A DNA stretch of 64,000 nucleotides from Dryococelus australis (taxonomy: Eukaryota > Arthropoda > Insecta > Phasmatodea > Phasmatidae), in contig CM056994.1 of the NCBI GenBank assembly GCA_029891345.1, positions 58,435,251 to 58,499,250 on the forward strand. The letters run 5' to 3'. The number at the start of each line of letters is the position of its first letter. Positions within the stretch are counted from its first letter, which is position 1. Positions 1-64,000 of this stretch are shown in pieces. The notes under the pieces are model-generated. The model ran no database searches and was not told where the DNA came from. It saw nothing but the letters and a program-made list of their open reading frames with translations. The translations under genes were made by a program, and so were the position numbers.

Positions 1-179
1 GTTATACAGTGACACCAATCTATTTTTAGGCCACAGAGTCTGTCAATACACAGAGACGATACTGCGTGGCGGTTCCTTTGAAGTGGGCTTGCTCGTTCAC
101 TGATTGGCTGCGCGAGGCTTTGGGAACGGGCCTTGTGTCTGATTGGCTACCGCGTGCTGTGGAGTGTACCCTCTTGGCT

Positions 180-652
180 GTACTGAGAAAAAGGTTTTGT
201 TGAATCAAACAAAATTTGTTTGGTGCAACCAAAGGATTTCTTTGTACAGGGGCAATGAAATATTTTGTTGCTGAAACCAAATTATTTGTTGTTCTCGTTG
301 GGTTACCCAAACTATAAGATTTGGCTGGTGAAACTAACGATTTGTTTGGCTACAATACATTAAACGGTTTGGGCCGATATAAAAAAAAAAATCAGCTAAT
401 GTGACAATTGATGACGCCGGAAAGCCTTTAAATAGATATACTGCAAATATTGGGCAACATGTGCAACAAATATTTCGATTTTTACAGCTTTACTTGTGAG
501 TTTCTTGTTGCGTTGCTCTATTAATGTGTTTATACGATTGTAAAACATAAATAGATACACTAATAAACACGGTTACTATCCTAATTGTCACAAAAAATAC
601 AAACAAACTCTGGAGCTGTATTTTCTAACGAAGGCAGTCAAATGAGTGGCCA

Positions 653-698
<46 letters not shown>

Positions 699-920
699 CA
701 TACATACAGTTAATTCAACAAAATATTTAGTTAGCAGTCTAATTTTTTTTTGGCTCAACACAGAGATTTTGTTTATTAAAACATATATTTTGCTAGACGA
801 ACAAAAGTAATTTTGTTGCTTTTCAAATTTTGTTTGCTCAACAATATATTTTGTTAAGGCAACTAAATATATATTTGCCCCTGTACAAACAAATATTTTG
901 TTCAATTTTCTCTCAGTGTG
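180..920. mobile_element. Family M TIR element (741 bp) inside L
   Basis: The inverted ends read GTACTGAGAAAAAGG and, on the other strand from the right, CACACTGAGAGAAAA. A 4-bp duplication GGCT lies at 176-179 and 921-924, and the related L copy near 49100 keeps the uninterrupted site. The body is full of TTTGTTG and CAACAAAA motifs in both orientations. CACTG-like ends with a 4-bp duplication suggest a Chapaev/CACTA-like non-autonomous element; that assignment is inference. Confidence 0.6.
655..708. repeat. (TA)n microsatellite with (CATA)n tail
   Basis: About 19 TA units followed by CATACATACATACA, inside family M. Reading frames across it give meaningless IY repeats. Confidence 0.95.
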
Positions 921-1063
921 GGCTACTACTGGTTGGCAAAGTGAGTCACCAGGGCTTTCCGCCATGTTGGTGGCCAGTGACGCTATTTCGGTGGCGCGTG
1001 CGACAAGAGTTCGCGGAAATGAACGGCTATTTCACCTCTATACTCTTATATACTCTGTGCGCC

Positions 1064-1585
1064 TAAGGGACTGGGAAATTTCGCGAGTTCTGTTTAGAAC
1101 AAGCTAGACTTGAAAAACATGAACATTTATGTTATGTTTGCAATTGGATCACGTTTTATTAGACACACTCAGGTGAAGTCATTCAGACCTGCGAGGAAAC
1201 AAGCACCCAATCCCGTGCCACCCGATGTGAGATGAAACTGTGTATAGGCTGTTCACAGTAAAATGAGCACTTTTGAGGCCCTGGTTGCTTTTCATTTCAG
1301 CAAATTTTTATCTTTTAACCACCTTTTAAATAAGTATTGCCATGCTAGTAATAAACACAGTGTGTAGATTCCACCACACTCGGAAGTTACCGTCTAAGTT
1401 TAAAATAAAGTATGTTTATTTGGCAATTATTCCAAATGAGAGTGTTTTCAAAAGTGCTCACGTTACCATGAATAGTCTATACACACAAGGGCAACAGGCT
1501 ATGAAGATAAAGCCAAGATTAGAAAATAACTCATGCTAGAGTCTAGCGTACAGGTCGTTTAAAACGCGAAATTTTCCTGTCCCTT
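1064..1585. mobile_element. Family E hAT-like MITE, split by family A
   Basis: The left end TAAGGGACTGGGAAATTTCGCGAG and the right end GCGAAATTTTCCTGTCCCTT match the E termini TAGGGATAGG...CCTATCCCTA. The internal E phrase GTCTAGC(C/G)TACAGGTC is at about 1530-1550. Without the inserted A element the copy is about 285 bp. The target duplication is no longer recognisable. Confidence 0.75.
1244..1481 (+). mobile_element. Family A short-form MITE (~240 bp)
   Basis: It begins ATAGGCTGTTCACAGTAAAATGAGCAC and ends with the inverted counterpart GTGCTCACGTTACCATGAATAGTCTAT. The interior has the short-form markers GTAATAAACACAGTGTGTAGATTCCACC and TGAGAGTGTTTTCAAAAG. It sits inside the E copy. An ORF of 65 codons across it is chance: the same frame is broken in the other copies. 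Confidence 0.85.
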
Positions 1586-1650
1586 GCCACACTCCGCAGA
1601 CCTCAATATTCTCGAGCAGAAGTAATTCTTTGATAGGACACTGCCACAGA

Positions 1651-2045
1651 CAGAAGTCGTTTTCCTGTTTAACTCGGCCACAATCTTCCATTTCTACAGC
1701 TTTTGCGAGAATTATTTTTTGAACCGAAACGGAGCCAATATTGTAAAATCCTCTTACAATTTTGTTACAAATTGTTTTTACTATGTCGTCGAATTGGTTC
1801 AACACAAAACTCTGTATAATTTAAAGTTATTATTAAATAAACGACATTTTAGTAAATTAATTAATTGTATAAAAGTATACCGATTATTCTGTTGAAAAAA
1901 TTAGGCTACATAGTAAAAACAATTTTGTAACAAAATTGTAAGAGGATTTTACAATATCGGCTCCCGCTTGGGTTCAAAAAATTAATTTTCGCAACACCTA
2001 TAGAAATGGGAGATCATTGCCTTACGGACGAAACGACTAGAGTTC
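1651..2045. repeat. Family Q hairpin, long inverted repeat
   Basis: The arm at about 1651-1788 is repeated in reverse complement at about 1909-2045. The best stretch is ACAATTTTGTTACAAA..TTTTTACTATG and its complement, preceded by the conserved TTGTAAAATCCTCTTACAA. A loop of about 120 bp separates the arms. It is a foldback MITE or an inverted pair of fragments; no coding capacity. Confidence 0.7.
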
Positions 2046-2458
2046 TATGTGTCTATTAATGATTCTGAGCCCTGCAGGGTGTGTCAAATGAGCGGAGGTC
2101 GAATAACAAACGCGGAATTAACATTTAATTTTATACAATCCTCCTGGATATTGAATTATAATGCTAAATGATAGGGATACTAAACATTACATAAGTACAA
2201 GAAAATTTAGCGAATTATTTGGAGACAGGCCAGTCTTGAACCACGTAGATATTTGGTTTTGTAATTGGACTATAGTTTGTTGGGCACACTTTTAATGCTG
2301 AATTATTAGAAATACTGGGGTGCTGTTGTGACTTAGAAATAGCCAACTTATAAACACATAAACTGAGAAGCACATATTACAGACTTTACTAAGTTACGCC
2401 AGTTCTGAGTTACTTGTAGGTTGTGAACTTTCCACCTCGTGTGTTTCTAGCTTATGAT

Positions 2459-2745
2459 TAGAGCCACGAGTATCTCGCGAATTCATTCGGTGGCGAGGTA
2501 GACTCCAAACTCTTGTTCTTTCCTCCTAGTGTTCTGATTGGACGACAGTTATTTAGACACGCCCCGTTTACCTGTGAGCCAGTAATAAGCAGGAAGCCGT
2601 AGTGTGAGTGAGCATTTTACAGTCCTGTACAGAAACCTCGCTTGATCACACCAACCTATACGCAAACAATAAAAGTCTCGAATGTATAGAAGGCTGTCCA
2701 GACTAGCTTGCTGCCAACTTAATCCGCGAAATACTCGGGACTCTA
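2459..2745. mobile_element. Family C hAT-like MITE with perfect 8-bp TSD
   Basis: TAGAGCCACGAGTATCTCGCG at the left and CGCGAAATACTCGGGACTCTA at the right form the terminal inverted repeat. CTTATGAT at 2451-2458 is repeated exactly at 2746-2753. At 287 bp it cannot encode a transposase. An 8-bp duplication and a TAG(A/G)G start are the hAT hallmarks. Confidence 0.9.
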
Positions 2746-2753
2746 CTTATGAT

Positions 2754-3282
2754 AAATTGAGTTGCCTATTTCTATTGTGTGACTGTACTAATTTGTGTGT
2801 TTCTAAGTTATGATAGATCTAAGTTATTTCTAACATATGGGGATTTTTTTCAAGAATTCAGAATTATGATTGTTCAAAGTTGTGTATTTTTAAATAATGT
2901 TTGGTTCACAATAATACTAATGCCAAATTTTGTGCAACCCAGTCAAGATTATTAATGGTTTATGGTTTCTCTTTGTTGCAGAAGACAGCGAACCAACCAC
3001 GCCTGCTCCAGTGCACAAAGGACTTTGAAATAAAGCCTTACAGGTAAGAGATCCGGCGAATTTTTCTGGTTTTTATTTACACAAGTGTATCAGAAGGCGT
3101 GTCTAAGGAAAACTTTATGTGTTTCTTTCGGGCAACTACATGAAAATTTGATTTCCAAAATTGTTACACTATATCAAAAATGTCTTGTTCTTCTTATCGG
3201 CTCTCAAGACCTCGCTGTTAAGAGCTTCCCAAATCAATAGGACCAGAACCGTAAAATGATGGCTAGGGCCATTTTTCCCTAT
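2754..3282. other. Mostly single-copy flank of the candidate exon
   Basis: Apart from the exon at 2982-3043, no ORF, TIR pair or tandem array is seen. A likely intron on either side of the exon. Confidence 0.5.
2982..3043 (+). CDS. Candidate internal exon of an unidentified gene
   Basis: The left edge follows a textbook acceptor (TTTCTCTTTGTTGCAG, 2966-2981) and the right edge is a strong donor (CAG|GTAAGAG, 3041-3050). The 62-bp exon is open in one frame only, coding about 20 residues starting KTANQPRLLQC and ending EIKPY; the other two frames contain stops. It would enter in phase 0 and leave in phase 2. It lies in sequence with no recognised repeat. I do not recognise the peptide. A noncoding exon or a chance pair of sites is possible. 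Confidence 0.4.
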
Positions 3283-3290
3283 CCTATAAC

Positions 3291-3563
3291 TAGGGATTGG
3301 AAAATTTCGCGAGTTCAATAACCTGTAGACTAGACTCCTCAGTCCTCTACATACTGGAGCCTCAGTTGTGTGTTCATTGGCTATTGCCCCAAACGTGGTA
3401 GTCACGGGATTCGCAAGGTGTTTCCTTGCAAGTCTGCTATTGGCTCAGAGGCGTCCAGGGTGGGTCTAATAAACTGTGATCCAATTACAAAGATGACTTC
3501 ACTGTATATGTGTTTAAGGTCTATCTTGTCCCGAAATGAATTCCCGAAATTTCCCTATCCCTA
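3291..3563. mobile_element. Family E hAT-like MITE
   Basis: TAGGGATTGGAAAATTTCGCG and CCCGAAATTTCCCTATCCCTA are the inverted termini. Flanks CCTATAAC (3283-3290) and CCTATACC (3564-3571) match at 7 of 8 positions. The interior has the E motifs for CCAAT boxes on either strand. Confidence 0.85.
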
Positions 3564-3576
3564 CCTATACCAGCAG

Positions 3577-4005
3577 TAGGGCGGGTGGGATCCTAACCCC
3601 AAAGGGATGCCGCCTTTTTTGATTGACCTAAGTAATTTGATATGAAATTGATTGAAATCGTTAGTCAAATTAATTGAAATGGTTAGTTAAATTAATTAAC
3701 AGGGTTAATTCAGTCGATTGAAAGGGTTGCATTAAATGAAAGGGATAAATTTATTGAAAGGGGTACATTTGATTGAAGGGGTGAAATGTATCGAAAAAGT
3801 AATTTTTTTGGGTTTTGTGCAAGAGTGTACTAAGGGTCACTTTTATTATTTTCTTTATTTTTTTTTGTGTGGAGCATGAGTTCTGGTACGTCCTCACCCT
3901 GTGAGCTCTGGCACACAATGAGGTGCGGCGTGTTGGGGACGGGGTATATATGTGGTGGGTTTTAAGCGTGTCATAAGTGTACATTTTTTTTTACTTCTGG
4001 CGCAC
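3577..4005 (+). repeat. Family J repeat, copy 1
   Basis: Begins TAGGGCGGGTGGGATCCTAACCCC and then carries a run of degenerate ~20-bp units based on TTTGATTGAAAGGGTTAAAT. It ends with a GTGAGCTCTGGCACACAATGAGG block and a short TATATATG tract. An inverted copy lies at 9178-9640. In that copy the short TA tract has grown to more than 60 bp. Class unknown; no coding capacity. Confidence 0.75.
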
Positions 4006-4017
4006 TTTGCTCACTGA

Positions 4018-4236
4018 TAGGCATAATGCCATAAGACTAACCTGGGAAAGCTCTCGGACAGAAGGATACTAAAATGGCGATGCCCATACTTGGAGTAAAG
4101 GATACTAGACTATGCTCATTCGGAAACCCATAAAATTAACCTGGGAAGGGTGCGTTCGTTCTAACTCAAGTGGGTAATGCTGACACATGTCGCGATAAGT
4201 CAAAGTCAAATCATACTGCCATAAGATTAACCTACC
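4018..4236. repeat. Three short direct repeats
   Basis: The phrase ATAAGACTAACCTGGGAA and variants occur near 4030, 4130 and 4222, spaced about 95-100 bp. A decayed tandem repeat. Confidence 0.5.
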
Positions 4237-4385
4237 ACCACATTAGCACCACAAACAACACCACACTCAACACCACATCCTGAAACAGCAACACAAACAG
4301 CTCCACAACTAGCACCACATTTAGCTCCTCAGACAGCTCCACAGTTAGATCCACAATCTATTCCAAATACATCTCAATATATGTC
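4236..4385. repeat. Degenerate 12-13 bp minisatellite (CACCACA-rich)
   Basis: Successive units such as AGCACCACAAACA, ACACCACACTCA and ACAGCTCCACAACT run for about 150 bp. The strand is almost free of G. Read as codons it gives a Thr/Ser/Asn/Pro low-complexity run that soon meets stops, so it is not annotated as a gene. Confidence 0.65.
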
Positions 4386-4396
4386 TTAAAAGTTAT

Positions 4397-4487
4397 TTGT
4401 CAGGTGTGGGTCTCGAACTCACGCTCCCATGCAGGGGACCAGAGGTTAAATCTATAATCTTAAACCACTCAAACATCTGGACAATTA
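4397..4487 (-). repeat. tRNA-like sequence (SINE head or tRNA pseudogene)
   Basis: On the minus strand an A-box-like GAGTGGTTTAAGAT is followed, after a long variable-arm-like stretch, by a B-box-like GAGTTCGAGACCC. The spacing fits a class II (Ser/Leu-like) tRNA. Acceptor-stem pairing is poor and no SINE body is recognised, so it is probably a pseudogene or a SINE head. Confidence 0.45.
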
Positions 4488-5265
4488 TTGAAAAGGTTTT
4501 ATTATAAGTAAAAGTGTTAGATTTTCCTCGATTGACATCATACGATCTTAACCTTAAGGTCAAAATCTACTGTTTAAAACAAAAGAAATGTAATTTCTAA
4601 CAAAATTTTAGTTTCGAAGAAAAACTCCTAAGAAAGTCGCGATTGGGAACACTCTGAGAAAACCTAAAGACACATTCACTCAAAAATAACATTTAAGAAT
4701 ATATATAAATATTTTAAGATAGGAATATATAAATATAATTTTCTATAAGATAGGATTATGTTTAGCTTTCTAATATAGGATTCTATTTAAATATCTATAA
4801 GATCGGATTATATTTAACTATCTATAAGATTGGATTATACAACAAATTTTCATTTCAATATTTTAAAAGGGAGAGGTCAAATAACATACAAAGGAATTCA
4901 TTTTAAGACATAAATTTATTGATAAAAAATTAGAAAACTGTAGGTTTAACAAAGACTAGTACAGGATGTTATATTGATATTAAATCATTTTCAATACAGA
5001 ATGTTTCAAAATATACACACAACATTAAAAAATTAAGTATAGGTTGTTTCAGAAATCATAGCACAGCCGAGTATAGGTTGATTCACAAACATAGATACCA
5101 AAAATGTTAATGGTGGTTATACACTATTCCTCAAAATCATTCCTCGAAACCATTCCACAAAACATACTTTATTCTTCAAATAGGTCTGTTTATTCCTCAA
5201 TTAAGCCTGTTATTCCTCAGATCTTTCTCCAACCAAATTCAAACGATTTGTTAAGAAAGTTAATG
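4488..5265. other. AT-rich region without recognisable gene
   Basis: Very AT-rich, with degenerate short repeats such as ATAAGATNGGATTATATTTAA near 4690-4830 and ATTCCTCA motifs near 5125-5220. An ORF at 5104-5295 is low-complexity and unconvincing. Confidence 0.5.
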
Positions 5266-5760
5266 ATTTTAAGAAAATTCCATTCAACATATTAAAAATT
5301 TTATCGATTTAATAACAATTTCATTCACTTTGTTAAAAGTTTTAACGATTTAGTAAAAATTTCATTCAGTTTATAAAAAAATCCAACGAATTTCATTCAA
5401 TTTGTTAGAAGTTTTAACGAATTTAATTCCGTTTGTTAAAAGTTTTAACGATTTAAAAAAAATTCATTCATTTGTTAAAAAGTTTAATGAATTTCATTCA
5501 GTTTATTAGAAGTTTTAACGAAAATTTAATTCACTTTGTTATAAAAAAAAATTGACGGATTTCATTCAGTTTATAACAATTTTAAGTAAATTTCAAATTT
5601 CATTCAAGTTGTAACGATTTGTTAAGAAAGTTTATGAAATTTCTTATAAACGTTAAGACTTCGAACAAATTGTTAAAAATTTTACGAAATTTCATTAAGA
5701 TTGCAAAGAGTTGTAACGATTTTAAGTAAATTTTCTGAAAATGCTGTAAAAGTTACTTAA
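5266..5760. repeat. Degenerate tandem array, TTCATTCAGTTTGTTAAAAG
   Basis: The phrase TTTCATTCA(G/C)TTTGTTA(A/G)AAGTTTTAACGA recurs about ten times with spacings of roughly 35-60 bp. Units differ by substitutions and by loss of segments, so this is an old satellite-like array. Confidence 0.75.
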
Positions 5761-5884
5761 AGATTAGCCAAATTTACGAAAACGCGCCAAATTTTACAAA
5801 AAGTTTTAACAAAATACCGCAAAAGAACTAAAAAAAAAAACAACCGAGATTATCCACTTACTTTAACTCTATTAACGAAACTTA

Positions 5885-6010
5885 TAAACTTCTAACGAGA
5901 CCTGAACCCAAGGTCAGGCAGACTGAGCCCTGCCCCTCTTCACAAGGTGAGCACCGAGTTCCGGTAAGCGGCCGGCAGAATTCCCCAGCTAGCGCTAAGC
6001 TATCAGCGGG
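5885..6010 (-). repeat. Possible tRNA-derived SINE fragment
   Basis: A GC-rich island in AT-rich sequence. On the minus strand TAGCTTAGCGCTAGCTGG resembles an A box and TTGGGTTCAGGTCTC a B box, about 85 bp apart. Weak: the spacing is long for a tRNA and only one copy is seen. Confidence 0.25.
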
Positions 6011-6589
6011 GCTGAAGGTCGGAAATATGCACATTTATGTTAGATGGTGTGTCTAAAAATCTCGGCTGGGAAGATTTTGAATTGAAACTTTTGTTATAAG
6101 TAGAAATTCGAGAGAACTCTACACGTGAAATACATATTTTCCCTGCTATACAAAAATATTTCAATATGTACCCATGTTTGTTTAACGTACAATTGCTATA
6201 GTTAATACCTTTCATCTGTGTAATGCTTGAGTCGAGTAATACCTGTTTGAAAACGGCGTTCTTGGAAAAACATAAATTATATAAAAAGTCTTCGGATCCC
6301 ATAAGATTTATTTAGTGAAAATAAATATTGTATTTGTCTTGTACGAAATTATACTTAGTTGCAGTTTCCTGGGTTTCTGTAGGATTTTAAAATTTATTGA
6401 AAGTCTTGTGGAAAACGGGATAGAATTTTTGCGGATTAAAATAAAAATTTCGTAGAAATGGCTTATATTTTCATTGCATTTTATGGATTAAAGATATTTG
6501 GAACGTAATTCCTCGTGAGTAGGAAATAATTTTTCAGTGGGATTTGTTAACATTTTATTCAACCTTGAAGAAAATATTCAAACAAGCGA

Positions 6590-6994
6590 GTGTGTGGGTT
6601 GGAGGCTTCGGGCAGCGGTTACAAAGGCTTCGAGAGTGATGCCCTGCTTCAGGCTTTTGGCGACAGGGGAAATCGTGTGCGGAGAAGTTTTGTAACAGTT
6701 GCTGGCTCGCGCGCAAGCAGTTATGATTCTCCGGAGGTTGTTCCAGCCGCCGTATTTAATTTTACGAACGCTTTTAACGACGGTGAAGGTCAGAGCTCTG
6801 GAGATGGAACATATTTATACTTTCATATCCTATCCTTCGTAACATTAAATTCGATAGGTGATGCAATATTATTTACGTGTGTTAATATAATAAAAATAAT
6901 ATATATTTTTTTTAATAAGTGTTATCGGAAAACTTTTCTTGTGAAATACGTTTCTGAGTCCCATCCACGTGTTGCTAGCGAACTGTCGCTGTGA
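6590..6994 (+). CDS. Unrecognised 134-codon ORF
   Basis: Starts at the ATG at 6590. The first 75 residues (GSGYKGFESDALLQAFGDRG and onward) have a balanced protein-like composition in sequence that is GC-richer than its surroundings. The last 60 residues are read from AT-rich sequence that includes a repeat shared with 8150-8223. I recognise no domain. If it is coding, only the first ~225 bp look exon-like. It may equally be part of an untranslated exon or chance. Confidence 0.2.
   Translation: MCGLEASGSGYKGFESDALLQAFGDRGNRVRRSFVTVAGSRASSYDSPEVVPAAVFNFTNAFNDGEGQSSGDGTYLYFHILSFVTLNSIGDAILFTCVNIIKIIYIFFNKCYRKTFLVKYVSESHPRVASELSL
6833..6905 (+). repeat. Direct repeat, copy 1 (partner at 8150)
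   Basis: CCTTCGTAACATTAAATTCGATAGG...TTAATATAATAAAAATAAT is echoed at 8150-8223. Two copies 1.3 kb apart in otherwise unique sequence. Confidence 0.55.
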
Positions 6995-7423
6995 GAGTTT
7001 CGGTTAAGAGCGATTCTGTAAAGACATTTACATGCCTCTATAGTTTTTAACGTGTCTTATTATTGATATTAAATAATTTTATGGTATTTTTCCTTCGAGC
7101 AATTATTTGGAGTTTTTTTAAAATTCAAATAGTTCGGTTACATTGTGATTATATTTTCTCACTAAGTATGTGCGATTTCCATTTTTAAGTTAATCTTCAT
7201 CATAATTATACCGAGATACCATCGGCTTCTACACGAGCCGAAGCTCGCTCTACTCTTCAACCGAAGTTTTATTGTTTGTTAAAAGTGAATTATTTCAAAA
7301 TACGGCTTCTTGCGATAGGAACATTTATTCGAAACGGTAAACCAGTTCTCTGGATACGTCGTTAGATAATGTATTATATGTATTTTTTTCCCGGGAAGTG
7401 AAGTTGTGAATTTCAAACGTGTC

Positions 7424-7436
7424 AGTGAGGTAAGTT
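7424..7436 (+). promoter_or_regulatory. Candidate splice donor GAG|GTAAGT
   Basis: GTGAG|GTAAGTTTTTT is close to the animal donor consensus. No clear coding exon precedes it; a 5' untranslated exon is possible. Confidence 0.25.
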
Positions 7437-8149
7437 TTTTTTTTATGCCATGTGAAATGTTTCGTTCTAGGTCTTATTCTTTTATTGCGATAGGTTATAG
7501 CGTGTAAAATTGTTTCCTTCATTAGGATGCTTGCATATGTCTATTAATTTTTTTAACAATCCGTCTGTCATTTGGCTAGGATTTTCAAAGATAGTCTACG
7601 TGTATTCGCTACGAGGATTTTTTAAACTTTCTCTGTGATACGTTTTCGACTGCGTTTTTGTTAAAATGATTTCGGATCGATAAACTGTGTTTGTGATAAG
7701 ACATTAACGTAACTCAATATTAATTTCATTGTTTTTTCTTCGACGAAGTGTGTGGACTGAAATCGTTTGTATATGTATTCATTTTGTGATAAATTTATAT
7801 GCGATTTTTCATTCGAGTCGTTCACCTAGATCGTGATAAGGTAGTATTTGTACATTTTCTCACAAATTATGTGCAATGATTAAATAGTGGGAAATTTTAA
7901 AATATGTTCGTTTGCAGCAACGTTCAAACAGTTAAAACTTTCTCGTGTGAAGTTTTTTTTTTTTTGCAAACAGACGTAAAAGCTTGTAATTTCTTAACCC
8001 CAGTGGCTATGTCCAACTTGGTGTTGGAGGGAGAGTGGATAGGATCGAGTGCTCTCATCTCAGTTTCTCGTCTAACCTCGCTCTGTACACATGCATACCT
8101 TTCCACAGTCTTCGTAAACTACAGAGTGAAATATTTATAACAGTTCTTC

Positions 8150-8223
8150 GCGTATCTAACCTTCGTAACATCAAATACGATAGAAATTAGAATATTTTTA
8201 CTTGGGTTAATAAAAATAATTTT
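8150..8223 (+). repeat. Direct repeat, copy 2 (partner at 6833)
   Basis: CCTTCGTAACATCAAATACGATAG...GGTTAATAAAAATAAT matches the copy at 6833-6905 with several substitutions. It runs directly into the polypyrimidine tract of the candidate acceptor at 8234. Confidence 0.55.
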
Positions 8224-8235
8224 CTTTTATTCAGG
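8220..8235 (+). promoter_or_regulatory. Candidate splice acceptor TTTTCTTTTATTCAG
   Basis: A long pyrimidine run ending in CAG at 8234, followed by GC-richer sequence. It could pair with the donor near 7430. The ORFs downstream run into the CT microsatellite and are not convincing. Confidence 0.25.
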
Positions 8236-8496
8236 GAGTCAGTTAGGCAGGCAGACAATCTTCGTCTCGGGAAAAGACACGCGCTCTTTGATGGAGGAGT
8301 GTAGAGGGTTCTTGAGGAGGGGGTGGGGGTGCGTGTCCTTGGCCGGGGCAATGCTCGATCCTCCCGAAAAACGCGTTCTGAAGTAGGAGTGGAGGGGGGT
8401 GCAGACACCCAAGAGCGATGCGGACAATTCTCGAGGGGTCCCGCCATTTTAGTACTTCGCCAACCCTCACGCTGCATAGACGCGACACTGGACACC

Positions 8497-8500
<4 letters not shown>

Positions 8501-8563
<63 letters not shown>

Positions 8564-8590
8564 TCCCTCTCCCTCTCCCCCCCCCCTACA
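8501..8590. repeat. (CT)n then (CCCTCT)n microsatellite
   Basis: About 30 CT units, then CCCTCT units and a C run. Apparent LSLSLS ORFs across it are artefacts of the repeat. Confidence 0.97.
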
Positions 8591-8663
8591 CCGGGCGGCT
8601 TACCGACTGCCGAGGTACTGTGCGACGATACAGGGGTAGCCGGTCAACAAGCTTCGGAGAGTC

Positions 8664-8850
8664 TAAGGCCGGAATTCATAGTCGGAGACTTGTTTGGCAA
8701 AGAAGCTATAATTCATGAAGTAGTGCTTCTTCTTCAAGCACTACTTATCCGACGAATTAATTCATAAATAGTTACTTGACGAAGTAATTACTGTATAAGC
8801 ACTACTTATTTGGGCTAAGTTGTGCTTGGTGAAGTATGGAAATGAGTATC
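8664..8850. repeat. Short inverted-repeat cluster (AAGTAGTGCTT)
   Basis: GAAGTAGTGCTTC and AAGCACTACTTAT alternate in both orientations (8718-8750 and 8797-8812). ATTCATAGTCGGAGAC precedes them. Looks like the end of a MITE whose other end is not identified. Confidence 0.4.
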
Positions 8851-9177
8851 TGTATAATATCAATACCAACATAACATAGATAAATTTGTCACTTTATTTA
8901 CATCGTTATACTTCTTTCGTGTAAATTATATTTCTAGCATACAGGTCTGGGTGGACTAATTCATCTCTTTACATTTGATAATCATACTGGAAAGTCACGT
9001 AATTACACTTATTATTCACACAGTTGTGATCGTTTGAAATTTGCGAATCGATGCGTGTAATTTATTCATACGTAGAACACTTTGAATTTCTCCAACATTT
9101 AATTACATTTCGAATAATACTAACATTCAAAGTCGCCTATCTCTACCAACACCGTCTAAGAGCAAGATCACTATCAA

Positions 9178-9221
9178 AGCAAAAAAAAAATTACACTTAT
9201 GCCACTCTCGCACAAAACTCA

Positions 9222-9291
<70 letters not shown>

Positions 9292-9640
9292 CATCCCCAA
9301 CACGCCACACCTCATCCGTGTGCCAGAGCTCACAGAGTGAGGACATACCTCCTGCTTCCCACAAAAAAAAAAATTATATTAACCCTTAGTACACTCTCTT
9401 TCACCAAACCCACAAAAAATTAACCTTTTAAATACATTTAACCCTTTCAATCAAATGTACCCCTTTCAATAAATTTAACCCTTTCATTTAATATAGCACT
9501 TTCGATTTGATTAGACCTTTCAATCAATTTAATTAACCCGTTCAATCAATTTTATTAACCCTTTCGGTCAGTTTGATATCAAATTAATTAGGTCAATAAA
9601 AAGACGGCATCCGATTGGGGTTAGGATCCCCCCGGCCCTA
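9178..9640 (-). repeat. Family J repeat, copy 2 (inverted)
   Basis: Reverse complement of 3577-4005: the AGCTCACAGAGTGAGGACATACC block, then AAATTTAACCCTTTCAATC units, then GGATGCCGT..GGGGTTAGGATCC at the right end. Confidence 0.75.
9222..9284. repeat. (AT)n microsatellite inside family J
   Basis: About 31 units, at the point where copy 1 has only TATATATG. Confidence 0.97.
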
Positions 9641-9817
9641 GTACTTATACCATAATCTAAGTGCTAAGTGTACGTCCGAGGTAGGGACAGGAGCTAAGTG
9701 CATCGCAGGTCAGATTTCCATGCGCCTACAAGGAAGGACATTTATGCAAGGAGGCACATGAGCGGAATTGGTGCCATCACTACCTTCCTAAGTGTACCTA
9801 CTCAAAAAGTATGTATA

Positions 9818-10455
9818 ATTAATCGGCTTGTGAGTCTAGATTGTCATAACAAGCCTGTAAGCTTGAACCAAGCTTACTTCGCAAGCCAACAAGTTTGAAT
9901 CTAGCTTGAATCAAGCTAACTATTCTCCACAGGCCAAGCTTGTAGCATGCTTAATTAGTAGAGACCTGCAAAATTCGCGTTATTATTTGGCACCAGGCTA
10001 AACTTCACAGTACTGTATATATTGCAGCCGGCGTCATATCTCAATTGGCTGCTGCATAGATGTGATGTCACTCCCTTTCTGACTGAAATGCGTGTGACTG
10101 GACAACACAGTTGTGAAGTGTTCATTTATTGGCGCAGATTTATCCACGGCGTGTTGATCAAAGTATGGTCCAATGACAAACTTATCGCAAAGGTACATGT
10201 GTTTGAAGTTTAAAATATCCTCAAATAATAACGGGAGTTTGGCAGGTCTCTATTAATTAGTTACACTTGCCACAGGCTTGCCTTGGCAACGTACAAGCAT
10301 GATTCAAGCCATCTGCAAGTTTGCCATTACCAGGTGTGTGCCAGTCATGTGAAATTCGGCTTGAATCAAGCTTGGATCACACACGATACGACAAGCTTGC
10401 TCGGCAAAACAAATTCAAGTAAAAAATGGCAAGCTAGCCGCAAGCTTTCATGTTA
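9818..10455. mobile_element. Family I (CAAGCTTG-rich) element, split by H
   Basis: Dense with CAAGCTTG, AAGCTTGA and GGCTTG motifs in both orientations. The same order of segments, including TGCCAGTCATG and CACACACGATACGACAAGCTTG, appears inverted at 18869-19262. The edges are approximate. A MITE with many copies of a short palindrome is the likely explanation. Confidence 0.65.
9959..10252. mobile_element. Family H hAT-like MITE, perfect 8-bp TSD
   Basis: TAGAGACCTGCAAAATTCGCG at the left and TTTGGCAGGTCTCTA at the right. TTAATTAG at 9951-9958 is repeated exactly at 10253-10260. Inserted in family I, so younger than it. Confidence 0.9.
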
Positions 10456-10786
10456 TCCGGGTATAGTTAACTAACTAAGAATAGAGTGCGAGAACCGGCA
10501 TAGACACCGTTGAAAGCCTCCCGATAGCACAGACGCATGTCATGCAGCAACAGAAATGCTACGAGAAAAGAAGGCGCTCTTTATTAGCGAGGAGATAGGA
10601 GAGGGGAGACGATACCTTGTTTCTAAATAAATTGTGTGGCGCTGGCTTAACCAGAGTGGCGGGGCAGCCCATCAATCAAACCAGAGTGATGGGCTGCCCC
10701 GGAGTGATGGACTACCCCATCACTCCGGGGAGGGGGGGATGACGCAATTTGATCAATGCCGGCCCCCTTCCCAACGAACCGATGGC

Positions 10787-11090
10787 TACGGTCATTTATT
10801 TTCGCGAAAAGATTTACGCAAGGCTAAGATTTCAATCTCCTACGTTACGTAGCGTACCCACCTTCAAATCTACTCTGGTCATTGGCCGCGTGTCTTTCTG
10901 AGAAGAAATTTTCTTGCCTGACTGGCTCATTTAATATTAACTTACTCTGAAACTGAACGTCCGTCTTTTTTTTTTTGGGGGGGGGGGGCATAAAACTGAG
11001 AAGCGTAATGATCAACACCATCTAATCACGAAAGTGGATCTACAATGACTTGTTTTAGGGTGCAACTAAACGTGGAATATCCACGAAAAA
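10787..11090. mobile_element. Family B hAT-like MITE, decayed
   Basis: TTTTCGCGAAAAGATTTACGCAAGGC at the left and B-type internal sequence (CTGGCTCATTTAATATTAACTTACTC, CACGAAAGTGGATCT). The right end is degraded and a T/G homopolymer tract (10967-10988) interrupts the middle. Confidence 0.65.
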
Positions 11091-11360
11091 AAATTAACAA
11101 GTGCTCCTAATGTTGGTTAACCTCATCAAATCGATATTTCTCCAGAGTATAAAGCGTAAACTCAAAAATCGTTTCGAAAAATTTCACAACGTTTGTTGAA
11201 CCCTTTCGGGCACGCATTAATTTGTGCGCCGATGTGTTGCACTAGTGTAATATTTTGACGTGCACTGTTCTGATTGCTGGCTGCGTAAATATTCTCAATG
11301 CACGTATCTACGATCGTGGACACGTTGACTGAATATTGGTTCCGTTCTCGTGATCTCTGT

Positions 11361-11787
11361 TAAAGGCTGTTCACGTAAACGTGAACACTTTGTGAATGAA
11401 CCTTAGAAAAAAGTTACTGCCCCTGCCTGCATATATTTTAACGGACGCACTGAGTGGCATTCGCCCAGTAAAGTTGGCAACGATGGATGGGAAGTAGTTC
11501 TATATCTTAACGTTGGATAAAAAGTGTTAGGTAACCATTTGTGATGACTTAAATTGCTTCTTTCCCTTTCTGTTTTTTTTTATGCATCGAAGTGTAAAAA
11601 TTAGCAGATTTGTAAAATATTTACTTTCCTAATAATTCCACAGGTTTACCTGACCGACGTATGAATAATGAGATGAGGCCCATGGGAATGTTAATTTTAC
11701 AAAAGGCGAAAGAATACACAACGTGCCTACAATTAGATCGTAAGCAGGGCTATCAAAAGTGCTCATTTTACCACGAACAACATTTAA
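11361..11787 (-). mobile_element. Family A long-form MITE
   Basis: Starts TAAAGGCTGTTCACG and ends with the complement (GTGCTCATTTTACCACGAACAAC). Long-form markers are TTACTGCCCCTGCCTGCATATATTTT, GTTGGATAAAAAGTGTTAGGTAACC and GACCGACGTATGAATAATG. Opposite in orientation to the copy at 12466. Confidence 0.85.
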
Positions 11788-11869
11788 CTGATTTGTGGAC
11801 GTGCCAACTGTTCTGCGTTACTATAAGTTCGTACTACCAGAGCCGAAGACAAAGTTCTAACGATCGATG

Positions 11870-11975
11870 ACGAAAGGAAATACTGTGTTAACCTCAGTAC
11901 TGCAAGCATCAAACATTTTCTGATTTGCAACACCCGAAACTCTAAGTTAAAGTGTCTGAAAGGGTTATACTTGGA
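11870..11975. mobile_element. Family F fragment
   Basis: Matches one end of the F family (TGCAACACCCGAAACTCTAAGTTAAAGTGTCTGAAAGGG). The other end is missing. Confidence 0.55.
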
Positions 11976-12045
11976 AACTGTTATTTGCAATTTCCGAACG
12001 TTTAAACTGTTAAACATAAGCGCTAAGCCTTTGTAACACAATTGG

Positions 12046-12414
12046 GCCACCTTAATAAATCGGCCATTTGTAAAGATAGAAAAAATGGTTCAGACAAAAG
12101 TTGTGTGGGGTGAAAGGGGCCATAATGTGACGTTAAGAGTTTGGTGTTACGTCGAGAGGTGAAGGAGTTACGGTGGTCAACGTGGGTATTGTAAATGGGA
12201 TGACATACTTCATTACACACCTCGGAACAGCTCTTCGCAAGATTAATATAAACGTCCCATTTAACATACCGCAGTTGACCCCCATATTTCCGTCACCCCT
12301 TGGCGTACAACACACCTATTTATTAACGTGACATAATGGCCCCTTTCCCCCAAACAACGTTTCTCTGAAACATTTTCCTCTATCGTTACAAGTGGCCGAT
12401 TTATTAAGGTGGCA
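12046..12414. mobile_element. Foldback MITE (~370 bp)
   Basis: GCCACCTTAATAAATCGGCCA at the left is mirrored by TGGCCGATTTATTAAGGTGGC at the right. The arms continue inward through the GGGGCCATAATGTGACGTTAA / TTAACGTGACATAATGGCCCC blocks, so most of the element folds on itself. Confidence 0.8.
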
Positions 12415-12464
12415 TGTTTTATATGCTCCACCCACATGTTTAAGCCAAGGCTACGGAAATTGTT

Positions 12465-12887
12465 CTATAGGCTGTTCACGGTAAAATGATCACTTTTGAA
12501 AGCCCTGCTTAAGATCTATTTGTATGCACGTTGTTTATTCTTTCGCCATATGCGAAATTAACATTGCAATGGGCCTCGTCACTTTATTCATGCGTCGGCC
12601 AAGTGGAACTGAAATTATTACGAAAGTAAGTATTTTACAAATCTGCTAATTTTTACACGTCGATGTATTAAACAAACCGAAGCTAAAGAAATAATTTAAG
12701 TTATCACAAACGGTTACCTAACACTTTTTATTCGATGTTAAGTTATGAAACTACTTTCCATACATCGTTATCAACTTTGCTGGGCGAATGTCACTCGTTA
12801 CGCCCATTAAAATATATGCAGGCAGGGGAGGGACATTTTTCTAAGGTTCATTTCTTAAGTTCTCACGTTTATCGTGAACAGCCTTTA
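12465..12887 (+). mobile_element. Family A long-form MITE
   Basis: ATAGGCTGTTCACGGTAAAATGATCAC at the left and TCTCACGTTTATCGTGAACAGCCTTT at the right, with all long-form internal markers in plus order. With the inverted copy at 11361 it brackets the foldback MITE at 12046. Confidence 0.85.
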
Positions 12888-12899
12888 AGCATTACTGCT

Positions 12900-13337
12900 T
12901 GAATCTTAATACTGAATTTTTTATTTGGTTAAGTCGACTAACATTGGTATAAAAATTAAAGTCGGTCCGCCATCAGTGACCTGGCAGAGTTTCCGTGGTC
13001 ACCTTGACAGGGCCATGTCATCGCAGAACTTCGTTTGCGCCAACATAAATTCCCTAATAAAAAAAAAATGGCCAGCCTGCAAAGTACGCCAGACGGAGCA
13101 CCTGGGCACGCCCTTCCACCGTCGCATCTGGTGACACTGGATCCGCCGCCAAGCTATTGGCAACCCCGCTTCATCCAGCACCTGCTCGCTCTCGCCGAGA
13201 GGTTGTTCACACTGTGAGTTACGGTACCTGGCCGCTAGCAGACAGCCAATGACACGGAAACGCTGCTGGCGATGAGACCGCGACCTACAGCGGTCGGTTT
13301 CCGCGGTTTACCCGCCTCACCTCTCACCCCCTATATT
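12900..13337. other. No recognisable gene or repeat
   Basis: Moderately GC-rich around 13060-13330. Overlapping 60-69 codon ORFs exist on both strands and none has a recognisable domain or supporting splice sites. Confidence 0.4.
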
Positions 13338-13859
13338 TAGTGACCCGAGAATTTCGCGGGTTCATTTCTAGACAAGTTGGAATTCACACACTTGTACGTT
13401 CACGTTACTTTTGTAATTGGTCGACGTGTTGTTTGACACCTCCTGGAGACAAATGAGCCAATAACAAACATGAAATAAATTGTGCGCAAAACCACCGTCT
13501 GTTACTACAACAATCAACTAATAAACAGTTGATATCTGCATGAGAGCATATAAGACTGTAAAGTCTAGCCTACAGGTAGGGATAGGGAAATTTCGCGAAT
13601 TAATTTCGGGACAAGATAGTCGTCAAACACGTGTACAGGGAAGTCACATTTGCAATTGGATCACAGTTCATTAGACACGCCTTAGACTCCTCTGATACAG
13701 TAGCAGACTTGCAAGGAAACAAGTAGCGAATCTCATACTGCCATGTATGAGGTAACACTGGGGCAGCAGCCAATGAACAAACAGCTGAGGCTCTAATGTA
13801 CACAGGACTGCGGAGTCTAGCCTACAGGTCATTGCACTCGCGAATATCTTGGGGTATCT
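13338..13859. mobile_element. Family D MITE carrying a truncated E copy
   Basis: D begins TAGTGACCCGAGAATTTCGCGG and ends GTCATTGCACTCGCGAATATCTTGGGGTATCTA. CCTATATT (13330-13337) and CCTATAAT (13860-13867) match at 7 of 8, so the outer element is complete. At 13577 it switches to E (TAGGGATAGGG) and returns to a D-like tail after the shared phrase GTCTAGCCTACAGGTCATTG. Confidence 0.8.
13577..13839. mobile_element. Family E MITE lacking its right end
   Basis: TAGGGATAGGGAAATTTCGCGAATT starts the copy and the internal sequence follows E closely (compare 60119). The CCTATCCCTA end is missing. D and E share TCATTGAACTCGCGAA, so a deletion between those two stretches after insertion explains the junction. 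Confidence 0.75.
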
Positions 13860-13889
13860 ACCTATAATTTACTCCTGCTATTATGTAAA

Positions 13890-14197
13890 TTAAAACATTT
13901 CAGACCCACCTTAATTTACTGTTTCAGGCGTTGCAAACATTACATTTTTTGATGGGTGCTGTGTTAATTCAACAGAACGCTTTTTTTCGTAGTCACAGCC
14001 AATATGCTGTAGGCTATTATGTTCAGCTACAGTAATATGAACCAATATTATGACCTTGACCAGTAAGACGGTTTGCGAATCATTTACCCACATGAAATGT
14101 CATTGGTCATTGAGTTCCGCAGTATGCAGTAACGACCAATAATTACCTAGACGTGCGTAATGTACACAATTGTGTACACTGGGCCTGAATTGGTTAA
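13890..14197. mobile_element. Family F piggyBac-like MITE at TTAA
   Basis: TTAAAACATTTCAGACCCACC at the left and GTACACTGGGCCTGAATTGGTTAA at the right are inverted termini ending in TTAA on both sides. The TTAA target fits piggyBac-type integration. Confidence 0.8.
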
Positions 14198-14566
14198 GTT
14201 CTTTAGGATTTCAGTGGGATTAAACCCCGGTGTTTTGGAATTTTGAATTTTTTTTTTTTTGCTTCACCCTGACAATGTGTACAAACCACTACAACAATGG
14301 GTTCTAATCGGAAATAAACTTTGCAGTCATCCAATAAATAACTCTAGCTATTCATATTCGAAATTTAGATTCCAAATGACCTGACTTGATGACTTCAAGT
14401 TGTTCACTAGCACTGATGTGAACTGCAGCTGCCGGGGAAGTCAGTTTAGGCCTACATCCCCGAAGTAATTTCCCAGCTCATGTGTCATCGCTTAATTTTG
14501 TGATGTGCGTTGTGTTTGTATCGGGCGTGCTTCTGGCAACCAGTGAACAACGTGTTCGCTGATGCC
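14198..14566. other. No recognisable gene or repeat
   Basis: AT-rich left half with an A/T homopolymer at about 14248; nothing that can be named. Confidence 0.4.
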
Positions 14567-14574
14567 AGCATTAA

Positions 14575-14869
14575 TAGGGGCACCTGTTTTTCGCGAAAAG
14601 GTTTACTCGTAGGCTAGACTTCAATATCCTATGTGCACATTTGTAGTCTTCATTTGACTATTGGTCGCTTGTCTTTGTGTGAAGACTGTCCGTTAGATGA
14701 GTGAGCCAATCAGAATTAAGTTTCTCCTGTGTTAACCGTCCGTAATTCGCGGGTAGACAGATAAGACACGTAACAATTCAATTGATCCAATTACGAAAGT
14801 GGTTCTGAAATTAAGTGCGTTGGAACATAAATTGTCCTGAAATCTTTTCGCGAAAAACAGGCGCCCCTA
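14575..14869. mobile_element. Family B hAT-like MITE, near-complete
   Basis: TAGGGGCACCTGTTTTTCGCGAAAAGG and CTTTTCGCGAAAAACAGGCGCCCCTA are near-perfect inverted ends. AGCATTAA (14567-14574) and AGTATTAA (14870-14877) match at 7 of 8. Confidence 0.9.
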
Positions 14870-15007
14870 AGTATTAACCAGTCACAAATTACAGCTCCGG
14901 TAACTTCAACAAACCACATTTTTCACAAGAAAAGGCACTGAAAACACCGACCACCAATATATCGTTGTATACAGTGTTGACCATAAACATCGTTCATATG
15001 CGGTGTG

Positions 15008-15295
15008 TAGAGGTAGTGAAATTCCGTGAAAAGATTTCAAGACAAGTTGTATTTCAAAACACTGTAGGGTAGTTTACTTATCTTGATTTATTAATACGTG
15101 TTAACTGTCAGCACACGGAACACGTAGGAGCCGTGCCGATGTTGCCGAATTCTGAGTGGCGCGGTCAAATATGAAAACGCCTTCTCGAGCAGACAGCAAC
15201 CAATGGCAATAGACAAACTTCTGTTGGGTGCTTACAGTATTGAAGTCTACCGTGTACTCATATTTATTATATTTTGTGAAAAATGACTAGCTCTA
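15008..15295. mobile_element. Family B' MITE
   Basis: TAGAGGTAGTGAAATTCCGTGAAAAG and, inverted, TTTTGTGAAAAATGACTAGCTCTA. The body matches B' at 51356 in reverse complement (CGTGTGCAGACAGTTAACA, GACCGCGCCACTCAGAATTCGGCAACATCGG). Confidence 0.75.
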
Positions 15296-15519
15296 GCTAA
15301 TATGTCCTCGATCACGCACACTAACGTCTTTGTCTCTTTATAAATTGTCATCGCAACTAGTTCTTCAGACCGCGTATCGAAATTTTTATTGACATGGTAA
15401 AATCTAAATAATAGTCTCCTACGCATTTTCACATCTCTATAAGATCGTCTTTATTATCTTCTGTCAGTAGTTACAGAACAATAGAGACAGTAATTCGTTA
15501 GCGTAAAAACACCGAATAG

Positions 15520-15822
15520 TTAACTCTTTCAGGCCCACTTTAATTTACGGTTTCAGATGTTGAAACAAATATTTTTATGTTGCGTGCTGTATTTAAGTTA
15601 ACACAGCACTTGTTTAGTTGTCACAGCCAATGAGCTGTAGACTGTATTTTTGGCTACAGTAATATGGACCAATAATGATCCAAACTAGTAAGACGGTTAG
15701 CGAGTAATTTACGCACAGGTAAGATCATTGGCCATTGAGCTTCGCAGCGTGCAGTACAGACCTAAAATTGCCTACACGTGCGTAATGCACACAATTATTT
15801 GCACTGGGTATGAATGGGTTAA
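15520..15822. mobile_element. Family F piggyBac-like MITE at TTAA
   Basis: TTAACTCTTTCAGGCCCACTTTAATTT at the left and GCACTGGGTATGAATGGGTTAA at the right, with the CCAATGAGCTGTAGACTGTA core. Confidence 0.85.
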
Positions 15823-15825
15823 GGA

Positions 15826-16032
15826 TACACAGTTGAAACACGACAGAGAAATGGTGTTACTGGACAACAAGACGTCGAAACGCCGTTCAACAATCAGCAC
15901 CTTGTAACCTACTGGATCACAAGGCCAGTTCCCCGAGGCCCACGCGGCCAATCATAGAGCGTGTACGACCACGTCGATGGGACCGCGACGCCGGCCGTGC
16001 CATTTCGCCTCTGTGCACGTATCTGCTCTGTG
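15826..16032. mobile_element. Family L element, shortened
   Basis: Immediately right of F. It has ACACAGTTGAAACACGACAGAGAAAT, the GGCCGTGCCATTTCGCCTCTGTG end motif and CTGCTCTGTG. About 210 bp, so internally deleted relative to the 300-bp form. Confidence 0.65.
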
Positions 16033-16420
16033 ATCTCACGTTGGCATGACCCGCGAACGCCGGCGCCCTCGATCACGCAATATTTCCTCCCCCTCCCCCC
16101 ACCAATCCCGCCCGACGGGCGGGGGCTCGCAATCGCGAAAACAAAATCAATGCAGTGTTCTGCCGTGACTGGAGTCGGTCGACCTTCGCTGGCGGTCGGC
16201 CTGGAGCCAGGACTCTTCGCGTGACGTCGAGCTGGTGCGTTCTTCTCATCCCCCGCGCGAGAAGATCTCCGCAAACTTTCGCTGAGCACGAAGACCGGCT
16301 TCAAGTATTAATGCCGCTGTTCTCATTTCCTTCCAGGCCCGGGGTCCGAGCGGAGATCGAGCTGTCCCAACAGCCGGTGGTTCATCGCCAAAAAAATTCA
16401 CGTTCCTCCGTGTATTTTCA
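16033..16420. other. CpG-rich island, possible exon or promoter region
   Basis: GC-rich and CpG-rich relative to the AT-rich surroundings. It includes a good acceptor-like sequence TTCTCATTTCCTTCCAG at 16320-16336, followed by an open stretch (PGVRAEIELSQQPVVHRQKN in plus frame) with no clear donor. Overlapping ORFs on both strands (15909-16304 minus, 16155-16457 plus) cannot be separated from chance in GC-rich DNA. Confidence 0.3.
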
Positions 16421-16689
16421 GACACTTCAGGTTTTTACCACGTTAACTGAATTATAGGTTTTCTGAGAATAGTAAAAAAAAAAAATTACGCTTCAAGGGC
16501 ACGCCGAGCCGCCAAGGAGCGTCGCGATGGCGATGGAAAGTAGCGCATAAGCAAGACTCGCGGGTGTTCACTTTCCTCAGACATTTAAGCAGTCATTGTA
16601 GGGTTTTGATAAAGCAATCTGTTGAGAAAAGATATCGCATTTTCGCTATATAGTTTAAAACACTGTATTACAGAATAATAATCATCATT

Positions 16690-17099
16690 ACAGGCTGTTC
16701 ATGATAAAGTGAGCACTTTTGAAATTAACCTTAGAAAAAAGTCACTGCTCCTACCTGCAAATATTTCAACGGGCGTCCTGACAGACATACACCCAGTAAA
16801 GTTGGTAACGATGGAGGGGAAGTAGTTACATATATTAACGTCGAATAAAAAGTGTTAGGTGAATATTTGTGATAACTTATATTATTTCTTTCACTTTATG
16901 TTAATTTTTATTGTTTTGAAGTATAAAGATGGGCAAATTTGGAAAATATTAACTTTTCTAATAATTTCACAGTTTCACTTGACAATGCATGGATAAAGTT
17001 ATAAGGCCGTGGCAACGTTAATTTTACGCAAGGCGGAATAATACATAACGTGCATACAAGTAGTTTTCAAAAGTGTTCATTTTACCGTGAATAGCCTAT
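16690..17099 (-). mobile_element. Family A long-form MITE
   Basis: ACAGGCTGTTCATGATAAAGTGAGCAC at the left, TTCATTTTACCGTGAATAGCCTAT at the right, with long-form internal markers in inverted order. Confidence 0.85.
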
Positions 17100-17394
17100 G
17101 GCAGAGAAGTACATACAGCGATTTTTACTGAGTGTGATACATTTCAACTGTCACATTTATATTTTAATAGCCGTATTTATGAACTGCCAACAAAATATTT
17201 ACTTTTATTTATGTCCCTTCAAAATATTTAGATTGAAATATTCCATAGTTTTTTTTTTAAATTAGAATCGAAACAACTGTTTACAATAAGATCTGTATGA
17301 AAACTAGGAAGGCCCTTTATGACAAGCTAAATTTGAGTCGTTTATATTCACGACTGAATGAACGTTAGTTCTGCTGTCCTCTGCATTCACAATT
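17100..17394. other. AT-rich, nothing recognised
   Basis: No TIR pair, ORF or tandem repeat that I can support. Confidence 0.4.
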
Positions 17395-17631
17395 GTAGGC
17401 TGTTCACGGTAAATTAGCGCTTTTGAGGCCCTAGTTACTTTTTTCTTTCAGCCATATATTAGTCTTTAAAGACTTTTTTAAACAAATATTGTCGTGTAAG
17501 TAATAAACACAGCGTGTAAATTCCACCACACTCAGAAGGTAATGTCAAAGGCTAAATAAAATGTATATATTGACTATTATTCCAAATGAGAGGGCTTTTA
17601 AAAGTGCACTCTTTACCTTGAACAGCCTATA
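17395..17631 (+). mobile_element. Family A short-form MITE
   Basis: GTAGGCTGTTCACGGTAAATTAGCGC to CTCTTTACCTTGAACAGCCTAT. Flanks CACAATTG and TACAATCG are compatible with an 8-bp duplication at 6 of 8 positions. Confidence 0.85.
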
Positions 17632-18240
17632 CAATCGTCCTGTTAGTTCACACAACACCGGACACGCTTAATACACTGTTTAACGTCCATTATTAGCTGG
17701 TCGTCAACCAATCGGACGCCGAATTAAATTTGTCCCAATCAAACGTCCTTTACTCTGTAAAATTATTTACAATAAATAGTGCGTTATTTATGCGGTTATA
17801 ACACAACATAACACTATCTCTGTATGTTTACACATCCCTAATGTTTCTCACCAATAACAAACATATTTTCCCTAAAAATGATTTAATTAATTCTCACTAC
17901 ACAAGAGGTGCACATAAACTTCATGTATTCTACCATTAAATAACCTGAAACTTTTCCAGAAGGAGTCTTATTATACATGTATCTCTTTATTTAATAAATT
18001 ACAATGTTCTCTAAAAAAAAACTTAAGTCAGGATAATCCCAAACTATTTAAGAATAACATAATAACTTTCTTAAAGGAGCAATCATTATATTCATTAGAA
18101 GAATTCTTTAATATGGAATGGACCTAATTGTGCAATTTCATCTTTTATATAGAATCATCTTTTATCACATTTGTATGGTTTTGTTAAATTATTGTAATCT
18201 TTTATGGTTGTATGAATATTTTATTATTTTGTATTTATGT
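17632..18240. other. AT-rich, no recognisable gene
   Basis: One possible short CCAATC-rich stretch near 17700. The rest is AT-rich and unassigned; it may be the body of the element whose tail is described next. Confidence 0.4.
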
Positions 18241-18412
18241 TTGTACATTTAGGAATATTTTATTTGTGTATATATGTGTGTTTGTTCACTTACAGTTATA
18301 TTCTTACTGTATGCAACTATTTGTACACCTTTGTTGACTTGCTCTACAACCTTGACCCATTAAGGGTTTAAGTTGGGTTTTATAGAGCTAAATAAATAAA
18401 TAAAAAATTAAG
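18241..18412 (+). mobile_element. Possible non-LTR retrotransposon 3' tail
   Basis: The phrase ACCTTGACCCATTAAGGGTTTAAGTTGGGTTTTATAGAGC is followed by (AAAT)n. A 3' terminus of simple AAAT/AATAAA repeats is typical of several LINE families. No reverse transcriptase sequence is present upstream, so this would be a 5'-truncated copy. Confidence 0.35.
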
Positions 18413-18437
18413 AAAACACACGTACCTATGCTATGGT

Positions 18438-18692
18438 TAGGGATAGGAAATTTTCGCGAGTTCAATGACATGTTGGCTAGGCTCCACACTCCTGTGTATA
18501 CTCGAGACCGAGATGTACTCACATCTGGCAGTATGGGATTCGCTACTAGCGTCACTGCAAGTCTGCTGTTGGCTCAGAGTAGTTCAGGGCGGGTCTGATA
18601 AACTGTGTTCCAATTGCAAAGTCAACTTCAGTGTGCACATGTTTGACTTCCATCTTGTCCTGAAATGAATTCGCGAAATGTTCCTATCCCTA
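18438..18692. mobile_element. Family E hAT-like MITE
   Basis: TAGGGATAGGAAATTTTCGCGAG and CGCGAAATGTTCCTATCCCTA termini. Target duplication decayed (4 of 8). Confidence 0.85.
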
Positions 18693-18744
18693 TTTATGAC
18701 TGACGTCCCGCCATATTGCTGAAAAAAAAGAAAGACCACAGACT

Positions 18745-18868
18745 CGTGATTGTCGCGAAAATATTTAGGAGTAGGCTAGACTCGAACAGTCTAGTTTGCA
18801 CATCTGCAAAGTTCCTTCAGTAGCTTTGTGAGGGGACATTTTCTTATTTCACTGCCTCATATAGCATG
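18745..18868. mobile_element. Family B 5' fragment
   Basis: GTCGCGAAAATATTTAGGAGTAGGCTAGACT followed by B-like sequence, ending where family I begins. Confidence 0.6.
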
Positions 18869-19262
18869 GAAGCTTGCGGAAAGCTTGCCATTTGACCTGA
18901 ATATGCCTTGCCGAGCAAGCTTGTCATAGCACGTGTGATTCAAGCTTGATTAAAGCCAAATTTCTCATGATTGCCAAATACTTGCTGGTGGCAAGCTTGC
19001 AGCAAGTTTTACTAGTCAACATGATTCGAAGTAGTTCGCTTGCATAGTAAGCTTGATGCAACCTTACGCAGGCTTGCATTACTGTTCAAGGAAACTAGTT
19101 TGAATCAAGCTTGATTCAAACTAACTAGCCTCCACAGATCTAGCACGTAACTGGCTTGACTAGTAAATCTTGCCTCAAGCTTGCCCCCAGCAAATATGTG
19201 CCAGTCATGAGAAATATTGCTTGAAGAAATCTTGAATCACACATGATATGACAAGCTATTGT
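18869..19262. mobile_element. Family I (CAAGCTTG-rich) element, copy 2
   Basis: Inverted relative to 9818-10455 and shares GGAAGCTTGCGG, GCCGAGCAAGCTTGTC and TGCCAGTCATGAGAAAT. CAAGCTTG or close variants occur many times. Confidence 0.65.
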
Positions 19263-20865
19263 TTTCTATTTATAACCACTACGCAGTTATACAGGGCGTG
19301 TACGAAGAACTCTGGTCCAGTAATAATACTACAAGGAAAAATTAATTCTTGAAGCCGAATAGATTTTTAAAATAACTCGGGGCTCTACCAGTCACGAAAG
19401 AGGACATAAGAAAAAGTGTTTTGAAATACAGCTGTTCCTCAAATATTTATCGCAAAAATCAGGTGTCCGTACGAGATACATGCGGCAGTTGCTCTTCTGA
19501 GTGCTTGTCTAGTCTGTGTTGAATAAATAAGTAAGTGTACGTAAGACGTTTCAACTCTGATCATTCTGAGCAGGCCTGAACGAGTTAGGAGTTTGATGGA
19601 TCCCCACGTTTTTTGTGAAATAGTTGTTTGCGTATCTCGGTAAATAGATGTTCTGCAAATACGACTTTTTGTTAGAAAAGATTTAAAAAACAATGCTCTA
19701 TGCCCCTATTTTTTTTTTTTTTTTTGCTCTTGTCATAGTTAGTGCATTCTTTGAGAAAAAAAATTCGTGAAAATGGTGAAATATTGCAGTTTTAAATCTC
19801 GCCTATGCAGTTTCCTTAAGCGGCAAGAGAAAAGTACAAATATACGGGCACAGTTTAATCTGTGGGCTTTCATCGCGTGTAATACAACCCCACTGTCACA
19901 TATCTAATTTGCACAGTACAGCGTTACGAAGGAAACATTGCACACCTTGCGCGTAGGAGCGATGCGGCGCAAGAAGTGTTTGTCAGTGTCAGTGTCAGTG
20001 TCCTTTTCGTTTCTTGATCTTCGAAAAGGCGGAGGTGGGGTCCATATCTCACTCTTAAAAGGAAAAAAAAAAAATCACGTAAATTTATAGCTGGTTACGG
20101 AGAGAGGACGACGCACTACGAAGGTGTTGCGTAGAGCTAATGAGCAGTTATTGAACTATCACTTCCACGGCTCAAGTTCCCGCGCGGACTGTTTGCACGA
20201 CTTGCTAGCATCACACGGTCTTAATTAAGACGTTCTTATCGCGGTTTGTATAGCCGTGCGAGAGTACAGGGCATTGTTCTCTGCGCTGCACTTTAAGCCC
20301 CACGGCAGCCCGACGCTTCCTACTTGCCGGCTGTGATAAATATCCGTCGCGTGGTTCGCGACCAACTAGTTGAGAAGTTCGTTAAAGAGAGGAAAAAAAA
20401 AGGCTTTAATTGCCACAGTTGAACTACTGTTGCGGCAGCCTGCGGATTTTCAGAGACAGAAAATAATTCAAAATATATTTTATATTTTTAATAAAATATC
20501 TGCAGTGTTTGGTTTGTTTAAGTGCAAACAGATGGAAATCGTGAATAATCTAATTGTTTAAAATAATCGATGAATTGATCATAATTAATAATCGAATAAT
20601 CGATTATTTTACAAGCGATTATCCCATCACTAATTCCAAGGTTTATTCTACTCAAATTGGGAAGCTCGATGCTTTTAGTTTGGCAAATTAAATTTTTCGC
20701 CACTAGGTAAGCGCTAGTGTCGCGTGTGCACCGGATTTTCTCCTTTATCTACGTTAAAATACATAATAATTGCAATAATTATTAATCAAATATGAAAAAC
20801 CTACATAAATAAGTCAAATCAATCTCTGTTTCTATTTTCGTAGCTTACAATTTTAATTTAAAGGT
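19263..20865. other. Long stretch with no recognised gene or repeat family
   Basis: Contains a short tandem TCAGTG run (four units, about 19985-20008), A/T homopolymers, and a GC-richer section around 20100-20360. TCAGT is the arthropod initiator core, but repetition makes that reading weak. Short ORFs at 19439-19693 (minus) and 20370-20561 (plus) are not recognisable. Confidence 0.4.
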
Positions 20866-20867
20866 AC

Positions 20868-21176
20868 CTCTTTGGAACACAGCGCACATAGCGGGGAAAT
20901 TTTTCCCTCTGCCAAACTCTCCCATAAGAAAACTCGCTTTGTTCCCAACGTGAGTAGAAGTAAGCTTACCCATTCTCTGATCGTCTGCGCAAGCGAGGCT
21001 CTGGGTATGACCGGGCTTCTGCCTGCTGCTGCAGTTTCCCTGTTGGCTGCAGGGCTACCGGCTGGCGGTTCCGCCATTTTGCTGGCCAGTGACGCCATTT
21101 TGTTGGCATGTGGTACTGGAGTTCGTGGAATAAGCGGCTATTTCACCTCTGTATTCTTATTCACTCTGTGCCTTAA
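20868..21176. mobile_element. Family L element
   Basis: Shares GGCGGTTCCGCCATTTTGCTGGCCAGTGACGCCATTTTG and GGAATAAGCGGCTATTTCACCTCTGTATTC with the other L copies, ending CACTCTGTG. The 102-codon and 81-codon ORFs here lie wholly within the repeat. Confidence 0.8.
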
Positions 21177-21181
21177 CTGAG

Positions 21182-21906
21182 TATAGGAAATTACACAAGT
21201 ACAACGAACCTCATTAGTGCGCACTCAGTGCAACAATATTTTGCATAGCAACTATTTCTTACTAGGCATTACCAACATACCTATTTATTCTCAGTTTTTA
21301 CTCATAAAAATAAAAGAATCATTATAATTAAAAAAACGGTAGTAACAAAAAATAAGACACTTTCATGCTAACAGAAGTATAAACCGTTTGTGGTACATGG
21401 CATATTTAAGAAACGTCCAAACACGTCATGCATAGGGTAATTTTTGTAAGGTTTGATTCAAAAAGCTTGGAGGAACCGCGTTATATAGTCCATTCACTGT
21501 TTCTTCGGCCCATTATACTCAAACCTTTGAAAAATCTCCCCATGTATGACGTGTTTAGTTATTTCCTAAATAGTCCATGTATCACAAGCGTTTTATACTT
21601 GTGTTCATAAAAGTTACTTTTTTTCTCTGTTATATTGAATTGTTATTAATATCTTATCTATAAATTACAATGCTTCATTGATAAATATTTCTAATTAAAA
21701 ACAGGGAGAAAATAGGTATGTTGATAACGTCTTGTGAGAAATATACAAAATATCATTACAACTGAGTGCGCACGATTGTGGTGCGTTGTCCCTCTTCTGC
21801 AATCTTCCAGGCTTAGTTAAGCCTAGTTTGCACGGGGCGGAATAATATCCTGGAAGCAGAACATTAGCAGGGCTTCATAAAAAACTGAAGTAACCGTGGA
21901 TGGACT
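21182..21906. mobile_element. Two family N elements head to head
   Basis: The unit at about 21484-21906 begins ATAGTCCATTCACTGTTTCTTCGG and ends GAAGTAACCGTGGATGGACTATA. A second, inverted and end-truncated unit occupies 21182-21490, joined through the shared ATATAGTCC terminus. The arms (for example CGTCATGCATAGGG..TTTTT and its partner) pair over about 300 bp, giving a large hairpin. Confidence 0.75.
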
Positions 21907-21914
21907 ATAGCAGA

Positions 21915-22176
21915 GATTCGCGCAGCCAGCAGGAGACGTAGTGCGCTTGCGCCAACGGGATCGTCGCGCCGCGGTTTCGCTTCTACGCGGTTACTCGTTC
22001 TGCGGCGGAGCTGCTGTGATGATGCGAGTTTCGCTGATGAGCGCGGCGTTCGTGACCTTGGCCCCTCGGCATCCCTCGTCCCGACGTGCAAGTGTGCCGC
22101 CGAGCGCGCAGAACCGACCCGAGTGTGCTTCGACAGAACGCGCTGTGCGCACTGCGCTATCACAAATACCCGCACC
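21915..22176. other. CpG-rich block, unassigned
   Basis: Markedly GC-rich with many CpG. ORFs overlap on both strands. No splice sites or domain that would decide. It could be a first exon or promoter, or part of an unknown repeat. Confidence 0.3.
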
Positions 22177-22177
22177 T

Positions 22178-22391
22178 ATAGGCTATTCGCGAGATAAAGT
22201 GAGCACTTTTGAAAGCTATCTCATATGAAATAATAGTCAATAAATATATTTTATTTTAGCCTTAAACATTTACTTCCGAGTGCGGTGGAATCTACACACT
22301 ATATCCATTACGCACATGGCAACATTTATTTAAAAAGGTGGTTAAATATAAAAAAAATGGCTGAAATAAAAAAGTAGCTAGCGCCTCAAAA

Positions 22392-22468
<77 letters not shown>

Positions 22469-22616
22469 TAATAAACACAGTTCACAGTTTGTATATTCTA
22501 CTGCACGCTGAAGTTAACGTCTAAGTCTAAAATAAAATAAATTTAATTATTGACTGTCATTCCAAGTGAGAAGACTTTAAAAAGTGTTCACTTTACAGCG
22601 AATAGCCTTTAATAGC
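22178..22616. mobile_element. Palindromic family A element with (TA)n core
   Basis: The left half is a nearly whole inverted short-form A copy (starts CTATAGGCTATTCGCGAGATAAAGTGAGCAC). The right half is a plus-oriented A tail from GTAATAAACACAG to TTCACTTTACAGCGAATAGCC. Both outer ends are therefore the same terminus, joined through the TA tract. Confidence 0.8.
22391..22466. repeat. (TA)n microsatellite
   Basis: About 37 TA units at the junction of two oppositely oriented family A halves. Confidence 0.97.
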
Positions 22617-22890
22617 CTTGCATGTTGCACAGGGAGGTCATGTTTGACCTGTGCTGTACAGTGCGAGGGTCAGTACCCGACTGTCTTCCCTGTGAGAAAC
22701 TGATTCGTCAACTGTGCCACTGCCGTGTGGTATGACTGGTTCACGTCCCTGATCCCCGAACACGAAGCCTACAGATTACTGATTGTTATAACAAAACAAG
22801 ACCTTAGCCAACTAAGTACAGCACGCATTGAAATATTTCTTAATTGCGACACCACAAACCATGAATTAGCGTGGGGATGAAAGGGTAGAT
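22617..22890. mobile_element. Family F fragment and flank
   Basis: The part from about 22800 (AAGTACAGCACGCATTGAAATATTTCTTAATTGCGACACC) matches the F end also seen at 11870 and 29620. The preceding CATGTTGCACAGGGAGGTCATGTTTGAC recurs near 25797. Confidence 0.45.
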
Positions 22891-23254
22891 CAAGAAAGTG
22901 AAGGCAAAATTGATTCAGATTCATCCCTACAAGAACACCTCCCATTTTCAAATCCTATGCACATGCCTATAGAGTACTTTATTTCAAATTATGTTCTCTG
23001 CAAAAATGTGAAACATGTTACAATAACTCACTTTAAAGTATTCTTTATTCACTGTTTTCATTTTATTAAATCTTTCCACCTCTGCATACAAGAATGATGT
23101 CCCAAACAACTTTCTCACTATAAAAAAAAAGGCTTTCTCCTCAGATAGAAAATAATATAACAAATCTAAATTTCGCGCGATTTTATCTGCGCATCAGTTA
23201 TACATCCTAGAAAGACAGCGTAATTTTGGCTGCATAAATTATAACAGGTTACAG
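22891..23254. other. AT-rich, no recognisable gene
   Basis: No supported features. Confidence 0.4.
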
Positions 23255-23760
23255 GGTAGGGAAGTATCCATATACAGATGCGAAATGGTGTGGCGGTTCG
23301 TTTGACCCTAAAAGACCTCGTTCGCTCGTTGACGGTGCGAAGCTATGGGAACGGGCCTTGTGTCTGATTGGCTATTGAACGTCAATGAATATTCCTTATT
23401 GGTCGGGCTGTCGTCTCCAGGAGCTGATTGGTGAATGACGTTTCTACATATAGATATGCAGCACCACTCAAATGTAAACTGCATTTAAATAATCAGTCAC
23501 TTCTGCAAGAAACTGTTCAAGTTACTATCAAAAATGTAATTTCGACTCCTCTGCAAGCACTTTCGTCACCTTCGCTTTTAACACAAAAGCGAACAACTGA
23601 TGTGATTGTACAGACATATGGATGTAACCTATAGCACTAGTCAAGTGTAAACTGCATTTCGATAATCAGTCAGAAATGACCGGTTTAGGCCATTTTTACT
23701 GGCGTGTGTGTGGAGTTCGTAGTTCACGGGATCATTTCACCTAGGTATTCTTAAAACGTT
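23255..23760. mobile_element. Family L element with ~200-bp insertion
   Basis: L motifs GGGAACGGGCCTTGTGTCTGATTGGCTA (about 23348) and the L right end (GGAGTTCGTAGTTCACGGGATCATTTCACC, about 23710) flank a non-L segment. That segment is bounded by two direct copies of CTCAA(A/G)TGTAAACTGCATTT (23467 and 23641). Confidence 0.6.
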
Positions 23761-23813
23761 TCCTGATCGTGCCACGCGTGCATTCGGCTTTCACTGCATT
23801 TCTTAACGTTTGT

Positions 23814-24065
23814 TGTTGTTGAGAGATTTGGGCGGCTCTTAACAACGAGGTCTTGAGAGCCGACGGCGGTGAAATGAGGTGAGAATGGAGCAGCGCCGGA
23901 ATGCAAGGGTGGGAGAAACGGGAGATCCTCGAGGAAACCCGCCAATCAGCGACATCGTCCGGCACCATTCCCACTTGCGAAAATCTGGGGTGACCCGGCC
24001 AGGGATTGAACCCGGTTCGCCTTGGTGGGAGGCGAGCAGGCTAACCCCTCAGACACCGCGGCCCC
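23814..24065 (-). mobile_element. tRNA-derived SINE, family 1, with 11-bp TSD
   Basis: Read on the minus strand: GGGGCCGCGGTGTCTGAGGGGTTAGCCTG (A box), GAACCGGGTTCAATCCC (B box), then the body with GGGTTTCCTCGAGGATCTCCC and CTCAAGACCTCGTTGTTAAGAGCC, and an (AAC)n tail. TTAACGTTTGT at 23803-23813 is repeated at 24068-24078. This is the mark of LINE-driven insertion. Confidence 0.9.
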
Positions 24066-24078
24066 TTTTAACGTTTGT

Positions 24079-24778
24079 AAATTAGTTTGAAAGTGTCACA
24101 AAAACTGCAAAAATAATTGGGATGAAATTGGTTGGCAACAACAGGAACTTTACCCTGTAAAATCACGTTGTAGTAGTAGGTATCCTTACGTTACCTGGTT
24201 GATATATTTCAGAAGCAGTAAACCATTCAACCTAGTATTTTTTCCAGAAACACCAACTGTAGTAAACATTTGCCAGCAAATATTAATATTTTTCTAGCAT
24301 CTTACATTAAGAAATTTAAAGAACTCACTGAACTACCACGGTTTTAAACTCACAGTCATCGAATTTGAACTACATGAAAGGCACTAAGCAAGTCAGCTTA
24401 AATTTCACAGATAGGGAAAATAGTTAACCTTTAACTTCCCCTTTTTTTTTAAATCAAAATTATAGTTTTCAGGTGATTTTTTCGTGCCTGAGGAACCTGC
24501 ACGTTTATTATATATCTGTCCTTTTTGCCTATTTTATTTAGATAAGGTTACACGAACGTCGGCCTGTCAATGAAAGACAGTGTGTCGGTGCCGACTTTCG
24601 CCATACATTGAATCACACCAAAAACATTAGACTTATAATAACATTTTAAATACATACTAATGAAAATGCAAATATGCACGTTATTCCCGGCTTCAGTTAG
24701 TGTTAACATGGATGAGAGGAGGCCGGCGCAAATTAGGTACGATTGCAGTACCCGAGAGAGATAGTGCTATCATTCAGA
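24079..24778. other. AT-rich, no recognisable gene
   Basis: No TIR pair or ORF of note. Confidence 0.4.
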
Positions 24779-25067
24779 CACAGAATAGATAAGCATACGG
24801 TGGTGAAACAGCCGCTTGTACCTTGAACTCCGGCAGCACATGCCAGCAAAATTGCGTCACTTGTCAGCAGAACGTCGGAACGGCGTTCGCCAATCAGAGA
24901 ACATGATAACGACTTTCTATGCGGCAGCCAAGCCGATAGGAAACGCAGCGCTGATCAGGTATAAAACCCGTTCCGGGAGCCTCGCGTTAGCCAATCAGAG
25001 AACGGGTACGCCCACATCAAACGAACCGCCCTGGCATTTCGGCTCTGTGAACTTATTTACTCTGTGG
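24779..25067. mobile_element. Family L element
   Basis: Reverse orientation: GGCGTTCGCCAATCAGAGAACATGATAACG, GTTCCGGGAGCCTCGCGTTAGCCAATCAGAGAACGGGTACGCCC and the end TTTCGGCTCTGTGAACTTATTTACTCTGTGG. The 139-codon ORF at 24816-25235 starts in the element and is chance. Confidence 0.8.
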
Positions 25068-25845
25068 CCCGGTGGTTCGTTCTCTCCTTATTCCCTCCTT
25101 CCCATCAAATTACCTTTCAGACTACATGTCGCCTATTACAGCATTTGCAATCTCTCGTCCGACTGCAAGAATACAATTCCAGCCAGGGATGACGTGAAGG
25201 ATGGAGAACAGAGTATGCAGGCAAGGCAGATGTGACGTGTAGCTGCAACGAGCATGTGTGGTTGGCTACTCGCACCTTACGGCGACTGCCAGAAGGTGCG
25301 GAAAATGACCAATCGTAGTAGGTGCAGAAACTTCAACAGACCACATGTCACAAAATGAAGACGCTCGAAATACCAGCCACTTGTGTACAATGTGTAACAT
25401 GTCCTCGGTCATGGACGCTGGGAATGTACGGGTTAGAGCTCGTGCCACGCGACGTCACCGAACGAAGCGTTTGCAGGCTACTCCAGTGCTCTCAGAGATG
25501 TTGCGCAAGTTTGGCCACCACTGTAATGACGTAAGCTGAATAGTGATGCGCGAGATGACGTAAGCTGAACAGCGATGCGCCCGGCCGAGGCGACGGAACA
25601 ACTTTCAAAACGCGTTGGCGTCTATTCTGAAGTCAACGAAAATAAGCCATCTGGCTGTCATACTTTTTTGCGTGACTTTTATACTAGCTCGTCTGACGAC
25701 CGGCGTGTTCATCTGTAGCCTTTGATTGGTGAATGAGCTTGCGCCATGGAACCACCGAGTACTTAACCCTCTCAATCTCATAGTAGATAATTGTCTACAT
25801 GCTGCACAGGAAGGTAATGTTTGACAGGTACCAGCAGTTTTCTTC
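25068..25845. other. Mostly unassigned region with a short tandem repeat
   Basis: ATGACGTAAGCTGAA(T/C)AG(T/C)GATGCGC occurs twice in tandem at 25526-25580. Each unit has TGACGTAA, which resembles a CREB/ATF site. ORFs here (25266-25448 minus, 25322-25539 plus) overlap on opposite strands and are not supported. Confidence 0.4.
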
Positions 25846-26042
25846 TGCTATGTGGCAAGACATTTTCTTACTTGACCGGCAAATCAGAATTAGGTTACTC
25901 CGCTACTGTACGTCTGTGATTCGCGGGCAGGCACTTAAGACGTGTAACACCTAGATCGTCCAATAAAGAAAGTGGATTTCAGCTAAAGTGCCATGAAATA
26001 CAACTCGTCGTGAAACCTTTTCGCGAAAATCGGGTGGCCCTA
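25846..26042. mobile_element. Family B 3' fragment
   Basis: Ends CCTTTTCGCGAAAATCGGGTGGCCCTA; the left end is missing. The internal CGTCTGTGATTCGCGGGCAGGCACTTAAGACGTGTAACACC is typical of B. Confidence 0.75.
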
Positions 26043-26152
26043 CTTTTTTACCGTGTGGCGAAACTTCACTTCTAAAATGTTACCGCATTTCCTTGCACAG
26101 GAATCTCATTTTTTTTTTTAAATATTTGTGTGTGATATACGATACCGATACG

Positions 26153-26436
26153 TAGGGGCACCTGTTTTTTCGCGAAAAGTTTTGTTCCAAATCACTTTAG
26201 TTCAAAACCACTATCCCAATTGGGTCATTTCGATTGTTAACGCGTATTATCTGTCTGCCCGCGAATCACGGTCGGTCAATATCGGAGAACTTTAATTCTG
26301 ATTGGCTTATTCAAGTAACAGACTGTCTTCACTCAAAAACCAGCGCCCAATCGACAAACGAAGACTGCAAGTGTGCACATAGGTTATTGAAGTCTAGCCT
26401 CCAAGTAAATCATTTCTCGAAAAACAGGCGACCGTA
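26153..26436. mobile_element. Family B hAT-like MITE, perfect 8-bp TSD
   Basis: TAGGGGCACCTGTTTTTTCGCGAAAAG at the left and TTTCTCGAAAAACAGGCGACCGTA at the right. CCGATACG at 26145-26152 is repeated exactly at 26437-26444, giving a 284-bp element. Confidence 0.93.
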
Positions 26437-26479
26437 CCGATACGGTAATTCAAATTAATTCTTGTTTTACTGGGGATAA

Positions 26480-26711
26480 GGGGTCACGGTGGCGTATTGG
26501 TCAGACTACTCGTTTCTCACAAACGCGAACCGGATTCTATTCCCGGCCGGATTTTCGCACGCATGAATAGTGCCGGACGATGCCGCTTAGTCCGGCGGGC
26601 TTTCTCGGGGATCTTCCATTTCCCCTGCAATTGCATTCCGGCGCAGCTCTATACTCACCTCGCGTCACGCTCGTTGGCTGACAGACCGCTGCGTGTACAT
26701 GGAAGTGACGT
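26480..26711 (+). mobile_element. tRNA-derived SINE, family 1
   Basis: GGGGTCACGGTGGCGTATTGGTCAGACTACTCG, then GCCGGACGATGCCGCTTAGTCCGGCGGGCTTTCTCGGGGATC and CATTCCGGCGCAGCTC. The B box is decayed (GGATTCTATTCC). The 3' part is missing. Confidence 0.8.
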
Positions 26712-27783
26712 AAAAAATAAGTAGTACGCTCGTCTGTTTGCCAGCTGGTTTCGCAAACGTTTCGACCGCTGTTTCGTGATGCAGCATCTAGTTCACTTTC
26801 ACGCAAACAGCCAGGTAAACGGAGCTCGAGGAAAGAATGGGAGGGGATGAATGGTGAAAGTGGAGGGGGGAGGGATCTGGAGAACTTTCCTTCCGTGTAG
26901 CGTTGCGTCTTGTAGAACGCGCCGTGGGAAGGAAGGACTGGCGGCAAGGCGAAGACAATGGGTGTGAATGCAGAGCGTCGTTACCGCAGCAACCCTAGTT
27001 GATCTCAAGGGCACGGCGCGGGCTAGCGGAAGTTCAACTAGCCCGCGCTGACGGCGTTTTAACACTTTGTAGTCTATGTTCGAGCGTAGCTCGAGCAAAG
27101 CTAATTTGAAATTTTCTTTGTTTTTCAGAACAAAACTCGCATGGATGTGCAGTCTTTGCTCGGCTAGTGTTCAACATGGCCGCACAAGAACACCACAGCG
27201 CAGTAACAATGATGTTGCCAACCTCAAAGGGACATAATTGATTGGAAATTCTTTTATACGATAAAGGACATTTGAGTGTGTTAATATCAGCTCTGTTCTC
27301 CATTGGTTAATGACCGGCGAATAATGAACGCTGTAAAGTGGATAGTGTCCCGTGTGGTATGGACCATTAGGACGATGGTGAGTTCTAATACATACACCAA
27401 CAGAACCGGTGTTCTTGCAGTAGTGGATATAGGTGACTCACTTCTAATTTGTCTTAAGTGCCAGTACATGTGTGCAGACATCAATATGTTAATTCACGGG
27501 CGCCGTCATTAACGCGAGGCGATGACTCCTCCAGGACTGTTGTCAATGGACAGCCCGTGTCCCCTAGGCCGTGGAGCAGAAACAGTGTTCTCTCGCTCGA
27601 TTTCTCACAGGGATAAAACGTCCAGGAGCAGTTGCACGTTTTCTAGAGTCTGATAACCCACCCATTAACTAAAATATTTCTTGCCAAAACATTTTTTGTC
27701 TGTAACTCAACTTGTTCTCTTAATTAAAGGGACGGGTGGGTAACCCTTTTCACATCGCATTTAATTTTCACGTGGGTTGTTGA
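26712..27783. other. No recognisable gene or repeat family
   Basis: A GC-richer section at about 26780-27030. Overlapping opposite-strand ORFs (27287-27484 and 27303-27512) are mirror readings of the same sequence and neither has a recognisable domain. Confidence 0.4.
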
Positions 27784-28075
27784 TAGGGACAGGTGTTTTT
27801 CGTGAAAATATGCATTGCTTTGCTAGACTTTAATATCTCTACCTCCACAACCACAACTTCCTTTGGTTATTGGCCGCGCGTCATATGAGAAGGCATGTTC
27901 ATGTTTGACTGGGCCAATCGTAATAAAGTACTCCAACGCTGGACGTCAATGATTCGCGGACACGCATTTGAGGCACGTGACATAAAAAATAATCCAACCA
28001 CGAAAGTGGATTTGAACAAAAGTGTTATGAAGTACAACTGGTATTGAAATATTTCCGCGGTTTTATTCCGTACGG
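27784..28075. mobile_element. Family B MITE, right end decayed
   Basis: TAGGGACAGGTGTTTTTCGTGAAAATATGC at the left; body with GGCCGCGCGTCATATGAGAAGGCATGTTC and TTCGCGGACACGCATTTGAGGCACGTGACA; the right end is blurred after TGAAATATTTCCGCGG. Closest to 32208. Confidence 0.7.
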
Positions 28076-28444
28076 CTGAGTCGAACAGGAGAACGAGTTT
28101 CGACTCTTAAAACCCATATGCCACGATGGAAGATTGGCATGTAAGATTGCATGGCCGCTTGTGTGGATGGTCCTGAAGACGATGTGGCTTTCTGCTGGCC
28201 GTTTTATTGGACGTTTCCGTAATTGATCACGCAGTTTTCGGTGGAACGTTTCCTGCAAGGTTGAACTCGTCACTCAGGAGAGGCTGGCATATTGTCGTAT
28301 TGAGAATAGTTGTAATTATGTTTATTCTGTTTTCAGAAACCGCGACAAGGTCAGTTGTACAAGAATAAATAGCAAATAAAACACCACGAAAATGCCTACT
28401 GATGTTAAAACAGCCTTGTGTAAGAATTACAGTAAACATTCATG
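28076..28444. other. Unassigned region
   Basis: Two overlapping minus ORFs (28025-28273, 28227-28439) of 82 and 70 codons. No domain recognised. Confidence 0.35.
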
Positions 28445-28452
28445 TTTACTAA

Positions 28453-28693
28453 TAGAGACCTGAAGAATTCGCGGATTCATTTTGGGACAAGCTATAATTC
28501 TAAACACGTGTGTTTATATAACTTTAGCCATTGGTCACATGGCGTTTGACGCCTCCTGGAGAACGGTGGCCCAATCGTCGCATTCCACTGTGACAGCAGA
28601 CAAGCAATGAACAGTTGACATGGGCACATCTGTACCTATGACTGTAGAGTCTAGCCTGCAGGTCATTGAAATCGCGAATTTTTCAGGTCTCTA
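28453..28693. mobile_element. Family D hAT-like MITE
   Basis: TAGAGACCTGAAGAATTCGCGG and CGCGAATTTTTCAGGTCTCTA. TTTACTAA (28445-28452) and TTTATTAA (28694-28701) match at 7 of 8. Confidence 0.9.
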
Positions 28694-28701
28694 TTTATTA
28701 A

Positions 28702-29353
28702 ATATATTACAAAAAATTTAATTATCACAACAAAACGCTTGGACCCTGTGCATAAACGGATAATGCCGAATTCGTGATTGAAGACTGTTCCCGAACCATA
28801 TCAGAATAAGTAAAATCATAAGAAATTCACTCCCCTTTACTTGTGCAACAGCAAGTATCGTGTGGCAGGTTATTCCATAGAAACCTCCATACCTTCTTGC
28901 ATCGAGGCACGGGTAGCAGCTATCGTAGAAGCTTCCGCCCAATTTCGTATGGAAAATTTGGTCGTGATTCACAGGATTAACAGCAACCAGTGAACGAATT
29001 AACTCTGCTCGGATGATTGGACGCCCGCTTTCCTCGTACGTCTTTACTGCCTGCCCACGAATCATGGACGTTCATGACTGGAGCAACCAGTAATTTTGAA
29101 CGACCCAGTTAAATTGCGAAAGCTCTCCTCGCTCGGGCAAGGAGTCGACAGCGAAGGGGAACTTCCTGAGCGTAAACCGAATGTTGCAGTTCCAGCTTAT
29201 ACTCACTGTTTCGCATGCGTGCGTGTTTTTGAGTGGGTGTGTGTGTGTTTATATTAATCTGTAAATATGTGTATTTTCATAGTGTGTAGGTATAGTTTCA
29301 TAGCGAATTGTGTATTTCCAAAACCATATGGTACAGGAAAAAAATTAACTGCC
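28702..29353. other. Unassigned region with a 115-codon minus ORF
   Basis: The ORF at 28718-29065 (minus) has no recognised domain and no supporting splice sites. A (GT)n-like run lies near 29225-29250. Confidence 0.35.
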
Positions 29354-29882
29354 TCTGAAAATAGTAGGAGCGTGGGGGTTCTAGATCACTTTTAGTTAAC
29401 CCATTCAGACCCAGTATGCACATTTGTGTACATTACACAGGTGTAAGTAATTTTTGGTCTTTCCTGTACACTGTGAAACTCAATGACCAATAATCTTACA
29501 TGTCGGTAAATTATTCGCAAACCGCCATACTATATTAGGTCACAATTAGGTCATGTAACTGTAGTCGAACCTGTTTGCCTACAGCTCATTCGCTGTGGCA
29601 ACGGGGGAAGTGTTTTGTCGACTTTAGTACAGCACGCATCATCAAATTATTTGTTTGCAACACCTGAAACCGCGAATTAAAGTGGGTCTGAAATGACTAA
29701 TTGGATTAACGATTAACTTAATGGGGTAATTAATCCATATAATTAATCCGATAAAATTATCGGATTAAGGCATGAGCTTAATCCGGTGAAATTAATAGGA
29801 TAAAATTAATTTGATTCATAAATTTATTTTTAAAAAGTGATCTAGAACCCCCATGCCCCTACTGCTTCTGACTGTAATGAAT
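29354..29882. mobile_element. Family G TIR element, split by F
   Basis: AGTAGGAGCGTGGGGGTTCTAGATCACTTTT at 29363 is mirrored by AAAAGTGATCTAGAACCCCCATGCCCCTACT ending at 29873. The TIR may extend a little beyond. The remaining interior is made of TTAATCC/GGATTAA motifs. Superfamily unknown. Confidence 0.7.
29396..29700. mobile_element. Family F piggyBac-like MITE inside G
   Basis: TTAACCCATTCAGACCCAGTATGCACATTTGTGTACATTACAC at the left, and AAAGTGGGTCTGAAATGACTAA at the right where TTAA has decayed. Opposite in orientation to the copies at 13890 and 15520. Confidence 0.8.
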
Positions 29883-30011
29883 TTTACAAATTGGTAGCGA
29901 TGCAATCATGATATTATTTCGTGTACGTTGAATTAGTGTCGGATGTGCTTCTCGCAAACGAACGAGTTGCCCGCTTGGCATTATCGGCATTAGCCATTAA
30001 TAAACGAGAAG

Positions 30012-30251
30012 TATAGGCAATTCACGGTAAAGTGAGCACTTTCTAAAGCCCTTTCGTTAAGAATAATAGTCAATGAGTATGTTTTATTTTAGCCTTAGGC
30101 ATTAACTTCCGAGTGGGGTGGAATATACACACTGTGTTTATTACTTACATGGCAATATTTATTTAAAAAGTTGCTTAAAGGATAAGACATGGCTGAAAGG
30201 AAAAATTAACTAGGGTCTCAAAAGTGCTCACTTTACCGTGAACGGCCTATA
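30012..30251 (-). mobile_element. Family A short-form MITE
   Basis: TATAGGCAATTCACGGTAAAGTGAGCAC to GTGCTCACTTTACCGTGAACGGCCTATA, internal short-form markers inverted. Confidence 0.88.
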
Positions 30252-30342
30252 GAGAAACTTCCGCAGAGCATAATACGAGGAAGGCGCTGAGAACACTGGG
30301 CACATATTCCTTGTTATACACAGTACTGTCCGTAAGTATCCT

Positions 30343-30560
30343 AGTGGCGTGGTGGTGCAGTGGTTAGACTACTCGCCTGCCACCTAGACGATCCGGGCTC
30401 GATTCCCAGCGAGGACGCTCCAGGATTTTCACATGTGAGAATCGTGGCGATGCCGCTGGTCGGCGAGCCTTCTCGGGGATCTCCCGCTTACCCCGCCCCT
30501 GCACTCCGGCGCCGCTCCGCTCTCGCCACAATCACCCTCCCTTACGTCCAACACGCTCTC
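30343..30560 (+). mobile_element. tRNA-derived SINE, family 1
   Basis: AGTGGCGTGGTGGTGCAGTGGTTAGACTACTCGCC is the A-box region and GGGCTCGATTCCC the B box. The body has ATGCCGCTGGTCGGCGAGCCTTCTCGGGGATCTCCCG and CACTCCGGCGCCGCTC. The overlapping 84-codon ORF is chance. Confidence 0.85.
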
Positions 30561-31096
30561 GACCGTACACAAGGAATGAAGGGGTTGGCGTTATATTGCA
30601 ACAATAACGTTTAAAATTATGAGAGGCAAATTTATTACAATTTTTTTGTTCTTTTATTTACGAATGAGTAAGAATGGAAAAGTATTTCAGTCACACTCTC
30701 ACCCGGTGACTCGTTACTGGCTCGATTGCGTTTGGCACTTACCTACGTCTGCGACGACGTTCTGCAATTTTTTTTTTTTTTTGGGCGCGTGCCGCTTGAG
30801 TTATGGGTACCACTGACGGCCTCGCCTTTGTGTTTATGTGAACGAAGTACTTACATCATCTCATCCTGAGAGACGGAGGTAAACAACGAAAATATTTTGT
30901 GCCAGAAATATTTCCCAAAGCAGTGCAGCGTCTTGATTCTTTTATAATCGGCTGATGCCTATGCAGATAAGAATCATTAACTTTCAGTACCCAAAAACCA
31001 GAATTATCGCTAACCCGAACACAACTCACAAACACGATGTTCTAGGGATAAGCAACCATTCAACGTCATCTGGAATAAATCACTATCTTTAATGGT
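30561..31096. other. Unassigned
   Basis: Contains a T homopolymer near 30769-30782; no gene supported. Confidence 0.4.
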
Positions 31097-31350
31097 TTGA
31101 GGAAGACGTGAGTGAGATTTGGGCGCTTCTTGACAGCGAGGTCTTGAGAGTCGATGGGGGTGATTGAGGTGAATATGGAGCAGTGTCGGAATGAAGGGGC
31201 GGGAGAAACGGGAGATCCCCGAGAAAACCCGCCGACCAGTGGCATCGTTCGACACGATTCCCACTTGTGAAAATCCGGAGTGAACCGGCCGGGGATTGAA
31301 CCCGATTCACAGTGGTGGGAGGCGAGCAGGCTAAACGCTTAGCCACTTTT
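31097..31350 (-). mobile_element. tRNA-derived SINE, family 1
   Basis: Minus-strand head with TAGCCTGCTCGCCTCCCACC and GGGTTCAATCCCCGGCCGG-like sequence; body GCGGGTTTTCTCGGGGATCTCCCG and TCTCAAGACCTCGCTGTCAAGAAGC. Closest to the copy at 23814. Confidence 0.87.
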
Positions 31351-32199
31351 AATTATTGTAGTATATTGAATCAACCAACTTAACGACTTTTAAGATTATC
31401 TTAGACACAAACCTATACACTCGCGCGTACTCACACACATATAGTTTAAACGATATTTTAATTTTGAGGTCAATAAGACTTACAGCTCACGTGAATTCCA
31501 GTCTCCTTCCCAATTTGATCACAGTGTATTTTACTCGTCCCAGACGATTCTGCATCGGTAAATATTCTTTAGAAAATAAAAAAATCTGTATCCCGTAAAA
31601 CTTGTTCTAAGGTGAACCTGGATATTCATTCCTCCAGGAGTCACTGAAAGAACGCATTATAACCAAGGATACACGAGACTGGTTAATGTGTAGGTATACC
31701 TTAACAGATTTCTGAACGCGCAAAATGTTCTCTCATTCCTGGTCGTGGTGACGTCACGCAACTCGAGCTGCATGCAAGACAAGTGTGTAAATGAGAGATA
31801 CGCGTTGTAACAGGATGTTTAGGGGACTCCACGACTGCCTTCTCAGGTGCTGGAGGCTGTGGCTCCGACACTAACTCTCGCGTGGGATTACGTCGCGGGA
31901 ATACGTCCTGGCGCTTTTCCCAGACTACTTCCGTTTCCTCACACACTGCGTTTAGCCGTATATCCGGGCCTTTCGCGGCCTCCTCCTGTTTATACAACAT
32001 TCACGAGTGATTGTAGCGTCAGCTTGCTTCTAAAACCACGTAACTCCGTTTTCCAGGAAATGGTATACAGGAAATCGGAATAGTTTGACGAGAAAAAATT
32101 CTACGTTTCACTTCTTTGAAATTATCGCAACATGACGCAGAGTAGAATTTAAAATATTTTTACCAGCATAGCGTACGCGCTTCTAAAATAATACATAAA
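31351..32199. other. Unassigned
   Basis: GC-richer between about 31730 and 31990, where 99- and 78-codon ORFs overlap on opposite strands. No domain recognised. Confidence 0.35.
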
Positions 32200-32207
32200 T
32201 TTATCAA

Positions 32208-32471
32208 TACGGGACAGGTGTTTTCCGCGAAAATATTTATGGCCATGCTATACTTTACCACGACATCCTTTGGTTATTGGCAGCGTGTCTACGTGAGAAG
32301 ATATGTTCTTATTTTACTGAGCCAATAGTAATAAAGTACTCCGATACTGAACGTCCATGATTCGCGGGCAGACACTGGAGGAACGTGACATTTAAAATCA
32401 TCCAACCACGAAAGTGTTTTGGAGTACAACAACTGGTATTAAAATCTTTTCGCGAAAAACACCTGTAGCTA
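32208..32471. mobile_element. Family B MITE
   Basis: TACGGGACAGGTGTTTTCCGCGAAAATA and TCTTTTCGCGAAAAACACCTGTAGCTA. TTTATCAA (32200-32207) and TTAATCAA (32472-32479) match at 7 of 8. Confidence 0.85.
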
Positions 32472-32540
32472 TTAATCAATAATCGATTCCATATGAAAAA
32501 TTGGACTTACGAGCGATGTTTTAGAAGTAAGCAAGCGACA

Positions 32541-32781
32541 AGCTGTTCACGGTAAAGTGAGCACTTTGGGAGCCCTAGTTACCTTTTCCATTCAGCCAAT
32601 TTGTATCCTTTAACCACCTTTTTAAAAGAATATTGCCGCGTGAGTAATATAGGCCTACACAGTGTGTATTTTCCACCGCACTCGGAAGTTAACGTATAAG
32701 GTTAAAATAAAATCATATATTGACTATTATTCCAAATAAGAGGACTTTCAAAGGTGCTCACTTTTCAATGAATAGCCTATA
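32541..32781 (+). mobile_element. Family A short-form MITE
   Basis: AGCTGTTCACGGTAAAGTGAGCAC to GTGCTCACTTTTCAATGAATAGCCTAT. Confidence 0.88.
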
Positions 32782-32860
32782 GTTGTAAGCCACGCTTCTT
32801 TTTTCAATGGTTATAGCCAAATGTGCATACTTCTAAGTATGCAGGCTTTATTTCGCTCCA

Positions 32861-33168
32861 GCACAGAGTTTTTAAGGATACAGATGTGAAATATCCGTTT
32901 ATTCCGCGAACTCTACATCGCCGCACGTCAGAGAAATATAGCGTCGCTGTCCAACAATATGTTAGAACGCCATTCGCCAATCAGCGCCTGATAACTGACC
33001 TTTCAGCCGGCAGACCGAACAACAAGAGAAATTACTCAGCGCAGTGGCCAACCAGACACAAAGCCCGTTCACAGAGCCTCGAGCAGCCAGTCAGAGGACG
33101 AGTGCGCCCGCATTAAAGTAGCCGCCGTGCCATTTCGTCTCTGTGGGTTCATTTACTCTGTGGTTTTA
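32861..33168. mobile_element. Family L element, full length
   Basis: GCACAGAGTTTTTAAGGATACAG at the left to TTCATTTACTCTGTGG at the right, about 308 bp, with CATTCGCCAATCAGCGCC and GAGCAGCCAGTCAGAGGACGAGTGCGCCC inside. The 97-codon ORF is within the repeat. Confidence 0.8.
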
Positions 33169-33401
33169 CCGCGCCCGCGGTGAAAGTTCTGTGCTGCACG
33201 CACTTCCTTTCCTTTTAGTCTCTATACTTTAATCATTACTGTCTGCTTTAGCAAGATCTGATTTGCATCGTGTTACGAAGTACTCTATAAAATTAAAGCA
33301 TTTAAAATGAAATCACACAAGATAAAGACGAGCAAATGAAGAAATTGAAATGGGCGTGGCTGCTTCAATAAACCCTGTTTCACGCGCTTACCAGTGATTC
33401 G

Positions 33402-33636
33402 TAGAGACCTGAAAAACTCGCGAGTTTAATGAGATGCAGGCTAGACTCTGCAGTCTAATGTACAAGTATGCCGATGTCAACTGCACATTGATTGCTGTTG
33501 TCACAGAGGAAGGCGACAATTGGGTTCTCCAGGAGGTGCCAAACACCGTGTGGGCCAACACCTATAGTTATATAAACGCACGTGTTTTGAATTCTATCTT
33601 GTCCCAAATTGAATCCGCGAATTCCTCAGGTCTCTA
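33402..33636. mobile_element. Family D hAT-like MITE
   Basis: TAGAGACCTGAAAAACTCGCGAG and CGCGAATTCCTCAGGTCTCTA. GTGATTCG (33394-33401) and GTGACTCG (33637-33644) match at 7 of 8. Confidence 0.9.
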
Positions 33637-33644
33637 GTGACTCG

Positions 33645-34898
33645 TACTGGTTCGCAGCGAATTCGTCTGCTCCATTTTTCTTTTTTTGCACTTTTCACTA
33701 GAATCGAAAATCGGGAGATTCAAATATATATATATAACTCATTTTTCATTTACTCTTTTTTGTTTCAAATCCAAATTACTTACGTTGGGATAGCCAATCT
33801 GATAATTTTAAACTAACTTATACTGAGCTGACTTGAATAACAATACACCGAGATGAAATGATCTAATATTTAGACTTGCGTGTAATACCAGTCCACGAGT
33901 TTCACAGGCCCGGTCAGTGGGCTGGCTGGCAGAGACAAAAATGACCGTGAACCATCATATATCCAGCTGGAAGACAACTACGTACGCGATTTGTGTGTCA
34001 GCACTTTCAGGAAACATATGACCAGCAACTAATAGTAATAAGAGAACACTTTGAAAACAGAGGAAGACATAGGAGCAACTGTAGTAAAGGATGTAGGCGA
34101 CCACTGGGTAAAATGCTTTTTACATGATTTATTGATAGAATATTTCAACTTCCTTATTTTAACTGTCTGAATTTACTGTGCTGTTAAGAGAATGGAAAAC
34201 CCTCGTGGCAATTAGCAAATATCTAAGGTGACACAAAACTAAATGACGTGGGAGTGGCTGTACCTATGTTATCCCTATGTTACGTAACGTAGGCTCATTT
34301 TCATACATATGTAGAAACAGTTATTTCAGAAGTGAAAATGTTCAGAAAATATAATAATCATTTAAAATTTTTGGTGCGCGTAGCTCAAGTGAACACGTAC
34401 TCTTCTCTGGTTATTCATGGGTAAATTTGCAAAAAACTGGTTCGTTAGCACGTTAAGAGTCAACATGGCGTCGATTGAAAAATTCGTAAGCTTCTAGAAC
34501 AATTTAAAGCTGACGCTCTGTACCACAAGTAAAATATATTGCAATAAAATTTTGTCTTACAGAAATTTGGATGCTATCGCTGTTCCGTAGTGACGTAGGA
34601 CGACCTCTTAAAGTAAATAACGCCGTCAGGACAGGCAGATGTAGGGTTACATATATCTGAGCCTCGACGTCGTGAAGAAATACGTACGCTCTTACACAGA
34701 CGCGGGCGAGCTTCAAAACTCCTAAATTAACCTAGCAAGGGGTTTAAACTACACTCACACTTGCTGGAACAACACTTAACAAAATTTAATAAAATGGGAG
34801 GAAGTTAATACACTCTACATTCTAACTTACCTAACTCGTCACCTACGTTCAGGTGCGAGACCTATCCTTACGTCTGACGGAAGCTATGGTTCGTTGTG
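33645..34898. other. No recognisable gene or repeat family
   Basis: Short (TA) tract near 33726; otherwise nothing supported. The 70-codon minus ORF at 34504-34716 has no recognised domain. Confidence 0.4.
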
Positions 34899-34919
34899 AA
34901 GAGAGAGAGAGAGAGAGAG
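34899..34919. repeat. (GA)n microsatellite
   Basis: About ten GA units. Confidence 0.95.
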
Positions 34920-34954
34920 TTATGCTCTGTTGGCTGGACACGGCTTAAAGGGAC

Positions 34955-35045
34955 CTAACGTTCTAGCCAATAGGGAGCCAGGATTCGAACCTGGGACCAA
35001 TAGGAGAATACCAAATACTTACAATTCCCCTCCCCCCCCCCCTTT
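34955..35045 (-). repeat. tRNA-like SINE fragment
   Basis: On the minus strand CCAGGTTCGAATCCTGG contains a near-ideal tRNA B box within a paired T-arm-like stem. The A box is not clear, so this is a SINE head or tRNA pseudogene fragment. A C run at 35028-35042 adjoins it. Confidence 0.45.
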
Positions 35046-35732
35046 TACGAGCCAATTCCCACGTCCTAATTGCTAAGAAAACACATGGAACACTGGGTCT
35101 CGTACGTAAGCATACAGAATAAACAAACATGAAATATTCACAAAATATGAAACCATTAAATTAAATTAAAATTATTAGCATAAGGAATACATAAAAATTA
35201 AGTCTAACTAATTAACCTATCTATAAATATATTTTAATTGCCACGTTACATCTAAGAGAAAATATCCTGACAAAAAATGTGTAATAAAAAAATTATGTGA
35301 AAAATAAATATTCAATTGTAACACCACTGATACGTGTTACAATATTATGGCCAATCTTATTGGCTATAAAATATTATTTTTGTAATGCGTAATATAATTC
35401 ATAAACGTGTAGTGTAATGATAAAAGATAGTTGTATATGTGTGATCTTCTGATATGTTAGGTTAATGATATACCTCGGCTAAAATCTATGCTGCTACGAA
35501 AAATCAGTACATTCATCCAGATTTGTACTATCTCTGTAGTTTAAAGCTACTGGACCATTAATTCTAATAAACAATCAGATAATTCTTTACATAGAGTAAA
35601 TCAAAAGAAACAAATAGAATTACCTTGGTGTTAATGCTATTAAGTGAATTTAGCAAGAACCAAAAAGAACTAAACGAATCAAAATGATACGGTACATTTG
35701 AATAAACGTTAGTTGTGAAGTATCATACTATT
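35046..35732. other. AT-rich, nothing recognised
   Basis: No ORF, TIR or array supported. Confidence 0.4.
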
Positions 35733-36169
35733 CTAATTCTCAAAATACAGACAGCACAAGCCGGCACGTTGCAAACAAAAAAAATGCCAATAATTGAATT
35801 TACTAGTAGTTCTCGTGTTTGAAATAGGTTTAAATTTGCCTGGGAAAAAATGCAACTTAGCTGCGCAGATAACGGAAAATCCCCGCAACTCTGCCGATGT
35901 CGTGGAGTCATCCTTCACGGGTGCAGAACGGAGGAACAGCTCTCCCGCTCCTCCTTGGCGGCACATCCACTGGTGGTCCTCAAGAGTTAGCCTCTGCGGG
36001 CTGGAACAGCGGAGGTGGACGTAGAACCGGAACTCGCCTGGATTCGCAGCCAGTAGTCCTCTCCTCGCAGATATGGCTCTCCAAGTACAACAAACACCGC
36101 GTTGTACCTGGTTCGAAGTCGGATCCCAGAAGTCCTTTGCCGGACCGTCCTTCCGTCTTGGTTCATCAT
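35733..36169 (-). other. GC-richer block with long ORFs, unidentified
   Basis: The minus strand is open for 189 codons (35733-36302), but the first ~45 codons lie inside the C MITE at 36170, so that start is not original. Plus-strand ORFs of 76 and 91 codons overlap. No domain is recognised on either strand. It might be part of a retroelement or an old exon. Confidence 0.25.
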
Positions 36170-36420
36170 TAGAGACCCGAGTATTTCGCGGTTTGAGTTG
36201 GCAACAAGCTAGGCTGGACAGCCCTCTATACACTCGAGACCTTATCGTTTGCTTGTTGGTTGCTGTGATTAAGTGAGGACCCTGTACAGGACTGTGAAAC
36301 ACTCACTCACACTACTGCTTCCTGCTTATTACAGGCTCACAGTTTAACGGGGCGTGTCTAAAGAACTGTCGTCCAATCACAACAGTAGGATAATGAATTC
36401 GCGAAATCCTCGTGGCTCTA
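36170..36420. mobile_element. Family C hAT-like MITE, perfect 8-bp TSD
   Basis: TAGAGACCCGAGTATTTCGCGG and CGCGAAATCCTCGTGGCTCTA. TTCATCAT at 36162-36169 is repeated exactly at 36421-36428. Confidence 0.93.
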
Positions 36421-36428
36421 TTCATCAT

Positions 36429-37089
36429 ATAGTCTATGTCGACGTACTTCTTCTTTTAAATACAAAGGCTCAGTCATTTCAATAAGTGCATGAAGTAACC
36501 TTGATAGCCGGGATGGTCTTCTTTTCCGTGCTAGTCCCTAACTGATTCCCACTTAGAATGAATAAGTTTTGTTCTAAAACGCTATTGTTGTAAAATCAAT
36601 AAATTATGATAGGCCGCCTGGTGTGGCTTGATTATTTTGAGAAACAAAAGTAGTACTAGTTACATAGATAAATTTGCATGCAAAGAAACCACAGATAATC
36701 ATTAAACTTACATAGCATACACAACACAACTCTCAAAATAGATAATTATACACATCTCATATTAAACATACGTAAAACATCTTATACATAACATTACAGT
36801 TTGGCATTTAAATCAAATTTGAAGACATAGAATAATCATTATAAAGTTATAAATATTGAAGTGTTACACAATTAATTATATACGCCAATTATATGAAAAA
36901 TAACACATGTGATGAGTGTAGAACAATGTATGTTTACATTAAGACAAATAATAACACATTGCATGTAAATAAAACAGATTAACATTACATAGGAAATTTA
37001 GCAAATATTTTGACAGTGTTACAATTATAAATGTAAAATATTCTAATTTATAAATAAAATATAAGTAAAAGTTCAATTTAATCAAATAT
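36429..37089. other. AT-rich, nothing recognised
   Basis: Very AT-rich; the right part may belong to the N fragment that follows. Confidence 0.4.
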
Positions 37090-37228
37090 AAGGAACTTTT
37101 ATTTTAACACAAGTATAACACGTTTTTGATACGCGGCATATTTAGGAAACAGTCAAGCACGTCATACACGGGATTATTTTTCAAAGGTTTGATTCCAAAA
37201 GTACGAAGAAACTGTGAATAGACTCTAT
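37090..37228 (-). mobile_element. Family N fragment
   Basis: ACACAAGTATAACACGTTTTTGATACGCGGCATATTTAGG to GAAGAAACTGTGAATAGACTCTA is one end of N. The body is missing or unrecognisable. Confidence 0.65.
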
Positions 37229-37895
37229 TCTCTGATTGTCTTGGTGAGGATCTGTGAACTTGTTTTATGTCTGATTAGTACTGGGGATATGATGCGGGAG
37301 GTTCCCTACTGGCTATGCCGCCGGCTGGCGAGTAAGTTATAATCAATTCACGGTTACTTCATACTTTTCTCAACCCCTGCTAAAGTTCTACTTCCAGGAT
37401 ATTCCTCCGCCTGATGCAACCGAAACTTAACCGAGACTAGAAAACTACGCCAAAGTACAACGCACTGAATTCGTGCGCAATCAGTTGTAATAAGATTTTG
37501 CATGAGAACTATTTCTTACTAGGCGCTGCCCCAACACTCATGTTTTCCCACTGTTTTTGTTCATATTTATTACAAATGAAATACTATAATTTATAAATAA
37601 AATAGATGGTAAAACTTCAATTTAACGAAAAATAACATACCCTTGTGTTAACAGAGGTAGCCTATAAAACGCTTGTGATATATGGCATATTCAGGAAATA
37701 ACTGAACACGTGATACATGGGACGATTTTTCAAAGATCCGATTTAAAAAAATGTGAAGAAACCGCGAATAGACTATACCAGACACTGATTAGCGAGCGGC
37801 GCTTCAATATGTTGCTGTTTAGTGACGTCATTTTGCTGATGTATGAGGCTGGAGCTCGCACTGTTGTTTCGCCATCTGTGCTCTGTAGTTTCACC
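37229..37895. mobile_element. Family L element, split by N
   Basis: L motifs lie on both sides of the N insertion: TTATGTCTGATTAGTACTGGGG and GCCGCCGGCTGGCGAG on the left, CTGATTAGCGAGCGGCGCTTCAATATGTTGCTG on the right. In uninterrupted L copies these two stretches are adjacent. Confidence 0.65.
37328..37779 (-). mobile_element. Family N element, near full length
   Basis: TTATAATCAATTCACGGTTACTTC at the left and GAAACCGCGAATAGACTATA at the right. The body has CTTCCAGGATATTCCTCCGCC and GTGCGCAATCAGTTGTAA as at 21700-21880. Confidence 0.75.
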
Positions 37896-38033
37896 TGGTC
37901 GACATATGGATAAAGCCAAGGACACCACGGCAGTGTCAATTTCACTCATCGTGGAAGGACACAAATGTGACAAAAAAGGATATCCTAATCATGGCCTTGA
38001 AAAAAGCTCAACTAACCACGAACAGCTTATAAC

Positions 38034-38332
38034 TGAGGCCACATTTTTTTGCGATAAGATTTTACGCGCAAGTTAGACTCCAATATCCTAGTGCACACTT
38101 GTAACTTTCCTTTGATTATTTGCCGCGTGTCTTTGTGGGAAGACTTCTTCTTACCAGACTGGGTCAATCAGAATTATGTTCTGTTAGTCCGGCACTTAAC
38201 ATCTGCTATTCCCGGGCACATACCTAAGACGCTTTTTAATTTAAATCGTTAAATCAGGAAAGTGGTTGTGTACTAAAATGTTTTGGAGTAAATCTAGTCG
38301 TGGAAGCCTTTTGCGGCAAACAGGTGCCTCCA
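38034..38332. mobile_element. Family B MITE
   Basis: TGAGGCCACATTTTTTTGCGATAAGAT and TTTTGCGGCAAACAGGTGCCTCCA. Flanks CTTATAAC and CTTAAAGC match at 6 of 8. Confidence 0.78.
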
Positions 38333-38340
38333 CTTAAAGC

Positions 38341-38575
38341 AACACTTACATTTATGTAACCCACTCCATTTAGTGTCTGTTCTACTCTGTAATACTTCCA
38401 AAATTAAAAGTAAACATATTGTAAATAAATTTCTTCTGAATTTACAATTTTATAAATGGAGGCATTGCCTAATCATCGCTTTTAATGGTTATTATTTGTA
38501 TTTATTTTAAAGACAAATTTCTCTTAGATTCCAGGGACATCATTCGTTACTGACTGCCGTACTTCCATTACATAC
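38341..38575. other. AT-rich spacer
   Basis: Nothing recognised between two B copies. Confidence 0.4.
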
Positions 38576-38583
38576 TCCGTCAT

Positions 38584-38877
38584 TAGGGACACGCGATTTC
38601 CGCGAAAAGAGCTCTTGTCTCGATGGATTTGAAGATACTTAAGCTCACGTTCAGTTTCGCAATTGGGTGGTTTTACTTGCTACGTGTCTCAAAAGCCGGC
38701 CCGCGAATCACAGTGGTTCACTTGTGCAGTAACTTCATTCTGATTGGCCCAGTCGAATACCGGACTAGCTGATCACGGAGAGAAGCTACCAATAACCACA
38801 GAAAACAGCAGGTGAACATATACAGTACTGAAATCTAGCCTGTGTGAAACTCTTTTCGCGAAAATCAGGTGTCCCCA
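38584..38877. mobile_element. Family B MITE
   Basis: TAGGGACACGCGATTTCCGCGAAAAGA and CTTTTCGCGAAAATCAGGTGTCCCCA. Flanks agree at 5 of 8. Confidence 0.85.
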
Positions 38878-38885
38878 TCTATCAA

Positions 38886-39669
38886 TCTTCGTTTCTTTCA
38901 CTGGTCTCTGAAATCGTGACTGAATATAATTGAAAAAAAAAAAAAATGGCTATTTAGTCCCGTGCGCGAAAAGAAAACCTTATATGTACATACCCTAACA
39001 TTTCGCATTATATTTGTCACCAGTCTTTAAGGCCCAAAATAATACGTCATTTCCACGTGTTTAAATGGATCTCCGCTCATATTTCGCACTTTACAGGACC
39101 TTGAACCAATATCTTGCATTCGAGTGATGTGATTCAGTGCGATCGGGTCGAGAAGAATAATTTGTGAATGTGGTAGCAGAGCTAATGAACAAGTGGCATC
39201 TGCTAGAGTATGTAGAGGACCGGAAGTCTTAGTAGGCTGTCGCATTATAAGACGAAAGGGTAGGGTCTGTACTGGTGCATTTTAGCACCTTCGCTTAAAA
39301 TTTGTGAACTTTAATACAGAAAAAAGCTGAAATGTTCGTAATATTCTAAGTTCACACTGCAGGGTAATTTGAAATTTCTGCTGCTACATGATTATCGATA
39401 ATAGAATCGACAAGGTCCGGTTATATCGCACAGTCCTCTGCACACGGAAAGTTTTCACAGGAACAGCGTAATTTTCTTGTAGCTTGGAAATGATTAATAG
39501 CAGAATTATTTATCCCAGAATAATGAATATTTATTAGTACGCGATAATATAGACTCGAAGACCGACTCCCCATGTTTGCGCCAGAGAACAGTTACGTGTC
39601 AGAACAACTGCTACGTTTTTCACCGAACTCTGGCCACGCTAACGAAGCTGGCCTCACTTGCCCGCGCTG
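38886..39669. other. Unassigned
   Basis: A-homopolymer near 38932-38945. A minus 72-codon ORF (39027-39245) is unrecognised. Confidence 0.4.
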
Positions 39670-39898
39670 AGAGAGGTGGCCGAATGGTAAGCCATTGGAC
39701 TCGCATTCAGGCAGGACCTAAGTTCGATTCCCGGTTCGGCCATCCTGATTTCGAGTTTACCATTGTTTCCTGAACTCATTCCAGGCGAATGCTGGTGTGG
39801 TTCCTTGCAGCATGGCCGATTCCTTTCCCGAGCCTGCATTTATGAGCAACTTGCTCCTTCTCTAATGACCTCCATGTCAATGAGACGTTAAACCCTAT
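39670..39898 (+). mobile_element. tRNA-derived SINE, family 2
   Basis: GAGAGGTGGCCGAATGGTAAGCCATTGGACTCG is a tRNA A-box region and AAGTTCGATTCCCGG a B box. The body contains CATTCCAGGCGAATGCTGGTGTGGTTCCTTGC and ends AATGAGACGTTAAACCCTAT followed by a (CTAC) tail. The body and tail differ from family 1. Only one copy in the window. Confidence 0.85.
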
Positions 39899-39909
39899 CT
39901 ACCTACAGG

Positions 39910-40144
39910 TAGAGACCTGAAGAATTTGCGGATTCATTTTGAGACAAGCTATAATTCAAAACACATACGTTTATATAGCTTTAGCTATTGGTCCACGCGG
40001 TGTTTGACACCACCTGGCGAACGGTGTCCAATTGTCGCCTTCCACGGTGACAGCAGACAACCAATGTTCAGTTGATATGAGCATATTTGTAGACTGTAGA
40101 GTTTAGCCTGCAGGTCATTGAACTCGCGAACTTTCAGGTCTCTA
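39910..40144. mobile_element. Family D hAT-like MITE
   Basis: TAGAGACCTGAAGAATTTGCGG and CGCGAACTTTCAGGTCTCTA. CCTACAGG (39902-39909) and CCTATAGG (40145-40152) match at 7 of 8; the right repeat overlaps the end of the next element. Confidence 0.9.
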
Positions 40145-40146
40145 CC

Positions 40147-40383
40147 TATAGGATGTTCACGGTAAAGTGAGCACTTTTGAGGCCCTACTACTTTTCCATT
40201 CCAGCCATTTTTATCCTTAAACCACCTTCTAAAATAAACGTTGTAATGTAAGTAATAAACACAGTGTGTCTATTCCACCGCACTCGGAAGTTAACGTCTT
40301 AGGCTAAAATAAAATGTATTTATTAACTATTATTCTACATGAGAGGGTTTTCAAAAGTGCTAACTTTACCGTGAACAACCTAT
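40147..40383 (+). mobile_element. Family A short-form MITE
   Basis: ATAGGATGTTCACGGTAAAGTGAGCAC to GCTAACTTTACCGTGAACAACCTAT. D appears to have inserted at its left terminus. Confidence 0.88.
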
Positions 40384-40388
40384 ACATG

Positions 40389-40654
40389 TAGACACCCGGT
40401 TTTCGCGAAAAGATTTCAGGACAAGTTATGTTCCAAATTATTTTAGTTCAGAACCACTACCCCAATTGGGTCATTTCGATTGTTACGCGTATTATCTGTC
40501 TGCCCGTGAATCACGGACGGTCAATATCGGAGAAATTTAATTCTGATTGACTTACTCAAGTAACCCAATCGACAAACGAAGACTGCAAGTGCGCGCATAG
40601 GTTATTGAAGTCTAGCCTCCACGTAAATCGTTTCGCGAAAAACAGGCGGCCCTA
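40389..40654. mobile_element. Family B MITE
   Basis: TAGACACCCGGTTTTCGCGAAAAGATTTC and TCGTTTCGCGAAAAACAGGCGGCCCTA. Third element in a row with D and A. Confidence 0.88.
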
Positions 40655-40730
40655 CCTATACCTCGTTTGCCGGCAATACGGAGGTCCCTGCCAAGAGAAT
40701 AATTCGCCAGACGCCTGCCATGCCAGTGCA

Positions 40731-40925
40731 GAGCCGCGATGGTCTAACAGAGTAGTCAAGCCAATTGCCTCACATTACGCCGACCGGGTTCGATACCCGG
40801 CGGAGTCACACCTGGACTTTCGCATGTGCGAAACGCGATGGACATTGACGCTGGCCGGTGGGTTTTCTCGGGGTACTCCCCCCTCCCCGCAGCAATGCAT
40901 GTTGCCGCTGTTCCATTTTGAATCT
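40731..40925 (+). mobile_element. tRNA-derived SINE, family 1
   Basis: GAGCCGCGATGGTCTAACAGAGTAGTC, B box CGGGTTCGATACCC, then GACGCTGGCCGGTGGGTTTTCTCGGGGTACTCCC. 3' end truncated. The 128-codon ORF across it is chance. Confidence 0.8.
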
Positions 40926-40984
40926 TTTGGAAACCTGAGCGCCGTTCATACGCCTCACAAACGCCTACCTAACAAATACTGCAC

Positions 40985-41090
40985 GATGTGACAGACGCCA
41001 GACCCCGAGTTCCAATGCGTCACGCAGCCAATCAGCGAGTGGGTTCTGCGCCCCGTCAAAGGTAGCACAACGACTTCCGCTTCTGTGTAG
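40985..41090. mobile_element. Family L fragment
   Basis: GCAGCCAATCAGCGAGTGGGTTCTGCGCCCCGTCAAAGGTAGC and CTTCTGTGTAGATACCTGTGG resemble one end of L. Confidence 0.45.
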
Positions 41091-41699
41091 ATACCTGTGG
41101 TTTTTATGGTTGCGTGCTGCACGACTGAAAGTCTGGCTTCATGTCACTCTGCTGATAGAAGCGATATGACATTTCATGAGCGTGCACATGTCGCTCATTC
41201 TGCAAGGTGAAGCTTACCTTGATAAGTATGTTAACGCTTTGAGATACAGAGGTATTAAAGCAGGATTCACACGTTCGTTGATCACGCCGACCATACAGAG
41301 CAGACCGAGCGAATTTTGTTGATTTTGATTCACATGTTATCCGCGCACCCATAATTACCCCCTCAATCGCGGACTAGTAAAGATATATGCAAAGGCGTCG
41401 CAGGCTTGCGATAGATTAAGACTTAAAGAATTAATTGCGTACGTAAGCACAAATATACAAATTACAACCCCGAGAATGAATTTAAGGCATAAAAATTCTA
41501 CAAATAAAATTAATTTAGAATTTTTGAAACAGTTCACGTTTTTAAACGAAATAGTAATTAGCATAACAAATGACTCGTTAGGTTGCAAAAAACTGGATAG
41601 TGCAAGATGTAATAAAATTTAATAGGCCTATATAACATTTATTGTTATTTTTTCATGTGAAAATAGATTTACTATGAATTTACACTAGTAGTAACTTAT
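41091..41699. other. Unassigned left flank of the foldback element
   Basis: The minus ORFs at 41104-41352 and 41355-41588 have no recognised domain. The last ~70 bp may be an eroded outward extension of the terminal inverted repeat. Confidence 0.35.
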
Positions 41700-43080
41700 A
41701 GGAATATCGGTCCAGGCACATGATTCATGAGAAGGAGTCAGCAGCCATCCACCTTTTTGGAATTTTTCCCATTTTCCCTCAAAATGTCCCGTTTTCCCTC
41801 AAAAACACTCAAAATAGTATCATTTTCCACAAAAACTTTTTTCCTCCTCAAAGTTTCCCTTTTTTTCCCTCAAAAAGTCTATCCCCCAGAATATGCATAA
41901 GCGAACCCCCCCCCCCCCCGAAGGCAATTTCCGAGCATTCTGAAAGATTTGGGGGCTCGCTCAGTACTTGTTTACCTCCATCGCAGCACCCCACCCCTAG
42001 TCAAGCTCACATCACCCCCTTCCCAACCCCACAGCCTAAAAATTATTATAAAAATTGAAAAAAAAAGGTCTATAAAATCGGAGAATATATAACATTACTC
42101 TACGCTACCCCTCGCTCATTTCACCACCCTCATCTCACCCCTTCCATCCCCGAAACCTTGAAATTATGATAAAATCGAGAAAAATTGCAATTTTTTTTTC
42201 AAAAAATCAGGATCATATAACACTAAACTACCCTAACCCTAGCTCATTCCATCATCTTCATCTCAGCCCCTCTCTCCCATTACTCCTAGCAATTATTATA
42301 AAAAATCTTTAAAATTCGAAAAGAAATTCTAAAAAATCGGAGAACATACAATGTTGCTCTACCCTACCCCTTGCTCACCCTACCACCTTAACCAACCACA
42401 CACTCCCTCACCACAAACCTACCAGTCACAAAAATTCGAGAATGATCGCAAAAAAAAAAAATCAAAAAATTTCTTCTAAAAGGCGAAGAACTTAAAACGT
42501 TAACATCATACTCATCCCACAACACTAAACTCACACTCTCTCTACCCCCACCCCTCACAATTAATTTAAAATCGAGAAATAATCACAAAAAAATTTATTA
42601 ACATCGAGTAACATGTAACGTTAACCTCACACTCGTCCTGCCCCCTAACCAACCACCCACCCCCTCACCCCAATCTACCAAGTCACAAAAATCCGAGAAT
42701 GATTGCACAAAAAATTGAAAACAATGTTTCTGAAAATCAAAGAACATGTCATGTTAAACTCAGACTCATCCCACCACCCTAATTATCAACCTCTTCTCCT
42801 ACCTACTCACCTTCAACTTTATAAAATCGAGAAAAATTACAAAAAAAAATTACATTCTAAAAATCGAGGATCCTATAACTTTTAACTCACACTCACCACA
42901 CCGCCCTGCCCTGGCAATTATTATAAAATCGTGAAAAGTCACAAAGATTCCTAGAAATCGAGGAAAATATATAATTAGACCCCCTTCCCTTGTTCGTACA
43001 GCCACCCCCCTCCGGCGACTCCTATCCATTACAAAAATCATCAACCCCCCTTCCCCTTTACCAATTCCCTCTTCCATTAA
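41700..43080 (+). repeat. Left arm of foldback element, ~125-bp tandem units
   Basis: After about 380 bp of unique inverted sequence, about eight degenerate units follow the scheme AAAATCGAGAA..ATATAAC.TTACTCTACCCTACCCCTTGCTCATCCCACCACCCTCATCTCACCCC. Unit starts near 42091, 42216, 42347, 42494, 42610, 42746, 42872 and 42967. Strongly C-rich on this strand (little G). A C run lies at 41907-41920. Confidence 0.8.
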
Positions 43081-43356
43081 TTCAACATCTCTTCCACACT
43101 GCACTTGCTCATCAGGCCTGGTTCGACCTTTGCCCTCCTCTACAGCCCCTGGGGTACTGTCAGCATTGTACAGTGCTTGATTCGCAGTCTTAAACGCTCG
43201 GCGACTGGTGGCTTCATCCATAGGCTGAGGTTCTTCGTAGATACACGCCAGCCAAACATTATACTTAATGGGACCTTCAACTTCATATTTTAATTGATTA
43301 ATTATCCTTTGGTTTATGTGGTCCAGATATGTACTGTAAATACATGTCTTTCGCAC
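42850..43356 (-). pseudogene. Downstream part of the foldback element gene (frameshifted)
   Basis: The N-terminal ~68 residues look like a genuine protein segment: a helical stretch with INQRIINQLKYEVEGPIKYN and then WLACIYEEPQP..EATSRRAFKT. After about residue 75 it reads into arm repeats and is meaningless. It overlaps the zinc-finger ORF by 59 bp in another frame, so the two were probably one protein. A short domain with GPIK and a later F-S/T pattern reminds me of the segment N-terminal to virus-type (Polinton-like) DNA polymerases. That is memory of a pattern only and weak. Confidence 0.45.
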
Positions 43357-43786
43357 CTACAAAGTTATTTCCCATCATATAGTCCTCTAAAGTACCCTTG
43401 AATGCTGATTGTTTCAGTTTGAATCTATTCGAAGTGATATCATCAACTGCTAGTACATGTCGTTTCTTAGCTGTACGAACTATACCTTTGCATTTCTTCT
43501 TATGTATCTTCAGCTTGTCAGCACACTTGAACAGATGTTTACATTTGCCGAATCGTTTAATAACACAGGAAGGACCCTTCACGCAAGTAGTTTTTTCATG
43601 CTTCCTTGCACTTTGGCTGTAGGTAAATATCTTTTCACAGTAATAACAACGAAGCCTTGACGAAGTCATAGATGGCTGCACTGCTGTAGATGTTCCATTC
43701 GACGAAGTCGATGGCGTTGTCGGTGCAATGCCTGAAGAAGACGATGGTAGTGCTGCAGGCGTCCCATTTGGAGAAGTCGATAGCAT
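43298..43786 (-). pseudogene. Zinc-finger protein of the foldback element
   Basis: 162 codons, minus strand. A Ser/Thr/Pro-rich N-terminal linker (about residues 1-45, with repeated SSNGT/SPNGT motifs) precedes a CYYCEKIF..H..TTC finger at about residues 48-70. A second Cys/His cluster, CKHLFKC..KLKIHKKKC, is at about 82-99. A basic stretch and DYMMGNNFVGAKDM follow. The finger spacing is not classical C2H2. The reading frame then shifts at about 43300-43356 into the ORF described above. Probably DNA-binding and encoded by the transposon. No transposase catalytic motif is visible. Confidence 0.55.
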
Positions 43787-43911
43787 TGTGCCATCCTCAG
43801 ATGTTGATGGACAGGCATCTTTTGGCTACATAATATATTCCAGTTGCTCAGACGAAGTGTCTTTCCCGACTACCACTGTCAAACTATGCTTCCTAACTGG
43901 GACCCAGCTGC

Positions 43912-44163
43912 TTAGATACCCGGTTCTCTCATGTCGCCGAGTATGGCAGCTTTTCTGAAGATCTTTCCACAGTAGCAACACTGTTTTCCATTTAATTTAC
44001 CAGCAGTGGGAGAAGGTACATCTATAAAGGTAAGCTCTACAGTAGACCTCGTACAATCACTGGCTTGCTTCGCCTTCATGACAAAAACCCAAGTCCTTTC
44101 TACAGTGGCAACGTGTATATCTACTTGGCCTAGCAATTTATATATATATATACTTACTAACAT
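43912..44163 (-). pseudogene. Upstream zinc-finger remnant of the foldback element gene
   Basis: 83 codons ending with CCYCGKIFRKAAILG, which matches the CYYCEKIF motif of the next ORF and so looks like an earlier finger of the same array. The expected His residues are lost and stops separate the two ORFs (43787-43911). The first residues read through a TATATA tract and are not original. Confidence 0.4.
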
Positions 44164-44334
44164 ATTTCATCAGTAAGATTTAAGCATTCGTATGCTTCCA
44201 TTCAACAAGGCATTTTATCTAGTTCCTTGACCACATATCAGTGCAGTTATATCATCAACAGTTTCTTCCAGATAAGTTCTTCGCTCAGCTTGAACTCATG
44301 GTCACACTTAAAGCAGACAACTGATTACTACCAG

Positions 44335-44740
44335 ACCAACCCCTCACAATACTGACCCCTAAATAACCCCATAAATGACCCCTCCTGTTCCACAAATGAC
44401 TCCTAATAACCCCTAAATAACCTCTCCTGCTCCTAAAATGACCCCTAATGACTCTTAAATGATCCCTACATGACCTCTTATGATCCCTAAATGACTCCTG
44501 TTCCAAAAATGTCCCCTTAATGATCCATCCTGCACTCCACAAATGACCCCTCCTGCTCCACAAATGATCCCTCCTATTCCACAAATGGCCCCTCCTGCTC
44601 CACAAATGACACCAATGACCCCTAAATGACACATCTTGCTCCACAAATGACCCCTAAATGACCCTCCTGCTCCACAAATTACCCCTAATGCCCTTCATGT
44701 TCCACAAATGACACCTAATGACCACTAAATGACCCCTGAT
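44335..44740. repeat. Minisatellite of CCACAAATGACCCCT units
   Basis: Over 400 bp of degenerate units built from CCTGCTCCACAAATGACCCC, TAATGACC and CCTAAATGACC. Read on the minus strand they give HLWSRRG-like peptides, which are a by-product of the repeat. Confidence 0.9.
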
Positions 44741-45534
44741 TGTGGCGCGATTGTAGAGCGATTATGGAGCTCGTTGCGGTGCATATTGATGGAAAGATTT
44801 CGAAATTGATATAAAGATTGATGGAAAGATTGATGGAAAGACTACTCTTGGAGACTGACTCCTACATGTGATATCTGAATGCCTACATGCGATTGGCCAG
44901 CTGCAGTCACGTGGCTACTCGGTGACTGTCTGGTCAATGTCCGCACGATGTTTAAAAGGCTCAGAATTAAAATGAATTTTATAAAAAAAAGTATTGTATT
45001 AAGTACCGTTGTACTGCATGCACTGTACAAATATTAAATAAAATAAATAAATTCAGTTTTGAAATTGGAGAACTTAATTTTATAAATAAATAATATCGAT
45101 TTGATAAATTATGCGGTTAGTCAAAGTCCAGCATTATACATATAGGTATACCGATGATTGGAAAAAATTACTTTTTTAATTGGATGAAAATTAGAGATTT
45201 TTGAAATGTAGTTGGTATTAAACAGATATGAGTTCCGACAATTCGCCTGACTTATAAATCGGTAGAATAAGCCTATATTGACAGCTTTACTTACATTAAA
45301 GAGCCTAGCTTGTGCCCACAAAAGGCCTTCTTCCATAAAATTTACATGTAAATAATATGGGAGCACTCTGAGAAAACCCACATACTCGTTCGCTCTAGAA
45401 GAAACCACGCTTAGAAAGGTATAAAAATAATAATGTATTAAATAAACTCAAAATAATTTTATATTTATATATACATATGCTTACAAGTATATTAAAATAA
45501 CATTTTGTTATGTAAGTACCTGCATGTTTTCTTC
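44741..45534. other. Non-repetitive right interior of the foldback element
   Basis: Includes AAAGATTGATGGAAAGATTGATGG short repeats (about 44790-44840), an (AATA)n stretch near 45035-45055, and minus ORFs of 62 and 95 codons without recognised domains. Confidence 0.4.
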
Positions 45535-46383
45535 TGGAGTGGTGGGGTTAATGTGAGGTTACAATATATGTTGCTCGATTTTTAGAAATTTTTTGGGATT
45601 ATTTCTTGATTTTAAAATAATTGCTAGGTAGGATTGGGGGTAGAGAGGGGGTTACTTGAGTGTGGGTGTATGAGTGTGAGGTTAATGTGACATGATGTTC
45701 GATTTTTAGAATCACTTTTGCGAATTTTTGCGATTTTGCTACAATTTTTGTGAATGGGTGGATTGTTGTGTGGGGGTGGGTGGTTGGTTAGGGTGGCGGA
45801 TGAGCAAGGGGTAGGGTAGTGCTGCGTTACACGTTCTTTAATTTTTTAGAATTTCCAGGGGGTGGTGGTCCAGAGGGGGTGAGGTGAAGTTTGTGGAATG
45901 AGCAAGGGGTAGGGTAGTGTAGCATTATATGTTATTAGATTTTAAAAATATTTTTGCTATTGGGAAGGGCGTGAGGTAAGGGTCTTGGGATGAGCGAGAG
46001 GTAGCGTGGGGTAACATTATATGTTCCTCGATTTTCTATTTTTTTTTGCTATTTTTATAGTAATTTCTTTGGGGTGGGGATGAGAAGGGGGTGAGGTGAG
46101 CTTGGTTAGGGAAGGAGTTAGGGGGTGGAGGCCTACAAGTACTAAGTGAGCCCCCAAATCTTTCAAATGGCTCGAAAATTGCCTTTCGAGGGCTCGCTTA
46201 TGCATATTCTGGGGCATGGACACATTTATAAGGCAAACATGGGACATTTTGGGAAAAATTCTACGAATTTTAAATGTTTCAAGTGATAACAGAAAATTTT
46301 GAGGAAAAAATGGGGAAAAAATTTTATATGGCGGACGGCTCCTGTCTCCTACTCATGAATCATGTGCCTGAACCGACATTCCT
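45535..46383 (-). repeat. Right arm of foldback element
   Basis: About five degenerate units, inverted relative to the left arm (TATGTTGCTCGATTTTTAGAAATTTTT, GGGTAGGGTAGTG, GAGGTGAG), followed by the unique inverted end. Shorter than the left arm by about 500 bp. Confidence 0.8.
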
Positions 46384-46664
46384 TTACACTTACCAAATAA
46401 AACATATAGCAATGCTTTCTATATGTTAAAATTAAAAAATATAACTTATTCAGCTTTAAAATTGATTACATTTTAAATACGTTAATTTATATAATCCCAT
46501 AATAATTCTAAAACAAATCTTAACAAAATTTAGTTTTTTTTTTTTATTAGCACTTACGATCAGGATAAATGCCAATGAAACTGTTTCCATCGATACGCCA
46601 CACAAATATCACATTTCTTTCATATTATTTACGATGAAAAATGCATACGTATCAAAAAATTTTG

Positions 46665-46720
<56 letters not shown>

Positions 46721-47099
46721 CACACTTTATGTAATTTAATAATAGCTATAGATTAAAACAAACATTAAGTTATTTTACAGTTGTCTTGCTGTTTGATTTA
46801 AAAATACGTGGCATTGCATCTGCAACACTATTCTTTGCACAATTTGTAAGTCTTCTATTGTAGCCATTAACCACCACTGATTGAATTGTGGGTAGGTAAT
46901 AATTGGCGTTGCCTGTGTGGCGCTGGAAAAGTTGAGATCGGCCCAACTTTCTCAGCGCAGACAATGCGATAACGTCGAAGCGGCGAGAAGCGACTTGATA
47001 CAATATGCTCTGTCAGCTCGGGGTTGTCCGCGAACGTTCGAGTCCACTGCTATGCTTTTGTAATACACGCCTTCTTGTGCAAGAATAGCTGGAAATACA
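46384..47099. other. Unassigned, with a TA microsatellite
   Basis: AT-rich to 46760. The (TA)n tract at 46665-46718 is about 26 units. A minus ORF (46770-47003) is unrecognised. Confidence 0.4.
46665..46718. repeat. (TA)n microsatellite
   Basis: Uninterrupted TA run. Confidence 0.97.
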
Positions 47100-47181
47100 C
47101 ACAAAAGTCTGTTCTCGGTAAAATAAGCACTTTTGGAATCAACGTTTGAAAAAACAATCACTGCCCAGAACTGCATGTATG
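47100..47181 (-). mobile_element. Family A long-form fragment
   Basis: CTGTTCTCGGTAAAATAAGCACTTTTGG, then AAAAAACAATCACTGCCC, cut where family B begins. Confidence 0.7.
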
Positions 47182-47760
47182 TAGGGCCGCCTGTTTTTCG
47201 CGAAAATATCCACGCGCATGCTAGACTTCAATATACTATGTGTAGAGCCCCCCCCCCCCCCCCGAGTACTTCGCGGATTGAGTTGGCAGCAAGTTAGTCT
47301 GGACAGTCCTTTATACAATCGAGACCTTATTGTTTGCTTATTGGTTACTGTGATCAAGCAAGGCCTCTGTACAGGGCTGTTCAATGCTCACTCAAACTAC
47401 TGCTTCCTGCTTATTACTGGCTCACAGTTAACCGGGGCGTGTCTAAATAACTTTCGTCCAATCAGAACACTAGGAGGAAAGAACAAGTGTTTGGAATCCA
47501 CCTCACCACCGAATGAATTCGCGAAATACTCGTGGCCCTACCTATGTGCACACTTGCAGTCTTAATTTGTCTATTGGTCGCTTGTTCATGTGTGGGGACA
47601 GTCTGTTACTGGAGTAAGCCAATCGTAATTAAATTTCTCCGTTGTCGACCATCCGTGATTCGCGGGCAGACAGATAATACGCGTAACAATCCAAATGATC
47701 CAATTGGGAAAGTGGTTCTGAACTAAAGTGCTATGGAACAAAACTTGTCCCGAAATCTTT
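47182..47760. mobile_element. Family B MITE, split by C; right tip missing
   Basis: TAGGGCCGCCTGTTTTTCGCGAAAATATCC at the left; after the C insertion the body resumes with CTATGTGCACACTTGCAGTC and runs to TTGTCCCGAAATCTTT. The last ~25 bp are absent. Confidence 0.85.
47243..47540. mobile_element. Family C hAT-like MITE inside B
   Basis: TAGAGCC(C)nGAGTACTTCGCGG with a run of about 15 C in the left terminus, and CGCGAAATACTCGTGGCCCTA at the right. ACTATGTG (47235-47242) and CCTATGTG (47541-47548) match at 7 of 8. Confidence 0.9.
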
Positions 47761-47867
47761 ATGCTGCTGTACACAATGGCATGCAAGCTCTCAGTTAATT
47801 TGGTAGCGAATTTATAAAAATTGTTATTATAATACTTGACGGGGTTATGCGCAATGTTTAGATTTAT

Positions 47868-47957
47868 GGCTAGCGGCGGGAAAACTTCACGAATGCATTA
47901 TAGGACAAGCTATACTTCAAACACATGTACATTTCTGTTATATTTCCAATTGGATTT
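47868..47957. mobile_element. Family E-like fragment
   Basis: GGAAAACTTCACGAATGCATTATAGGACAAGCTATACTTCAAACAC and CCAATTGGATTTTAGCTTATTAG resemble one half of E. It ends where B' begins. Confidence 0.5.
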
Positions 47958-47965
47958 TAGCTTAT

Positions 47966-48257
47966 TAGTAGTGATTTTTCGCGAAAAAAAAAAATCGAAG
48001 CACACAGTAGATTCCAATACCATATATACTCCTCAGATGTTGTCATACCTCCATTGGCTGCTCGTGTTGTAGCCTCATTTGACCGAGCCACACAGGATTC
48101 CTTAACTTAGACACTGAACCTTTCTGATACCGATGCGTGCGGAAACAGTTGACACGGACCAGAACATGTTTCAGGCAATTAAAAACACTGGGCGACCATA
48201 CAGTACTTTGAACTGTATCTTGTCTCGAAATATTTTTCGCGAACTATCACTGCCCCA
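47966..48257. mobile_element. Family B' MITE
   Basis: TAGTAGTGATTTTTCGCGAAAAAA and ATTTTTCGCGAACTATCACTGCCCCA; the body includes CGAGCCACACAGGATTC. Same subfamily as 51356. Confidence 0.8.
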
Positions 48258-48299
48258 ACCTATACCCAACTAAACGAGGATAAAAAAATATAGAGTGTA

Positions 48300-48450
48300 C
48301 ATTATGCATCACTTTTAACCCCTGGTGAAAACCTGGTGTATATAGAGAAGGACTAACTTTCCTCACCATCGTTCAAGGCACACAAAGATACTCAAATCTG
48401 CATTTACCGGCACAGGAATCAAACCCCTCAGACGTAGAAGAAGAGCCTTT
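48300..48450 (-). repeat. Possible tRNA-derived fragment
   Basis: On the minus strand GGGGTTTGATTCCTGTGCCGG is B-box-like. No A box found. Weak. Confidence 0.3.
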
Positions 48451-48583
48451 CCAATTTCAGCCGAAAATCTGGATTTCGAAGTTAGTAGCCAGGCCCAAAG
48501 CAGATTATATCTATAGGTTAAGTTAATATAATGGCGAGAAAAATCACCGTCTCATACTCTAAAGAATTTTAACGAAAAATATA

Positions 48584-48840
48584 GTTGAGTTGAGAGATTT
48601 GGGGAGCTCTCAACAGCGAGGTATTGAGAGCCGATGAGGATGAAGCAAAGTGCTGAGTATGGAGAAGCGTCGGTGTACTAGGAATGGAGAAATGGGAGAC
48701 CCTCGAGAAAACCCGCCGACTAGCGACATCGTCCGGCACGATTCCCACATGTGAGAATCCGAGAGTGACCTGGCCGGGTATTGAACCCGGTTCGCCTTGA
48801 TGGGAGGCGAGCAGCCTAACCGCTCAAACCCCGCGGCCCC
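48584..48840 (-). mobile_element. tRNA-derived SINE, family 1
   Basis: Minus-strand head GGGGCCGCGGGGTTTGAGCGGTTAGGCTGCTCGCC, B box GGTTCAATACC, body with GCGGGTTTTCTCGAGGGTCTCCC and CTCAATACCTCGCTGTTGAGAGC; tail of CAACT units. Near full length. Confidence 0.9.
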
Positions 48841-48871
48841 AATAGAAAATTCGTATAGTATTAGGTATTTG

Positions 48872-48943
48872 TAGGGCCACCTGGTTCTCGAAAAAAATAA
48901 TTCTTGTCCGGAATGACGTAATTCTGAGTGACTCAGTCAAATA
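48872..48943. mobile_element. Family B 5' fragment
   Basis: TAGGGCCACCTGGTTCTCG to CTGAGTGACTCAGTCAAATACC, cut where L begins. Confidence 0.65.
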
Positions 48944-49926
48944 CCACAGTGTCACCGAGTCAATAAATACACAGAGCAGAGACGGCGTAGCGGTTACTTT
49001 GATGTGGGCGTACTCGTCCTCTGATTTGTTATGCGAAGCTCTGGGGACGGACCTTGTGTCTTATTGGATGCCGCGTACTGCGGAATGCACACAATTGACT
49101 GAGCTACTGGCTGGCAAGCAAGTCACCAGGCGCTGATTGGCGAAAGGCGTTGCGACGTGTTGACGGTTAATGCCGCCATTGAAGCGGTTTTTTAAGGCAG
49201 ATTTACGATTGACTTAACAGAATAAGTGTGCCGTATGCTTAAGATATGAATCAATGCGTTCAAGGGTATTAGTTTATGACTGTCGTGCGCGGGTCTTGAC
49301 GGGTCGTGTGCGTTCTTGGTGCGACTTAAGATATCGTTATATTTTATATCTCAAGTACAAGTCAAGACGAAGTAGCCAATCAGAGACCAGTGACATTTGT
49401 TGTTGGCGGAAAACTGTATTTACACCTTGGATATAGGTTATGTCGTATGATGAACTCGTGTGAAAGTAATTATTTTAATCGACAGACAGTATTCTCTTAA
49501 TTTAAATAATAGTTTATGGTCATGTTTTCTTTCATGGAAGAGGTTATTGAATTCGCTATCATTAACCATTTCAGATTTATTGATGTAAATGCCTAATGTT
49601 TGCATCGGCTTCCCCTTCTATAAGGTGTCACGAGTTTTTTTAAACGATTACACAAGCAGTAATCACAAATAATTTAATATATGTAAATTGTCAATTTTTC
49701 CAGATGATTTAGGTTGCTTATGTCTCCTACGATTTTAACTGGCTAGACTTAACAGTTGCTAATTCAATCATAAACTGCAAATCTTATTATTGTTCATTTT
49801 CCGTGTGCTTATCGACTCATTAAGTACAATCCTTAATTCATCAGTCTCTAATCGCAAAACGCGCCTGTAGGCTGGAGTTCGCGAAATAAGCGTTTGTTTC
49901 ACATCTGTATTCTCGACTACTCTGCG
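48944..49926. mobile_element. Family L element enlarged by ~690 bp
   Basis: The left half (CCACAGTGTCACCGAG to GCCGCCATTGAAGCGG, about 49190) and the right end (GGAGTTCGCGAAATAAGCG..ACATCTGTATTC..ACTCTGCG, 49874-49926) are L. The ~680 bp between match no family seen here and show no TIR, so the insert is unidentified. Confidence 0.55.
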
Positions 49927-50269
49927 TCTCAGTCGAGGTCCAAATGCTCGGACTCGTGATCACGAAGACAGCCGGGGAAAAGAGAGAAGAGAGGAGAGCA
50001 TGTCGCTTACGTCCACCGCTAATCGAAGACTGTTTCTAGACAACTCTCTAATTCGTGACTTTTCCAACGAAATGTATGGGTGTTGCGGGGAAATTAAACA
50101 CCTAAGATGTGAAGCTGTTAATTTCCAACTATATTAAAGGCCAGTGAAAGTGACGCAGAAGAGTTATTTGACCTTAATGAATTAATGATTAAAAATTTCT
50201 ATGTAAATGTGGACTCCCAAATTGTTGACGATAACAGGAGTCGCACTTACAGGTTTCCTTAGAACACCC

Positions 50270-50624
50270 TTAAGGGGAATGGTGCATGAAAATCGTATAT
50301 TTATACAATTTTTGTGTAAACTTGTTTTAAAGAGGACTTTTCGAAATTTTTGGTTCGAATTTTGAACATCTTCTTACTTGGTTAAAACTTCTCTGCGTTC
50401 GTTATTCTCGGAGCTCTGGTTAAAGAAAAGTAAAAATAAATAAATTTTCTTTCTTCCATCAGTGCCCCAAGAATAATGAAGGCAGGGAAAATCTAACAAC
50501 TTAAAATGGTGTTGAAAATTATTATTTACGTCTTGTCGAGCTAAAAATTTCGATAAACCCTTTGGAAAACGACTTATATCGAAAATCGGGTAAATATACT
50601 GATCTCATACACCATTCCCCTTAA
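50270..50624. mobile_element. Family O piggyBac-like MITE at TTAA
   Basis: TTAAGGGGAATGGTGCATGAAAA and CATACACCATTCCCCTTAA are perfect over the last 15 bp or so, with TTAA at both ends. The interior is partly palindromic (TTATTTACGTCTTG..TCGTTATTCTCGGAGC). Confidence 0.88.
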
Positions 50625-50771
50625 GTATTTTTTGAAGAGCCTTGAATTCGGAAAGAGAGAGAACCAGCCCATAATAATTAATTTGCCAACTTCAGAGAGC
50701 GTAGAGGATTAAAAAAATACAGAAGCCTCACATCTCACCGGCATGCTTGAAGGTTATCTCACTGACAACAC

Positions 50772-50988
50772 GGGGCCGCGGTGGCTAAGTGGTTAGACTG
50801 CTCATCTCCCATTACGGTGAACCGATTTCAATCCCCGGCCGGGTCACTCCCGGGATTTTCGCAAGTGGGTAATCGTGCCGGACGACGCCGCTGGTGGTCG
50901 GGTTTTCTCGGGTTCCTCCCGTTACTCCCCGCCCTTGCATTCCGGCGCTGCTCCATCCTCGCATCATTTCTCAAGACCTCGTTGTTAA
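50772..50988 (+). mobile_element. tRNA-derived SINE, family 1, interrupted by O
   Basis: GGGGCCGCGGTGGCTAAGTGGTTAGACTGCTC (A box) and CCGATTTCAATCCCCGG (B box), then the full body to CTCAAGACCTCGTTGTTAA, where O is inserted. A few bases of the downstream part (AGAGC) may remain before B'. Confidence 0.9.
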
Positions 50989-51355
50989 GGGGAATGGTGC
51001 ATGAAAGCAGTTATTAGCCCGATTTTCGATACAAGTCGTTTTCCGAAGGGTTTATCTAAATTCTTGGCTCGGCAAGACGTAAATAATAATTATAAACGCC
51101 TTGTTACGTTGTTTCACTGCCTTCATTATTCTTGGAGCACCGATAGAAAAAACGAAATATTTTTTCCCCCTATTTTCAATTAGTGCTCCGAGAATAACGA
51201 ACGCAGTGAATTTGTAACAATGAAAGAAGGCGTTCAAAATTGTTATTTACGCCGTATTGTTATTTACGTCTTGTTGAGTCAAAATTTTATAAAAACCCTC
51301 TGTAAGTAAGTTGTGACAAAAATGATGCAAATAGAGTGTTTTCGTGCACCATTCC
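50985..51355. mobile_element. Family O MITE in the SINE TTAA
   Basis: TTAAGGGGAATGGTGCATGAAAG at the left, using the TTAA that every SINE copy carries at GTTGTTAAGAGCC. The right end CGTGCACCATTCC has lost its TTAA at the junction with B'. Confidence 0.85.
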
Positions 51356-51652
51356 TAGAGCTAGTGATTTTCCGCGAAAAAAAATATGAGTACACGGTAG
51401 ACTTCAATACTACAAGCACCCAACAGCAGCTTGTCTATTGTCATTGGTTGCTGTCTGGTTGAGAAGGCGTTTTCATATTTGACCGCGCCACTCAGAATTC
51501 GGCAACATCGGCACGGCTCCTACGTGATTCGTGTGCAGACAGTTAACACTTGCCAAATAGTAATTCAGCCACTCGAGATAGGTAAACGACCCTATAGTGT
51601 TTTTAAATACAACTATTCTCGAAATATTTCCGCGAAATATCAGTACCCCTAA
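51356..51652. mobile_element. Family B' MITE
   Basis: TAGAGCTAGTGATTTTCCGCG and CGCGAAATATCAGTACCCCTA. ACCATTCC (51348-51355) and ATCATACC (51653-51660) match at 6 of 8. It lies at the end of O. Confidence 0.85.
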
Positions 51653-51660
51653 TCATACCC

Positions 51661-52261
51661 CTCAGGAGCTGCCCGAACCTCTCAACTCAACCCTGGCAAC
51701 ACGTGGAGATGAATATGCCGGACGCGAACCGCACCAGCAGGAAGTCGTGTGCGAAGGCCCCTACCAGAGCAACATTCAGTATTTGAGGCGCTGAGATAAG
51801 CTTACATGGAAGACATAGATGACGCAGCTTCGCTTCTACGTATGCTAAGGTATTCCGCGGGAGTGGTTTGAACGAACATCGCAGCGAACGGCAGGCGCGA
51901 TCGATGGCCCGCCGGAACAGATGGCAACTTGCCCGGCCTGGCACTGGGTCACGCTGCCCTCCCATCACCCCCTTCACCGTCCTTCTTCTTATCACCCCTC
52001 GCCCCCCCCCCTTATAATTCCTTTCTACTACCAACAACAGCTACACAATTCCCATCCCGCCAAACAACGTTTCCTTCTTCGCTGGCCCAGCGGGAGCCGA
52101 TCTGATCATCGGTTAAATAGGTTAAGGCCGCAGTGCCACCTTCACTTCGTGTGAAAGGGAAAACTCTGCCCATCTGTTGGCTGCCATGGGCATTTACAGA
52201 CTGCGCAGTGGTCAACTACCGTTCATTGACTTGTAATGAATTGCGTTTTATAAAAGATAAC
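51661..52261. other. GC-rich unassigned region
   Basis: GC-rich and CpG-rich for this window, with C runs near 52003. Opposite-strand ORFs overlap (51687-52037 minus, 51921-52154 plus). No domain or paired splice sites; an exon or promoter cannot be excluded. Confidence 0.3.
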
Positions 52262-52268
52262 ACCATAT

Positions 52269-52692
52269 ATAGGCTGTTCACGGTAAAATGAGCACTTTTG
52301 AAAGCCCTGCTGAAGATCTACTTGTATACACGTTGTGTATTTCCCGCCTTATGTAAAATTAGCATTACCATGGGCCTCATCACTTTATTCATGCGTCGCC
52401 CAAGTGAAACTGCGAAATTATTAGAAAAGTAAATATTGCACAAACCTGCTCACTTTTACACTTCGACGCATTAAAAAATACAGAAAGCGAGATAAATTAT
52501 TTAAGTTATCACAAATGGTTACCTAATACTTTTAATTCGACGTAAATATATGGAACTACTTTCCCCTCCATCGTTACAAACTTTACTGGGCGCATGTCAC
52601 TCATTGCGCCCGTTCATATATATACAAGTAGAGGGAGTGACTTTTTTCTAAGGCTAATTTCAAAAGTGCTCACTTGATCGTGAACAGCCTTT
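52269..52692 (+). mobile_element. Family A long-form MITE
   Basis: ATAGGCTGTTCACGGTAAAATGAGCAC to GTGCTCACTTGATCGTGAACAGCCTTT. All long-form markers present in plus order; the best-preserved long form. Confidence 0.9.
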
Positions 52693-53388
52693 AGTAATCA
52701 GATTGTTGTCTAAGAGGAATGGAAAACTATATTAAAAAAATATTCATGTAGAGTTAACTACTGGGGCTATTTTAACCTTACATAGCCAATACGCGAGGCA
52801 TAGTCGGTTAATACGACGGATTACTGCGCGAACGGCACTGGACTCGAATCCCGTGAAACCCGTTTGTAACAGCACGTAAGATGATCCGCCATCATCCAAC
52901 CTGCGCAGAACCGGGGCGTAAATAAACTACATTTAAAACGTTCTTAACTTGGCGTATGTAAATGCTTCCTTTTATTCGACGCTTTGATTTTACTCAACTA
53001 ATTTGGTTACTTAATTATTTGCGATTTATGTTGGTGCAACTAACAGTTTATATATTTTGTTTTGATCTGTTCTCGAGTTGACACAGCAGTTTCTTTTTGT
53101 CGGCACCTGTTACGTACGTGCCTATGGCTTGGAAAGAAGGAATTACTTCGGGGACTTCAATGATTTGAACTCTAAAGTAGTCAATCTACCATTAGTTTCT
53201 AAAACATGGCGACAAACTTCGGCAGACAATTCCTTAAGAAAATATAAGAATAAAATGTATGTAAATTTATACCCAAAAACTATTGTTAAAGGAGCTATGC
53301 GCCCCTAAAATTTGAGTTTTAAAATTCGTTTAGTTAAAATTTCAGAAAATACTTGTCATTAAACAAAACATTGGTGAATGTTGTTTAT

Positions 53389-53432
<44 letters not shown>

Positions 53433-53473
53433 TATCTTTCTATATATAAGAGTAATACTTTAAAAAAACATTA
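52693..53473. other. Unassigned
   Basis: The plus ORF at 53078-53308 (78 codons; includes YVRAYGLERRNYFGDFNDLN) has a protein-like first half but no recognised domain. A (TA)n tract of about 49 bp is at 53383-53431. Confidence 0.35.
53383..53431. repeat. (TA)n microsatellite
   Basis: TA run broken once near 53400. Confidence 0.95.
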
Positions 53474-53790
53474 TAGGCTGTTCACGGTAAACTGAGCACT
53501 GTTGAAAGCCCTGCTTAGGATCTGCTTGTAAGCACGTTGTCTATTATTCCGCCTTATGTAAATTTAACATTGCAATGGGCCTCATTACTTTATTCATGCG
53601 TCGGTCAAGTGAAACTGCGAAATAATTAGAAACGTTAATATTTTACAATCCTGCTTATTTTTACACTTCGATGCATTAAAAAGAACAGAAAGTGAAAGTA
53701 ATAATTTAAATTATCACAGATGATTACGTAACACGTTTTATTCGACGTTAACTTTCCCTCCATTGTTACCAAATTTACTGGGCGCATGTC
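53474..53790 (+). mobile_element. Family A long-form MITE, right end lost
   Basis: ATAGGCTGTTCACGGTAAACTGAGCAC to CTTTACTGGGCGCATGTCA, then a switch to family B sequence. Confidence 0.85.
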
Positions 53791-53804
53791 AAACAACACG
53801 TCGA

Positions 53805-53878
53805 CTAATTACAAAAGGAACATGAACGTACAAGTGTGCGCATAAATATTTTCGCGAAAAACATGTGTACCTATCGTT
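53805..53878. mobile_element. Family B 3' fragment
   Basis: ACAAAAGGAACATGAACGTACAAGTGTGCGCATAAATATTTTCGCGAAAAACATGTGTACCTA is the last ~70 bp of B, joined directly to truncated A. Confidence 0.7.
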
Positions 53879-54432
53879 AACTATTCGCCATGGTAAAAGA
53901 AGAATGGGGGAAAAAATAATCCGCCGGCTGTTTATGAAAACTTATTAGAAATTCTACCTCTTGGGGTAGTAAATATCGTGACCATATCACCAACAACAAA
54001 ATAATGAAAATAAAGTCTTTCGCCCTTGCAGCAGCCAATAAATAAAACACTGTGGCCCGATCATTAGGGACGCTAGAAATTTGCGAACATTTTTGAGCCT
54101 GTATGTATTCAATAAGACTCTGACTAGTTCATGTTGTTATTATTTGGATGACCATGTTTTTGACTCAGATGAGTTCTTTGCATATCAATCACAACTATTC
54201 TGCTATAGCGTATCAGACTACCCACTGGCCCAATGAAATGTGATAGTAGATGGGTACAGGCATGGCGGCCAAAAACGGAAGAAAGCTGCCTGACATATGT
54301 ACAGTACGTTAAATTCTAACAAAAATAAACTGTTTCCCCCCCCCCCCACCATAAACCATTGTAAAGTACTGAGGAGTCTTGGCCGCTGCTAAATGAGTTT
54401 ATGCAATTCACTTCCCTGTAGCTATTACATTG
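53879..54432. other. Unassigned
   Basis: C run at 54336-54348; nothing else supported. Confidence 0.4.
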
Positions 54433-54780
54433 CTGGCCACTAAAAATGCAACACCAAAATAAGAACGTGCCTGAAGAACCCCGAATTAGGGACATGAGTA
54501 GATCACAGTAGGACAATAGCGTGACTAGTTTCTCAGCCGAGTGGCGCAGCACGTGTGACAATGGAGACAATGATAAGTGGTATATAAGCGGGGGTCGGGG
54601 AGCCGCCGAAATGTGGTTGCATTGCGTTTCGCCGCCGTTCGTTTGCAGCGTCGAAGGACACGGCGACCATACGAACCATACGAATCGCGGTCTGCCGGGA
54701 TTGTGGATTATCCTACCACGAAACTGGTTCTCGCGTAGGAAGAAACGCAACCACAGTGAAGCACAAATGGGATCAGTGGG

Positions 54781-55363
54781 TTAACCATTTCAGACCCACT
54801 TTAATTAGAGACCCGAGAATTTCGCGAGTTCATTTCTAGACAAGTTGGAATTCACACACTTGTACGTTCATGTTCCTTTTGTATTTATTCCACGTGTTGT
54901 TTGACACCTCCTGGAGATAAACGAGCCAATAACAAACATGCAATAAATTGTACTCTCAACCACGGCGTTTTACTACCACAACAATCAACCAATAAACAGT
55001 TGATACCTGTTTGAGAGTATATAAGACTGTGAAGTCTAGCCTACAGGTCATTGAACTCGCGAATTTCTCAGGTCTCTAACTTTAATCTACGATTTCGAAC
55101 GTTGCAAACAAAAACTTTTTTGAAGTATGCTGTACTCAAGTCGACAAAACACTTGTTTAATTCGCACAGACAATGAGCTGTAGGCTATATATTTGACTCT
55201 AGTAAAATTAACCAAATTATGACGTAGACCAGTGAGGTGGTTTGCGAATCATTCCCCGCAGGTAAGATCGTTGGTCATTGAGTTTCGCAGCGTACACTAA
55301 AAACAAAAAATTACTTGCACATGCGTAATGCACACAAATGTGTACACTGGGTCTGAATGGGTC
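54781..55363. mobile_element. Family F MITE inside the Tc1 remnant, split by D
   Basis: TTAACCATTTCAGACCCACTTTAAT at the left and TGTGTACACTGGGTCTGAATGGGTCACC at the right, where TTAA has mutated. Confidence 0.85.
54806..55078. mobile_element. Family D hAT-like MITE, perfect 8-bp TSD, inside F
   Basis: TAGAGACCCGAGAATTTCGCGAG and CGCGAATTTCTCAGGTCTCTA. ACTTTAAT at 54798-54805 is repeated exactly at 55079-55086. Confidence 0.95.
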
Positions 55364-55493
55364 ACCACAGGCACCTGTGGCTGCAATGGTGCGTGAAACG
55401 TCGGGCCTACATATACTAATGACACGCCATGGTCTTCGGCGACGAATCCCGCTTCTGCATGCAGCGTCACGATGGTTTTAGTATTTTTGTGAT

Positions 55494-56035
55494 GCTGGAG
55501 TCATAATACACCGACCAACCCGACACGACAACCTCGGCACGACGAAATCTGAGTAGCAGCCAATGAAAAAAAAAATGGTTACTGTGACGTCAGTCCGACA
55601 AAATCGCAGCCCCGACAGCGTGGCAAAAGTTGGTTCTATTTCAACTTTCCGTCGTGTCAGGTGCGTCGGGAGCGCAAAAAATTTAGATACGTTACAAAAC
55701 AAAATTTAGTGCGTAATCCCCTACTGTAGTAAATAATAAACTAATTTGCCGCCAAAATTACGTTCTGGTTTGTTTTTAGATATTATTTTTCTCTCGTGTA
55801 CATTCAAATATTGTCAAAAACAAAATAATCGTTCACTTTATCGTGGGTTTTTAAAAAGTATAAAATTGGATATTGTAAGGATAACTTGCCGTTTTAGGAT
55901 TTTGCAACAGCCAACCAACAGACTTATCGGACAGATTACGACGGGATAATGTATAAAATAAAATATGACATTCCACCGAGCTCTGACGTCGGGTCGGTTT
56001 GTCGTGTCGTATTCGTCGGACTATTGTGACTCCAG
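55494..56035. mobile_element. Family P TIR element (~540 bp)
   Basis: GCTGGAGTCATAATACACCGACCAACCCGACACGACAA at the left is mirrored by the complement of TCGGGTCGGTTTGTCGTGTCGTATTCGTCGGACTATTGTGACTCCAGC at the right. The interior has no recognisable protein (a 74-codon minus ORF uses the TIR). Superfamily and target duplication not determined. Confidence 0.8.
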
Positions 56036-56144
56036 CTTGACACCGATCAACGCTAGTGGAATAATTCTTATAACCGTCCTATAGTTTCGTTTTCAGGGTA
56101 GCATTGCACCAGCCACACTTCGGTGTGAAAAATAATTAAACTAT

Positions 56145-56228
56145 CCTTGGCTTGGAAAGGGGTATCGAACACCCCGCACGACTCCTCGAGTGTTAGTCAG
56201 GCACGCTAACCGCAGCTTTGTAGGAGCG
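56145..56228 (-). repeat. tRNA-like SINE head or tRNA pseudogene
   Basis: On the minus strand CTGCGGTTAGCGTGCCTGACT resembles an A box and GTGTTCGATACCCC a B box, with CGAGGAGTCGTGCGGGGTG between. Spacing about 50 bp fits a tRNA-derived head. No body is seen. Confidence 0.5.
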
Positions 56229-56398
56229 TACGCCTACCGCAATTTTTTTTTTTTCTCTTTGCCCGTGTCTATCGCTCCTCGCCTTCTCGCAGGGAGAAAG
56301 TAGGCCACTTGAGCCCCGCAGTGTTGCTGTTTCTTTTTCTACAATCTACCAGCGTACTCTGACCAAGGGTACGGGACTGCCGGCTGAGAACTAGTAGG

Positions 56399-56832
56399 TA
56401 AAGGCTGTTTACGATTAAGTGAACACTCTATAACTGAACCTTTTAGAAAAGTCACTGCCCCTGCCTGCATGCATATATTTTGACAGGCTCACTGAGTGAC
56501 ATTCGTCCAGTAAAGTTTGTAACGATAGATGGAAAGTAGTTCTATATCTTAACGTCGAATAAAAAGTGTTAGGTAACCATCTGTCATAACTTAAAAATTA
56601 TTTCTTTCGTTTCATGTTTTTTTTTTATTGCATCGACGTGTAAAAATGAGCAGATTTGTAAAGTACTTACTTTCTTAATAATTTCAGAGTTTCAGTTTGA
56701 CCGACGTATGAATAAAGTGATGAGGCCGATTGCAATGTTAATTTTACACAAGGCGGAAGAATACACAAAGTATTTACAAGTAGGTCTTAAGCAGGGCTTT
56801 CAAAAGTACTTATTTTACCGTGAATTGACTAT
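56399..56832 (-). mobile_element. Family A long-form MITE
   Basis: TAAAGGCTGTTTACGATTAAGTGAACAC to GTACTTATTTTACCGTGAATTGACTAT, long-form markers inverted. Confidence 0.87.
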
Positions 56833-57029
56833 GTAGCCTATTCGCTATTTCTTCACACTTTTTGAATGTAACCTTTGAAAAACCACCCTGTGTGTGACGT
56901 GCTTAGTTTTTTCCTAATTATTTTATGTGTCACAAGCGTTTTTATACTCATGTTAGCATAAAATAACATAAAAGGACATAAAATAACACAACATATATCA
57001 TAGCCTTGGTTAAATTGGAACTTTATATA

Positions 57030-58312
57030 CAGAGTGTTCCAAAATGATCTTTACAATTTTGCCCTTATATTTCAGAAACAGTGAAAGATAGAAAGGTGCG
57101 GTTTGCGGCACAATGTCCACACACTCACCTAACGTCTTAGTAGCCGTTTAACAGAGTTCAGTGTGTGCGCCATCTGTAGCACGCAGGACATCTAAGTGAT
57201 ATTCCAGTTCCGCCCACGTCTGGCCTAGCATGTCTTAATTAACGTGTTCAGTTGCTGCTGTTATACGAGCTCGCAGTTCCTGTAGGTCCCGCACTGGGGT
57301 CTGGTAGACCACATCCTTCACAAAGCCCCATAGGAAAACATCCAGTGGGGTTATGCCTGGAGACCTTGGGGGCCAGGAAATGGGTCCTTCTCTGCCAATC
57401 CAGAGACCTGGAAATGTGTCGTCCAAAGCTGCCATAACGACCAAGGCCCAGTGAGGAGGAGCACCATCCTGATGTCAGGTTGCAGATCTTCGACCTGTGG
57501 AAATGCAAACTGTTCCAACATGTCCAGGTAAACAATCGAGGTTATTGAGGCCTCTGCAAAGAAAAAGGGTCCCCCACCACACGGTCATGAAGCAGACCAC
57601 ACCACACGTTTACCTTTGAACTGTCTCGCACAGTTTCCATGCTAAAGTGGAGATTCTCAGAGCTCCATATCCTCACATTGTGGCGGTTTACCTTCCCGGA
57701 CACATGAAAACAAGCTTCGTCCGTGAACTTCACCTTTTTCAGAAAGTCTGGGTCGTCGTCGATGCGATTCAGAATCTCAATTGCAAATGCTTTGCGCTTT
57801 GGCCTGTCAACAGGTTGAAGCGCATGCAGCAGCTGCACCTTGTAGGCATGCAGCTTCAGTCTCTTGTGCAGCACCCTGTGCACCGTGGTCGTGGGTAACT
57901 GCAACTGTCGAGAAGCACTACGAATTGATTTGGCGGGGCTCCGGATAAATGCCTCTTGCACCCGTTCCACATCTGCATAACTCGTGAATTGTCTTCCAGA
58001 ACTCGTCCTCTTCAAGACACTTCCGGTTTCCTTGAACCTCGTGTACCAGTGTCTGATGGCCGGACGTGATGATGGCGTGCTTCTGTAACGTGTCCGGAAC
58101 TTCCTCTGGACCTGGGTGTCAGATTTGGTCTCTTTAACACTGTGCCATCTGCTGGGAGGTGGCAATTTTAGTCACTGACTAACCTGCACAAACATGCACC
58201 GAAAGAACTTTAGGTGTGTGTGAACATTGTGCCGCAAACCGCACCTTTCTATCTTTCCCCGTTTCTGAAATATAAGCGATCAAATATGTAAAGATCATTT
58301 TAGATCATTCTG
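57030..58312 (-). mobile_element. Mariner-type element, full length (1,283 bp), TA duplication
   Basis: The ends CAGAGTGTTCCAAAATGATCTTTACA and, inverted from the right, CAGAATGATCTAAAATGATCTTTACA begin TIRs of about 85 bp that include GAAAGATAGAAAGGTGCGGTTTGCGGCACAATGT. Both sides are flanked by TA. Length, TIRs and TA target all fit IS630/Tc1/mariner. Confidence 0.92.
57235..58165 (-). pseudogene. Mariner-type transposase, frameshifted and catalytically dead
   Basis: Starts at the ATG at 58165. The first ORF (207 codons) carries a helix-turn-helix region (RHWYTRFKETGSVLKR near residue 40, then SIRSASRQLQLPTTTVHRVL) and the first catalytic block KVKFTDEACFHVSGKVNRHN. The frame is lost near 57540. 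The second block QDGAPPHW and the third region WPPRSPGITPLDVFLWG are read from another frame near 57330-57460. In relatives the third motif is SPD; here it is SPG, so the third Asp is gone. The family normally cuts and pastes its own element at TA. It is close to the arthropod transposases that carry the DUF4817 helix-turn-helix; that is from memory. Confidence 0.88.
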
Positions 58313-58432
58313 TATATTTTGTCTATAAAGTATAATTTTAATTTAAAATTACTATAAATAAAACCGTGAGAAAATAGATGTGTTGGTAGGTCTAATGCTT
58401 ACTAAGAAATATTTCTCATACAATATAATTAT

Positions 58433-58725
58433 TAGGGACACCCGAATTTCGCGAGAAGATTTCCGCACATGATAGATTTCAATACCCTAAGGGTATACCA
58501 ACTGTTTTCAATTGCTTATTGGCGGCGTGTCTTTGTGAGAAAATATTCTCCTACATAACTGGCCAATCAGAATTAGATAACTTCAATACTGCGCGTATTT
58601 GATTCGCGGGCATACACCTAAGGCGCGTAACACGGAAACCATCCAATCACAAAAGTGGATCTGAGCTAAAGTGTTATGAAATGCAACTGGTCGTGAAATC
58701 TTTTCCCTAAATTTGGGTGTCCCTA
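58433..58725. mobile_element. Family B hAT-like MITE, perfect 8-bp TSD, inside N
   Basis: TAGGGACACCCGAATTTCGCGAG and CTTTTCCCTAAATTTGGGTGTCCCTA. ATAATTAT at 58425-58432 is repeated exactly at 58726-58733. Confidence 0.95.
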
Positions 58726-58950
58726 ATAATTATTATTACAATGAGTGGGCATGAATTCAGTGCGCCGTCCCTTTGGTGTAATTTTTTAGACTCGGTTATG
58801 CTTTGTTTGAATGAGGCGGGGGAACAACCTTCAAGTCGAACTTCAGCAGGGCTTCAGAAAAGTTGGAAGTAACTGCGAACGGACTATACACAAAAGTGAG
58901 ATACCGCGGAGGTTCTTTTGATGTAGTCGTACCATGCATTCCCGGATTGG

Positions 58951-58982
58951 TAGAGACCTGCGAAATGCGCGTTCTTGTTTAT
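58951..58982. mobile_element. Family H 5' fragment
   Basis: TAGAGACCTGCGAAATGCGCGTTCTTGTTTA, cut where the SINE starts. Confidence 0.55.
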
Positions 58983-58983
58983 T

Positions 58984-59215
58984 GGGGCCTCGGTTGACGA
59001 AGTGGCTAGAGCGATCGCTTCGCACCGAGGCGAACCGTGTTCGATTCACGATGGAGTCACTCCCGGATTTTCGCGTATGGGAATCGTGTCGTCGATACCG
59101 CTGGTCGGCGGGTTTTCTCGGGGATCTCCCGTCCCACCCGCCCTTGCAATCCGGCGCTGCTCCATATACACCTCGCTTCACCCTCATTGTCTTTCCAGAC
59201 ATCGATGTTGGAAGA
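58984..59215 (+). mobile_element. tRNA-derived SINE, family 1
   Basis: GGGGCCTCGGTTGACGAAGTGGCTAGAGCG (A box), GTGTTCGATTCACG (B box), body with ATACCGCTGGTCGGCGGGTTTTCTCGGGGATCTCCCG and CAATCCGGCGCTGCTCC. Overlapping 102-119 codon ORFs in three frames are chance. Confidence 0.87.
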
Positions 59216-59402
59216 GCCGGTCATTTTTACGTAACATGCTAATTTTACTGCAGTTTAGCCACTCTGACAGCACAATACGTTTCATAACCTCGCAAAGAAT
59301 CTGTAAATGTTACGAGTATATTTAAGTTTGGAATTTATATTAATATTTGAAAGCACCACTCGTAAAATTATCACATTGCTCGATGAAAGATTTAATTAAA
59401 AC

Positions 59403-59698
59403 TAGGGTCACCTGTTTTTTCAAGAAAATATTTACGCGGATGCTAGGCTTCAATATCCTACCTGCACACTTGCATCCTTCCTTTGGCTACTGGCCGCCTG
59501 TTTTTGTGCAAACACTGACTGCTACATGAGTGAGCCAACCAGAATTAAGTTCCTCTGATACTGATTGTGATTCGTGGGCAGATAGATAAGACGTGCAACA
59601 ATTCAAAAGATCCAACCACGAAAGTGATTCTGAAGTTAAGTGTTTCTAAATACAACTTGTCCTGAAATCTTTTCGCGAAAAACAGGTGCTGCAACTAT
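59403..59698. mobile_element. Family B MITE
   Basis: TAGGGTCACCTGTTTTTTCAAGAAAATATTTACG and ATCTTTTCGCGAAAAACAGGTGCTGCAACTA; the right tip is altered. Confidence 0.83.
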
Positions 59699-60110
59699 TA
59701 AGTGTGTGGCTTTACTTAGGATTCGTTGGAAAACAATCTATAATGAGTACGAAAAACTGGATCAGTTTTAGAAAAAATTGCACGTGGTTCAGTGTTTTAG
59801 TAGACCAGTCAACGGCTGTTAAGTCTCGATATGTTGGACCGAAACGCAAGCACAGCAGGTGTCAGTCTAGACGCACAGCTTTCGTCGTTGCGATTATCCC
59901 CGAAAGGTATATATACTAAGGGACACCCGAATTTCGAGAAAATATTTCCGCACACACTCTAAGAAATTGTTCGCAAATATAGGATATTTATAAAGTCCAC
60001 GAAACATTAAAATATATAGGTACACGTGACTGGTGCAGAAACATGCTATAACTGACACAGTATGTGAAAGACAAACACTCAGAGTTTCTTTTTGCAGTCT
60101 TCATAAATGT
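59699..60110. other. Unassigned, with a B end fragment
   Basis: TAAGGGACACCCGAATTTCGAGAAAATATTTCCGCACAC at about 59919-59957 is the first ~40 bp of a B element (compare 58433). The rest is not recognised. Confidence 0.5.
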
Positions 60111-60118
60111 TCTATATG

Positions 60119-60402
60119 TAGGGATAGGAAAATCTCGCGAATTCATAGTCGCGACAAGATAGTCGTCAAACACATATACAGTGAAGTCACCTTTGCAATT
60201 GGATCACAGTTCATTAGACACGCCCTAGACGCATCTGAGCCAATAGCAAATTTGCAAGGAAACAAGTAACGAATCTCATACTGCCAGGTGTGAGGTGACA
60301 TTGGGGCAGCAGCCAATGAACAAACATCTGAGGCTCTAGTGTACACAGGACTGTGGAGTCTAGCCTACAGGTCATTGAACTCGCGAAATTTTCCTATCCC
60401 TA
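60119..60402. mobile_element. Family E hAT-like MITE
   Basis: TAGGGATAGGAAAATCTCGCGAATT and CGCGAAATTTTCCTATCCCTA. TCTATATG (60111-60118) and TCTACATG (60403-60410) match at 7 of 8. The best complete E copy. Confidence 0.92.
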
Positions 60403-60405
60403 TCT

Positions 60406-61299
60406 ACATGTCCACCCTTCGTTACACGGCACACATCTGATCTGTAGTCCATTTTTGCCCATATGCGAGCCAGCATATCAGGAGTGACGATAAGAACAGC
60501 TGCGGTGATGCGGTTTTGCGAGTCATCGAGGTTCTGTGGTAGATGTGGACCATGACCTTTATCCTTGACATAACCCCACAAGAAAAAATCGCAGAGCGTG
60601 AAGTCCGGTGACCGTGGTGGCCACCGGAGTAGCGCAACGTCTCATTCAGGTAACTTCGTACAAAACTGTTGAAATGTGGAGGGGCGCCGCTGTTGGAAGA
60701 TGAAAATCCCTGCTGTCAGCTTCCAGTTGTGGCATGAGTCACAATTGCAGCAGGTCGAGATAGGTCACACCGTTGACAGGTCTCTCAGCGAAGAAGAAGG
60801 GGTCAATTGTCTTGTTGGACATGGCACAGAACACGTTAACTTTCGGCGAATCGCGGACGTGCTCGAGAGTTGCATGTGGATTATCCGTTCTCCAAACGCG
60901 TGTGTTGTGTCTGTTGACCTTTCCTGAAAGATAGAAAGTTGCTTTGTCACTGAAGATGAATTTGTTTCGGATGTCGTCATCTTCCAGATGCAGAACTGCA
61001 GTCGGGGCAATTTGTCGTCGTGGCTTATGGCTTGCAGGAGCTGCAATTTGTAAGGGCTTCACTCTTGACCGTTTAAGAAGGATTTTCCACACTGTTGGCT
61101 GAGGGATGTTCAATTCCGCACTAGCTCGGTAGGTTGGCTTTCTGGGACTACGCTGCATCACGTCCCTCACACGGACCACCGTTTGTTCCGACACGTCAGG
61201 TTTTTGCATTGCACAAACAACCATCGTCCTCGAAATTCTTATACCACGTCACTATGCTACTTGGTATGGAAAGCTCTTTGCATACACACTACCGATTGG
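60406..61299 (-). pseudogene. Second mariner-type transposase relic, interrupted by H
   Basis: The main ORF (60739-61224) has the HTH segment SPRKPTYRASAELNIPQPTV, the first catalytic block KFIFSDKATFYLSGKVNRHN (Asp kept, the following Glu replaced by Lys) and SPKVNVFCAMSNKTI. Another frame near 60560-60620 reads WPPRSPDFTLCDFFLWG, keeping the third Asp that the 57-kb copy lost. Upstream, WYKNFEDDG is in a third frame before the H insertion at 61300. The QDG block is not clear. No TIRs are recognised. It is a different subfamily from the 57-kb copy and is inactive. Confidence 0.85.
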
Positions 61300-61593
61300 T
61301 AGGGATATGCAAAATTCGCGTTATTATTTGACATCAGGCTGAACTTTACAGTACTGTATGCACTAGAGGCGGCGTCGTTTCTCCATTGGCTGCTGCACAG
61401 AACTGAAGTCACTCCCTCTAAGACTGAACTACACGTGATTGGGGCACACAATTGTGAAGAGTTCCTTTATTGGCGCAGAGTCGCCCAGGACGTGTCACAT
61501 AAAGTTTGCTCCAATGACAAAAGTATTGCAAAGGTACACGTGTTTCAAGTTTAACTTGTCCCCAAATAATAACGCGAATTTTGCAGGTCTCTG
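61300..61593. mobile_element. Family H hAT-like MITE, perfect 8-bp TSD
   Basis: TAGGGATATGCAAAATTCGCGTT and AACGCGAATTTTGCAGGTCTCTG. CCGATTGG at 61292-61299 is repeated exactly at 61594-61601. It interrupts the N-terminal side of the mariner relic. Confidence 0.93.
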
Positions 61594-61601
61594 CCGATTG
61601 G

Positions 61602-62064
61602 TAACGAGCAAATTCTAGCCCACGAAAAAGCTTTCTCTGCCTGGTTCGCCGCCGTTACAGCAGCTACGGTTACTGGCACCCCTGTCGGCGGTTTTCACAA
61701 CTACCCCGCCGGTGCCACATTAAAAATAAACCCGGAGAGTTTTTCTTTTTCTTTCACGTAGCGTGTGAGTTATTAAATATTTCTGAACCATTTACGTGTA
61801 CTGATTTTTTTAAATGTTTAATTGACTCTATAATTATCCTGTTTACCACTCAGTGTATACGTATAGTGAGAAAGAGCGGTTGGTACAGTTTTTTTTAAAA
61901 CCATATATCCATGGCAGCGTTCCTACATTTGCTCATGAAACCATTACATACATAGGGAAGTTACCAATAATGTATTGTAGCGCTGTTAAACATTCGTATA
62001 TTTGTAGCCTAGTGCATGGTAGTATTTCCATACAATGTATAAGTTAAAAGCTTCCAATAGAGTT
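61602..62064. other. Unassigned
   Basis: May contain the rest of the mariner relic 5' side, but I cannot recognise it. No ORF supported. Confidence 0.4.
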
Positions 62065-62228
62065 TAGGACGTTTACAAGAAAATTTTTTACTGTGTAGAT
62101 TTCAGTATCCTACTGGCATGTCAGCAGTTTTATTTTGCTTATTGGCAGGTTGTCTCTGTTACAAGACATTTTCTTGTTTGAATTGCCAATCAGAATAAGG
62201 TTATCCCGATACTGTACGTCTGTGCACT
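62065..62228. mobile_element. Family B 5' fragment
   Basis: TAGGACGTTTACAAGAAAATTTTTTAC to CCCGATACTGTACGTCTGTG. Confidence 0.65.
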
Positions 62229-62234
62229 TTTCAT

Positions 62235-62365
62235 GTTAACAGTATAGAGCACTTGTAATACGTGATATATTTACTAAACAATCAAACACATCATACAGTG
62301 GGTGTTTTTACAAAAGGCGTGATTTGAAGAATGCTAAGAAACCGCAAATAGACTGTAGCTACTCT
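62235..62365 (-). mobile_element. Family N end fragment
   Basis: GAGCACTTGTAATACGTGATATATTTAC to GCTAAGAAACCGCAAATAGACTGTA, joined directly to the B fragment. Confidence 0.65.
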
Positions 62366-62774
62366 TGCTGCTGGCAACCACTGTACTGGGCAGTGTTGCC
62401 AAATTTAGTGAATTAAAAAGCCTTGCAGAATGCTTCTAAAATCCTTCAGAGCTTTAAAATATCCATATCAAAGTTTATTTATTGCAAGATAAATATACAT
62501 AACTAAAACACACACAGTAACTAAATGTGCACATTTAATACCATCATTGTTAATGATTGAATATTAATGTTGTATATATGTATATATAATCATTGGCTCT
62601 TTTAAGCAGTTTAACGTATTTTGTGAAAGCGCTACCATATAATAAATATCCACTGTTGTCATTTAACACAGTCAAAAAAAGAATAACACCAGTTCAGTTA
62701 AATTAATACGAATTAAACATTGGTACGAAAAACCAAGCATAAATATTTTAAAATATTTATGCTTACAAAGTTGA
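62366..62774. other. AT-rich, nothing recognised
   Basis: No supported feature. Confidence 0.4.
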
Positions 62775-62782
62775 CGACTAAC

Positions 62783-63075
62783 TAGAGACCTGCAAAATTC
62801 GCGTTATTATTTGAGGACACGTTAAACTTCAAACACGTGTAACTTTGCAACATGTTTGTCATTGGACCATACTTTATTTGACGCGGCCTGGGTAACTTTG
62901 CGCCTATAAATGAACGCTTCACAACTGTGTGCTCTAATCACATGCAGTTCAGTAAGAAAAGGCGTGGCTTCACAGCTATACAGCAGCCAACGGAGATACG
63001 ACGCCGGCTCGAGTGTATACAGTACTGTGGAGTTTAGCCTGGTTCCAAATAACAACGCAAATTTTGTATGTCCTA
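62783..63075. mobile_element. Family H hAT-like MITE
   Basis: TAGAGACCTGCAAAATTCGCGTT and CAACGCAAATTTTGTATGTCCTA, inverted relative to 9959. CGACTAAC and CGAATATC flanks match at 6 of 8. Confidence 0.87.
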
Positions 63076-63339
63076 CGAATATCGTTTCCGCCAAGAAGCA
63101 AGTTTTACTGCATCAGGAAATCATCTTTTCGCCAAAAAAATCCCTACATTTATGGCTCCTTTAGCTAAAAAAATTCCCTCACTCTCTTCTCTTACGAAAA
63201 TTCTCTACTTGGTGAGATTTATCCCTCAACCTGACAACACTGGACTGGGGTCGTAAGAGGGGAGTCAGGCGAATAGTCTTCGAGCGGCACAGCGGTGTCA
63301 CATCACTTGAGTGCAATTCGTGATTACATCGGTTACTGG

Positions 63340-63537
63340 CGACTATTTGACGTCGTTGATCTGGGTGACCGCTTTATTGGAGATTGGTTGCTCAACCTTT
63401 GAGACATAACTGTTGGCTAAAAGTGTCCTTGGGACGAGCCTCACACGCTATCGGCCAACGGCAGAAGTCAAACGAGCATGCAACATCACGCAGTTTAGTC
63501 TGCAGCCACAAAATTACTCGCATTTTGTAGGTCCCTA
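63340..63537. mobile_element. Family H-like fragment
   Basis: ACTATTTGACGTCG..CTGGGTGACC and the end CTCGCATTTTGTAGGTCCCTA resemble H; the left terminus is missing. Confidence 0.45.
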
Positions 63538-63544
63538 CCTATTG

Positions 63545-63620
63545 ACTGCAAGAGATTAAGGGATTGAGCCTTGCGTCTGATTGGCTACATCCTGCCGAGG
63601 AAGTTTACTGTTCGCTAGGT
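63545..63620. mobile_element. Family L fragment
   Basis: AAGGGATTGAGCCTTGCGTCTGATTGGCTACATCCTGCCGAGG matches the central L phrase. Confidence 0.5.
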
Positions 63621-63701
63621 CTCAGTCTTGCTAGTTCGTCTCTATAGGTAAAATTTACTTAAGGAGAGCTAGTTTTACGCAAAAGGAAGAAAAATATGAT
63701 T

Positions 63702-64000
63702 ATAAGCTATTCACGGTAAAATGAGCACTTTTGAAAGCCCTGCTTAGGATATACTTGTATACACGTTATGTATTCTTCCGCCTTATGTAAAATTAACATT
63801 GCGATGTGTCTCATCACTTTATTCATGCGTTGGTCAAGTGAAACTGTGAAATTATTAGAAAAGTAAATATTTGACAAATGTTCTCATTTTTACAATTCGA
63901 TGCATTAAAAAACACAGAAAGCGAAAGAAATAATTTAAGTTATCAGGGTTGCCTAATACTTTTTATTCGACGCTGTGATACGGAACTACTTCCCATCCAT
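63702..64000 (+). mobile_element. Family A long-form MITE, cut by the window end
   Basis: ATAAGCTATTCACGGTAAAATGAGCAC starts a long-form copy. It runs to CTACTTCCCATCCAT at the last base. Confidence 0.88.

Follow-up and report, generated by a model that had tools for sequence, protein, structure and literature searches.

A decayed foldback element of probable Maverick/Polinton affinity in the genome of Dryococelus australis

Introduction

Foldback elements, in which long inverted arms enclose a short centre, are usually classed with cut-and-paste superfamilies. One such structure was found in a 64,000-nucleotide stretch of the Dryococelus australis genome (the window), and the initial annotation likened it to the Foldback (FB) and Galileo elements of Drosophila and took the zinc-finger protein at its centre for its own product. 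The locus raises two questions, to which lineage of mobile elements it belongs and what its gene encodes.

Structure of the element

The limits first proposed, 41700-46383, proved to be close and were refined to 41687-46384, giving an element of 4698 bp with TACACT on both sides (Table 1). The right end of the window copy appears to be short of about 7 bases by comparison with its relatives, and the right limit was for that reason placed at the flank match. Alignment of 41700-42631 with 46383-45552 gave 648 matches, 174 mismatches and 120 gap columns. The two ends are, as had been claimed, inverted copies (79% identity, gaps excluded), with a local score of 736, where none of 100 dinucleotide-preserving shuffles of the left arm scored above 74. 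The opposite bias of the arms was also borne out, the left being 31% C and 9% G and the right 35% G and 7% C. The tandem unit of about 125 bp held for the spacing of the left-arm blocks (121-133 bp), which are only ~60-78% alike, but less well on the right, where blocks are less regular (about 92-134 bp); no array of ~125-bp period was called in the arms by Tandem Repeats Finder. The centre does contain a Cys/His-finger frame (43298-43825, minus strand, open over 175 aa) and a minisatellite. The latter lies upstream of the finger segment, and relatives have a minisatellite too.

Table 1. Coordinates of the element and its parts within the window
Feature	Position	Strand	Remarks
Left target-duplication copy, TACACT	41681..41686	.	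6 bp
Left inverted arm	41687..43060	+	AGTAGTA start, C-rich; inner limit approximate
Polymerase N-terminal segment	43137..43918	-	Homologous to family-B DNA polymerase gene; frameshifted
Upstream finger-coding segment	43929..44166	-	Common to other arm-bearing copies
Minisatellite	44353..44724	.	Units ~21-42 bp; Tandem Repeats Finder
Inner centre	44750..45505	.	Homology to left half of L023 stops at ~45505
Right inverted arm	45552..46384	-	G-rich, degenerate blocks; outermost end eroded
Right target-duplication copy, TACACT	46385..46390	.	6 bp

Relatives in the host genome

Relatives were sought in the element's own genome (3.4 Gb). The first 600 bases of the left arm matched 38 other places at 66-82% identity (40 of 373 candidates scored), and the finger frame had at least 149 other related places, the majority with internal stops. 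Copies sharing both ends exist, since four of the relatives that were fetched have them. At three other loci the finger segment lies 1.2-1.3 kb from an arm with its orientation relative to the arm kept, and one further finger locus has a family end at 2.3 kb. The element belongs to a mobile family with many relatives in its own genome.

Nature of the finger frame

Pfam matches of the finger frame were all below cut-off (zf-C2H2, E 0.16), the best match in a search of solved structures was no better than E 0.28, and viral contigs, searched with a piece of Maverick polymerase as well as with this frame, yielded zero relatives. The segment that contains the frame encodes C2H2-like fingers first and then a block in a different frame (homologous part about 43138-43332, inside the frame 42850-43356), and coding runs from the centre outward, towards the arm. 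Both window frames resembled locus L045, which contains C2H2 fingers over cut-off and is followed immediately downstream by a DNA_pol_B_2 match, also over cut-off. Pairwise BLASTP gave E=7e-18 (47% over 66 aa) and 2e-8, and neither score was reached in 1000 shuffles, in which the finger frame was shortened by 40 residues at its start and the second frame was cut to its first 80 residues. The second frame had no match to L043 (769 of 1000 shuffles score as well). The polymerase N-terminus of a 12.4-kb element described below was not significantly like either the window finger frame or its copy L030, and the comparison of the window frame with L048, of the same type, was likewise not significant.

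The supposed zinc-finger protein is, as judged by these comparisons, what remains of a family-B DNA polymerase gene, a frameshifted N-terminus from which the polymerase domain is absent. The window copy is unable to make a polymerase. A stand-alone zinc-finger protein is ruled out by the homology to polymerase N-termini; what survives of the original proposal is that the frame is borne by the family and is no host gene. Queries for polymerase core, capsid, protease and PLA2 found nothing at E<=1e-3 in 20 arm loci and the window, with a sensitivity that is limited because the queries came from other families. A retroviral-type integrase likewise had no match in the window.

An integrase remnant does lie near arm copy L011, of which one end was read, but this is a single case and, among the matches listed, none of the 39 other scored places of the remnant (40 of 204 candidates scored) is within 20 kb of an arm. 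A polymerase gene on the opposite strand, 5 kb from finger copy L030, was considered as the arm family's own gene and set aside. It is now assigned to a separate polymerase family of very high abundance (150 scored of 19676 first-look candidates). Among the matches listed no arm overlaps a polymerase of this type in coordinates (0 pairs; 0.09 expected by chance). Finger copies and this polymerase may nevertheless be linked, with two pairs within 25 kb among the matches listed, both convergent, against 0.33 expected. No arms were found within 3.7 kb downstream of each of the L044- and L045-type polymerase genes.

An alternative is a chimera, in which a foldback of unknown class captured the polymerase N-terminal segment of an unrelated, very abundant element of the L029/L051 type; the gene would then be uninformative on how the arms move. 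The segment 43137-43918 is indeed found without these arms at L029 and L030, there is a sharp junction at 43918/43929, and 3.5 kb of L029 run collinear with L051, which is itself a palindrome (98.3%) and lacks these arms in the stretch read. However, the adjoining finger segment (43929-44166) was detected by tblastn at E<=1e-3 in 11 of the 20 fetched arm loci, and the ends and duplication indicate a Maverick lineage independently of the gene. Capture is considered unlikely.

Ends and target duplication

The left end reads AGTAGT at 41687; the right end is eroded in the window copy and canonical in relatives. An AGTAG start was counted by eye in 17 of 21 ends, from 17 of the 20 fetched arm loci, and a genome search for the motif AGTAGTATAGGAATGTCGGTTCAGG that tolerated up to 3 mismatches hit 74 places, versus 0 for the reversed control. 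Through this motif an element was found with two such ends 12.4 kb apart and tandem-repeat arms. It has PLA2-like, double-jelly-roll (capsid) and Bro-N domains over cut-off, matches below cut-off to the integrase domain rve (E 8e-4) and an adenovirus-type protease (E 4e-3), and polymerase fragments. A motif end lies within 20 kb of 4 of 150 places related to its polymerase N-terminus (one being the query's own), where 0.13 pairs were expected. The ends of the arm family and of this element are not alike beyond about 30-45 bp.

Target duplications were examined in six end pairs, from five arm-family copies and the 12.4-kb element. The best-fitting length is 6 bp, at which 6, 5, 5, 5, 6 and 5 of 6 flanking bases match. 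The window flanks match at 6/6 with the right end chosen at the flank match, and a choice of end was needed for three of the six calls (window, L022 and L023). L023 also fits a 7-bp duplication (7/7), and the flanks of L014 match at 6/8 at length 8. By end motif and 6-bp duplication the nearest kin is Maverick/Polinton and not FB or Galileo, so that of the likeness first proposed the foldback architecture and the mobile family stand and the kinship does not.

Membership of an FB or Galileo-type DNA transposon group (MULE or P superfamily), with arms that bind its transposase and fingers that are a regulator or part of the transposase, accordingly seems improbable. Long inverted arms of tandem blocks do surround a coding centre, and the strong structural decay and chimerism resemble Galileo as far as the available text of PMC3573991 describes it. 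Set against this, AGTAG(T) ends characterise the family, the finger frame shares homology with a polymerase N-terminus, and Pfam gave no transposase match for any of the four window frames submitted to it. Neither the 7 bp of Galileo (which the L023 pair alone fits) nor the 9 bp of FB is the best duplication length. Duplication length, ends and lack of a transposase match together led to the rejection of this membership. A host zinc-finger gene inside a chance inverted repeat, for which the open 175-aa frame could be cited, can be dismissed on copy number, given the 38 other arm-related places (40 of 373 candidates scored), at least 149 other finger places genome-wide, most with internal stops and a few lying next to these arms with their orientation unchanged, and the flanking duplication.

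Origin and propagation

The element probably belongs to the Maverick/Polinton lineage, as a decayed foldback that is not autonomous and whose copying and insertion would have depended on enzymes supplied in trans. It is a derivative related by its ends and no Maverick proper, as no capsid or protease gene was found in the window and its 4698 bp are not >12 kb. A protein-primed polymerase would copy linear DNA from the element ends, where the repeated AGT would permit a jump-back at initiation, and a Maverick-type integrase would insert the copy with a 6-bp stagger, both enzymes being provided by those fuller Mavericks of the host genome whose ends match. The most likely origin of the foldback shape would be snapback or template switching in replication, giving near-symmetric palindromes (e.g. 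L023) and asymmetric ones (the window copy), with repeat growth and decay coming afterwards. A snapback origin is suggested because L023, among the arm-bearing relatives, is a nearly full-length palindrome.

A more general idea, put forward tentatively and perhaps doubtful, is that a protein-primed virus-like transposon can yield foldbacks when a displaced single strand snaps back, the products parasitizing fuller Mavericks. L023 and L051 suggest the symmetric products and the window copy the asymmetric. No description of foldback Mavericks was found in literature titles and abstract openings, a scope outside which most subscription papers fell. If the family is a Maverick derivative its foldback shape is convergent, unclassified foldbacks of large genomes deserve testing for AGT ends and 6-bp duplications, and Maverick replication would be expected to yield palindromes resembling defective-interfering genomes, a by-product open to test. 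Snapback, if true, would let foldback architecture arise independently of the cut-and-paste transposons.

Comparison with known systems

The FB elements of Drosophila have a foldback shape built from short tandem repeats and a 9-bp duplication, and are not known to carry a polymerase gene. The window element shares their inverted arms of tandem repeats, which are not diagnostic because other superfamilies have them too. Galileo (P superfamily, Drosophila) has long, internally repetitive inverted arms and chimeric, decayed copies, according to the available text of PMC3573991, and is similar in all three respects. It differs in its 7-bp duplication and P-superfamily transposase.

The snapback subgenomes of AAV, a parvovirus with another mode of replication and thus an analogue of process only, include symmetric and asymmetric self-complementary half-genomes that retain a viral end (available text of PMC8235507), comparable with the palindromic L023 and the asymmetric window copy respectively.

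For Maverick/Polinton the available text of PMC8097293 gives a size of 12.7-24.6 kb, against 4.7 kb here. Further differences are that integrase, capsid and protease queries had no match in the window, that the arms are degenerate tandem blocks with opposite G/C bias, and that the gene runs from centre to arm with its polymerase reduced to the N-terminus. In the same text vertebrate Mavericks have (AGT)2//(ACT)2 ends, 6-bp duplications and terminal inverted repeats of 46-1447 bp, a range that includes the window arms (~0.83-1.37 kb), themselves terminal inverted repeats. AGT-repeat ends with a 6-bp duplication are common to the window element and to Maverick/Polinton (adintovirus-like forms included), for example the vertebrate set of PMC8097293. 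Polymerase-B gene content is also held in common, as a fragment in the window element, and a fuller element with matching ends is present in the host genome.

Foldback elements and their genomic copies

The foldback architecture proposed in the initial annotation is real. The inverted arms, C-rich on the left and G-rich on the right, could be aligned across ~0.93 kb, where 79% of the ungapped positions are identical, at a score of 736 compared with at most 74 in 100 shuffles. Repeat blocks in the left arm are spaced ~121-133 bp apart and spacing in the right arm is less regular. A minisatellite and a minus-strand Cys/His-finger frame both lie between the arms, in the centre of the element.

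The eukaryotic genome searched comprised 3.4 Gb in 646 contigs, of which C1-C17 are chromosome-sized at 63-403 Mb (for C9, judging by coordinates alone). A search with the initial 600 bases of the left arm identified 38 other places with 66-82% identity when 40 of 373 candidates were scored, the other two being the window element's own arms. Twenty regions were fetched, together covering 22 of the 38 places; a terminus was located in 17 of these regions, giving 21 ends in all, and 17 of the ends start with AGTAG (counted by eye). Further copies with both ends, on which the earlier proposal had depended, were obtained at four fetched loci (L014, L020, L022 and L023). A segment homologous to window 43912-44166 (finger gene) was found in 11 of the 20 arm loci (tblastn, E<=1e-3), with a twelfth at E 0.07.

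Target duplications were also found, the window element being flanked on each side by TACACT. At length 6 the flanks match at all six bases in the window and L023 and at five in L014, L020, L022 and a 12.4-kb Maverick-like element; length 6 gave the best matching fraction among lengths 4-10 in every one of the six pairs, except with an alternative end for L023, where 7/7 bases match at length 7. The L014 flanks match at 6/8 bases at length 8. No choice of end was required for L014, L020 or the 12.4-kb element; the ends of the window element, L022 and L023 were picked after looking at the flanks, a procedure biased towards finding a match.

Features of the window and of related loci
Feature	Location	Strand	Remarks
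Foldback element	window 41687-46384
Finger frame	window 43298-43825	minus
Second frame	window 42850-43356
Tc1/mariner-like transposase fragment	window 57542-58171	minus	HTH matches below cut-off (E 4e-4 to 1e-2)
Tc1/mariner-like transposase fragment	window 60739-61248	minus	by eye only; no Pfam match
Dispersed repeat, at most ~430 bp	window 11359-11783, 12473-12888, 16688-17091, 52275-52693, 53479-53791, 56396-56824, 63710-63994		7 window places and 12 other fetched loci
Maverick-type integrase remnant	L011:2083-2804	minus	E 1e-19 to L032 integrase; 40 of 204 candidate relatives scored; ~0.9 kb off centre of an arm-bearing copy
Broken family-B polymerase gene	L030:5771-9366	minus	its family is hugely repeated (19676 first-look candidates, 150 scored)
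12.4-kb Maverick-like element (L032/L033)	C1:207308039-207320447		bracketed by two end-motif places
L051 palindrome	C1:201929000-201938400		polymerase N-terminal segment on both sides; extends to limit of stretch read

A probable link to Mavericks

With up to three mismatches the family end motif occurs at 74 genomic places, compared with none in a reversed control. The 12.4-kb element located through it has tandem-repeat arms, and pieces of it contain PLA2-like, double-jelly-roll capsid and Bro-N domains over the Pfam cut-off; weaker matches, below it, are to the integrase domain rve (E 8e-4) and to adenovirus protease (E 4e-3). Its polymerase pieces received no Pfam call and match the L030 polymerase (tblastn, E 6e-29), itself a DNA_pol_B_2 match below cut-off only; by-eye comparison showed 5 of 150 listed L030-type places overlapping over-cut-off DNA_pol_B_2 matches. 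Four of 150 places for the polymerase N-terminus of the 12.4-kb element, its own included, lie within 20 kb of a family-type end (0.13 pairs expected). Resemblance between the ends of both families extends for ~30-45 bp and no further. Several frames of the 12.4-kb element are broken, and some of its end variants are identical to the letter at other genomic places.

The window element is probably a decayed, non-autonomous foldback derivative whose ends and duplication connect it with the Maverick/Polinton lineage. It was classed as a derivative and not as a member because its gene content, when tested, was not that of a Maverick proper. Proteins for its copying and insertion would be supplied in trans.

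Origin of the finger gene

The finger gene has 149 other listed places with 51-73% identity, most with internal stops (150 of 18231 first-look candidates scored), and its copies run on into a block ending with a GSGW-like motif. In L045, a polymerase gene elsewhere in the genome, C2H2 fingers, a TAFRGNL-like block, a YLNSMRQNL-like block and GSGW precede DNA_pol_B_2 in that order; L043 and L044 keep the order but are broken. Pairwise BLASTP against L045 gave E=7e-18 for the second frame, E=2e-8 for the finger frame and E=1e-19 for the copy L030, and the scores of both window frames were equalled in 0/1000 shuffles. Against L044 the score was reached by none of 1000 shuffles for the second frame and 10 for the finger frame, and against L043 by 769 and one, respectively. 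Neither frame was significant against Maverick-type L048 (520 and 466 shuffles as good). Because of the matches and shuffle controls against L045, the finger frame is identified as the N-terminus of an L045-kind family-B DNA polymerase gene, which is broken in the window by a frameshift near 43.3 kb.

Six finger-arm pairs within 25 kb were found compared with 0.09 expected, from lists of 150 finger and 40 arm places. The window element accounts for two of the pairs. Three others, at C4:110.88M, C7:164.34M and C17:88.86M, repeat its spacing and orientation, and the sixth, 22 kb apart, does not. At C4:8.34M a finger place is paired with a family end (0.16 expected). The finger-gene segment also occurs at loci where the sequence that was read contains none of these arms. 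The zinc-finger protein had been regarded as the element's own product; it does recur beside the arms, but the L045 matches make it a frameshifted, N-terminal part of a polymerase.

Palindromes and comparison with known systems

L023 is self-complementary nearly end to end, with main paired stretches 73-79% alike and ~0.36 kb of its left arm listed as unpaired; window homology to its left half stops at ~45505, just short of the window right arm. L051, of a related finger family, is a very recent palindrome with arms of at least 3.2 kb and 98.3% identity. Inverted pairs of finger places within 25 kb occur at four further loci, and one of upstream finger segments at one further locus.

The AGTAG ends and best-fitting 6-bp duplication resemble those of the Mavericks set out in PMC8097293, where (AGT)2//(ACT)2 ends and 6-bp duplications are described and a jump-back role is proposed for the repeated ends. 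Snapback replication may have been the origin of the foldback shape, with AAV as a model and not a proof: PMC8235507 describes symmetric and asymmetric forms of AAV snapback genomes, which would be analogues of the palindromic copy L023 and the asymmetric window copy.
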